A DNA stretch of 64,000 bases from Thuidium tamariscinum (taxonomy: Eukaryota > Streptophyta > Bryopsida > Hypnales > Thuidiaceae), in assembly GCA_947034885.2 (NCBI GenBank), contig OX344749.2, positions 48,327,682 to 48,391,681 of the forward strand, given 5' to 3'. A model generated the notes under the pieces. It saw only the letters and a list, made by a program, of their open reading frames with translations, had not been told where the DNA came from and did no database searches. Position 1 is the stretch's first letter. The number at the start of each line of letters is the position of its first letter. This document shows, one piece after another, positions 1-64,000 of the stretch. The translations under genes and the position numbers were made by a program.

Positions 1-7
1 GGATTTT

Positions 8-78
8 GGGGTACCACGAGGCACACCAAAAAAGCCCGTCGAATCTAACTTAGTTTTGTGCGGTGCCTTGTGGTACCC
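8..78. repeat. Imperfect inverted repeat (hairpin)
   Basis: GGGGTACCACGAGGCACACC at 8-27 pairs with GCGGTGCCTTGTGGTACCC at 60-78 with a few mismatches and a loop of about 32 bases. The outer motif GGGGTACYACGAG recurs at the ends of the perfect palindrome at 451-546, so the two may belong to one short foldback family. No target duplication was identified. Confidence 0.55.
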
Positions 79-450
79 ATGGATTCAGCATTTTTTTTTG
101 GTTCATCAATCCTGATCTTCAATTAACACTCAGTCAGTATCGAGTTGGAGGGAGGCGGAGTTGCCGCCTGGCACTTCAAGCTTGCTGACAGGTGATTACA
201 GTAGAGTTGAATGTCTGGTCCTGTATTTGAATTCGTCCTGAATCTGAAGCCTCAAGATTTGTTTCTGACATTTTTACTAAGCACCTTCGGTGATAACTTA
301 CTGTTCAGGGACATAGATTTCGCTTTGAGTTTCAAATAATTGCCAAGAACTAACTCTCTTCACCTTGTAGTTCTGAAGTTATTGATGAAAGCGAGCAAAT
401 GGAAAGATTTGCATTGTCCTTTTGATAAATTTTCCGTTAATTGACAAAAT

Positions 451-546
451 TGGTGAGAATCTGGGGTACTACGAGCCGAGTCAGAAAACCAAGTCGGATC
501 CGACTTGGTTTTCTGACTCGGCTCGTAGTACCCCAGATTCTCACCA
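451..546. repeat. Perfect 96-bp palindrome, no spacer
   Basis: Every base from 451 to 498 pairs with its partner from 546 back to 499, checked in blocks of ten. The centre is GTCGGATCCGAC (BamHI site at 496-501) and the outer arms are TGGTGAGAATCTGGGGTACT and its complement. There is no loop, so a single strand folds into one long hairpin. It lies upstream of the exon at 852-906, so probably in an intron of the gene ending near 1562. It may be a young foldback insertion or a fold created during replication. Confidence 0.9.
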
Positions 547-851
547 TTTCTTTGAATCTAGATTCTTCTCACAATTAATCAGGTCAAGGGTAATTGACTT
601 TGCCAGTACTTAATTAGTCTTCTATACAATGGACTTCATTTTTATCATGAACCTCACGATCTCTCATGTTTCCTTTCATAGATGTCTATTATTATTTGAG
701 CTCCATATAGCCGTTGATATTTTCAGTCCTGGCCTCATTTGTCACAAGCCTTCAATTGAAGGTCAAATTTTTCTACTTTACTTTTTGAAAGTTTGTTCAT
801 CTTTCAATCCTATTATCTATAGGTTCTGATCTTGATTACTTTTTGATTAGG

Positions 852-1562
852 CCACTACTGGAGGTACCAGCGCTGTTGAAGGCAGTGATCAATTGCAGCA
901 ACAAGTATGCCATTCCTCATCCATTCAATTTTTTTAAGAAGTGTCTTAATTTTCTTATGATTGAAATAGCTTAATCATTGTGGTACTACGTATAACATCA
1001 AATCTATTTATTTTGAATTTCATGACATAATATACATTTGGATAATGGCCAAATTTCATTTGCATGAAATTATGACTTTAAGATTGATTGCAAATTGTTG
1101 CACTACATTGTCTAGAGTGGCCAAGGAAGGGGCAAACGACAGAAGGTTTCATCCACAAAGAATCAAGGTCCTGAAGTGCAAGGTGCTCTTTCTATGGAAG
1201 TTGGTGGATCCTCTGAGCCCCAGAAATCTCCACAACCTGTTGCAACCCTCTCCACGCACCAAAGCAATGTGGATCAAAACTTGGTGAGTTTCGATGACGT
1301 CATGGATGCTGTAGAGCGAGCCGTTGATGCATTTGAAACAAGTGTACTCAGTGGAAATAGGGGTGGTGGTCCGTGGTTCTCATCTTTCAGTTCTGAGATG
1401 GATTGCCCTTCTGACATGGAGCTTTCAAATTCTAGTAGTGTTGAGTTTTTTGACTTGTATACAGGGGAGAGTGTGGTGAACATGGACTTATTTTAGTCTA
1501 ATGAAGTTATCATCCTCAGCTCAGATTCTGATGAGGATGATGATGTGCAAATCATAGATTAG
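852..1562 (+). CDS. 3' end of unrecognised gene; SIM-like acidic tail after an in-frame TAG
   Basis: I do not recognise this protein. Two exons are visible: 852-906 (preceded by TTAG, followed by GTATGC; encodes 18 residues with a Gln-rich end) and 1116 onward (preceded by TCTAG). They join in phase 0. The second exon starts with a short basic segment (GQGRGKRQK) that could be a nuclear localisation signal, followed by a Ser/Pro-rich stretch and an acidic region (SFDDVMDAVERAVDAFE). A TAG at 1494-1496 stops the frame, yet the same frame continues to a second TAG at 1560-1562 and encodes EVIILSSDSDEDDD, the classic shape of a SUMO-interacting motif followed by acidic residues. That suggests the real C terminus lies after the TAG and that the TAG is a recent nonsense change, a sequencing error or a read-through site. 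Upstream exons are not resolved; a possible one ends at a GTGATT donor at 192. Confidence 0.45.
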
Positions 1563-1782
1563 GTGGATTTGTTATCTTAAAAATAGCAAACGGCATACCT
1601 TGGTCTTCCCTCACTGAGGTTACTTTAGTATTCCAAATGTGCTTGAACCTCCCTTTGCAAGTACGATTTTTCCCTTGAAGTAAAGCATTTTCTTTTAAAT
1701 GTACCAACTTCTTCACTGCAATTTCTATTGCTCTTGTTTCCTGTGAATATTGAATTTTTTACACTTAAATTTGAACTCTTAG

Positions 1783-4700
1783 ATGGACATCTCCCCTACC
1801 AAAACCGTGGAAGAGGAAACCATCTTCGGAACTCCGAACTCTCAAATCTCAAAACAGCCCAAGATTGAACAAGGAAAAGGAAAAGGAGAAGGAGAGGAAG
1901 ATGAGGAGGACATGGAGATTGTCATTCAAGACCGTGAGGAAGAGAAAGTGATGTCGGAAGAAGAACTCCGGCACATTCAAAAAGGTGATGTTGTGAAGCT
2001 TTTGGGACAACTTCAGATGAAGCCCGAGGAGGTATTTCGAATGCATATTCCGTTGTGCAGACTTGTGACAATGCCAATGGTTAGACCGGCATTGGCATCT
2101 GATATTGCAAAGCTTGAACAAGAGTTTGCAGCTGGAGGATACCAAGATGGAGCTGCAGTTTTCTATGTGTCAGCTACAAACGAAGTTGGAAACACTAAAG
2201 AGTTCACCCAACAAGAGATGGACAGTTGGGACCCCATTTGGAAGGAGAAGAATGAAGTCTTCAAACAGAAGATTGAGTCTAAACCAGAGCTTCAGTTCTT
2301 GAAGAACTTGAAGCTCTTCATTTGCGATGGGAACCACAGACGAGTTGCTTGGATGAATTACATCTCCAAGCACTCAAACAAGCACTGCAATGTGGACTCT
2401 ATTATATTGGATACGAAAGGGCGCAATGAACTTGTCATGCAAGTCATGCATGATGTTAACAAGTAAGTTTTTTCTTTCATAATGCTTTTATTTTTGAAAG
2501 ACTTAATCAATTTAGTTTTCTTACTTCATTGGAGATAGTTTACTTCGTTGGCTAATATTGTTTTGAATGGCTTTCAGGTCTGTAGAAGACTCCCATGTAA
2601 AGACAAACTTGGTACACACCTTGTACCAAGTTCAGAAGTATGGAATGTTACCCATAGCAAAGTTTGCAGCTTTACTTAGGCCTGCGGAGAGGAAGAGGTG
2701 CCTGGAGCACAAGGTGACCAAAAAATGGTATTCGATACAACCCGAGGTCTTTACATCTTTCATCTTCAGGGTAAGCTCCTTCAACTTGATTTTAATTAAA
2801 TTATTTTTGTTTTACAAAATGATCATTGCTCATGTGAACTTTATATCTATCTGGGATGCATGTGCAGCAAGAGATTTCTCAAGCAGAAGATGTAGCAGTA
2901 AGAAGGTACATGGAGGCCACACAAGAGACTGTAAGTGTACCACTTCAGGCAACTAAAGCGATGAGGTTGGGAGCAAGGGAACGAATAAAGGCGGCCATGG
3001 TGAAGATGTTTAAATTGCTAGCGATGGCCAACCCAGGAAATGGAGAGGACTTCCTAAAAGAGGTACAATCCATTAGCGTTTAGTCTCTAACTTCACTTAA
3101 ATTGCTCAAAAGATAGTTCGAATCCATATTGAAAAAATACTTGAAATCTTCTTGTAGGTGGAAAAGCATTGGGGAAATTATGAAGTGCCTGAAATGACTT
3201 TGGAGAAGTTCCAGTTGGTCACCACTTGCAAGATGACTGCAAAGCACAAGACAAAGATACTTCAATGCTGGAACTCTTCCACGCTTTCACGCGAAGCAAG
3301 GAAGTTGCCACCAAAACTTGTCTCCGAAATCTTATTTCCTCAATTTCTGGTGAAGTGCACTTGGTATGTTGGGGTAAGTGTTCAATATCTTTGCAAGAGT
3401 GATTTTGAGATTAGGAAATTTCTAAACCCTCTTTGATGCCTTCAAATTGGCCTCAGTAATGATTAAGGTCGATATGAATTCATATCTTGTTTCATTAATT
3501 TTTTTCTGATCTTTTTTGTTCTATGAATTACTGTATATTGATTGTGTTACATTTTCAGATAGAAGATGCTGTAGTGGAGTTCTTTGACAAAATTGTAAAA
3601 GAAGAAAACTTTTCCATCGACTACAACACAAAACCAGAACCAGAGCGACTACCAGAGTACATAGAAGGATGGAGGCAGAAGATTTGGGAACATGGCTTCA
3701 TGAATTACTTCAAGGGCCAAAAGTACTTCAAGAAGGGACAAACTTTCTCATCTCACGAAGGCTCTAACGCTGTGGTGCGCAGAGTCCTTTATCGGTATGT
3801 CATTTTCTATGGTACTTGGAATTTTGTGGCATTATTGTATAGTTTGTAATTATAGAAATTCATTAGCATCTTGTAATTCATTCTAAATCTTAAATTTGTC
3901 TTGTCTTGGCTATTTTTCCACCCTTCAATGGATTTTGATTTATAACTTCTATGTTATATTTTGCTCATACTCTTTCATTTTGAGATTGAACAGTGCTCCA
4001 TATAACTCATTATGATTGAATTACAGGTACTTCAAGTTAGAACTTGAAGCAAAGGGGGCCATTGCAAAATTGGACCTCCCTCAATTCCTTCCACGCTTCC
4101 TCGACCGCAACTCGCCTTCATGTATATTCAGCCCACATCAATTGCGCACCTATACTATTGCTCATCTCTCTGGTGCGGGCTGGTACTTGGACTGCACACT
4201 GGAGTTCACTCATCATTCGGAGGTTGAGCTCAGGGCATCATTGGAGGGCAAGGGATAGTAGATTTGGAGGCTGTTGACGAGTTCATCGGCATGGATGATG
4301 ATGCCAGGAGAAGGGCCATCAACAAGAGGGATGCACTGAACCGAAAGAAAGAAGTGAAGAATCAACTCATTGTGGAGGCCAAGGAGAAAAAGCAGGCGGA
4401 GAAATCAGCAAAGAAGGCGGAGAAAGAGGCCGAGAAGGCGGAGAAAGAAGCCGAGGGGGAGAAGGAAGAGAAGACTAAGGCCAAGGGAAAGAAGAAAGTG
4501 GAAGAGAGAGGGCAAGTCTTAGTTTCCTCCACTGTGGATCAAACACAAGGCGGAGTACCAAGGAAAGTCACCATCTCACAGCTCACTGAAGATGTCATTT
4601 CACGAGTCACACAAGCCATGGTCCTCTCCGACGATGATGTGCCAAAGACTGAGGATTTAATCCTTAATATATGCATTGAGGACATTGCCATGGATATGGA

Positions 4701-6563
4701 GGACAAAAGGCAGGGTGTCTACAACGAGGTCTTGAAGTACTTGGTTAAGGTGATCTCTTCAAACATGTTTGCTAAAATTTATTTTACTTATTGTCAATGA
4801 TATGAATGCTATGTACCAAAGTTGCTATAATGAAACATTGAAGAAGAATTTCTATATGGTCCACAATTACATATTTTATTCAAGAATTTTTGTATTTGAA
4901 AAAATTAGTAAGACAACAAGGCAGAATTTACAATTCTGTCGGATTCGACAGAATCACATAAACCACTATTTTGTTCTGTATTTCCGTACTCAACATTACC
5001 CACATTCATATGGTTTTGTTTTCTCTAGAAATAGTTGAACATATTGACAAATGTAATTTCGTTTTCAGCTCAGCCTTTTATTAAAATGACTCTTAATTTC
5101 CTAATGTTGTACTAAATATTAAGAATTTGCTTTGAAAGGTAGAAAAGTATGCAATATTAATATACTGAGATTCTATTGAAATGTGCTTTTGCAAATGGCA
5201 GTGGGCAAAACTCACATGTTTGAAGGTGTGGCAAATGCAAGGGCTGGTGTTGATGTCATCTTTATTGACTGTCCAGAGAACTTACCTGTGCCAAGCATTT
5301 CTCTTACGTCGAAGGAGGTGCCAAATTGGAATGCGGATTTAGAAGCTAATGCTTTGCAATCGACATGCACCTTTGCAGTAGAGCATCTGCACGATGATGG
5401 ATGCATCATTGTGTTTCACTCCTTCAGCATTGCATCCAGGGAAGATCTAGCAGGAGTTTGTGAAGCATTTGACTTCAAGAAGAAGAAGAACTGGCTAAGC
5501 ATGAACCGCATGCATCTCACCTTGCCTATGGACACCACAAAGACGGTAATTTCAGTACAAATGTTTAAGTTTTTGTCACCTATTTTCTTTTAAAATTCTA
5601 TTCATTGATCTCTAATGTTCTTGTCATATATGTTGCAGACACAGAAGTTTGGGGTCACTCTCCTTGTTAAGGACCTCAAAGAAAAAGGCAAATCCAAATT
5701 TTATTTCAAGCGTACTGAGATGATGAAGAAGGCTGGGGTGGATGTCGAGAATGATGACATGCTGATCAATTATATGCATACAGATGACATCTCCATAAAT
5801 GGGAAGAAGCCATGGAGAGGCCCACGCGAAAAAGATCCGAGGTTCTTCACCCTCCTCCTTGAAGCCACGAGTAATGAAGGCGATGTCATTGTGGATTGCA
5901 CGGCATCCACAGGTTTGTCTTCAATTCTAATATTTCACACTTCTATATCATTGTAACAATTTTGTCATCTCTCTAACACATTTTCATTACATGAATGCCC
6001 TAGGTGCTTGCATTTTGGCTTGTAGAGGAACTGGCCGCAACATTCTAGCTTTCGAGGGGGACAAAGATGTTTTCAATGCCATTTTGAAGCCCATGAAGAA
6101 GTCATCAACATCAATGGCAGTGGCTCCAACCCTCGAGACAACAGTGGACTTGACAATGGATGTGCAAGACGCCCCTATTGTGCCTCACAAGTTTGTTCAC
6201 AAGGGAAAATCCAGTAAGTAAGTGGAAACTTCTTTCATTCTTTATTATTTTTCTTCATATCACATTTGCAAAGACTAATATAATGTCTTCAATTTTTGCA
6301 GAGGTTGTGGATTGATCTTGAGAGAGGTCATGGAACAAAATCAAAGGCTTGTCGTTAGTCCAGAGAAGCCTTTCGAGCTACCACCCTATGCTGAGCAGAT
6401 GGCAAGTGCCTTTGCAAATTTTGGTTGTTCCAAATCAAAACGCCACAAAGACACTTACGCCCTCAATGTCTTACAGTTTATAGATGCTTCTGCATCTGAG
6501 GGACGGGAGTCCTCAGAGTCCTCTACAGGGTCAGATTTAGTGACTGAGTCCACAGCCACGTAG
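1783..6563 (+). CDS. ParB-like / permuted DNA methyltransferase-like fusion gene, ten exons
   Basis: Exons read by me: 1783-2462, 2578-2770, 2868-3062, 3158-3373, 3559-3794, 4027-4749, 5202-5545, 5639-5912, 6004-6217, 6302-6563, about 1,110 codons. All proposed introns are GT-AG. The start ATG directly follows a TTAG, so an upstream non-coding exon is possible. Order of parts: acidic Glu-rich N terminus; ParB/Srx-like domain (residues about 80-220) with DGNHR at 182-186; helical middle; Lys/Glu-rich helix in exon 6; methyltransferase-like region with VDVIFIDCPEN (motif IV position, 5267) before DCTASTGACILACRGTGRN (motif I position, 5894-6042), the permuted beta order; Ser/Thr-rich tail. Two problems: exon 6 needs a one-base shift near 4252-4258, and the exon 6/7 phases (0 versus 1) disagree. 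It is therefore either a young pseudogene or a real gene with assembly indels. The ParB plus N4/N6-methylase pairing is known from bacteria and phages; the eukaryotic role is unknown to me, and loss of DPPY argues against catalysis. Confidence 0.7.
2017..2420 (+). other. ParB/sulfiredoxin-like domain of the fusion gene
   Basis: Exon 1 reads PEEVFRMHIPLCRLVTMPMV, then, about 100 residues on, LKLFICDGNHRRVAWMNYI. The spacing and the phrase (hydrophobic)-x-DG-x-HR-x-x-A are those of ParB N-terminal domains, where the HR-containing box binds or hydrolyses nucleotide. In ParB proteins the usual phrase is close to G-x-x-R or G-x-HR. The His185/Arg186 pair is intact here, so nucleotide (CTP/ATP) binding could survive. 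The assignment rests on motif and layout, not on an alignment. Confidence 0.6.
4252..4258 (+). other. Apparent 1-bp frameshift inside exon 6
   Basis: The frame entering exon 6 runs ...HHSEVELRASLEGKG and hits TAG TAG at 4256-4261. The frame used by the rest of the exon (VDLEAVDEFIGMDDDARRR...) is open back to 4228 and is offset by minus one. The two fit end to end at the G run AAGGGATAG, as expected from loss of one G. A short intron is an alternative (TGAGCTCAG at 4224-4232 looks like an acceptor), but any donor would leave an intron of about 60 bases. Confidence 0.6.
4339..4500 (+). other. Lys/Glu-rich charged helix (coiled-coil-like)
   Basis: This part of exon 6 encodes a run dominated by Lys, Glu and Ala with repeats of the form KKAEKEAEKAEKEAE, typical of a long charged single helix or coiled coil. 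It separates the ParB-like and methyltransferase-like halves and is probably a linker or dimerisation segment. The repeats are A/G-rich in DNA and could be an expansion. Confidence 0.6.
4933..4954. repeat. Short hairpin in intron 6 with GTCGGATTCGAC core
   Basis: ATTCTGTCG and CGACAGAAT flank GATT. The same core appears exactly (GTCGGATCCGAC) at the centre of the palindrome at 451-546, and TCGGATCCGAC with a similar left flank (ACAATTC) occurs at about 6790-6808 after the gene. These may be relics of one short foldback element. Confidence 0.45.
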
Positions 6564-9500
6564 ATTCTTGAGATTGACTAATCTCTTGAGTCTTACTATT
6601 GTATATTGGATTTTATTTGGATTGGATTTGTGTGTTTTATGGCTACTTCTGGAAGTCTCAAATTTCTCTTTCTATTTATTTGATTTTTGTTTTGAAAATA
6701 TCTAAGGCAATGGCTCTTGCCAGTTCTCCCTAAACCTACACCAAAAATAAATAAATAAATAAATTTTGAGGCAAGAAGGCAACACATACAATTCCATCGG
6801 ATCCGACAAACCCTTACATATTGACCATCCAATTCTTTCTCTTCATTATACATCTCAAAATCAATCTTCTTTCAACAACACCTAGATTGACTTATTTAGT
6901 GAATGAGTTGCATCAAATTAGAGTATTTCCAATGCCTTTTGTGATTTCAAGGTTTGGGTATTTATGAGATGTTCTTTGCTGTTTTCATTTTGCCTTCACA
7001 TTCCTTAATTTATCTCTATATAAAAAAGATTTTATATTCTAAATTAAAGCTAATCGACAATATAAATTTAAGTGCTTTGATTCTCACAATTAGACTTTAT
7101 ATCCCTACTCTTGTGTATACAATGTCCATGATCATAGGTGTATGCAAAGAGAAAATGAAGAAGAAAACAAAAAGTGACTTCTGTAGTCACATCTTTGAAA
7201 TAGACATCATATCTTCTTTGTCGCCTAAACGTTGAAAGTCCACGATTATAGGTACTAAACTTTAATTTTTGTTACCCTAAAATCCACGATCATAGGTGGT
7301 CAACTCAAATTTTTTTCAAAATAAATTTCCCGTTCACAAGCTCACAGGCTCATAGGCTCCTGCTCCCTCGCTCGCTTGCTAGCAACCCTGTTTCAGATGT
7401 TTAAAGTTTATCATTTAGACTAAGCAGACGAATTGGAAGTACACTTCAGAGTACCAAGGCAATTTCTATTTCTATTTTTAAACTAAAAACCCTATAGAAT
7501 TAGCTTAGAGGTTTTCAAAAACACATCACATGTAGAAATCCCATTTAAAACAAGAAAGATAGAAGTGGATGAAGTTTATTAATAAATTTGGACAAAAACT
7601 AGATAAGTCTTGAAACTTTGGAACAAGTTGAGTAAACTAAAATAAAGCTAATAATTAGAACTCAAAAGTCAAAACCAAAATAAACACTAAATTTAAAATT
7701 ATAGATTAGGAGTAATTAGAAGATGAAGTTTGGATGAACCGATTAGCGGTTCAACTTCATCCGCTCATAACTTTTAATAGGAATGTCTGATTAGGTTGAA
7801 TTTTATAGTTTTAAAAAGAGGAATTAATCCTTTACAAGATAGGGTAATTAGATTTAGTCTGACCTAAATTTAGAAAAATAACTACAACGACTTGATTGTA
7901 GAGGTTAATCACGTAATATCTTGCATTTTGAAGTATGTTTGATTAGATTTTTGCATGCTTTGAGTGTACTTAGGAGTTAGAAAGATCCATTGCTTGGAAG
8001 GCACAATGGACAATCATTATAACACTCATAGACTAAAAACTATAAAAAATTAAAAGAACCTTGTTGTGTTTCTTTTTTTAGCAAAGGTGGGTAAAAAAGT
8101 GCTCATACAATGTCCTGACCGAATGTATAGCGAACACCTTGTGGTGAAATACCCATCCGCATCGATTATCTAGATCAAACCAATGGTCACACATCGACCC
8201 TTCATAGGCTGCCAAAGACTTTTGCTTTAAGCCAAAGACTTCAATATTAGCAAATTCTGAACGTGCATTTTGTAACGAGTTATGTACAAGCCTAAAGCAG
8301 TGATAGCCTTAGTCTAAAATTTGTACCAGTCCTACACCAATCCTAAACTTAAAAGAAGGGAAATGAATGAAAATTGGCTTATGGAATATAATATATACAA
8401 GTACCCTCCAAAGAAAAGAGACCTCCAATGTGATATTTCTTTGCGATTTAGTATATTTGAAGCTTCTCTCCATTCACTTATAACGGTGTTATATCAAGCA
8501 AAATGCATCACTGATTCGGAATTTCGTAATGGGACCCTAATTAGACATATGAGGGGCCTTCAAGCTTGTCCCATACACGGCCGTCCAAGAACCCTCTTTA
8601 AGTTAAAGCTCACTGCCCATGAATTCATAAACGTGGGACAATCAGAGACTTTTGCTTTAAAGTTCTCCGTGATGACAAATTTGAGAAGTATCCTGAAGGC
8701 CTCTCAATCTCAAATGATCAACCCTTATATAAAGGTGCCTTTCACTTTGACTGATGTCTAATAAAATAAGCACAACTACAAGGAGTGCATATGAAATAGT
8801 TGTAAACTATTTCTCATGTTGAGGCGTGGCCTACCCAACCTTCTTGTGATCTCCTCTTTACTCATCTATTATGTGATAACTTTCTCACAAGTCTTTCCAA
8901 TTTCTATTTTAATTTACGACCCCTAAATCCTGTCTAGCACCAAATAAATGAAAAAACAAACAAGTGATTAACAACAATAGGAGATGTACAAGGAGTAGCA
9001 AAATGCACAACTAACTTAGACACGTATACTCACACGGGATGAAGAGGCAAAGCGTAAGCACTCATGTGAGCAATTCTAACTCCACCCTTGAGCTAGAACT
9101 TAACACACAAGTTCTGATGGCAATTTTAAGTAGTAAATTCTAAGGTGATCAAAATAAGCGCTTTCCAAGCAATGGACACTCAAATGATGTGATTTGTTTA
9201 TACAAAAGTTTAAAAAGTGTAAAAATTAGTTTAATTTATGGGTTAATTATTAGCTAATTGAATGTCAAAGTTTATGGATTCTTATCAAAGTTCTATCTAA
9301 TCCTATCTCTAAATCATATTTTAAGGTTTCTAAAATGGTAAAGTAAATGAAATTTGCAAATTCCCTTCAAAATTTATGTAAGGATGAAAAACAACCTCTA
9401 AAATGCCCTTAGAACTTCATCCATTGTTTAAAAATAGCAATTTAGGTTGAGTTTACTCCAAATTTTATCCCTGGAATCTTAATGAATTCGAGGCTTAGTT

Positions 9501-10885
9501 TTAATTTTATTATAGATTTTGAGCTATTTTTAGAAAAGTTCATCCAAATAAGTTTTAAGTTCATCCATCAATATTTCACTCAAAAATGAATGATTTTTCA
9601 AATGGAAAATGGTTTTAGAATCCTATTTAGATTTTCTAAAAGATTCCTTAATAGAATATTCTTTAGGTCTTTTCCTCAAATTCTTAATTAAAAGGTTGGA
9701 TAATTTAATCTAATGATGAGTTTAATCTAAATTACTATTTTTAGATGTTTCAAAGAATTTAAGTGAAAATTTTTAAAAATTCTTTCCAATGAAGTAAAAT
9801 GGTAAAAATTCTAAATTCTAACAAAAAAGTTATCAATGGATGAAGTTTTGGTTTGAAGTTTAGCAAATTCTATTTGAATATTTTTATTTTTTTATAAATG
9901 AATTGTAACTCCTAAAGTGAGATTTTCATGCTACACATGGTCATGGTTTAGACATTTCACTATTGTTTGATGTAAATTATACACTAACCAAATTTCAAAA
10001 TTATGAGAGAGTCTTTGGACATTTTGCCCATATGCAAAGCTATATAATGTAGCTCTTTATTTCAAGGCTGCATAAATTATGGTACAAGCCTTGAATAGGA
10101 ACACCAAACTAAATATTTTTTCAAAGGCTAATAAAATTTGATTTTACATGATATCCAAGTTTCATGAACATTTGACCAAAATGACTTCGACAAATGTACC
10201 TAACATTTTTGCATTGTGATATTATTGGATACTTTGAAGAAGAAGAAAATGCTTAGTGTAGGAATTGTTGGTGTGCTGCATTTTGTTTCTTTTTGATAAA
10301 GAATTAACATTTTTTCTATTTAACCTTCATAGTAATTTTATGAACTTAATTTTAATGAAATTTGAAAATTTTATGACTTGTATCAATCAAGTAACTCCAT
10401 CTTTCAAAAAATAAAATAATATTCAAATTTTCATTCATATATATAATTGCAAAATATCAAAAATAATATATTAGACGATGAAGCTTGAAAGTAATAGTTA
10501 TGGGGCCTTGATTGCATTAAGCTTAATCTAGTATTGCTACCAAAGTCATTTTGTGGCTTTTGGATGACAATGCGGTGGTCTACAAAGTAGTGAGAGATTG
10601 AAAACATTTTTTCATCCATTTTTTTTCTTCTTGATCTTTCATAAAGGGTTACATGAAAAGTACATAATTAAATTTTTAGTCTTTCTAGTATTTGTCTACA
10701 TATGAATGAGAAGTTAGTAAAAAAAAAAGATTACAAAATATGCCATTGCAATTTGCAATTGTAGTGTATCTTAGGAAGTTGCTACTTCTTGTTCTAAATC
10801 TGAAATTATTTCTTCACAAAAATGATATTTTTTGAGTTTGACTCTTACTAACAAAATGAAGGTCATCTATTATAATAGTCAATAT
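6564..10885. other. Gene-free AT-rich stretch downstream of the fusion gene
   Basis: No convincing coding region. It holds an (AAAT)n run at 6743-6764 containing AATAAA, which could serve as poly(A) signal for the upstream gene. Three copies of a TCCACGATCATAGGT-like phrase lie near 7124, 7219 and 7281. A 146-codon open frame at 8321-8761 has no recognisable domain. The rest shows no structure I could identify. Confidence 0.5.
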
Positions 10886-11372
10886 GGTCAATTTCGTTAA
10901 AATGGCGGTATTCCAAGTGCCATTTTGACAAATTCCAGTGCCATTTTGACATATTCTAGTGCCAATTTGACATATTCCATGTGCCACTTTGACAAATTTC
11001 AAGTGCCATTTTGACATATTTTTGTACCATTTTGACATAGAGGCTTAGTGGTAGAAAAAAAATGTGCCATTTTAATGGAATGTCATGCCATTTTATTGGG
11101 GTATCGCCATTTTAACGAAATTGACCATTCAATTTCGTTAAAATGGTGGTAATCCGAGTGCCATTTTAACAAATTCCAATGCCATTTTGACATATTCCAG
11201 TGCCATTTTGACATATTCCATGTGCCACTTTGACAAATTTCAAGTGCCATTTTGACATATTTTGTGTACCATTTTGACATAGAGGCTTAGTGGTAGAAAA
11301 AAAACTGTGCCATTTTAACGGAATGTTATGCCAATTTAACAGAAATGTCATGTCAATTTAACAAAATTGACC
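10886..11372. mobile_element. Two adjacent family A elements in tandem
   Basis: Copy 1 is 10886-11126 and copy 2 about 11129-11372. Each starts TCAATTTCGTTAAAATGG and ends with the inverse (AACGAAATTGACC or AACAAAATTGACC). The interiors match closely and are themselves made of a repeated phrase, GTGCCATTTTGACATATT, with variants. Translation of the subrepeats gives the repetitive MSKWH peptides seen in some frames, which are not genes. Confidence 0.7.
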
Positions 11373-11731
11373 ATTGTAGTTGAATCTATTCCATTTTTTA
11401 TTTTGAAAAAAATTCTAAAATTCAAATTTTTATTGCAATTTGAACTTGGGATGTATTTTCAATGTTCATCAAATTCTATTTACAAAATGACATGAAAATT
11501 TAATTTATACAATGATGTTTTTCATTGTAACATACTCACAATCACAAATGGTGAAATTTTCATACTTTGTGAAATAAATTTCCAATTCATGTGATTTTTC
11601 TTCACTTCTTCATAAAAAATTCTCAAAAATATTAGTTTCCAACCAAAAAAAATCTAAAATTTCTTTGAAGAAAAAAAGATATGTAATTAGATCTTTGAAA
11701 AATAAATATGAAAATTTTCATACATATCTAA

Positions 11732-12492
11732 GGGTGATTGTAGCAAGAAACACTTAGACTATTTTGAGTCACACAAGTGGTGTGTGTTGATCTATTTTTT
11801 GGTCATAATTTTTTTTGTTTCAACTTCAAATGACTCAAGATTTATAGAAAAGGTACTCATAACTACCATACACTTTTCATAATTTTTTCATAATTTTCTA
11901 AAATATTTCACTATCCAAAAATAGACCCCAAATCCCCAATTGAATGTTGCAAGTGCTAATTTGGAGGTTAATAGTACTATTTAGTACCTCCAAAAATGAA
12001 TTTTGAGCTGAAATTTTGATGAGGTGGTCCTCTCGTAGAATTATATCTAGTAGATGAGGGAATTTTTAAAATAAATAATTTTGTATTGTGTGGAAGTTTA
12101 CAACATAAACTCCTTCTTGAGTTCTTGCTTGTATTTTGCAACATATAAAATATTATTTTGGTATATTTTTTTGTGAATGACCATCCCCATAAAGTTATTA
12201 CAAATGGCTAGTTTTTTATTTTGTGTATATACCTATTTTTTCATCATTTTTCCCTAATCAAAACATCAAGATATGTATTTTCTTGAGGTTTGGCACTTTT
12301 CAGGTTCTCCTAATTAGAGAATTTTTCTATGCAATTCCTTCCCTAGATACCTTCATCTTAAAGGTCTTAAAGGTGTAAACATTAGTCATATTTTTAAATT
12401 TTAAGAAAATATATGATTTTTCTAATTTTAAAGTATTCCCGAAAACATCATGAAAACACAACCAAATCGAGAGATATTTCTTGCAATCACCC
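11732..12492. mobile_element. Family B non-autonomous TIR element
   Basis: The ends are GGGTGATTGTAGCAAGAAAC and TTTCTTGCAATCACCC. The interior is AT-rich and non-coding. Flanks (TCTAA / AATGC) show no clear 4-bp duplication, so this copy is old or its ends have shifted. Confidence 0.65.
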
Positions 12493-12920
12493 AATGCAAA
12501 ATGGCAATAGACCGAGTGGTAGGCAGTGAGGCTTAAAATCAGCAGTTATGGGTCCGTCCTTGAAGGATTAAGTTCACAGTGAGGGCTGCCGAGGTTGTAA
12601 TCTGCTGTCACTGGCCAGACGTAGCCTCGATGGCATGGCTGAATAACTGAATTGTGTTGGATCGATCGATCAAGGGGCTGCAAATCCAACAGACTGAACA
12701 TCGTGACAGGAAAGGCCGGAGGACGAGATCGATCATGAAATAACCAATGCAGCCACGCTCTCCAGACACAATTACTGTGTTGTTGTTACCGCGGTCTGCA
12801 GATCGATAGGGATTCCATTGAGGTTATGAACGAGGAACTTGGGGCAAAAAGCACTGTAACTTACCTTGGTTCTGTTCGTGGACATAAATAGTTGGCATGC
12901 ACGCAATTGCGATCGACAGA

Positions 12921-13097
12921 TATTTCGTTAAAATGGCGGTATTCCTATGCCATATTTCCATTTATTTTCTAAGGCTGGTATAGATTTCAGACCTCAGGGT
13001 TTTGAAACCTAAGAGAGGTATACATTGTAGACCGCATGGTCTAAACCTGAAAATGCCAAGTTTGTGGCATACCGACATTTTAACGAAATTATCTGTT
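12921..13097. mobile_element. Family A MITE
   Basis: Ends ATATTTCGTTAAAATGGCGG and ACATTTTAACGAAATTATCT. The inverted region extends outward to CAGATA/TATCTG. The interior carries the family signature GTAGACCGCATGGTCTAAAC, a near-palindrome. Confidence 0.75.
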
Positions 13098-13604
13098 GAT
13101 CGGAGAAGTTGAGATTGCGCGTGTGTTTTTTTTCAATCGGAGGCTAGGGTTGACGATTCAAGTAACTAGCTAAGGGCTTATAATGCTCTGATTCTTGCTT
13201 GATGAACTAGCCAAGCAACATGTTCAAAGTTGCTAAACATTCAAAATGGACACTGTAATGTCGATCTCCATAACCTGAATGGATCGGAGCTTGTGTTGAT
13301 TAATTCGGAATTTGTATACTAGGTATGGAGGGCACTGTAGTTCAATTAAGCTCATAATCTTGTCATTTGATGTCACGAAATTTTCCTTTCAGGGCTTCAA
13401 TTGAAAAGGATTGAACAACTGAAGGTCTGGCAATGTAAAGCAAGTATTTCCTACAATGTAAATAGACAACCTTGGTAAGGAACTAACATGACGAGGCTAC
13501 TCCTGATCTTTCCAATGTTTTTCCCCCTGTTTTCTTCTCATCGAAAGGCTAGCTGCACTTTCACAAAATTTTATGTACAATGCATGTCAGCTTCCCTGTT
13601 TGAA

Positions 13605-13793
13605 CGGATATTTCGTTAAAATGTCGGTCGATATGCTGGCCACAAACTTGGCATTTTCAGGTTCTGACCGTGCAGTACGTCTAAAATGTATGCATGCCGC
13701 TCCAAGGATTTCAAGACCCTGAGGTTTGAAATCTATCCTAGAAAATTAATGAAAAATGGCGCATGAACTCCACCATTTTAACAAAATATCTGT
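13605..13793. mobile_element. Family A MITE
   Basis: Ends GGATATTTCGTTAAAATGTC and CCATTTTAACAAAATATCTG. The interior shares CACAAACTTGGCATTTTCAG with the copy at 12921-13097, but in the opposite orientation. Confidence 0.75.
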
Positions 13794-14833
13794 TTTTATC
13801 ATGTGCAGAGTATCGTTTGTAAACGTTTCCCTTTTCTTTTTATTCTCAGCAAGCTAGTACGTAGTCTAGTACCTATCAAATTCCAAATTTGTCCCCATTT
13901 CATGGTCATATCAATTATATATGTCGTGGCTTTTGTGGTATCACGGCAGATCCCCATGAATTTGGAAAGTATGTGTTCTCGCTCTTGAGTGGCAACTTGA
14001 GAGGACAAATGCCAAGACTGAATTGCTGCTAGAATTGCTGGCATGGAATGAAGCTCCTGCTTCGATTCACAGCACTGACAATGCTTATTTACCTGTATAA
14101 GTATAAAAACAATTAAATTTCAAGGGCGGTTGCTCTCTAGATAGCCTTGGTCATTGCCCTCTCACAACAATATTCAGAGTGGCACCGATTAGCAAGAGCA
14201 GCCCCGCAAATTTTTCAATTGATGTGCACAGTATTTCTCCTGTAGAAGTTTGGTGCGCCTCTCAATACAATACCGGCCGTATGCTTGATTGAGTGGAGTG
14301 GACACACAGAAACATTGGAATTGTAGCTTGGATGAAGGCCGGCTTAGTCAATTTCACGTACATAGGAATACGTTACTAAAACATGATTATATTTTCTATC
14401 GTTCTTTGAGATAAGTTGTGCTCGATGAAATTCTTGGAATCATGACTGTTTAATGTTTTCAGTACTATCGAGTTGGAATTGCAATCAGCCTTCTTGCTCT
14501 TCACCTCAGTAGCAACATATTTTAGGAAACTCAATCAGCGGAAAGGAACAGTGTACCCCACCTTGGCAAAACTCTCTCAAACTGCCGATATATACAATGA
14601 GTTTCCTATGAATTGCATTGGTGAGGTATGGTACCAACTTTCAATATCATTGGTGAGTCTGCAAGTTTTCTCGCAGGCTGTGAGAAATGGAAGAGGTTTA
14701 TTGCCAAAGGTAAGAGTTTCACAGCCGTTTGGAGCCTTGTGCCATGTACACAATGATGTCCGTTTTAACAGAGGTTTCAGCACTCTCCAATTCAGATGAT
14801 CCTACTCTTACAATGAATTATATTAATTCACGG

Positions 14834-15683
14834 GAAATTTCGTTAAAATGGCATATTCCATATATTTGTTTCTAGGTCAGGTGTAGATTTCAGATTGCAC
14901 AATCTAAACGGTGATTGCACGAAACACCTGTACCATTTGTTGCGTTTTGCAATAGTACTCCTAACTTTTTCTGGAGTACTATTTAATTAGAAAAATAATT
15001 TTAAGTTTTAAAAAAAAATATGACTTATGTATACACCTTTAAGACAAAGGTACCTACAAAAGGAATTGTATAGGAAGATATTCTAAGTAGGAGAACTGGA
15101 AAAGTGCCAAACCTCAAGAAAATACATACTTTCATGTTTTAATTAGGAAAAAATAGTAAAAATAAGTAAATATAAAATATAAAAAATGTCCATTTGCAAC
15201 AACTTTATGGAGATGGTCATTCACTAAAGAACCTACCAAAATAATAGCAAAATGAAGCTCTCTTTGTAGACCTCTACATGACATAAAATTAACTATTTTT
15301 GAAAATCCTTTCGTGAAAAGCTAGAAGTCTATTAGAAGACCATCTCATCCAAATTTCATCTCAAAATCATTAAAAAAAGGTATTCCATAGTACTAAAAAC
15401 CTCCAAATTGTCATCTGTGACATTCAATCACTAGTACTATTTTTATATCAAAATATTTTTGAAAATTATCAAAAATTCATGTAAGCTGTAATGCTTTATG
15501 ATAGTTATGAGTACCTATTCTAAAAATGTTGAGTCATTTGAAGCAAAAATGCAAAAGTTATGGTCAAAAAACATATCAGCATGAAACGTGTGACGGAAAA
15601 TAGTACAAGTGTTTCATGCAATTGCCCTAAATGTGAAAGTGCCAAGTTTATGGAATACTATCATTTTAAAGAAATATTTGTTA
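14834..15683. mobile_element. Family A element split by a family B insertion
   Basis: The left part 14834-14908 starts GAAATTTCGTTAAAATGGCA. The right part 15632-15683 ends ATCATTTTAAAGAAATATTTG. Between them lies a complete family B element at 14909-15627 flanked by TAAA on both sides. Confidence 0.75.
14909..15627. mobile_element. Family B element nested in family A, TSD TAAA
   Basis: Starts CGGTGATTGCACGAAACACC and ends ACAAGTGTTTCATGCAATTGCCC. The 4-bp target duplication TAAA is at 14905-14908 and 15628-15631. The interior is AT-rich with opposing arms that echo each other. Confidence 0.8.
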
Positions 15684-16044
15684 TTCATCAAGTGTAGAAT
15701 CTCTGTTGAAATGACTACTTGTTTTTTCAGGGGTCATTACTTGGCACATTGGGTTTGAGTGCCATGAGAATATTTTGAGGGGTATAAAGTACTTAATTGT
15801 CATCCAAGTTTGGTGTATGTCAAGCCTTGGGCAAGTGCCATTGCAAAATATTCAAAACACATAGTATATGTATATAATAATTTAGGATAAATTATCCACC
15901 CATAATGGTAACAAATGCAAATAAAGGTTATTGTAGTATTTATTTGTTTGCAAACTACTTATAATATTGAGTATTGGTTTTTAAAATTAAAAACTTAATT
16001 GCTTTAATTTTTTGAAGATATTTTGTATAAAAATTATTGATTTG

Positions 16045-16300
16045 GTTTTAATCCACTATTGATGAATTAAATACTTAGTAGAGCAAATGAAACTTCATAG
16101 AGGATCTATTAATCATATGTATCTATTAATCATGATTGATACATGATATTAACCCACTATTGATGAAGATAACCTATAGATGCTCTATGTATCTATTAAT
16201 CATGATTAATAGATGATATTAATCCACTATTGATGAAAATATTCTATAGATCTTCTATGTATCAAGAATCATGATTAATAGAAATATAAATTATTTGTGT
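16045..16300. repeat. Degenerate tandem repeat of about 70 bp
   Basis: Three copies of TTAATCCACTATTGATGAA are followed by CTATGTATCTATTAATCATG-like sequence; starts near 16050, 16150 and 16220. No coding potential. Confidence 0.6.
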
Positions 16301-16358
16301 TTAAACTTCAACATTGCACAAAATTCACTTAAACTATAAAAATCTTCAAAATATTACT

Positions 16359-17433
16359 CACGGGGAGGACACTTCCAGCGTTTTAGCAACCCACGTGCGG
16401 TTTTATATAGGGTGGATTTAATTCATTTTGGGTAATATTTAGAAGTACTTATTAAAAAATTAGATATAAAGTATGGGACATTTAAAGTGGCAAGTCCTTT
16501 ATAAGTAATGTAGGTAGCAAAAAAATATGGTCCATTAATTTTTAGGTACATGTAATTTAGGGGCAAAAGAATTGGATTCAAGAAATTGTATTTAGTAGGA
16601 TCTCTTTGTACTACATTAGAATTATAGTATAGTACTATGTTAGACTTATAGTATAGTACCTATAGGTTAGAGTTACAAGATGAAACTTGAAATTAGTAGA
16701 TGAAAGTGTCCCCTACAGAATTCATAGGGCTTTAATCTTGTCAAAACTAAACAACTAACTTCAAATTGTGTGATTGGAGCTCAATACTATACTCATTTTT
16801 TTTATTTCTTGCATTTTGATCGGGAGGTGCTAGTCCAATTAACTGTGGTAGGTTGGGGTGCATTTCTAAATGCAGGAGTTTTGCGTGGCAAATGGTAGAT
16901 TGAATTTTTTTCCAGATATACAAGTATATTAAAAATGCAACAGGATGTTGCTATTGTAGTTTTTTCATTTGCTAGCAGACATTTCTTCTCGTCCACATTT
17001 TGATATCGAAGCACATTTTCAATACTTTACACATTTAGTACTTTCATTAACTTTGACTTTGTGTTTTTAAACACATTCTTCATATGACTTTAATTGTTGA
17101 ATACTGCTTCAATTCTAATGTTTTGTGTTTGATTCATTTATGCTAATTTGTGTTGAAAAATTACATCTTTTTTTCTATGAATTTTTTCCTTGTCTCTTTT
17201 ATTTTCTCATTACTTTTTTTTTAGTTTTTTTACTTACAAAAAATATAGGCTACAAAAAATTGCATTGACCTACATATTATAAGTAATGATACATATGATT
17301 ATATAGGAAATTTTTTTGCATTAAGTAATGATAGGGGACTTTTTAATGTTGCCTAGGAGGTAAATTGGCCCCCAAAAAATACCCCTCTGCCGCACGTGGG
17401 TACTCCAAATGTAGTGAGAGTGTCCTCCTCGTG
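16359..17433. mobile_element. Family C (hAT-like) non-autonomous element
   Basis: Ends CACGGGGAGGACACTTCC and AGTGTCCTCCTCGTG. The near-perfect 8-bp duplication ATATTACT / ACATTACT is at 16351-16358 and 17434-17441. A second inner pair, CCCACGTGCGG / CCGCACGTGGG, lies just inside each end. 8-bp duplications are typical of hAT elements. No transposase frame is seen. Confidence 0.8.
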
Positions 17434-19389
17434 ACATTACTTCTTAAAATTTGAAGAGATGTTTCTTTTTAATGTTGAATATGCACCCAACCTTCATTTA
17501 TTTGGTACTCAAATGTGAAGTGTGTTTGGTATCCTATACTCCTATAACATGCTCAATTTAGCACACTGAAATTCAATATTCTACATAATTATTAGATAAT
17601 TAATTAAAATTTGAAGGGAGTTATGTAATTATTTTCCTTTTGGTGTTGTATATTCTACAAGGCTTACAAAAATTGTACAAGAAAAAGAGTAGGAGTTTTA
17701 AATAAAACAAATTTATTTTTGATGTGTAGATAGGCTTTGATAAGCTTTGAGGGTTTTTAGTATGGGAATTTGTTAAACTCGGAGTGTCCAAGAGGTATTT
17801 GGTATGGGGTGTTATCTTAGCTTTCTATAATGTAGGTGCCCTAAGTAAACTAATTTTCTAAAAATTTGCCTTATAAATATAGGGTCCATTATTTTTTTTA
17901 CTCCCATTTTGTATTGGAATGAGTAAGATTATTCTATTTTTTTTCTATTAGCAAACTTTAATCTATGTGAACATGTTTTTGAACTTGCACTCTTGAAACA
18001 AGTATGAGATGGTTTATTTCAACCAATTGCAACAATTTTCTACCAATTTGCAAACTTCAAGTATATAATGAAATTCACCGTGATGGTATTTCATCAAACC
18101 ACACATTCTACCTACTTTAGAAGAAGTAAAATGGGCTTCAAGTTAAAACCTAGAGGCATGGTCAAAGTCAATGCATGAAATATACAAACAACTATACACT
18201 CCCTATGTTTGACTAAAAACCTCCAAATCAAGTACAAATTTTGCGTAACAAAAAAACCTCCATTAATGATTTCAATCCTTGAATAAGTATTTGCCATGTT
18301 AAACAACCTCAAACTCTCAAAGGGGCAAGTAAAACAATCTAGGTGCAATCCTCTAACCTAGCAAGCTTGGCCTTGCCTAAATGACGCACCTTTGTACTTG
18401 CTGCTTTTTCAAACAATAGTATTGACAATGTATTTAGTGACTACTTTGGTGCTAAAAAAAAGTGTTCATGAAGTTGGCTAGGTTTCTTTGTTGCAAATAT
18501 TTATGTTGGAAAACATAATTCTAGAATCCCATTGTATCGTCTACCCTTTGAATCATCTAAAATGATAGAGCTAGAAGCATGAATTCACAAATTTTGTTCA
18601 AATGTTAAATGTTCCATATAGATTTTGGGTGATTAAACAAAAGCATCTAAGTTGGAGATTTTGCATAGATATGAGAGATGAATTACTCATTCTTGAATGC
18701 ATGTATTGCTAGCACTATGACTAAAAATATACTTAATTCTTCATAGGAAAGATTTTAGGAGGTTTTTAGTGGGACAAAGGGAGTATGTGCAAAGCAAATA
18801 CAACATGGAGACAATACATAGAAAATTAAAGGTTTAAGGTTAGGAATTATGCATCCAAATGTGAATGCCAATAGTTGTGCCCTATAGAATGCAATTGTCT
18901 ACAAATATGGTTTTAGCCTTTTATATATTATGCCTACCTACCTTTATCTTGGGTGTGAATGGAAAGTAAAAAGCAAGTTGAAATCTAGTGAAGAGAACAA
19001 CTAACTTATATACTAGTCTTGTAGGCATTAAAGACCTCAACTAATCTAATCCCTAAACCAATTTGACATAGGCACACTAAAGAAAGCACCTTAAAGTAAT
19101 CATTGGTATTGTTGCATTACTATTTTGTTAGATACTTGCCTTGTTGGTGTTGTACCGATTCTACAAGGTTTCTAAAAATTAATATTGGAGTTTGTTAACT
19201 CCTAAAGTTCCATTTTCTCTTCTAGAGACAAAATAGATTCTGAATAGGTTAAATAAGAAGATTCGAAGCCTTAAAATTTAGGTATGTACAAAATAATAAA
19301 AATGTGGATATCTTACAATCCACATTATCAAAAATTTTGAAGTTTTTTTTACTCATTCTTTTATCTATTTGATGTAAGATGCCATATTT
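17434..19389. other. Gene-free AT-rich stretch
   Basis: No coding region, RNA gene or bounded element was recognised. Part of 18000-18200 resembles 20450-20640 (TGCAACAA...TTTGCAAACTTCAAGTA and GGTCAAAGTCAATGCATGAA), so a decayed dispersed repeat is present. Confidence 0.45.
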
Positions 19390-20119
19390 GGGTTGTTGCA
19401 AGAAACACTTACCGGTTTTGGCTCAAAATGGCTCAAAATCAATGAGTCCTATGAGTCCTGTGACCCTTTGAAATTAAAAAAATTGAAATTGAAAAAAATA
19501 TGGATAATTTGAAGAGAAATGAGAATATTATGTCTCTCGAAATTCAGACCTAAGAAATTTTTTCTCTAAATGTTATAGACAATGGAAAATACAATGAAAA
19601 TAGCTCTTTTTTTCACTAATTTGGTAAAAATAGTCAAAAATTTTAAAAAATGAAAATGAAAAATCCATTTTTTCTTCAAGTAAAGGTCTTTCTTTATCAA
19701 CAAATTTCATCTTTGGAAAAAATTAATTCTATTCTCTACACTTGCGCAAAGTCAGCCACTTTGACGACATGTGGAGGTTGAACAGTATAGTGTTTTCAAA
19801 AAATCTCTTCGTGGTTTTGTGTAACTTTAGGTGAGGTCCTCGCATGACAATTTTCAGCTCAAAATTTGCATTTTGGGGTCAAAAATAGGACTAAAACCCC
19901 CCAAAGTGGCCAAGGTAGACAGTCAATTGGGGGCAGTTTAAAAATATTAAACTAATTTTTAAAAAATTGGAAAAATTACACAACATATTAAACTTTTTTG
20001 TGCACCTTCATTCCAAATTTCAAGTTGATAGGGCAAACGATGAAAAAGTTATGAGCAAAAAACTACCTGTTGGAGGTCAAGGGGACAAAAAATAGGACAA
20101 GTGCTTCTTGCAATCACCC
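19390..20119. mobile_element. Family B element, TSD ATTT
   Basis: Ends GGGTTGTTGCAAGAAACACT and GTGCTTCTTGCAATCACCC; 4-bp duplication ATTT at 19386-19389 and 20120-20123. The right portion (GGAGGTCAAGGGGACAAAAA) is shared with the copies at 37426 and 45352, which defines a subfamily. Confidence 0.85.
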
Positions 20120-21181
20120 ATTTAGATATCCGTAAAAGAATTTCTAAATTCTTTCGCACTTGCAATAGAAATGTCAATTTTGAGTGGAATTTTGAGTGGA
20201 ATTTTGAGTGGTTATACTAGAAGCACACATGGTATTTTAAGGGGGGATATTACTTTGACTTCCTATAATTTTAGGCACAAATTAATTGCCTAATTTTTTA
20301 ACAAGTTGCCTAATTTGGCGGACATTTTTTCAAAAAAGTTTAGATTTAATTTTTTACCTAGGACTGTAAATTTATTCAAAAATTTTCTTTATTGCAAAAC
20401 TATAATCTAGATACTAGAATGAATTTATGAATTTGTATTCTACAAAGGAATTGGAAATGTTTGTTTCAACTAGATGCAACAACTTCTTTGAGATTTACAA
20501 ACTTCAAGTACATAATGAAATTCAATGATGTTTTAAGAAATATACTCATCCTATCTACTTTAGAAGACATGAGATTGACTTCAAAAACATACAAACATGG
20601 TCAAAGTCAATGCATGAAGCAATTGCAATTATAAACAACTATACAAAACACGGGCAACTAAAAAAAACAAGAAGCAAAAAGCTATATATGCAATGTAAAC
20701 TGATATTTAAACTATATGATATGTAAAGCATGAACTAAATTTATTTACATATATTAGGACAAATTTGTTTACTAAATTTTTGTGTGTTTAATTCCTTAAG
20801 TTCCTTGTCTATGCTTACTCCAAAAATGGTCATTTCTAGTATTAATACCAAATTCCTTAAAAAGAATTCCAAGATTTGTGACCATAGGATCTTGTAGAAA
20901 ATTGGTTTGGAAACATGTGGAAATTTTTTTTAGGATTTTCCACCTTATAGACTACAAGATATTAACATTCAAATGCTCAAAAATAAACTTTTTCACCTTG
21001 CAAGAAAATAAGGCAGCTACACTTTAGAAGGCAAAAATCATATGAAAAATGGTCTAGAATGTTTGAACTTATTTTGATTCATTGTTGAGGCCAAGTAGGA
21101 TAAAAAAAATTCAAATTATTTGAAATTGTGCAACATAGAGAAAAATAATGATAAGTAGAAAAAAATAGCAAATGGTTCAAA

Positions 21182-21479
21182 CCCGGGGAGGACACTTCTT
21201 GTATATTTGGGGGACCCACGTGCGGTGGTGGGGTATTTTTAGGGGGGCTATCAATTACTTGTAATCATTACTTGGCAACATTAAAAGAGCCCCTATTTTA
21301 CCATAAAGCGGAAAAATCAGCCATATTATCATCCCTATTTTATTTTTAAAACACTTTGCCTTTTTAATGTCCCCTATTTTATATGTAAATTTCTTATAAG
21401 TTTTACCTAAGATTATTTAAATGTACCCTATATTCCGCCGCATATAGGTTATTAAAAAACGGGAAGTATCCTCCCCTAG
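21182..21479. mobile_element. Family C (hAT-like) MITE, TSD GGTTCAAA
   Basis: Ends CCCGGGGAGGACACTTC and GAAGTATCCTCCCCTAG, perfect 8-bp duplication GGTTCAAA at 21174-21181 and 21480-21487. The inner CCCACGTGCGG motif is present. At 298 bp it is a short deletion derivative of the copy at 16359. Confidence 0.88.
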
Positions 21480-24075
21480 GGTTCAAAATACAAACTTTAT
21501 AAGAATTTATTTATGGAATTGAAAAATGCCAATTCCAATGGTTGCAATATTGTAATAAACAATCTACATCCTATAATTTGATTTTTTTTCAAAAAATATT
21601 GAAAATTGAGTAAAATAATGAACTTCAAAGTTTATTTTAGAATAGAGAATCTATAACTATCTACAAACAAAAACTCCTCATAACTTTTGACTCATTGATA
21701 AAAATAAAATGATTTAAAGTTTTCTAGACATATATAAAGGAAGAAAATCAATTTCAAATTTTTGTTTTAGAAAGAAGTTATTTTTTCAATCTATATAAAT
21801 TGCCCATTTACAAGAATAAGTAACATATAGGGTCATAACTTTTGACACATATTTCCAAATGTCCTTATTCTTAGTACACATGAAAGATATTCCTTGTCCC
21901 CACCTTCTACTAAAATTTGGGCCCGAAATATTAAAATCTTTGGTCACTCGTACCTACCTAAAGTTGCTATATTGCCAAACCTAACAAATTGATCTTTTAG
22001 GGGTTAAAATTAGACTACAGGCATAATGATAATCTTTTGTTGTTCTTGAAGATAGTTGAGATAACTACATTAGTATATGAGATTTTGTAGGTACCATATA
22101 TTTCAATCATACATTGTATTGTAGTAGCAACAGTAGAATTTATGTGCCTTCATATTTCTATTAGTTGGAATAATTTGTATAGTATATTAGTATAAATTAA
22201 CATTCACTGCAAGTCATTTTGTTTTGGCATATGCAAGTTTATAAGAGATATTACTTTGAATAGGTAGTGTACGTTTGAGTAAAAATAGATAGTTATTTTT
22301 GCAATGTAATTCTTGTAATAGAAGTTAGTTTACAAATTGATTTTTCAATTGTTTAGGGCATAGTAAATGCTTAGAGAACTTTGTCATGTTTTGCAAGAGT
22401 TCCTTTTAAATGGTAGTGTACGGAACTACTCTTTGTAATTTCCATGAAAAAAATTTAAAATATTAGCCATTTGAATATATTAAACTAAATGCTTGCCATT
22501 GTTGAATGATGAAGAGATGAAGAGATGCCTACACTAGAAAATTTGTGATGGCAAGAGGGGGACTAAAGAATGAACAAAATGCCCAATAAAATGTAATGTA
22601 CTAGTGAATATCCACTTTCTAAAACCAATGTGTGAATGTATGTCAAAGACACCAACCTTTAGCAAAACAAGCCACATGTTTGCAATATATTACATAGTAT
22701 ATGCCTAATTTTCTAGTAGCAATTCTACAATTTTGCAAAAAATCCTAATATATACTATAATAGCACAAGACAAAAATGTAATGGGTCAATGAAATACTAG
22801 ACCATAATTGATAAACACATCAACAAGGAAAAAAATTCAATCATTCTTCTAAGATTGTGTTTATACTGGATGTGCTTGCATGGTAATGGCTGCAAATTCA
22901 ATGCAACACATGTCATTTGCTAATTGCGTTTTTGTAGTAATAGTAACTAGATGGATAAAAAACAAAAATTTGCATCAAATATCATCCTCTATTATCTTTA
23001 TTGGATGTGCCAATGTGGCATTGTGTTGAGAGCAGCGATCCCAAAATTTTTATGTAGAATTTGCTTACTGGCTCTAAGTGGCCTTCAATAGGAGTGCCAT
23101 TAGCCACATAGAATTCAATTGGTAAAATGAGGAAGATAATTTCCATTTTGATATGTCGTTTTCTGTCTCTAATTTTTTTTTGGGTAGAAATAAGTATGCT
23201 ACATTTTTTTATTGTATGATTATATACTACTTTTTCATTTTCTTTTCTGCTACAATGCTTTCAATATAAAATTCAACGGAAGGATGAAACTATTTTTCCA
23301 ATTTTTTTTGGGCTAAGTAGCTCTCAATTTGAAATTAAGTGAAGAATATTACTACTTTTTTCAATTTTTTTAACAATACATGGAAGAAATTCAGATCTCG
23401 TTATTTGCAAAATGAGAATTTAATAGTAAAATCAGATTTGGAGAAATAAACATTCATACTCTTATATCAATATATAGCATTACAATATTAATAAAACATC
23501 ATTTGCATTAAGAAAAAAATGTACACAATTGTGAATGATTGAAGTTGCATCTGAATGCAATGGATTTGTTCTATCTAGTAACAATGTATCAACCTTAAAA
23601 CACTATAAGCTATACATCCTGCATAATATGAAAACATGACACTAATTAGGGATTCAAAATCTATGAACTGCCCATTTGCAATATTAGTGAGTTGCACATC
23701 ACTAAACAAGTAGAAAATGTTAGTAGGTGAGTATTAAAAACTTCAAAATCTATGAGCCAGCTTCTATTTCTCTTTTCAGCCACAATGATGTTCCAACTGA
23801 CGCTCCCTGCCTTAGTTTGTCCTAGTAGCCTCGCAAATTAATCTTGACAACCAACACTATCACAACCAGACTACATTGCAGCAAGGCTAGTACATTAGAT
23901 TGGTGAACTCAAACAACTGATCTACTATCTACAGTGAAGGGCTACTATCAAAATTACAATCTTAAGTTGCAAGTCAAGTCTAATCTCATGAAAACTAAAG
24001 GAAAAAACTTTCTGAATACAAATTGAGGTTAGTGCTACCTATTTCTTCTATTATTGACCTACATCAAGCATTCCC
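21480..24075. other. Gene-free AT-rich stretch
   Basis: No coding region, bounded transposon or RNA gene was recognised. It ends where the minus-strand transposase remnant begins, so the last few hundred bases may be that element's 3' flank. Confidence 0.45.
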
Positions 24076-26545
24076 TTACTTGCCCATCTTCACAGCACTT
24101 TTCCATGGCTCAATAGCTTCCTTGTAAGGGAATTTGTCAAAAAAGAAGTAGTTTTGACCAAATATACATGCAAAAGGGGTAACTGTTTCCCTAACTAGTT
24201 TTTTTTGGCATGATTTGAGAAACTTGAGATCTGAAAAACATCTCTCATCCTCCACTGAACCAAGAACCAAACAACACCCTATATCAACAAGCTTAAAGTA
24301 CTCAAAAATCAATTTCTGCAAATAGAGAGACTTTCTAGTTTCTTCCACAATTTAATGACGAGATTCAAATGGTAAGAAAACCTACAAGCACTCAAACAAC
24401 TTTAGTATTAGATTTCATGGTAAGTTTGAAAAGGTGTTGCTCGTTATCAAGGTTAGATGTAGAGAGCATCTTAGGTGCTGTATAAAGGCCTACATCACCA
24501 AATACGGGTTGCCCTTTGCTGACAAACTTTGGCATTGCAAAAAATTCCTTTAACACCATCACATGGTGTCCAAGACTCTCCTCTACGCTAGCTTGACGCC
24601 AATATTGCGGGTATATTATTCCAAAGGTACCCAATAATGCTTGTTGAAGGAACCTGCGGTCAAGTTCAGCAATGAGAGATTGAGCAATTTCTTTACATGA
24701 AAGGGCCACAACATTAATCTTCAGGTTAAACACTTAAGCATGACTTCATTACATTAATATGAGATCATACAATTTATCACATAACTGTAAGAACTAAGAT
24801 AAGGTAAATACAAAAAGCCAAACATAAAATTTTAAAAACTAATAGCAAAAGCACATGGCAGTTTTCAAAAGTGAGAGTCTTGGGACTGCAGTCACAACAT
24901 AGCTAAGCAAACGGAGAGGTAACTAGAGTGCTCAGCTCATAAATGCTCACACACTACAAAAAACAAGGGAATAAATGACTTGTCCATAGAGTCATTGTGG
25001 ACAGCAGTGACTACAAAATGACTACAAAATGACAATTTTGTAACTATTGTTGTCCACAATGACTCTATAGACAAGTCATTTAATCCCTTGTTTTTTTGTA
25101 GTGACAATCCACTGGAAGTCTGAAACTAAGAAATTTTTTAAAAATAAAATGCAAATAAAGCTTCAAGACACATTAAGTTTAATAAAGAAAAAAAGAAGGA
25201 AACAAGAAGTTACTTGAGAAATGCTGCTCTGTATTATCCTACAGTCACTTGTAATCCTGTTGAGTGACAAAGAAACGTACTCCTATCATTTTATCATGGC
25301 ATCTTGCATACATCTGACAATGATCAAAATTGAATGGCAAGTGACAAATTCTATTTTCATCAAGTAATAGGCGCTACAACAAAGGAATTTCAATGCTCTG
25401 AAGGTGCACTATTCGAGAAGTTCGTTGATCACGTGAGAACAAGCTTCTATTATTCAGGAGCTATGTAGGTGGTTTTTGGAGTTTTTAGGGGGGCTTACTT
25501 TACCTAAATTTCTAAACGGTGCCTATTTCATATATTCTATCTTTTAGTTTAAATTTTTTTTGGTGCTAATTTTTTATATCCTATGTTCATTATAAATACA
25601 TCATAATAGAAAGTCACTCATATAAACAATTACATTATACTTTTTATAATCTTAAATGGTGTATTTGTAAACTATCAAACCTCAAAAATACAAAATTACA
25701 GCAAATGCAAAAACTAATATCAAAGCTTATGAAGCAATGAAGCAAAAAAATAAAAATAAATATCATGAGAAAAAAATGCAAACATTACAATGCAAGTTCA
25801 AGTCTAATGTTTCAAGGCAATTTATAAAATTGTGGTGTATCTGCTAAGAAACACATAACACACACCATTTATAAAGAGTATCAAAAAATAAAAGAAATGC
25901 AATTCACCAAGGTTTTCATCTTCAAAAACAATAGGACATTGAAAACTCTAAACTAAACTAAAGCCATTATAATGTTCATAACTTGTTTATAAAAACAGCA
26001 AAACATCAAGCTAAATTTGGAGACAAGAATCATTGGTAAAAAAAAGCATGCAAGAAGCACACACAAATCACTTAAAAAACAAATGCATGTAAATGACTTG
26101 TTACCTTAGTGACATACTCGTGTTATTTACTAACAAGAAAACTCTTGAGTTGGTGCAGCTCTGTAGCACCTAAATCGCCGAGTGGAAGCACCCGTTGCTT
26201 GTGAAGGATAAGAATGGCCAACATTGACAACTTCTTGAATACCACCATGTTGGTGTCAAACGCCTGCTTGACTAACTTTACCTTCAATGTTAGAAGGACG
26301 TTCATTGCAAAAACGTCACATGATGCTAAGTGCAGCGATGCAAATTGGAACTCAAAACTTGCATTCAACACATTCCTCTAAGACGAGCATCTAACAATAA
26401 CCAACAAATGAAGCAATGCTATCTACTTCACCTCTCGCCTCTCAAACTGAAACCATCCATAAGATACCTTAGAAAGCATTTCTTTAAGAAATGAAAGAAG
26501 GGGGTGATTGAAAATCAGTTCTCTTTCTAATTCTACAAACTCCAT
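24076..26545 (-). pseudogene. Decayed hAT-like transposase gene
   Basis: Minus-strand coding pieces in order: 26545-26432 (MEFVELERELIFNHPLLSFL..., then a GTGAAG donor), 26377 to about 26130 (after a CTTAG acceptor), 24735-24392 (after TTAAG) and 24348-24076. The third piece has the phrase GTFGIIYPQYWRQASVEESL. The last has GSVEDERCFSDLKFLKSCQK and FPYKEAIEPWK, which resemble the C-terminal dimerisation region of hAT transposases (family consensus close to S-x-x-E-R-x-F-S-x-L-K). The two last pieces are separated by a TGA and stand in different frames, and the upstream frame is broken near 26560, so it is non-functional. The N-terminal zinc finger and most of the catalytic domain are missing. 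A CACTA MITE sits in the large gap between pieces. The family call is by motif only. Confidence 0.5.
24952..25103. mobile_element. CACTA-type MITE, TSD ACA
   Basis: Ends CACTACAAAAAACAAGGG and CCCTTGTTTTTTTGTAGTG; 3-bp duplication ACA at 24949-24951 and 25104-25106. The two arms pair along almost their whole length, for example GACTTGTCCATAGAGTCATT with AATGACTCTATAGACAAGTC. Confidence 0.88.
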
Positions 26546-27599
26546 GGCAAAGTAAACCGTAAGAAATCGGCACTTTCACGATGTAGATCTGAATACTCTA
26601 GCGAGACAACAATCACCGCAAATATGATTCCTCTAGCTACAATAGATAGACATATTACAATTAGCAGAAAAATTTAAATACCTTTGATATCAATGATTTA
26701 CAATGGCGTGCAAAAAAAATAGATATGCAAAACAATAATATATAGACAAGAAACAAGTCATTAGCATAAATTGCGACAGAGAAATTGCGACTAAGAAAGC
26801 ACTTTAAACGACAGTGACAAACAACGAGTGGGAACAAAACACAAGAATTTTACGGCGTCTACAGACATTGAGATCATTGAGGCCTGAAACTGCATGGATT
26901 TAAGTAAATCGTGCAACAAACCTTTCTAAGAAAGCGATCTAGGAGAAGGAACGCAAATACAGAATGTGTTGCCTATAGATTTAGAATGAAGAGTTGTTTT
27001 CAAATCGTAGCACCCAAAAAGTAAAGTACTACATACAGTGAAATGAAATGCACCAAATGCAAGGGTTCAAGAGCACAACAAAGATGGTGACAGAAACATG
27101 TACCACAACCGTTGCTTAGAAAGAATTGGGCAATAGTGTGCAAACCTGCTTCAAGTTCAGGGAAACACTCTTGCAATAAGGGTCTCTAGACTCCCAAAAT
27201 GTCATAGGGGCCAACTAACATGAAGGGAGCCGCTTGATTGACTAATGCAACAACTTAAAAAAAATTCGTAACCTCCATGTCACCTCCAAATTAGGTTGGG
27301 ATCGAGGATGATTTGTAAAGAGATATAAAGAGGTTCAGTAGATATCAATTCTAGCAGACCTAAATGGATTCATTTTAAAACATTCCATCCTAATCACTAA
27401 ATGCCAACTTACAAAACTTGTTCCTAAGGAGGCACAAGATTCTGAATTCCAAGAGTTTCAGCTCAAGAAAATTGCATTTAAAGATGTTTAGTTGAAAAAA
27501 AATGATGTAGGCATATTCATTGTATGATAACCACTGATCCGCTGGGCAAGGGTCATATCAACATCCATTTTGACTAGCAAGGTGTGGTATCTGGACATG
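26546..27599. other. Gene-free stretch upstream of the transposase remnant
   Basis: This may contain decayed 5' parts of the minus-strand transposase element (the frame is broken near 26560). Nothing else was recognised. Confidence 0.4.
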
Positions 27600-28656
27600 T
27601 GTGAATCTCGTAGTTGTTACTTAGGCCCTGGATTTTTTTTCCGCTTATTGCTCATATTTAGGGTTATTATAGTTTTAAAAAATAGTTAAAAAGAGTGTTC
27701 ATTGAACGATTGATACAATTCCCTATAACCATGGAGAATTAGTTAGAATTATATTGGAGTGCTCTAAGGACTCTTTAGAATTAATTTTTGAAGTATTATT
27801 AGATGATAGAACGTGATTTAGCATTTACAAGAAGTTTGCAGCAATTAGTATTCGGGAAGTGAACTAGTATAAAAGCACTAAAGATAGGCCTTATCAAAAT
27901 TTGTAGGAGCGGACCTAGTAGGGTTGGATTCCAAGCGGCAATAATGGAAATCCGATAGGATCCTAAAAGCGTCACAGTGAAGCCAATTCGTGGAGATTCT
28001 CTTGTATGGAAATGATTCCTCCCCAAAGGAATTAATTCCGCTATAATACCATTTCTACTTTATTTAAAAGATGTGAGTTTTTAATGAAACTTTGCACTTG
28101 GCTTCAAAGGGCTTCCTAAAAGTTCCCCTAAAAGTTTTGTAATTTTTTTAAATGTGAAAATGACTTCATGGGAAGTCAACCACTTTTATCGGCAATTGGA
28201 ATTTCATATAAAATTTCACGGTGATGGTAAAATCCCACTAAAAATTAGGATAGTGTATTTTAGTATAAATAAGCACCACACCAAATTTCAAGATATTCTG
28301 ACTTTGACAAGTATCCAAACCAGCAACAACAATAACTTTTAATGGTTTTATTAAATTTCTTGTGAGTTGACTACCATACGAGAAGCATATGGTGTCCGAT
28401 TTGGGTCAACTTAGACTCTTTTATACATTCTTGGACCTTACTGACAATCCTGGCTAGTCAAAATTTTGGGGGAGAATCAATTCCAAAAGATAAATTTTCT
28501 ATTCTTTTAATTGGATTGTAATTGTTAGCTTTTGAGCGCAATTAGGCTTTGGGGGGGGGGGGGTAGGGAGTAGGAGTTTTGGTAGATTAATGTGGGTCCT
28601 CTAAAGCTAATGGCATTATCCGTTTGGCAATCGGACCATTTCTCTAAAGGTTAGAA
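27600..28656. repeat. Repeat F, copy 1
   Basis: This block is repeated in inverted orientation at 33405-34320. Matching phrases include GATACAATTCCCTATAACCA with GGTTATAGGGAATTGTATCA, and GAGAATCAATTCCAAAAGAT with ATCTTTTGAAATTGATTTTT. It abuts the left end of the large inverted duplication. A G13 run at 28551-28563 has no equal in the other copy. Confidence 0.7.
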
Positions 28657-29502
28657 CGGTGTGGGCACTTTATTTCCACCCTTGAAATAAAGTGTATACA
28701 ACCGGGTTCAACTCTATGAAATCTAATTCCTAGTGGGTGTCTACTTACGTGTAATCCAGTTCTACCTTCCAATCAATGGATCTTTCTACCTCTACTCCTA
28801 CTTTCCCTACTTGTGTTTGTTATGATTTTGTCTAGAAATTCTTTAAGCAATAATTGACGTGTGAATGTTAGGTTTCAAACTATGTTCTAATTTCCTTCTC
28901 TAAACTTGATTCTAATGTTGAAGTTTTTTCGAATCATTGTACTCTATTCTAGTTCTAATACTAATATAATCTTAAGAAATACCTTCCTAAAGTTTAACCT
29001 TTGATTGGTAATATTTTCTACTATTATCTTTATCTCTACTTTCACTCTAAATCAAAAACCTTTTTAATTTTAACTTAACTATAATTTTCCTATGGGTTTT
29101 ATCCTATTTGTAATTAAATTCTATAAAATTGAAGAAGGTGGAATTCACGAACTTACCTCGATCGTGTTGACCTCAAAATCTTCAAGACTGCCCAAAACTT
29201 CCTCCCGATATGTCAATTCCACCTCTATTTTGATAATTTCATATAAAAATGGGTTCTTTGGTATGTCTTCATAATTCCTTAAAAGCCTTGTATATCTTTT
29301 TATTTCTCTTCTTTTTCTCTTTTTATTTATTTTCCTTATTTTTTAAAATGTTTGCCCTTTGTCCTTTGAAAGGACTCCAAAGTCAAAGTATAAAAAGTCC
29401 CAAGGAAATCTAATTTTTAATTATCAATTAATGGCCTCTAAAGTCAACTCCTTCTACTACTAAACTTTGTCAACCTTACTCTAATTTAGCAAGACTCTAA
29501 AT

Positions 29503-30192
29503 GGGTCATTGCAAGAAACATTGACCACTTTTGTAGCACTTTGCAAAATTTGTTCTTGTCCAATGCTATAACTTTTGATTGATGAATCCATTGCCCAAAC
29601 CAAAAAAACTGTTTCTACAGTTTTTGATTGCAATCATATTTTATATTTTTCAGAATTAAAAAAAAATCATTTTATATTTAAAAGTTATTTTTGTTAATTT
29701 GTCACACTTTCAATATTAGGGTTTTTTATACTATTGATTGGTTTAAATTAATGATTTTTGGTTGAAATTTCTATGGTATGTTTTTATAGTAGGTAGACAT
29801 GTCTAAGATGATGTCCTTGGAAAATACATACATGGACATTTTAATTTGTAAAAAATAGGAAAAACAATTTTGAACAAAACTATTGTTAGAGACATGTCTA
29901 CCTACTATAAAAACATACCACAGAAATTTCAACCAAAAATCATTAATTTAAACCAATCAATAGTATAAAAAAATCCTAATCTTGAAAGTGTGACAAATTT
30001 AAAAAAATAACTTTTAAATATAAAATGATTTTTTAAAAATTTTGAAAAATATAAAATATGATTGTAATCAAAAACTGTAGAAATAGTTTTTTTGGTTTGG
30101 GCAATGGATTCATCAATCAAAAGTTATAGCATTGGACAAGAACAAATTTTGCAAAGTGTTACAAAAGTGGTCGGTGTTTCTTGCAATGACCC
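29503..30192. mobile_element. Family B foldback element, TSD AAAT
   Basis: Ends GGGTCATTGCAAGAAACA and TGTTTCTTGCAATGACCC, 4-bp duplication AAAT at 29499-29502 and 30193-30196. The arms pair almost completely: both carry ACAAATTTTGCAAAGTG-type, GGGCAATGGATTCATCAATC-type and ACATGTCTACCTACTATAAA-type sequences in opposite orientation, giving a hairpin of about 300 bp per arm. Confidence 0.88.
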
Positions 30193-30363
30193 AAATCTCC
30201 CCTAAGTTAATCTATTCTCTTTCTTGTTTTTCTCTCTTTGTTTTTTATTGACTAATAATTTGGTTCAAAAAGTCAACACTAGCTCTATTTCATCTCTCTC
30301 CTTCACTCTCTAATATCCTCACTTCCCTACTCTCTCATTTTCTATGTATCTATGCGAAAGTGT

Positions 30364-30559
30364 CACTATAAGAAACTCATGTTTTAGATGACAGATTTTA
30401 GGTGACATTTAATGTAGTAGTTTGTGTTTTTATGTCAACAATGATGCCCGCCATAACATTTTGATGTTATGGCGGGCATCATTGTTGACATAAAAACACA
30501 AGTTACTACATTAGATGTCACCTAAAATCCATCATCTAAAACATGAGTTTCTTATAGTG
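30364..30559. mobile_element. CACTA-type MITE, TSD TGT
   Basis: Ends CACTATAAGAAACTCATG and CATGAGTTTCTTATAGTG; 3-bp duplication TGT at 30361-30363 and 30560-30562. The arms pair almost perfectly around the centre ACATTTTGATGT. Confidence 0.9.
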
Positions 30560-30820
30560 TGTGTTTATGCTTGAAAAAGTTTGAGAGAAAGTAAGTTTGC
30601 ACTGAACTTGAGCAAGTTTGTGCTGGACTGAGTTGGAGGGGGGTAAGGCCTCCAAATGAGATTGAGAAGCTTCCTCCGCAAGGCATTTGAAAGTCATCCA
30701 TCGACCAAAAGGGCACTTGCATGAAGCTTGACGCACATTAATTTAGTTGTAGTTGTGTTTCTAGATCAGAGCTCGCCACATGAATGTTGTAAATTGTTGA
30801 GTTTTCCACAAGCCACTACC

Positions 30821-31009
30821 ATGGGTCATGTCCCTCGTAAAATTCTCAGGTGGAGAAGAGAGCAGCGACAACCGTAAGTTGAGGAGCCCATTGAGGAGGA
30901 TCCCGAGAGCGGCTCGGATGTTGGAGACGAGAGCAATGACGGGATATTTAGACCTCTTCTGATCATCTATGGCGTAGCGGCCTTGGTCTTTGCAGCGTGG
31001 CTGCTATAG
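30821..31009 (+). pseudogene. 62-codon tail-anchored micro-ORF with one internal TAA
   Basis: ATG at 30821 opens a frame MGHVPRKILRWRREQRQP, then TAA at 30875-30877, then the same frame continues VEEPIEEDPESGSD... and ends with a hydrophobic segment (PLLIIYGVAALVFAAWLL) directly before TAG at 31007. A basic N terminus, acidic middle and C-terminal membrane anchor form a coherent small protein. The stop lies in CCG TAA GTT and could be a mutated CAA. It sits in a less AT-rich island of the left arm of the inverted duplication and has no counterpart in the right arm. I do not recognise a family; chance is possible at this length. Confidence 0.35.
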
Positions 31010-33404
31010 TGACGCAGCTTACATTAGATCGGCCACGTCCTCACTCAGCTCTAAACGACATCTACTGATCTATTATTGCAAGTCAACTTGAGTCGGGGGG
31101 CAGTCAAATCAGACTAATTGATCTCCCCTTGATAATTTGATTTGGTTTCGTATTTTGTTTTTCAATATTGAAGGCCTGGTTTGCTTTTTGGGTCCTTGGT
31201 ATGCACCAAATCTGAAATTTAATACTACTCAATACTCTTAATTCCTAACTTGAGCGGAAATTGAGTTTTCAAGGAGAAAAAACAAAATCTTGTATTTTTG
31301 AGGAGATCTCTATCTATCTTCTCTCCCCCTTCTTCCCTAGCTCTAAGCTTCTAATTTTATCAAGGAAAACTCAACATAAACTAGTTTTCTCACACTTGGT
31401 TCTCCCAAAAATTACTTTCAATGTTCAAATTTCTCAAAATTTGGAAGAAAGGGGGCCCTTGTGGGCATCATTCCCGTGTATGTGTTTAGTAAAGATGAGT
31501 TTTGGTATGGGAGCACCAAGCTCTAACTGTTGAACTATCCACGAATCCACGCTTTGGACTACCAATTTGTCCATGCTCTAACTGTCAATCAGCTGCTTTA
31601 CCTGGATGCTGCTATCCAGCCGTTGCCTTACTCGACGATGCCTCCCGGTAGTTCTTGACTGTCTAGGGGGATGGTTGGGCTAGCTATTGCTTGGGTTGGC
31701 CGTTGCTGGGGGTCCAATGCTGAATCCAAACACAATTTTAAATAAAATTGGCGGTTGTTGCCAATGGTTAATTTAACCACATCAGGGTCTCCTTGAGGGT
31801 TCCTTTGATCAAATCCCAAATTGGAATAACAAAAGTTCGGGTTTAGTCTTCTTACAATTTTCCTTCCAAAATGAATCCCAGGACAGGAGCTTCACCGTAT
31901 TAGAGGGGTTAGCCTCAAATTCTGGCAACAATTTGCAAGAGCTCTATTAGAGATTAGATTCAACTCCAATTTCCTCAGTGGAATCACAATTCAAAAGCTG
32001 GGCCCAAGGGGGATTCCGATAAACCAATCTAGGTTGTGAATCCACCCAAAGAGACTAGTTACAAAGAATTATAATAAATTGCAAACAAAACACAATGTTC
32101 ATGTGAACGGTGAGAATAACGTATCAATGCCTCTAATAAACATACATCAATGTTTAACTCCTAAAGGACCATTGTCCCCTCGGGGGACAATTTGGAGTTC
32201 GGGTAGGTTCCGTAGACCTCAATTTTTAATGAATCTTTTTGAAATTTTCTCATAATATAGGAAAACTAATTAGCTTCATGATGGGAATGTAATTTTTATT
32301 TCAATTGGAAACTGGGAGCAAAAGTTATACCACAAAAAGCACGGATTTTAGTTCAACGGGCAGAATTTTTTTTTGCAAAAAGTCAAAATTTAATTAAATT
32401 TTTTTTCTAAAATAATATATTTTTGCCTACTTGAGAAGCTTTGATTCACTCTATTTGGATTTATAATGAGAAAGTTATGAACAATCTTGTTTTTCGGGCA
32501 ATCTAAACAATTTCTTGAAAAAATAACTTATAATATTCATTTTTGAATGCAATTTTCACAATTTTTCAAGAAAATTTGTTGGACAAGGTTATATTTACTT
32601 TTTAGAACAATCTCACCATTGGGATTATTGTACTTCAATCCCATCTTAGAGTTATTAACCATTTAGTTTTTCTTTTAATCTTGAACCTACATCTACTTAA
32701 CAATTTTTTAAAGAATGAAAATCAAGTGTTTTTCGTGTGAAATTTTTTTCTTAGACTCTCAACTCAGTTTCTTAACACAAAAAATTATAAATTCAAAATC
32801 TATAGTGCAATTTTTTTTACAAATGCCAGTCAAAGTCATCTGAAATTGCAAACCACAGTTCAAAAAAACTTGTATTTCCAACTTTGAATGCTCACATCTT
32901 CCAATCTGTACAGTCAAACTTCATGAAATTTTTACTACTTGATCTCAATGAAGTTAAGTACAAGATATTTAGGTTAAATTCTTTAAAAAAATATTTTTTG
33001 TTTTCTTGGGTGAATGCAATAGAAATGGCAGTTTTGAGAAGTTTTTGACAGAAAAAAGGCCTTGGTCCTTTAGGTTAAAACACTTCAACTCAAGACAAGT
33101 ACAAGAATGTAAATTCTTGAGTTTGTACCAAAGTACCAAATAAATTGAAGTAGAAGGTGTTGACAAACTTGAAATGAATGCCAAATAGGTGTAAAGATGG
33201 TGCAATGATTTGATAATGTTGGAATTGTATAGAATGGATTAAGAGAATGATAATGAAGAGTGCATGATGGTTGTGAGAATGGTTGTAAAGTGAGGGGAGG
33301 GGGAGGCCTTTTATACATTCCCAAGGCCTCTTCCCTCCTCAATTTACTTACTAAACTACCTAAAAAGTCAAATTTAACCTCTAAAATTCTACACTATTGT
33401 TGTG

Positions 33405-34320
33405 ATTACTCTAACTTTTAGAGAAATGGCCCGATTGACAAATGGACATCGCCATTAACTTCAAAAGACCCAAATTAGCCAAAGGAAACTCCTACCCCTC
33501 ACTCACGGAGCCCAATTGCTCTCAAAAGCTAATAATTACAATCCAATGAAAAGGGTAGAAAATCTATCTTTTGAAATTGATTTTTCCCAAAAGTTTTGAC
33601 TTGCCAAGGTTTAGGGTTGGGTTTAGGTACTTTTTGATTTCAAAATGTCTTGAAATTTGGCAAGGTGCTTATTTATACTAAAACACACTATCCTAATTTT
33701 TAGTAGGATTTTACCATTACCGTGGAATTTTATATGAAATTCTAATTGCCGGTAGAAGTGGTTGACTTTCTATAGAGTCATTTTTGCAATTCATAAAATT
33801 ACAAAACTTTTAGGAAATCTTCTAGGAAGCCTTTTAAAGCCAATTGCAAAGTTTTGCTAAAAACTCACACAGTCTAAATAAAGAAGAATTTGTACGATAG
33901 CAAAACTAATTCCTTTCGCGAGGATTCATTCCCGTACAAGGGAATCTCCTCGAGTTAGCTTTGCCGTTATGCTCTTAGTAGCCTGTCAAATTCTTGTGGT
34001 TGCTACTAGAGCCAAAACCTGCTAGGTTTGCTCCTACAAATTCTCATAAGGTATGTTTTGGTACTTTTGCACTAATTCATCTCCCAAATGCAAACTCCTT
34101 GTAACTGCTTAATTCACATTTAATCACCTAATAATACTTAGAAATTGATTCTAAGGAGTCTTTTAGGGTACTCTAAAATAATTCCAACCAATTCCCTATG
34201 GTTATAGGGAATTGTATCAATCCTACTTCAAACACTCTTTTTAGTTCTTTTTTAACTATAATAACCTTAAATTTGAGCAATAAGCAAAAAAAAGAAAAAT
34301 CCGAGGCCTGAGTGACAATG
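33405..34320. repeat. Repeat F, copy 2 (inverted), in the centre of the large inverted duplication
   Basis: Reverse-complement match of 27600-28656. It separates the two arms of the inverted duplication, so the order of blocks is F, arm, inverted F, inverted arm. Confidence 0.7.
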
Positions 34321-35834
34321 AAGGGACTAACAAATGGTCACAACAGTAGTGTAGAATTTTAGAGGTTAATTTTAATTTTTCTAGGTAGATTAGCAAGTAA
34401 TTTGAGGGTGGAAATGGCCTTGGAAAAATTTCAAAGGCCTCTCAAGCTCTCACTCCCCTCACTTCACACCAATAACTACTACATTATACGATTACACCAT
34501 TTTCCATCTTATACACCTTCATACTTCAATTCTTTTATACCACCTTACAACCATCTTCCAGATTGATTTGGCAGTCATTTCTAAGCTTTTCAACACCTTC
34601 CTACTTCAACAACCTTGTTTGGTACTTTTTCAAGGCCTTCTCATTTTCTTGCACTTTATCTTAAATTATGTGTTTTAAACATTTCTTTGTGTTTTAAAAC
34701 TCATTGTTGAAGGCATTGTTATTCCATTGTAGTTCACTAACCATTCATGTGGATCTTGCAATCTTTTGCAATTTAGTGAAATTATAATTCTTTGTAATTA
34801 GTCTCTTCGGGTAGATTTAAAGCCCAAATTGGTTTATCTGAATCCCCCTTGGGCCTAGCCATTGAATTGTAATTTAAGTGTAAAATTTGGAGTTGATTCA
34901 AAACTCCAAACAACAATTTCTAACAAGGCTCTTGTAAAATTTTGTCAGAATTTGAGGCTAATCCTTCTATTACGGCGAACTTTTCGCCCTTTGATCCGTT
35001 CTTTGAAACAACAAATCTTCAAAGGTGTAATTGTGAGAGGATTGGTACCCTTGATCTTTGTCTTAATTTTTTTTTCCAATTTGATTTTTATTAAAGGGTC
35101 CTTCAAGCAGACCCTAGATTGATTAAGAAAATCATTAGCAATCACCGCTAGTATTTAGTCAAGTAATTTTTTGTTTGAGTTTAGCAGACCAACCCAACCA
35201 GCCAGCATCCTCCAATCGGTTGAAAACCGGCGGTCCAACCAATCGGGTACAGGCCAGCAGCCGGCACTCCCGACAGCCACAGAATCTCAGCTAAGTTCGG
35301 CAATCCAGTATTGAAGTTCGGTAGTCTAGTACTGGATATCCACATAGCTCAAAACTTTATATATGAAGATGATGCCTATTAGGGCCCCCTTTTCTCCATT
35401 TTTTTGAAAATTTTGAATACTAAGTGTGATTTTTGAATAGACAAAGTGTAAGGAAAACTAATTGGTGCTGAGCCTTTCTTTGAGAAATTAGAATCCAAAA
35501 GCCAGGGAAGAAAAGAGAGATAATAGATAGAAATTTTCCAAAAAATGTAGTATTTTAGTCTTCTCTTTGAAAACCAAACTTTCGTTTAAAATTAAGAACC
35601 AGGTCCCTTAAATATTCCAAAATTCCAGATTTTGGTGAGAACCAAAGTCAAAACTGCAACAAGAGCCTTCAACATCTAAAAACAAACCCAAAACAAGAGT
35701 CAGATTATTGAAGAGAGCTACACTAAAAATGGTAAATAGTGTTGGTTGATAAATAGTGTTGGACCTTCTTTTTACCTCTAACACTATTTTCCAACTCATG
35801 TGTAAATAGTGTTGGCTCTTAACTTTTGCCGTCA

Positions 35835-36120
35835 AAATCTGGCCTTTCCTTGCAAAACTGCATTTGGGGCCTCCCACAATTAAAATCTGGTCCTTCCCTG
35901 CAAAACTGTGTTTTTGGCCTCCTACAATTAAAATCTGGTCCTTCCCTGCAAAACTGCGTTTTTGGCCTCCCACAATTAAAATCTGGCCCTTCCCTAGAAG
36001 ACTGCGTTTTTGGCCTTTTAGAATAAAAATCTGTCCCTTCCCTGGGAAACTATGTTGTTGGCTTCTTCTTTGCAAATCTGCATTTTTGGCTTCTTGTTTG
36101 CAAATCTGAATTTTTAGCTC
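35835..36120. repeat. 48-bp tandem repeat, five to six copies
   Basis: Unit starts AAATCTGGTCCTTCCCTGCA at 35835, 35883, 35931, 35979 and 36027, with a degraded copy near 36074. Because 48 is a multiple of three the array makes repetitive open frames on both strands; these are by-products. Confidence 0.88.
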
Positions 36121-36204
36121 CCTACCTGTGAAAGTCCATTTTTGGTTTGCAACTTATACATAGACTATGAAAAATATATTTAACAACTTATACATACACT
36201 ATGA

Positions 36205-36460
36205 AAAATTTCAACATTTCAGCATTTTATTGTCTATTTCAACATTTCAATATTTCAATTCAGCATTTCAGCATTTTATTGTCTATTTTAGCATTTCAAT
36301 ATTTCAATTCAACATTTCAGCATTTCAGCAATTCAACATTTATATCAGCATTTCAATTCAGCATTTCAGCAATTCAACATTTATTTCAGCATTTCAGTCC
36401 AGCAGTCCAACATTTCAATCCAGAAATTCAGCAGGTCAGCATTTCAGTCTAACACTAAAT
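36205..36460. repeat. TTTCAGCA/TTTCAACA minisatellite
   Basis: Dense variants of CAGCATTTCAATTCAGCATTT with irregular spacing. Non-coding despite open frames on the plus strand. Confidence 0.8.
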
Positions 36461-37425
36461 ACACTCTTTGACAGACTGCTGAAATGACCAAATTTTACCA
36501 TAAAGCTGAAATAGTGTTAGAATGGGTTAATAATGATCTAACATTAACCTTGCAAATCACAATTAGTGTTAGCTCGGCTAATTAGTGTTGCCAACACTAT
36601 TTACCATTTTTAGTGTAGTTAGCTTGTGATGTGATTGGCCTATTTTCCTTTGACCTCAGTTGACCTCACAATTAGATCCAGCACCTTCTCAATCTAGTCC
36701 AGCACAAAAAACTTGCTTCAGTTTAGTACAAAAACTTGCCTCAGTGCAGATAAGAAACTTACCTTTTTTTCAAAACTCTCTCAATTTAGATGCAATTTCT
36801 CATACACATATAGAATACTAAGACTAAGAATAGGAAAGTGGAAGTACTTGTGAGTAAATGAGAGAGATGAAAGAGGATATACATTGACTTTTTTAACCAA
36901 TATTTTAGTAGATAAAAGACAAAGAGAAAAAACAAGAAAAAAAATAGTTTGACTTAAAGGAGATTTAGAGGCATGCTAAATTAGAGTAAAGTTGAGAGTA
37001 CTTAGTTGTAGGAAGATTTGACCTTGGAAGCCATTTAGTTAGTAATGAAAAATTAAATTTTCTTAGGATTTTTTATACTTTGACTTTGGAGTCCTACCAA
37101 AAGACAAGGGAGAAGATTTAAAAGATAAAGAAGACAATCAAAAATAGAAGAAAAGGCCAAGCAAAAGGGTAATATGGAACCCTCAAGAGATAGTGAGGAC
37201 GTACCCAAAACAATTTTTTTATATGAAACCATCAAAATGGAGGTGGAGTTGGCGTATCGAGAGAGAATATTTGGAGGCCATGAAGATTTCGAAGTCAACA
37301 TTATCAAAGTAAGTTCATAACTCAAGTTTTCTTTCATTATTACAATTTATAAAACAAATAGAATACAAATAATAGAAAAATCATAGTTAAAGTAAAATTA
37401 AAAGGATAGTGATTTTAGAGTGAAA

Positions 37426-38180
37426 GGTGATTGCAAGAAACACCTCACTTTTTTGACTCAAAATGCTGTTTTTTGGCATAGTACTGGCAGTACTATGCGA
37501 TCCTGATAGTATAGTGCATCTGACGCGTGCTTGCAAATCTCAACCGTCGATTTCGGGCACTTGCAAATCTGGGCCGTCAGTGTAGTACTATGCAATATTA
37601 TGCAGTACTATGGACTACTACAAGTACTTTACAGGCCATAGGGAGCAGAAAATAGCAAAAAAAGGGTCTGTGGACCTTTTTATTTTTAATAATTCAAAAA
37701 AATTCAAAAAATTATTCTTAAGAAACTCGTTTTTCTAAACAAAATTGTACACACATTGCAAGAAAAAATTCCTCTAAAAAAGTTTTTCCCTCTTCGTAGA
37801 GTTTGTGCAAAGGAAGGTATCTTTGACCCTATGTGGACAATAGACATTTTATTATTTTTATAAAAACTCATTGTCAATCCTTGAAATGTTAGTAAAACTC
37901 CAACTTATCCAATTTGTGGCTTCAAATTCGGATTTTTGAGTCAAAAATAGGACTAAAAAAACCCCAAATGGCCAAGGTAGACAACCAATCGGGGGCAGTT
38001 TTAAAATAGTAAAATAATTTTTAAGAAATTGAAAAAATTACACAGCATATAAAACTTTTGTGTGCACCTTCATTCCAAATTTCAAATTAATAGGGCAATC
38101 GATGCAAAAGTTATGAGCAAAAAACTACCTATTGGAGGTCAAGGGGACAAAAAATAGGACAAGTGTTTCTTGCAATCACC
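37426..38180. mobile_element. Family B element
   Basis: Ends GGTGATTGCAAGAAACACC and GTGTTTCTTGCAATCACC. Near-duplication GTGAAA / TTGAAA at the flanks. It shares its right part with the copies at 19390 and (inverted) 45352, including GGAGGTCAAGGGGACAAAAA. The left part has an island of TAGTACTATGC-type phrases. Confidence 0.8.
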
Positions 38181-38609
38181 TTGAAAGTAGAAATAAAAGT
38201 AAAATTAAAAAATACTACCAATCAATTAGGATTAAGAATCCAATTTTGAAAATATTACCAATCAAAGGTTAAGTCTTGAAGGGTATTTTTTGTAGATTAC
38301 TTTATTTTAGAATAAAACAGATAGATTAAGATAGATTAGGATTATCCCAAAGAAATTACAATTATAAAATCATCTATAGGCAAGAAAATTAAAACATCTT
38401 TAAAGATATTAGTATTTATCAACAAATTGTTGCCTAAATATTTGCTTAGATAAGGCTAGCCTTGGTAAAGGCATTTACAAAATAATTGAAAGGAATTAAA
38501 GGTAGGAATAGAAGTTAGAAAGATTAATTGCTTAGAAGACTGATTTGGATTACACATAATTAGACACCCACTACAATCAAGGTATAATATAGAAGAACCC
38601 GGTTGTGTA

Positions 38610-40003
38610 CAGTGGGGTACCAATCAAAATGTCGTTTTCGCATCCGCTGTGAGAAATTTTTTGGTACTGCCAACTTTGGAAGCCTCCCGCGAGCTCAAAA
38701 ATTGGTATTTTACCACGAAATTTTACCATAGCATAATCTTTAAGTTAACTATATGTATGCCAAATTTCAAGGCCAAAAGACTCACCAAAAAAAGTTATTC
38801 AAAATCTACCAACATGGGTAGTGGTGAGAAACATTTCACTACTTTCAACTTTGACACCTTCCTAAGGATTGATTTTTTTTTCTTTTGCCATGAAATTTTT
38901 GTCATGAAACAATCTATATTTTTTTAATATGTATAAAAAATTTCAAGGTAAAAGAATTTTTTTTAAGAAGATATTTGAAATCTCCCAACAAGTGTAGTTT
39001 TGAGAAAATTTTCACAATTTCCAACTTTGACACCCTCCCAAGGGCTGAAAAATTGTTTTTTTACCATGAATTTTTTTTTGTGAAGTTAAGTCTATGTTGA
39101 TAATATGTGCTCCAAATTTCAAGTTCAAATGAATTACCAAAAAAAAGATATACATAATCTCCCAACATGTGTAGTTGTGAGAAAATTTTCACTATTGCTG
39201 ACTTTGACACCCTCCCAAGGGCTGAAAATTTGTCTATTTAACATGAATTTTTTTGAATAAGATCAACTTTATGTTGATAATATATTTTCCAAATTTCAAG
39301 TTCAAAACACTTACCCAAAAAAAGATATTCAAAATCTCTCAACGTGTGTAGTTGTGAGGTTGAGTTTTTACATTTGTGTCAAACTTTGCTCCACAAAATA
39401 ACACTATACTAAGGGCTCAAAAACTCCTCCTCACAACTACACATGTTGGGAGACTTTGTATATCTTTTTTTTGGTAATTCATTTGAACTTGAAATTTGGA
39501 GCACATATTATCAACATAGACGTAACTTCTCAAAAAAAAATTCATGGTAAGAAACCAATTTTTCAGCCCTTGGGAGGGTGTCAAAGTTGGAAATTGTGAA
39601 AATTTTCTCAAAACTACACTTGTTGGGAGATTTCAAATATCTTCTTAAAAAAAATTCTTTTACCTTGAAATTTTTTATACATATTAAAAAAATATAGATT
39701 GTTTCATGACAAAAATTTCATGGCAAAAGAAAAAAAAATCAATCCTTAGGAAGGTGTCAAAGTTGAAAGTAGTGAAATGTTTCTCACCACTACCCATGTT
39801 GGTAAATTTTGAATAACTTTTTTTTGGTGAGTCTTTTGGCCTTGAAATTTGGCATACATATATTTAACTTAAAGGTTATGCTGTGGTAAAAATTTCGTGG
39901 TAAAATACCAATTTTTGAGCTCGCGGGAGGTTTCCAAAATTGGCAGTACCGAAATTTTTCTCACAGCGGATGCGAAAACGACATTTTGATTGGTACCCCA
40001 CTG
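38610..40003. mobile_element. Family E foldback element made of 176-177-bp monomers, TSD TA
   Basis: Ends CAGTGGGGTACCAATCAAAA and TTTTGATTGGTACCCCACTG flanked by TA at 38608-38609 and 40004-40005, as in Tc1/mariner-type insertion. Left of about 39425, a monomer with the phrase AACTTTGACACCCTCCCAAG (start points 38675, 38851, 39027, 39204, about 39381) is repeated directly every 176-177 bp. Right of it the same monomer is repeated in inverse orientation (near 39577, 39753, 39929). No transposase. Confidence 0.85.
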
Positions 40004-40177
40004 TACACTTTATTCTAAAGGTGGGAATAAAGCACCCACAACATGATCCTCGTAGCAAGACTTCACATTGAAATCCACCTTGTTTCTACATTACAAAGCA
40101 TTTTATTATCTTTAGTTTCTATGAGATCAACTAGTCTATACAATTCAGCGTGCCTTTTATTGCTACGACAGAAGTAT

Positions 40178-40380
40178 CACTACAAGAGAATGGGGTCTTT
40201 TAAGTAGTGTCCTAGACATCATGTCTTTTAAGTAATGTCTTTTAATGTGTATTTTAAGTAAAATTTTACTAAAAAGACTGTCTTTTCAATAAAAATTTAC
40301 TTAAAAGACACATTAAAAGACATTACTTAAAAGACATGATGTCAAGGACACTACTTAAAAGACCCCATTCTCTTATAGTG
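40178..40380. mobile_element. CACTA-type MITE, TSD TAT
   Basis: Ends CACTACAAGAGAATGGGG and CCCCATTCTCTTATAGTG; 3-bp duplication TAT at 40175-40177 and 40381-40383. The arms pair throughout (repeated TCTTTTAAGTA / TACTTAAAAGA). Confidence 0.9.
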
Positions 40381-40634
40381 TATCTGTAGATCGATTGGAA
40401 TAGGCCCTCAAGCTATGAGAACGGAGGGAATTTAGAGGACATTGTCTCCACTACAAGATTTAAATGATGACTAATGCAACTTGCACCTATTAGAAATGGG
40501 GCCCACTTTTCTTTGATCTAAGTCATGACTCCTATCTCAGGTCCCTAGAAGGTATTGACCCAATCCATTCTAAAGCAAATTAACTTTCTAGTAATCTCTT
40601 CATGCATCAAGCCACCCTCATTGAGCAAAGCATC

Positions 40635-40928
40635 ATTAGAAGAAATTTGAGGGCATTAGGAGACTGTGGGTTCCCGGACTACGGGAACGCAGTTTCTGCC
40701 CTGTGAACCCGAATCCTACGTGGTCGGGACACTGCCACGTAATATTTTATTTTATTTTTTTCAATTTTATTTTGGGACTTATTTTCATATTTCAGGACCC
40801 CAAAAAAAAAATTTTTTTTTTTTTTTTTTTTTTTCCATAAAAATCGGCCTGACGAGGATCTGCGGCATTGGGAGCCGTTTCGGGAACAGACCCGAAACGG
40901 TCTCCTAATGCCCTCAGATTTCATCTAA
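40635..40928. mobile_element. GC-richer MITE (family G) with internal hairpins
   Basis: 30-bp ends: ATTAGAAGAAATTTGAGGGC pairs with GCCCTCAGATTTCATCTAAT, continuing through ATTAGGAGAC. Inside are two GC-rich hairpins, GTTCCCGGACTACGGGAAC (left) and CCGTTTCGGG/CCCGAAACGG (right), plus an A8-T24-like low-complexity stretch at about 40802-40836. No clear duplication. Confidence 0.7.
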
Positions 40929-41797
40929 TGGTATAATCAAATTAGTTAGGTGATCTATTGTTCCACTCTTAGACACGCAAGACAATAGCAATAGATACAA
41001 GACACATTTTCAAGAGGACATAGCGTAGGCATGAACCTCAAGCCACAAAGTCCCATTGACCACCGTAACCTCATTGACACTCAACGAAATAACACTCACA
41101 GATTGAATAATAGATTTTAAAGCAAAAAGCACAGAAGCATGAAGATGCTCACTCATCTCCCAACCTGTTGTTTTTGACTAATATTTACAAGGGAGATTCT
41201 TTATCTTCAATTGCTTAAGCAACTTCTATTGCCGTTTGTAGTCACACATTGGGTGACTATAAGGCTATAAGCCAAAATGTGCAAGAAGGTGCAAAATTAC
41301 ACTTCTTTCTTCTTAAACTAGTCCTCCAGTCCTCCTTGCAGTTGATTGACAATGGTTGGGTCTTTCTTTTGCCCCGCTCACAACTTTGCAAACTAGAGGT
41401 ACTAACAATTGCACTTCACGAAAATATTGCCGATCTTTAGAAGAAAATATGGCACGCTATCTTCTTGACATAAACGCTTCCCTTTGTGTTTTCTTAAGTT
41501 GTCAACCTTTGACACAAGTAGCTTCCACTTCCCATTAATTAATGTGTAGCTTCAATGGATGATGTCAACAATGTCCCCGTCAGCATTGGACTCAGCTTCT
41601 ACCTAAGCAAATTTACATGCCCTGAGCCCCTGACTTCCTACCATCTTAGGATAATTGTATTAAATACTATTTTAGAACATTTCCACCGTTTAGTCGGTTC
41701 GATTTCATTTGCTCTCTTCCTCAAAGGTTCCATGTTGCCATCGCTACCAAGATTAATCACTGTTGGAGAAATGACACTTATATTAGAGTTGAATACA
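40929..41797. other. Stretch without recognised gene
   Basis: Moderate composition with a few open frames of 60-82 codons (41249-41803), none with a recognisable domain. Confidence 0.35.
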
Positions 41798-42886
41798 GGG
41801 TGAATGCAAGAAACACTTAAAGCCTTTTGTCACACCCTATTTTTTTCTTTTTCTTTTAGCCATAACTTTTGTGTTTTAGCTCACCATGACTCAAAATTTA
41901 TATGGAAGCTACTCATAGATATTATGTATCTAAAATGAATTTTGGAGGTTTTTCAAAAATAATTTATTATTTTAAAATAGTCCCGAAAATTTCTCATAGT
42001 ACTTTATTTAAGGGTTTTTAGTACCCCGTTTCTCCAAAAAAACGAATCTTGACCTAAAATTTGGAGAGCATGGTCTCCTAATAGACTTATACCTACTGTC
42101 CAAAGGAATTCTAAAAATATTTATTTTTAAGTGTAGTAGAAGTCTACAAAGAGAGCTTCATTTTGCATTTTTTTCCAAAGGTATGAAACATTATTTTGGT
42201 GAGTTTTTTGGGCAAATCTCATTACCAAAAAGTTTTTTCAAGTTTTTGTATTTTTATTTATTTTTCAAAAAAATAATACTATTTTTAACAAATTAAAATG
42301 TCACAAGTTGTATTTTTTTCACCGGAATTCCATGAGAATTCTATGTCCAAAGTTCCGGTGAAGAAAATACAACTTTTGACATTTTAATTTTTTAAATAGT
42401 ATTATTTTTTTGAAAAATACATAAAAATACAAAACTTGAAAAAACTTTTTGTTGATTAGATTTGACCAAAAAACTCACCAAAATAATGTTTCATACTTTT
42501 GGAAAAAAATGCAGAATGAGCTCTCTTTGTGGACTTCTACAACACTTAAAAATAAGTATTTTTAGAATTCCTTTGGACAGTAGGTACAAGTCTACTAGGA
42601 AACCATGCTCTCCAAATTTTAGGTCAAAATTCTTTTTTTCGAGAAACAGGGTGCTAAAAACCCTTAAATCAAGTATTGTGAGAAATTTTTGGGGCTATTT
42701 AAAAATAATTAATTATTTTTGAAAAATCTCCAAAATTCATTTTAGATACATAATAGCCATGAGTATCTTCCCTATAAATTTTGAGTCGTGTGGAGCTAAA
42801 ACACAAAAGTTATGGCTAAAAGAATAAGAAAAAAATAGGGTGTGACGAAATGCAACAAATAGTATAAGTGTTTCTTGCATTCACCC
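41798..42886. mobile_element. Family B foldback element, TSD TACA
   Basis: Ends GGGTGAATGCAAGAAACACT and GTGTTTCTTGCATTCACCC; 4-bp duplication TACA at 41794-41797 and 42887-42890. Arms of about 500 bp pair nearly throughout, meeting near TCCATGAGAATTCTATGTCC at 42330. Confidence 0.9.
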
Positions 42887-45351
42887 TACAATTCAAGCTA
42901 CAAGATTTGCTCGAAGCTATGACAAATGCGTCTCTGAAACATGCGTGATTTCTACCTCTATACTTGGCCCTCTATTGTGGCCCAACAAATGAACATTTGC
43001 AAGCAAGTATTTGCCCACTCTGCTTGTGTTGCAGCTGGACCCGAATGTCTTAACTCAAAAACTATCAGGCAGTTTTAAGCGCAGTGCCATCAGCAAAACA
43101 TTATACTTCTGCACCCCAACCACCCCAAGGCCACAATACCCAAAAGACAAAATTGACAAAAAAAAATTAGAAGAGAAAATAAAAAATGAGATGGAAACTA
43201 AAACAACAAAAAACCAATGTCGGCAATTGTGCATCCAAATCAAAAACACCAAGGCCACAATGGATCCAATCTTGTACACAAATGCAACATCCAAACTTAG
43301 GTTTAGGACAACAAAGAAACACAACAAAAAAAATGGCAGATAAAAGCAAATGAATGAAATGAAGCACCAGAAAAGAGATCCAAATTTCAAACCAAAGGAC
43401 CTGATCTTGATCATCCGACATCAACAAAACTCAATTATAGAACTCTAACAGTCTAGCACTCGATTACAGAACTCTAGAATAGGTCACACATCATAGAAAC
43501 TCAAGTGATGGAGAAAATTACCAACAACGCGGATATAATTGTGAGAGAAGAAAATTGGAGACTGATTAAACATTTGATCATAGAACATTTCATTGCCTCA
43601 AAGCACCTCCATTTCCAAACTGCAATAAATGGAAGAGTCAGGGACTGTAATCCCCAAACTGCCCAAGAATTTCATAGCTAGATGGAAGTGGCTTTCTGGC
43701 ACGGTGGCGCCTCCAAATTCCTTGAACCGCATTCAGAGATTCAAATTGAAAAGCAATATGGCGGCTCCCCTAGCAAAGGAGGGAAAATACAAGAAGAAGA
43801 ATGACGTTATAATTGGAAGAATCCAAGAATTTCAAGGTTTGACTCCGTAATGAGTGTTATCTGCAAGTATTTAATGCAAGGTGCTAGAGTGAGAGAATAA
43901 ATGCTACTAGGGGGATACTTAGGGAGAGATGAACTAAGGTAGAAGGCTCAGAAATGGAGCATGTAAGGGCTGATCTGCCTTTTTCATGTAATTAAACAAA
44001 CGGAGATATTTCTAGCCCATTTTTCAGAGGAAGAAAAATAGATGAGGAATCTAACACAAGTGATTTCGTATTTTTTGGAGCATTTTTGAATTAGTTATGA
44101 ATTTTCAAACAAAGTGTATTGTAGGTCCCTATTTATGTCCCTAGATCCTCCATGAATGGTTCACTTGCAACTTCAAAGAAAAGATGGATGCCTATTTTTT
44201 CCCCGCCATGCCACTCGTGGTTGGTGCGTTGTATTTTACCCCTTTGCAATGAAATTCCGTTTCATTTGTGTCAAAAAAAAAGAAAAAAAAGAAAAAAAAG
44301 AAAAAGATGGAAAAGCAAGGAGAATGATTGGCTCTCACTATTCCCAATGCTTCTATCTTCATTTCATTCAATGAATATAGAGGTCCATTTAAGAACCACA
44401 TATTGTCCATTTCAATGCCTTTTATAGGTTTCATTCTTAATACCCGCTCTATTTTAGAGCCTCCTACCTTAATCTCCCCTCCAAAACCTAAAACCCTCAA
44501 ATACTTTTTTTAGCTAAATTTGAGCCTTCCGATCTCGCAATGCCTGCAAATTTGAGCTTGGACCTCGTTGCCGTGGGCTAATCTGAGCCCTTCAATGAAG
44601 CCTGCCCTGCTCCCACATCAATGGACCAGATCACAGGATGGCGATAGGTTTAGGCTATACATATAGAATCTATGCTACTGAATTTTTTTAAATCTAAGTA
44701 TTTGCAAGTTCTCCCGGCCATCCAGAGAGATTTTGATTCAAAATCTTCCTAGGGTTCTGAATTTCTGAATACACTTGTAGCACCAAGATTTTCTTGGTAG
44801 AAATTGTGCAATTTTTAGCCAATTTAAAGATCACTGGTTGAAAGTCTGTGCCACAATCCTATGTTGATGTGGACTTCATTCCCTAAGGCAACAAAAAGAT
44901 GTTAATCCCAAAATGTTCAAGGGTTTTTTTAGCTTCTAGGAATTTGTTCTAAATTGACCCAAAAGTCAACATTTTGACAAGATGTATTAATTTTTTTTTG
45001 AATTGTCACTATACAAATCCAAACTATAGTAGACACGTTAGAAATCACATAGGAAAAGAACCTGAGGAAAAGAAAATACAACATTATCACTTATTGATTG
45101 AAAGATTTGAATGTTTGATTATAAGAGTGTCAAAACTACATAAGTGATTTGAAATCTTTCAATCTTCTTTTCACATGTCAAATTTAAAAATTTGGTCACT
45201 AGAAAATTATGAGGTTAAAGAGCCTGACATGCATAATTCCAATATATTTATGGTTTTTCAAAATCTATTCTATAAAATTTTAAAATGAATCTCTAATATG
45301 ATTTTTTCTCCAAGATTTAGAGTATTTGAGGCTCATTTCCAAGAGCCTAAA
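42887..45351. other. Stretch without recognised gene
   Basis: Contains small open frames (43011-43343, 43629-43850) without recognisable domains, and a retroposon-like 3' tail at about 44215-44306. The part around 43500-43850 is less AT-rich and could be degraded genic DNA. Confidence 0.35.
44215..44306 (+). mobile_element. Retroposon-like 3' tail with A-rich end
   Basis: TTTGCAATGAAATTCCGTTT followed by CATTTGTGTC and an A9-G-A8-G-type tail. The same tail occurs at about 57410-57477 (plus) and at about 54372-54420 and 56360-56420 (minus), which is the hallmark of copies made from a polyadenylated RNA (LINE or SINE). The 5' limits are not visible. Confidence 0.5.
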
Positions 45352-46109
45352 GGGTGATTGCAAGAAACACTTGTCCTATTTCTTGTCCCCTTGACCTCCA
45401 ACAGGTAGTTTTTTGCTCATAACTTTTGCATATTTTGCCCTATCAACTTGAAATTTGGAATGAAGGTGTACACAAAAGTTTTACATATTGTGTAATTTTT
45501 CAATTTCTTAAAAATTACTTTACTATTTTTAAACTGCCCCCGATTGGTTGTCTACCTTGGCCATTTTGGAGGTTTTTAGTCCTATTTTTGACTCAAAAAT
45601 CCGAATTTGAAGCCACAAATTGGACAAGTTGGAGGTCTACTAACATTTCAAGGATTGACATTGAGTTTTTATAAAAATAGTAAAATATCTATTCTCCACA
45701 TGAGGTCAAAGTGACCTTCCTTTGCACAAACACTACAAAGAGGGAAAAAAAAATTTAGAGGAATTTTTTGTTGGAATGTGAGAACAATTATGTTTAAAAA
45801 AATGGCTTCTTTTAAAAATAATTTTTTGATTTTTTTTCAAATTATTAAAAATAAAAAGGTTCACAGAACCTTTTTATGCTATTTTCTGCTCCCTATAGCA
45901 TGTGAAGTATTTGTAGTAGTCTATAGCACTGCATAATACTGCATAGTACCACATTGACGGCCTAGATCTATAGGCGCGCGAAATCAACGGTTGAAATTTG
46001 TAGGCGTGTGTCAGACGCGCTGTACTATCAAGATCGCGTAGTACTGCCAGTGCTATGTCCAAAAACAATGTTTTGAGCCAAAAACCTGAAGTGTTTCTTG
46101 CAATCACCC
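45352..46109. mobile_element. Family B element
   Basis: Ends GGGTGATTGCAAGAAACACT and AGTGTTTCTTGCAATCACCC. It is a close inverted relative of the copy at 37426-38180 (shared TTGTCCCCTTGACCTCCAAC and the TAGTACTG island). Flanks TAAA / CTTT give no clean duplication. Confidence 0.82.
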
Positions 46110-46852
46110 CTTTAACCCCTAAAGCCCTAAAGTGCGTTTTTTTTTGTAATATAATAATTTTAGGCAGCTCGTTATGAATGGATTTTTTATTTTTTTTTCT
46201 TTAAAATTTTTACACAACATGTGCTTAAAGAGTAGCCTTAAGGCCCCAAATTTTTTATAACTTTTGACTACATGGTTAAAAAGTTATTGCATGATATGTG
46301 ATTTTTGTTGTTTGGTGGGCAACATGAGCAGTCCAAAAAACTTCTTAAAATTTTTTTTTTTAATAAATGAAAATTTAAAACTAATTCTTTAGATTTATGT
46401 AGACATGGGAAGCTTTGAATCATTCCATTTATGAAGAGTTTTAGTTTGCGAGTAGGTATGGAGCCTTTGAAAACTATATTTCAATCATCTATCCTTGAAT
46501 CTAATAGTAGGTTAGGAAAAGGAAGTATAATTGTGATAAGCAATTGCAAAAATTCCCTTTCTTGTATATTTGCCCAACTTAACAACTTGGATGGTTCCAT
46601 TATCCATTTTTCTCTTTTGAATGTGCTCATTAACTAACGCATGCATTGGCTATAAGAACTTGATGAAACTTTGTTGACTCTTTCAATACTAAATGTGACA
46701 CTTGTTGAGATATACTGCTATCTACTATCCCTTCAAATTGCATTTTTAATATTTTGAACACATCACACTTTGAAAATAAACATGACCACATTCAAGAATT
46801 TTTATAGAAGGGATCTAAGACCCTCCAAGCATGCTAGAGTACAAATGTATTA

Positions 46853-47795
46853 GGGTTATTGCCAGAAGCACTTGTACAATTTGTTGTGTTTTTATGATTT
46901 GTTTGGGAGTACTTTAAAACTAAAAAAATCATTTTAAATTTAAAAAAAATAAGTCTAATGTATACACCTTTACAACAAAGGTAACCATCAGAGGAAATGT
47001 ATAGAAAAATTCTCTAAATAGGAGAACTAGAAAATTACTAAATCTCAAGAAAAAATATATTTTGATGATTTAATTAGAAAAAAATAGGATTTAAAAAAAA
47101 TGAAAATGAAAATTGGACATTTGCAACAACTTTATGGAGATGGACATTTGCCAAAAAACTCACCAAAATTGTTTTTTACATGTTTCAAAATACAAGCAAA
47201 AAGAAACTCACTTACTTACTTTGAGGACTTCTACACCACATAAAAATAACTATTATAAAAATTCCTTTGTCCAATAGCTACAAGTTAACTAGAAGTCCAT
47301 CCAATTCAAATTTCAACTCAAAATTTGTTTAATTGGGAGCTAAATTTAGTAATAAAAAACTTCAAATTGGCAAGTGTGACATTAAATTGGGCTCAATTTT
47401 TGGATGGTTAACTATTTTTGAAAATTACAAAAAAATTAGTCAATGTATATAATAGCCATGAGTACCCTTTCTATAAATCTTGAGTCATTTCACTAGTTTA
47501 AACCCCCGTTTAATGTGACAAGGCCTAATTTTTCTTGACGAATTTTGGTAGGCATCCAAAGTAACAACCCATGTTTTTATGTCAATAAAAACATTCAACA
47601 CAACATTAATGCTAACATAAAAACACGGGTTATTACTTTTGATGCCTAGAAAAATTCATCAAGATAAATTAGGCCTTGTCACATTAAATGGGGGCTTCTA
47701 CTAGTGTTTAGAGCCAAAATACAAAAGTTATGGCCAAAAAATAGGTCAACGCACATTGTGAGATGTAAAACAAGAGAGGTATTTCTTGCAATCAC
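46853..47795. mobile_element. Family B element split by a CACTA MITE
   Basis: Ends GGGTTATTGCCAGAAGCACT and TATTTCTTGCAATCACT. The CACTA MITE at 47491-47706 interrupts the sequence GAGTCATTT...GAGCCAAAATACAAAAG, which is continuous in the other family B copies (for example near 53855). Confidence 0.75.
47491..47706. mobile_element. CACTA-type MITE nested in family B, TSD TTT
   Basis: Ends CACTAGTTTAAACCCCCG and GGGGGCTTCTACTAGTG; 3-bp duplication TTT at 47488-47490 and 47707-47709. The arms pair through TTAATGTGACAAGGCCTAAT and its complement. Confidence 0.88.
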
Positions 47796-48666
47796 TTGTT
47801 ATTTTTTTGGAACAAATCTTTTCAAAAACATCCAAATAGATTCAATGAAGAAGAACAAATACATTTTTCATTCCTTTATCACCCCCCTTTGAACATCACA
47901 AAAAATTGGGGGTCTCTAGATGTTTGCTAGACTTTGGACTAGTTCACTACTTCACTACTTCACCCCAAGGTCCAAATAAAAATTCAATATTTTTTTCCAA
48001 ATTTTTCTCCTTGAATTGCTCATTCAATTCTAGGAACCGTGAGGAGGCCCCATTTTTTCACTAATGAATCATGAAATTGTTCATGAAAATATGTTGACCT
48101 CTATTTTTTTAAGAGTTTCAAGGTTATTTTATTAGACACTTATTGCCTACACTGTTATCCTAGAGCTAATTCAAATTTTTTAAGGTATCTTGGGAAAATA
48201 AGAACTTCTTTTTCTAGGATCTTCTAGGATAAAGTTCCCAAGTTATACAATGTTATGGTTTGGTGACAAATGAATGGCTAAAGTAATTACACCTAAAAAC
48301 AACTTGGTGACAAATTCAACCTTTCCAAATTTGTACTTGAAATTGCACTTTTGATAATTACATAAGAGCCTAGACTTGGTTTTGAGCATACCTATAATCA
48401 ACACTTTTGAAATGTACCTTAGCGTTGTAAATATTGCATTCCAAGATTGAGTCTCTTAGGCCTCAAAGTTCTTTGATTATGTTTTCCTACAAGACACTCA
48501 AAATGGGTTGTTTTGATGGCAAAGGCCCTCCAAAAATGACAAATGAAATCTTACTACATCTCACTATAAGATTTAGTAATATACTACTTCATTATATTGT
48601 AGTAAAAAAATGGAAGGTTTTGACCACACAAATTAGGAGATTTAAGAGTTTGAAAGTCCTCAAATA

Positions 48667-49407
48667 GGGTGAATGCAGGAAAGACTTGTACTATTTGGCG
48701 TCACACTTTGAGTGACGGAGTTGTCATGAGCTATAACTTTTGAAGCATTAACTCTTTGAACTTGAAATTTTTATTGAATATGACTTACTTGATAGTTATC
48801 AAAACACTTATTTTTTAGAAATTTTTAAAAATAATTTTATATTTAAATTATAATTTCTCTAATTTGTCACACTTTGCGGTTTAGGGTTTTTTAGTACTAG
48901 GGAGTACTTTAAATTAATTTTAGAGATGATATTTCTAGAGTCTATTCCTACACTAAGTAGGCATGTTTCCGCCGAAGGAAATTTAAAAATCATTATTCTC
49001 TTTCCTCTACATGTGTGCTAACAAGCCTCCCTTGTGCGCACATTTTTGAACAATCAAGATAGTTTTCGGATCATTATTTTGGTGAAATAAATTTACCATA
49101 AAGTCTTCCCAAATGGAAAATTTTTAGTTTAAGAAAAATTACTTTCCCTAATTTTTACAAATTAAAATGTGAAACTATAGTGAAAGTTACAATTTTCACG
49201 AAATTCAGCATTTTTCTAGTTCTCCTACTTAGAGAATTTTTCTATGCTTTTCCTTCCTAGGGTATCTTCTTCTTAAAGTTATATACATCAAAAATATTTT
49301 TCACTTTTTTTAAAAATTGATTTATTATTTATATAGTACTCCCAAAGAAAAAAGTGAGTACTGTGCAAAACACTACACTTTTCCGCAGGTCTTTCTTGCA
49401 ATGACCC
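48667..49407. mobile_element. Family B element
   Basis: Ends GGGTGAATGCAGGAAAGACT and GGTCTTTCTTGCAATGACCC. Flanks (AATA / TCTA) show no clear duplication. Confidence 0.75.
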
Positions 49408-50442
49408 TCTAGACCTAGAAGAGAAAAGAATAAAAAAAAAATAGCTCAAAATATCAAACTTTGTCAAGCTTAATAATTTTATATTGAAGTTGAAGATAAG
49501 ATTAGTTCAACATATTGTATCTGGCACAAGAGGAAGTTGGGTCAAGGTTAGTGAAGCCCTGTTCATCTAGTCATCTTGAATCTTTGACATTATTCCCCTT
49601 GATTGACACATTGTTCTTAGTGATTGATACACGTTCCTCTCAATTTACAATTAATTCCCTTATATATCCCATAAAATATAGTAGAAAAATTCACATGTTA
49701 TTCAATGCCTTCAAATTCTTTGACTTTTATTTCACATAGCTTCATAATCCATTTGATTTGTGTATTTGGAGAAGAAAAGAGAAGTTATTTATATATGAGG
49801 GGTGGTAGGAGGTAAGACAACTTGTGTGGGATATGTAAATTAGAATAAATTTGAGCTTAACCACTCATAGTGAAGTAAAAACTAGGAATTGTATTTACTT
49901 TCAAGCCTCATTTTGGCATAGTAGAATAGTTATTTTCAAATAAAATTGAACTAAGAAAAGTTGTTGAATCAAGTTAAATTTCATCTTCAAAAATTTGTTT
50001 GCAATTTTGACACTCCAATAAGAAGTTATGAACAAAATTCAAAGAGGGGGTTGGAAGAGACATTTTCTTTGAAGTGTCAAAATCACAAATAGATTTTTGA
50101 GGATGAAAGTTATTTGATATAACAACTTTTTTTAGTTTAAAGTTTTTGAAAATAGCTACAGATTATGTCAAAACGAGGTGTGAAATTATACACAATTCCT
50201 AGTTTTTACTTCACTATGAGTGGTTGAGCTCAAATTCATTCTAATTTACATATCTTCCATAGCTTGCTTAAACTCCTACTACCCTTCTTGTATAAATAAA
50301 TTCTCCTCTCATCCTCAAATTTACAAAATATATGGCTCTTGAGCTATGAAAAATAATAGTTACTGAATTTAAAGGCTTTGAATAATATGTGGAATTTTCT
50401 AAATCTAATGGGATAATTATCTACTTCTAGTACCTCCTTGTA
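49408..50442. other. Stretch without recognised gene
   Basis: Part of it is an inverted repeat: CACTCATAGTGAAGTAAAAA near 49862 pairs with TTTTTACTTCACTATGAGTG near 50202, and AAATTTTTGAAGATGAAA-type sequences face each other between them. This looks like another, poorly bounded foldback of about 400-500 bp. Confidence 0.45.
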
Positions 50443-51848
50443 CAATGGGGTACCAATCAAAATATCATTTTCGAATTTGCAGTGAGAAAATTTTTAGTAT
50501 CACTAACTTTGAAAGCCTCCCGAGAGCTCAAAAATTGGTATTTTATCATTAAATTTTTACCACAAAATCATCTTTAAGTTAATCATATGTATGCCAAATA
50601 TCAAGGGCAAAAGATTGACCAAAAAAAAGTTATTCAAAATCTACCAACATGGGTAGTGGTGAGAAACATTTCACTACTTTCAACTTTGACACCTTCCTAA
50701 GGATTGAGTTTCTTTTTCTTTTTCCATGAAATTTTTGTCATGAAACAATATCTATATTTTTAACATGTATAAAAAATTTCAAGGTAAAAAAAGTTTTTTT
50801 GAGAAGATATTTGAAATCTCTCAACATGTGTAGTTTTGAGAAAATGTTTACAATTGCCAACTTTGACAGTTGACACCATCCCAAGGGCTGAAAAATTGTT
50901 TTTTTACCATGAATTTTGTTTTGTGAAGTCATATATATGTTGATAATATGTGATCCAAATTTCAAGTTCAAATGAATTACCAAAGAAAAAATATACAAAA
51001 TCTCCCAACATGTATAGTTGTGAGGAGGAGTTTTTTGAGCCCTTAGTATAGAGTTATTTTGTGGACCAAAGTTTGACACGAATGTAAAAACTCAACCTCA
51101 CAACTACACATGTTGAGAGATTTTGAATATCTTTTTTTGGGTAAGTGTTTCGAACTTGAAATTTGGAACATATATTATTAATATAAATTTGATCTCATTC
51201 AAAAAATTTCATGTTAAATAGACAAATTTTCAGCCCTTGGGAGAGTGTCAAAGTTGGCAATAGTGAAAATTTTCTCACAACTACACATGTTGGGAGATTT
51301 TGTATATTTTTTCTTTGGTAATTCATTTGAACTTGAAATTTGGATCACATATTATCAATGTATATATGACTTCACAAAACAAAATTCATGGTAAGAAACC
51401 AATTTTTCAGCCCTTGGGAGGGTGTCAAAGTTGGCAATTGTAAACATTTTCTCAAAACTACACCTGTTGAGAGATTTCAAATATCTTCTCAAAAAAACTT
51501 TTTTTACCTTGAAATTTTTTATACATGTTAAAAACATAGATATTGTTTCATGACAAAAATTTCATGGAAAAAGAAAAAGAAACTCAATCCTTAAGAAGGT
51601 GTCCAAGTTGAAAGTAGTGAAATGTTTCTCACTACTATCCATGTTGGTAGATTTTGAATAACTTTTTTTTGGTCAATCTTTTGGCCTTGAAATTTGGCAT
51701 ACATATAATTAACTTAAAAATGATGCTGTGTTAAAAATTTCGTGATAAAATACTAATTTTTGAACTCTCAAGAGGCTTTCAAAGTTGGTAGTACTAAAAT
51801 TTTTCTCACTGCAAATCCGAAAACGACATTTTGATTGGTACCCCACTG
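50443..51848. mobile_element. Family E foldback element, second copy, opposite orientation, TSD TA
   Basis: Ends CAATGGGGTACCAATCAAAA and TTTTGATTGGTACCCCACTG flanked by TA at 50441-50442 and 51849-51850. Same 176-177-bp monomers, but here the shorter monomer array is on the left and the longer one on the right, so it is the reverse complement of the copy at 38610-40003. Confidence 0.85.
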
Positions 51849-52268
51849 TACATTCTAGAGAATTTATAAGCCTAAATTTTCTTAGAAAAGTACCTTGACT
51901 TGAACGTGGGCTAGAAACTTGAATATAGCCTCGAGTTTCTTTTGGGTGTCGTATTCTAATTTTCCCTCTGACTAGTATAATTATCCCTGCTCGAGCTACC
52001 CCTGTCCATTGAAAATAACATTTTAACCTATAACTTCTTATGGACAAATTCAAATGAAAAAAAAGTTAGTAAAGTCGCAAGATGTTCCTCATCTTTACCT
52101 CCAAAGGAAATTTCAAAAAATATAGTGGATTTTTCACTTTGTAGTTACGTGCCGAAAATGTCTATGCCACCAAAAAATATAGTTTGGTTGTTCATGGGTT
52201 AAATTATCCTCATTTCAATTACAAACCGTAGTCAACAATAACATACATAACTTTAGAATACAAATTGT

Positions 52269-53948
52269 GGGTGAATGCACGAAACACCTGTACTATTTGT
52301 TGCGTTTTTTTGGGTTGACCGCTTTAAGATGGCTCTAACTTTTGAATAAAAAACTAAGTGTCCAAAATAAAAAAAACACTTCCTAGATATCTTGACTCAT
52401 ATTATTATCCTTATTTTTTACAAATTAAAAAAAATCATTTGATATTTAAAATTCAATTTTGTTAATTTGTCACACTTTGACATTGTGGGGGTTTTAGTAC
52501 TATTTAGAACCCAAAAAACCGAATTTTGAGCTGAATATTTGAGTGGATATTCTATTAGTAGACTTATAGCTTATCTTTAAAGGAATTTTAAAAATAGTCA
52601 TTTTTTTGATGTGTAGAAGTCTACAAAGAGACCTTCTTTCTACTTGCTTTTTGAAACATATAAAACATTCTTTTGGTGATTTTCTTGGTCAAGCCTTATC
52701 ACCAAAAAGTCTTCTCAAATGGACAATTTTTAGATTTCATTAAATTTGTTTTTTCTATTTTTTACAAATTAAAATGTTAAAGTTGTATTTTTCTTCACTA
52801 GAATTTTGGACATAGAACACATAGAATTCCAATGAAGAAAATACATACTTCAATGTTTTAATTAATAAAAATTAAAAAATATTTTTACAAATAAAAATAA
52901 AAATTGGCCATTTGAGAAGACTTTTTGGCCCGGGGAGATAACTTAGTGTATAAAAACAAACTATGTGAGTTAAAGTGATTTTTCGACCCCCAATATACTT
53001 TTTTATAAACTATGATTTTGACCTATAATTTTGAGATGTGCTTAACAATTACTATAGGCTTCTATTGCCAAAAAATTTGAATTCAAATAACATATGAAAT
53101 GATTATTAGAGTAGGTTGAAAAATGAACTAAACTGCTATGTTTTTCAACTCAAATATTTATAGAGAATGCATTTAAATGAGTATGGCATCAATATTCAAG
53201 AAAAATAAACTTTCAATGAAAAACTATTTTTGACAAATTTTTTTTCATTTTTTAGACAATTTTTTCTTATATAAAATAGGGGTGTGAAAGTTATTTTCAG
53301 CTCTACAGTGTATTTTTTTACTTAAAAAATTTGTAACTAATTATAATCAACAAATAAAAATATCAATAATTCAAGTTATAAACTTTCAAAGTAGAACAAT
53401 ATTCTCATTTTTTTTTTTTTTTTTCTTTAAATTTTAGGACATAAAATAGGGGGTCCAAAATATTCTCACACGTGGTGTCTAAAAGTTACTCTAAGTTATC
53501 TCCCCGGGCTTTTTGGTGATAAGGCTTGACCAAGAAAATCACCAAAAAAATGTTTTAAACGTTTCAAAAAGCAAGCAGAAAAAATGTCTCTTTGTAGACT
53601 TCTACACCACATGAAAACGACTATTTTTGAAATTCCTTTTGAGATAAGCTATAATTCTACTAAGAAAACATCCTCTCAAAATTTCAGCTCAAAATTCATT
53701 TTTTTGGGTTCTAAATAGTACTAAAAACCCCTAAATTGGAATGTGTGACAAAAAATCGGGGGCTATTTAAAAATAGTAAAATATTTTTTTAAAATCCTCA
53801 AAAATTCTGAATGATGTATATTAGTTATGAGTACCCATTTTAAAAAATTTGAATCATTTGGAGCTAAAAAACAAAAGTTATGGCTAAAAAACTAGTCACC
53901 ACAAAACATGATGCAACACAGCAGTACAAGTGTTTCATGCAATCACCC
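52269..53948. mobile_element. Family B element split by a family C insertion, TSD TTGT
   Basis: Ends GGGTGAATGCACGAAACACC and GTGTTTCATGCAATCACCC; 4-bp duplication TTGT at 52265-52268 and 53949-53952. The interior is a foldback whose arms face each other on both sides of the family C element. Confidence 0.85.
52929..53508. mobile_element. Family C (hAT-like) element nested in family B, TSD CTTTTTGG
   Basis: Ends CCCGGGGAGATAACTTAG and CTAAGTTATCTCCCCGGG; perfect 8-bp duplication CTTTTTGG at 52921-52928 and 53509-53516. AT-rich interior, no transposase frame. Confidence 0.9.
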
Positions 53949-53978
53949 TTGTACACAAAATTTGATGCTTATTTGAAA

Positions 53979-54145
53979 GCTTCCAAATGTTAGTAAGTGC
54001 CCCTACTGAAGGTTCTATCCCACAGCAACCTTTAGGGGCACTTGGGGCATGTTGCTGTTGGACAATACCTTTAGGGGCTTCCAAATGTTAGTAAGTGCCC
54101 CTAAAAGCTCAGTCCCACAACATGCCCCAAGTGCCCCTAAAGGTT
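53979..54145. repeat. Compound direct and inverted repeat
   Basis: Direct copies of CTTCCAAATGTTAGTAAGTG at about 53980 and 54079. Inverted copies: ACCTTTAGGGGCACTTGGGG at 54028 pairs with CCCCAAGTGCCCCTAAAGGT at 54125. Possibly a small foldback element. Confidence 0.7.
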
Positions 54146-55405
54146 CTGTACCATTGTTCTTCTATGTTAGAAGAATGTCCTCCATTGATTTGCTTCACCG
54201 TGTTGTTTGTGTGTGTTGCTGTAGCCAGGGCTGTTATTAGTAGTCACCCCTAAACTTTGCATTCAAAATTTGAGATGCTGTCCAATTGTGTGACAGATAT
54301 GTACCTGGCGTTAATCTTGCCTGCCTGATACTGCCAGTCGGAGATGAGGCATTTCATCAGTGCCCCGCTTTTTTGCTTTTTTTTTTAACACAAATAAAGG
54401 AGACCTTTACTGCAAAGGAAGAAATAATACATCAGTGCCCCGCTTTGGTGTGGACTGTGGCCCGACCTGTGGTCTCACGTGCTCTGCAATGAACAGTGGC
54501 TGTGGCATTTTTCTAGTGAGAAAATGCAGTCATTGAAGGAGAAATCGAAGAAGTTCTCCGCACGCGCTGACCACTTTTTGATCGACCCCCTAGTTTTCAG
54601 TTGCTACAGTCTTCAGATCAGATATTATTGAAGACATTCCAGGAAAAGGAGGAAGAGAACTATCACATGCAAGTGGGCCAGACCACAAACTATATGATAA
54701 GGGAGGAAATGTATGAATAAGAATGACGATCATGGTGCATCTTGAACTGCAATCGAACCTATTGAATTGCTTTCCCTTTACAATGCGGGTGATGATCAAG
54801 CGTGGTGAGCACAAGGCCGGCGGCCGGCCGATATGGCTGGAAATGTGGTCGGGATTTTATCCCTGCAATTGTGGAAATGGAAACTACTGGCCTCATGCTT
54901 TCCTCAAGATTTCGCAGTGAATTGTATATTGCTAGCTAAATCCTTGCTAATGCAATGAATGCTTTATACGGAGTAATTTCTAACTAGTATGCCAGTAATC
55001 ACCGGCAGTGCCGTAAATTGGACTGGAAGCCGATCGATCAAGACTTGGTTTCGAAAGCTATTCATTTTAGGAACTTATTTTGGTGAGAATCACTGAAGAA
55101 ATGAAACCATATGAATTGGCGTTTGCTTCAATTCCGTTTCATTGGCGGCATTCCATGCGCCATTTTGACATTGGCAATCGCTTCCTATATCGATAGATAT
55201 GTAAATAAATAAGCAAATTGCATTTCATCCTCAACAAAAGGTAAGATTCCACCCGCATTCCCTCGCAGTTATCTAAAATAATCAATTAATAATTTCCTTC
55301 AATTAATTTCTAGAGGGTTCACACCAAGCCATTTTACTGAAATTGTGCCATTTTAACGATATTGCTGTTCGTTAGTAGGTGCTGCCAATGAGCTCTGGTT
55401 CATTC
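54146..55405. other. Mixed stretch, no gene recognised
   Basis: Holds a minus-strand retroposon-like tail (about 54372-54420) and a possible decayed family A element near 55140-55370 (GCGGCATTCCATGCGCCATTT ... CATTTTAACGATATT). Short open frames show no domain. Confidence 0.4.
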
Positions 55406-55440
55406 ATAAGAACTAGGGTGGCCCGTGCCGTTGCCACGGT
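55406..55440 (-). mobile_element. Helitron-like 3' terminus (hairpin then CTAG|T)
   Basis: Read on the minus strand the sequence is a GC hairpin (CCGTGGCAACGGCACGG) followed about ten bases later by CTAG and then T at 55412. A GC hairpin shortly before CTRR with insertion next to a T is the standard 3' end of Helitrons. The element would extend to the right on the plus strand, where tandem repeats follow. The 5' end (TC) was not located. Confidence 0.5.
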
Positions 55441-55470
55441 CTAAAAGAAAAGAAAAGAAATAATTTTTTA

Positions 55471-55930
55471 ATTTTTTTAATGTATAGAAACTTCAAAATT
55501 CAACAACTTTCATGCCGTAGGTTGGAACACCATCAATTAAAGCCCGTGCACCCCTCCTCGCCGAGGGCTTACCGACGGTACCAAACACGCACCCGGGGGA
55601 CTCACGGTCCGAGAGATCTAAATTTTCTAATTTTTTTAATGTATAGAAACTTCAAAATTCAATAACTTTCATGCCGTAGGTTGGAACACCATGAATCAAA
55701 GCCCGTGCACCCTCCTCACCGAGGGCTTTCCGACGGTACCAAACACGCACCCGGGGACTCACGGTCCGGGAGATCTCAATGTAACATATAGAAACTTCAA
55801 AATTCAATAACTTTCATGCCGTAGGTTGGAACACCATGAATCAAAGCTCGTGCACCCCTCCTCGCCGAGGGCTTTCCAACAGTACCAAACACGCACCCGG
55901 GGACTCACGGTCCGGGAGATCTCAACGTAA
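55471..55930. repeat. Three tandem copies of a GC-containing unit of about 145-159 bp
   Basis: Each unit starts near ATAGAAACTTCAAAATTCAA (55484, 55643, about 55787), continues with CATGCCGTAGGTTGGAACAC, and ends with CACGCACCCGGG, CTCACGGTCC and GAGATCT. The second and third copies are closest. It lies next to the Helitron-like end and may be its internal minisatellite. Confidence 0.85.
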
Positions 55931-56070
55931 CAAACAAACAAACAACTTATCTTCAGAGGAGGATTCCGGCAGCTTTGAGAAAATAGTTAGTGAGTGTTAA
56001 TTGTATGTTTGGTGTCAGCTCCCTAAGAAAGCGGTCCGGTGAGTGAGGGCCTGTTTGCACGAGGGCTACG

Positions 56071-56861
56071 AAGTCCTTGGAACTCTGCCATTTTCACGAA
56101 ATTACTGAAACTTTAGTGGTACTCAAGAGAATCCAATTCTTGGAGACGGAGCTTTTCGTACAACACTTCCATATCTGAGAACTTTGGGTTGGCAAACACT
56201 TCCTCCTACCTCACTGGGCCGTTCTCTTCTAGTTCCGTACTTTTCCAGGCACTCTGTTTACTTTAACACTTTTTTTTAAATTTTTTACTTTATAAAGAAA
56301 TTTTTCCTTTATGCCTTCAATTTCTTCATTTCATTATTAAGCAATAGTGTTTTTTTTGGGTTTTTTTTAAAACAAAGGACAATTTCCATTGCAAGGGAAA
56401 CAGTACAAAGAACCAAAGGCAAAAGGCCTCGGCGCATCATTTTTGGTTTTCACAACTAACGACCTAGCAATGAACAGAGCCACCAGTTAGCAATAGTGTT
56501 TTGACCGATCTAATTTGGAAGGAATATTATGTACCATTTCAGAGTCTAAGATTAAGGTATTGAGACGTACTTCTGGTGCAGAATGAACTGGGAAGTAAAG
56601 ATCATGTGTGCTCCGAAATCCTCTCCCAAGAACACCTCAAGACAACTAGTTGCTTAAAACGGCTATTTATAAAATGCAGTGGAGTTTGGATTAAAGTTTG
56701 TCGACCAAATGATTGAGCTCCATGCACATATTAAGCTCCAAGCGGAGGTCGGCTGACATTAACAGACCCTGAGAGCACTAAATTAGCGTTCTAAACGCAG
56801 TGTCTGAGAAAACTCCTGCAAAGTTTCAGTAATTTCGTGAAAATGGCAGAGTTCCAAGACT
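56071..56861. repeat. Pair of 42-44-bp inverted repeats related to family A ends
   Basis: 56071-56114 (TCTGCCATTTTCACGAAATT inside) is the reverse complement of 56820-56861 (AATTTCGTGAAAATGGCAGA inside) with one indel. The orientation is opposite to a normal family A element, so the two arms look like facing-out ends or a rearranged pair. A minus-strand retroposon-like tail (about 56360-56420) lies between them. Confidence 0.7.
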
Positions 56862-57409
56862 TCGGCACTTTCAGAACCATAGCCCACGGAAATTATGTTA
56901 TGATTTGTTTCTTCTAATGCGTGTGACACTAGCAAAGTCTACCAAAGTGACTCACACTTGTACAAACTAAGTAGAGCAGGTTGAAACGTTACTGTAATCC
57001 TATTGAATTAATTTGTACAATTTTATTGGGTCGAGACACTGGCTAGTTCTGTGCCCGCACTAATACGATCAATTAGCGGAGGTTTTAGGCTTTAGAAGTC
57101 TTTAGACTTGTGAGAGTTTTACTTCTTCCCGGTCCCCCCTGTCCTCCATCATCGTTCTAAAAAATCACTAGTACTCTTGGTTTCCACTTTTGGCCAGAGC
57201 CTTGCCTGGTAATTACTGTCTGTCCTCATGACTTAAGTTATCAACAATATTCAGGAAGCTCCGCCCTGTAATGAAACTCGCTTCAGTTGCGTATAAATTT
57301 TCGAGTAACCATTAGAAAATACAGACAAAGGCCCGGCCATAGAGGCCGGCTTTTCTGTTCGCATGAAAGAAAAATAGTACTCCTCCTTTTGTCCAGCCTG
57401 TTAGGCTTG

Positions 57410-57477
57410 GCTGCTTTGTACTCGGTGTTTTGCAATGGAATTCCATTCGTTTCGAAAAAGAAAAAGAAAAAGAAATA
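57410..57477 (+). mobile_element. Retroposon-like 3' tail
   Basis: TTTGCAATGGAATTCCATTC then GTTTCG and (AAAAAG)n. Related to the tails at 44215 (plus), 54372 and 56360 (minus). The phrase GGCTGCTTTGTACTCGGTG before it also resembles the minus-strand copy near 56400. Confidence 0.45.
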
Positions 57478-57861
57478 TAGTATTAAAACTCTGGTCGAAT
57501 ACTTCCCTCAATTATACAGACTAGCAATCGATTGCAAAAATGCGAATGCGACTTCGGCAGCTGTCAACAAGCTAAGTCCTTGTAACTTAAACAGCAGCTT
57601 GCGAGCTGAAACTCCTTAACTTTCACCTCGCACCCGCGCCGCTCCTACCAAGTCTGTAAAGCAAGCCTTATCAGCTTGCAACAAACAATAAAATACTATA
57701 TAGGTTTATCCACATCGTAAACCAAACAAATTCACACTCAAGATATCAGAGCCTAGAATGCAGCCAATAGACTAGCTGCAGAGTGATTGCTCACACTCCG
57801 AACATTCCACTCAATTTCCTTCCAAGACTAGAACATCATCACGGAGCGTGCCACAACTTAT

Positions 57862-58151
57862 GGCGAAATTTCATTAAAATGGACCGTTACTTTTAACAGT
57901 TGAGACCGTGCAATCTGAAATCTAGATTTTTGAAATCTGTATGGTTCGTATATGTTTTAAATCTATATCATTGTAAGATGTTTCAGACCGCGTGGTCTGA
58001 AATCAGAATAATTTGTAGATTTTTGAGGTCTATATGGTCTTACATGTCTGAAAATCTACACCTGTACTACCTGTACTAGATGCCCGTTTTTAGTTCAGAC
58101 CGCGCGGTCTGAAAAATGGCATATGTAATATCGCCATTTTAATGAAATTCG
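57862..58151. mobile_element. Family A MITE just upstream of the peroxidase gene
   Basis: Ends GCGAAATTTCATTAAAATGG and GCCATTTTAATGAAATTCGG. It ends about 250 bp before the peroxidase ATG, so it is probably in or next to the promoter. The interior carries repeated GGTCTGAAA phrases, including the palindromes TTTCAGACCGCGTGGTCTGA and TTCAGACCGCGCGGTCTGAA. Confidence 0.8.
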
Positions 58152-58400
58152 GCATACTTGCAACTAGCTGCTGAATTCTACGACCCACGTGACTAGCTTT
58201 TGACTAATTAAGCGTCTGCAAGGCTGACACCGAATCCTGTTGCGTACAAATACCTGCCTGGGTCAGTTAGAGCTTCATGTCGACACACGCCTCTGCTCCG
58301 ATCCCAAGCTCGGCCGGCCACAGTGAGATAGCTAGACGCTGACGCCGATCGACCGATTCGTTGGCAAGGTGGTCACAGATAGACTCGCAGGGGGTTCGCG

Positions 58401-62319
<3,919 letters not shown>

Positions 62320-64000
62320 TGAATGAACCTCCTCCGTTGTTTCCTAGAGTTGGATCCACACATGCGCTTGGAGATAATTAGGTTTGGAATGGGGAAGGTC
62401 GCCAGCTCGAGCACCACCGTGGCGACCGACTTAATCAGTGAGCTCGTGCAGACTTACGCACAAAGGATGAATATTCCTCAGGAAACACAGGATCTTCAAT
62501 GGTGTACCCACATTCATCGTTGAGTGAACTTCAAGAAATATTAGTTGCTTTTTGATAAATTTCATGTGAACTTCTTGTTCTCCAAAAAAATTAAAAACTG
62601 TATACATGTACTTAAAAGAAGTTCTGGCTTTCTGTTTCTATAACTTGCATGATTTTAATCGTCCAATTTTCTAATTTCCTTCTTGAATGAGTACTTTATT
62701 GGGTACCGGTATGCCACTTGTGGGATTAAGAATCACGCAAACTTGTTTTCTCAGAGCTTGATGTGGGTCGAGAGTTGAACAAATTCTAGTATACCGTCAT
62801 AACTAGCACTCCCGGTTGCTGCCTCAGACAGTGGTCGAAAATTCATTTGAAGTGAGAAAAGTGAGTTCGGCTTCCAATTTCAGTTGAAGCATGATAGTAT
62901 CAGCGCAAGTCCGCAGATGATCACCACTACGTATGTACTAAATATTAAAAGCTCAATTCCGATCATATTACTGATGGTATGGCAGATCACAATTGCAAGT
63001 GGTGCACATGCAAATCATCAGAGAGTCCTATTAGTCTTATGGCATGCTTGTTTCGCAAGTTTTATACAAGTCACATATCTCCAACTCGTTCTAGCTTTGA
63101 AGGAGCAAGACATATGGGAGCTCAAGGGTTCAAAAATACAGAGTCGATCTGTACGTTCTCCAAGCATGTGCACCCATCATTGAATGCATCCGTTTCTCAA
63201 AAAACCTAATCCCAAACTGCATGACTCCTTTGACTCATTCAATTTTCTGTGCCTGGTCATCTTGGCCAATTCATTTGATTGTTTTGGGGTTTAACCTCTA
63301 TAGGGAGTATAGGCTCAAGGCCATTTTTTCGAATCCAACCAGAAAATCTTATACCTTACTTGCTTGAGATCATGTGGGAAATTTTTTATGAAGTTTGACT
63401 ATATAAATTCTACAAGTTGATTAGCATTTAAAATTGGGATTTTTTTTTTAACACTAGCTTGCAAATTATAAATGATTTTGACTGCTATTTGTAGAGAAAC
63501 TTTATACCACATACTTCAAATAAAAATAATCGGTTGAAGAATCAAATTGAGAGTCTTGGAAAAAAAATTACCAAAAAAACCACTTGATTTTCATTCTATG
63601 AAAAGTTGTTAAATAGAAGAAGGTATGGCAAATTTTGTTAATATGGCAGTATTCCACTAAGGTCTGTTTCCACTTGCTATTGGTTTAAATTTTGGTGTTA
63701 CAGGGAGCGTGTTAGGCACAATGTCCCACATAGCCTCTTTTGTGGGCAAGGATGGGATGTGGGCAGGCTAGAGAAAATCGCTCGCCAGTACAGGGTTGTT
63801 CCACAACCTGTGAGGACCCTGCAATCTGATTATAATTTAGTTTAAATTTAATTTTTCCATCAAAGTATAATAGAGAGCAATAGTGCACAAGATTTTCAAT
63901 GAAAAAGTTGAACCAATGATGTGGCTTTTGTTCCACAAATCCCTTTTTTTGTAGCATTTACTCATTGAAGTCTCTTAGCCAATCTTGAATTGACATGGGA
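62320..64000. other. Peroxidase 3' flank, no further gene recognised
   Basis: The 3' untranslated region is presumably in the first few hundred bases. At 63628 a truncated family A end is visible (GCAAATTTTGTTAATATGGC). Open frames at 62884-63209 show no domain. Confidence 0.45.

Follow-up and report, generated by a model that had tools for sequence, protein, structure and literature searches.

A ParB–methyltransferase-like accessory gene of a DNA transposon in Thuidium tamariscinum and a candidate self-recognition site

The locus and its gene

The window analysed here, a 64,000-nucleotide stretch of contig OX344749.2 of Thuidium tamariscinum, begins within a large DNA transposon, the right-hand part of which carries a gene of ten exons on the + strand (positions 1783–6563), a small second gene, a long palindrome and several occurrences of the 10-mer TCGGATCCGA (Table 1). 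The ten-exon layout is common to six other copies of the gene and most of the splice signals are retained among them; the gene model is therefore not a product of chance. In the window copy, exon 1 contains LFICDGNHRRVAW, exon 7 has DVIFIDCPEN at the position of methyltransferase motif IV, and the joined exons 8 and 9 encode VDCTASTGACILACRGTGRN. In this regard, the peptides given in the original prediction (CDGNHRR in exon 1 and DVIFIDCPEN in exon 7) are confirmed, as is the order of motifs across exons 7–9.

The window copy itself is decayed, a point that the prediction of a ten-exon gene had passed over: exon 6 contains a one-nucleotide frame shift and the AG acceptor preceding exon 7 is gone. 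A second frame break near position 5207 was considered and rejected, since the region is explained by the splice boundary together with the lost acceptor. Intronless copies of the gene were likewise rejected; the loci carry the same introns.

Table 1. Features of the window discussed in the text
Feature	Positions	Strand	Remarks
Right-hand part of a 15,605-bp DNA transposon copy	1–7390		remaining 8,215 bases precede window base 1
Long palindrome	440–557		arms of 59 nt each, 93% complementary and unspaced; TCGGATCCGA at the centre
TCGGATCCGA, exact	494–503
Small second gene	1116–1562	+	broken in window copy by stop at 1494–1496
Exon 1	1783–2462	+	acidic N-terminus and ParB/Srx-like domain, CDGNHRR
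Exon 2	2578–2770	+	continuation of ParB-like part
Exon 3	2868–3062	+
Exon 4	3158–3373	+
Exon 5	3559–3794	+
Exon 6	4027–4749	+	Lys/Glu-rich linker; site of frame shift in window copy
TCGGATCCGA, one mismatch, intron 6	4939–4948		exact in 25/30 copies
Exon 7	5195–5545	+	altered methyltransferase motif IV, DCPEN
Exon 8	5639–5912	+	start of motif I, VDCTAST-
Exon 9	6004–6217	+	remainder of motif I region, -GACILACRGTGRN
Exon 10	6302–6563	+	C-terminus, stop codon
TCGGATCCGA, exact, downstream of stop codon	6797–6806
Right terminal inverted repeat	7348–7390	-	27/43 positions match left end
Target-site duplication, 10 bp, TTTCAGATGT	7391–7400		identical to 10 bases left of element

The transposon and its copies

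Homology between copies breaks off at 7389/7390 in all four close copies compared, and one of two distant copies shows the same homology end over the stretch 7326–7390. The left end of the window element was located in the upstream flank, and the match between its two termini was reached by none of 1000 random internal 43-mers. Four elements traced end to end are 15.4–16.4 kb long, and all four have imperfect terminal inverted repeats (27–29 of 43 positions) and a 10-bp target-site duplication, with a single mismatch in one; the expectation used for MULEs was 8–11 bp. All four also contain a transposase together with the ParB-methylase-like gene, the transposase lying on the opposite strand. 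This transposase is probably Mutator-like. The 741-aa open reading frame of one element (X) and a 583-aa piece from another (Z) gave no Pfam match, a SWIM finger scoring below the cut-off in both (E=0.15 and 0.17), and comparison with the PDB gave nothing useful; its D, D and CxxH pattern is presumed.

Exon 7 has matches at no fewer than about 64 places in the genome, among the matches listed, and the gene is intact, encoding 1,112 aa, in two of the six other copies examined in full (L031 and L033). Intact copies are situated near 21.15 Mb and near 43.26 Mb. Comparison of copies gives a dN/dS of about 0.12, and there are thus signs of purifying selection on the gene. The gene is, with high confidence, an accessory (passenger) gene belonging to a large DNA transposon that exists in dozens of copies. 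The mobile origin suggested by the original prediction accordingly holds, given the matched termini, the target-site duplications and the transposase, whereas its proposal of a domesticated gene does not: the reading as a single domesticated gene was rejected on its multi-copy occurrence. Indeed, a domesticated host gene with a role in DNA or chromatin is very improbable given the dozens of dispersed copies, the duplications and transposase of the four traced elements and the broken window copy, while the purifying selection that might favour it is equally expected for a gene of an active element.

The methyltransferase-like part

Exons 7–10 are reasonably supported as a methyltransferase fold. 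Of the two Pfam families to which the original prediction pointed, N6_N4_Mtase (PF01555) does match this region of the window copy (E=4.8e-4), yet at 20.6 bits, below the curated cut-off of 26.7 bits; the sister copy L031 scores 19.1 bits, also below it. All four sequence rows searched with PF01555, one of them a hand composite, gave a match within an E limit of 1, the best of them 5e-4. NCBIfam CcrM also matches these exons of the window copy (E=0.0022), with 16.9 bits where the cut-off is 830, and those of L031 match seven PHROG methyltransferase families (E 1.1e-5 to 8.4e-3). A single-sequence protein search gave one weak, unspecific match, and two scans of viral contigs with profiles found no relatives. 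Motif IV precedes motif I within one domain, and similarity to DpnA-type methylases is found in that permuted order, coming mostly from the motif I region; the motif IV region aligns weakly (6 bits).

The motifs themselves are altered. DCPEN is present in both intact copies; some decayed copies, namely L036 and L043, show close variants of it. Judged by eye, the catalytic (D/N/S)PP(Y/F/W) is found in 0/21 database homologues covering motif IV, 11 of which have exactly DCPEN, and DPFxGSG in none of the 14 covering motif I, which have DCTA(S/A)TG or a near variant instead. The first Asp of each motif is mostly retained. With DCPEN or a near variant at the catalytic DPPY position, the methylase part may have lost its writing activity.

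The ParB/Srx-like part

CDGNHR is kept in 104/120 homologues, among the matches listed. The second Pfam family, PF02195, gave no match to this part, nor was there any significant family or PDB sequence match; of two profile searches against PDB sequences, one returned nothing at E up to 10 and the other only a ribosomal protein (E=0.19). A family-level search with 56 members found DUF1015 in five (best E 0.002), KMP11 in five, Nol11_C in three, and DndB and DUF6551 in one each; we take DUF1015, DndB and DUF6551 to be ParB/Srx-like. An AlphaFold model of exon 1 from a seven-row alignment has a pLDDT of 44.5, and a fold search with this low-confidence model gave a best E of 0.21, with nothing ParB-like among the best 50 matches. 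A ParB/sulfiredoxin fold for exon 1 has weak, if consistent, support. In other words, of the predicted fusion, the methyltransferase half stands on reasonable ground and the ParB half on weaker ground.

The candidate recognition site

TCGGATCCGA occurs three to six times per element and is absent from the element flanks. Its locations are the transposase intron, the upstream region, intron 6 of the ParB-methylase-like gene and the 3' flank of that gene. No exact site is closer than 2.1 kb to the left end of the element or closer than about 0.58 kb to its right end. The intron 6 site may have been retained through recent copying of the elements. By analogy with VANC in the VANDAL elements of Arabidopsis, TCGGATCCGA is a candidate self-recognition site.

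Proposed working and alternatives

On balance, we favour an accessory gene whose ParB-methylase-like protein would regulate its own element via TCGGATCCGA, the methylase serving as a non-writing module. The ParB/Srx-like part would direct the protein to the palindrome repeated within its own element, and binding to this self-site is quite possible, judged from sequence. The methyltransferase-fold part would be a cofactor- or DNA-binding module rather than a standard N4/N6 writer; its catalytic motifs are replaced (DPPY by DCPEN, DPFxGSG by DCTASTG). The outcome would be sequence-specific control of the element, most likely shielding from host silencing, as VANC provides for VANDAL21; the anti-silencing role, drawn from that analogy, is tentative and on the unlikely side. 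More speculative still is a parS/ParB-like self-recognition system carried by this land-plant transposon family, whereby a ParB-type protein with a retired methylase would bind TCGGATCCGA, employ the methylase fold for reading and prevent silencing.

An unlikely alternative is a transposition cofactor, in which a ParB-like clamp loads at the palindromes and assembles or bridges the element ends, or limits transposition. The recurring palindromic sites and the constant company of the transposase in the traced elements would suit such a role, but the exact sites lie away from the termini and the same kind of protein is carried by a Sola1 element, according to the available part of PMC12477816. 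Less probable again is an active writer that would bind within its own element and place N4-methylcytosine or N6-methyladenine there, as the same text proposes for the Ectocarpus relative; the amino-methyltransferase fold, the motif order and the retained Asp residues agree with it, whereas the catalytic motifs are missing from the database homologues that span them and similarly altered in the copies read. Equally doubtful is a purely structural palindrome, a cruciform or hairpin with no tie to the protein. Great length and variable arms speak for this, but at the sites in the transposase intron, intron 6 and the 3' flank the same 10-mer sits in a shorter context.

The family offers no fewer than two intact copies, shows signs of purifying selection and an active site altered throughout, and presents a 10-bp candidate site, so that the self-recognition proposed for transposons could be put to a direct test in a land plant. 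Should it prove true, VANC-like anti-silencing would have been reached by a second route, independent of the first.

Relation to known systems

ParB-methylase fusions exist in bacteria and phages. The original prediction knew of no described function for a plant protein of this kind, which requires amendment: in the part available to us, PMC12477816 describes an accessory protein, ParB-like and DNA methyltransferase, in the Sola1-1_Ec32 transposon of the brown alga Ectocarpus, with references to cases from green and red algae (Iyer 2011; Petroll 2025). Our literature search found a transposon-borne protein of such a kind described only there, and that part names no target sites for these proteins. 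By its description, the Ectocarpus protein has the same two domains and a similar length (1,104 aa against 1,112 aa), and its gene also lies opposite the transposase strand in a giant multi-gene transposon. The Ectocarpus element, however, is a Sola1 of 21.5 kb with predicted N4/N6 activity, in contrast to a land-plant element with a SWIM-like transposase, a 10-bp target-site duplication and an altered catalytic motif. New relative to the algal cases are the land-plant host, the transposon type (by description), the altered motifs and the candidate sites.

The likeness to VANC, on the available parts of PMC5735166 and PMC10398659, is that of an accessory gene in a Mutator-type element with a short motif repeated in the element's own non-coding parts (introns and upstream). 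The VANC motifs lie in same-orientation tandem repeats rather than palindromes, and anti-silencing is shown for VANC but proposed here. With the beta-class N4/N6 methyltransferases (PF01555; DpnA-type 5hfj) the present protein shares the permuted motif order and similarity at motif I and the preceding stretch, but differs in its lost catalytic motif, its score below the Pfam cut-off, its introns and its long additional middle region. The Marchantia N4-cytosine methyltransferase likewise comes from a plant and has a 4mC methyltransferase domain that originated in bacteria, although, as far as the available text of PMC8885841 describes it, without extra N- or C-terminal domains.

The small second gene is open in three other copies (L034, L035 and L036). 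Its end (e.g. IIILSSDEDEDED) resembles a SUMO-interacting motif.

Gene structure and integrity of the copies

The ParB-methylase gene of the window comprises ten exons, and the motifs named in the original prediction are indeed present in it: exon 1 encodes CDGNHRR, exon 7 DVIFIDCPEN, and exons 8 and 9 together VDCTASTG-ACILACRGTGRN (coordinates of this and the other features are collected in the table). When these exons are projected onto six other copies of the same transposon gene, the splice signals are mostly retained, and an uninterrupted protein of 1,112 amino acids is obtained from two of the six (loci L031 and L033), the remaining four (L032, L034, L035 and L036) being interrupted by stops, by breaks of the frame or by an insertion. 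Nor can the ParB-methylase protein be made from the window copy, since its exon 6 carries a frame shift and the AG before exon 7 is missing.

The dN/dS ratio, obtained by simple counting over 1,083-1,104 codons, lies between 0.11 and 0.14 in all four pairs of copies compared, two of which (L031/L042 and L031/L044) are near saturation at synonymous sites; the close pair L031/L033 gives 0.14 as well. Moreover, between L031 and L035 the exons are 60.5-77.7% identical and the introns 48.6-61.5%. The gene has been maintained as a protein-coding one while it was copied.

Upstream of the ParB-methylase gene there is a second small open frame, which is kept in both subfamilies and which ends in an acidic, SUMO-interacting-like stretch, for example EIIILSSDEDEDEDVQIID. 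The frame at L034 has no match in Pfam.

Positions of the features described
Feature	Sequence	Position	Remarks
ParB-methylase gene	window	1783-6563	+ strand; ten exons
Second small open frame	L034	2515-2934	
Second small open frame	L035	2688-3104	reversed locus
Second small open frame	L036	2474-2893	
Near-perfect palindrome	window	30461	outside element
Repeats with inverted arms	window	38600-40000	
Repeats with inverted arms	window	50400-51860	
Open reading frame	window	61143-61538	
Class III peroxidase gene, part	window	~61831-62316	

An altered methyltransferase fold

The profile search for an amino-methyltransferase fold reasonably supports the original prediction on this side, in that the window sequence matches Pfam N6_N4_Mtase (PF01555) with E=4.8e-4. 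The methyltransferase part also matches NCBIfam CcrM (E=0.0022) and DpnA-type structures (E=5.6e-4), and the intact copy L031 matches seven PHROG methyltransferase families. In a four-row alignment of this part, one row of which is a hand composite, N6_N4_Mtase is matched by all four rows (best E 5e-4) and RNA_pol_inhib by two of them (best E 0.0014), while the four-row profile gives a weaker match against the PDB, with E=0.02.

A profile search returned 37 homologues of the methyltransferase part at E<=0.1, all of them pieces of open reading frames of 122-224 amino acids, among which the motif variants were read by eye. At motif IV, the catalytic motif, DCPEN is exact in 11 of the 21 homologues covering it, the others being variants such as DCLEN and DFPEN, and (D/N/S)PP(Y/F/W) occurs in none of these 21. 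At motif I, nine of the 14 homologues covering it have DCTA(S/A)TG, and none of the 14 has DPFxGSG. Because the homologues likewise do without the usual forms of both motifs, the change is old and retained, and not a decay of the window copy. From the established chemistry of amino-methyltransferases, catalysis in the usual way is unlikely. A rival reading of the protein is that of an active writer of 4mC or 6mA, which the fold matches favour and the altered motifs oppose.

A recurring palindrome

Upstream of the gene, each of the four copies tested (those of the window, L031, L034 and L036) has long palindromes, with arms of 44-59 nt that are 88-96% complementary, and these are centred on the 10-mer palindrome TCGGATCCGA or a close variant. 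Among four transposon elements followed end to end (W, which is the window's own, X, Y and the distant Z), a stricter scan gives one, three, two and no palindromes, respectively, and TCGGATCCGA itself is present three, six, four and three times. In the window it occurs twice, against a shuffled mean of 0.01, and it is absent, even with one mismatch allowed, both from 23.4 kb of flanks and from window 7391-64000. When all non-simple 10-mers were scanned without bias, just five proved to be present two or more times in every one of the four elements, namely TCGGATCCGA and four that overlap it.

With regard to position, TCGGATCCGA lies within the transposase intron of all four elements, even though X and Z share no similarity by BLAST in the intron around it; it also lies upstream of the gene and, Z excepted, in the 3' flank. 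In intron 6 it is exact in 25 of 30 copies. Caution against over-reading comes from two sides: among close copies, 53 of the 447 10-mers of intron 6 are conserved as well as TCGGATCCGA or better, and three partial loci of the subfamily (L042, L043 and L045) lack the site altogether. A rival reading is that the palindromes are unconnected to the protein. Outside the element, the window holds a further near-perfect palindrome with the centre CATAACATTTTGATGTTATGG and without TCGGATCCGA.

Proposed mechanism

We infer each step of the mechanism from binding onward: the TCGGATCCGA palindrome would be recognised by the ParB-like part, the altered methylase fold would act as a reader or scaffold, and the element would in this way regulate or protect itself. 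A role of the protein as a transposition cofactor is a rival to such self-recognition. The closest working model for the proposed self-recognition is VANC21, which binds a 9-bp motif found in non-coding stretches of VANDAL21, the element that carries it, and brings about a loss of methylation (PMC5735166; PMC10398659). An accessory protein with a ParB-like and a DNA methyltransferase domain has been described in Sola1-1_Ec32, a transposon of the brown alga Ectocarpus, in a paper that also cites cases from green and red algae (PMC12477816), so that proteins of this kind are already known; what is new, to judge from the literature search, is the land-plant host, the different type of transposon, the consistently altered catalytic motif and the concrete candidate target site.

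Other features of the genome and window

Of the 54 places matching exon 7 of the close family among the matches listed, 17 lie on a single contig of 17.5 Mb (C11), which makes up about 5% of the genome. It is a local pile-up of copies, and is perhaps a repeat-rich or sex chromosome. Within the window, two regions contain direct repeats spaced ~177 nt apart, together with closely similar inverted arms of 395-551 nt that are 93-98% complementary, and are perhaps two copies of another repeat element. Towards its end the window includes a stretch of a class III peroxidase gene of plant type, an enzyme class characteristic of land plants, and on this basis the host is taken to be one; its best PDB match is seed coat peroxidase 1fhf (E=6.8e-26), and a separate open reading frame before it may be another peroxidase exon.
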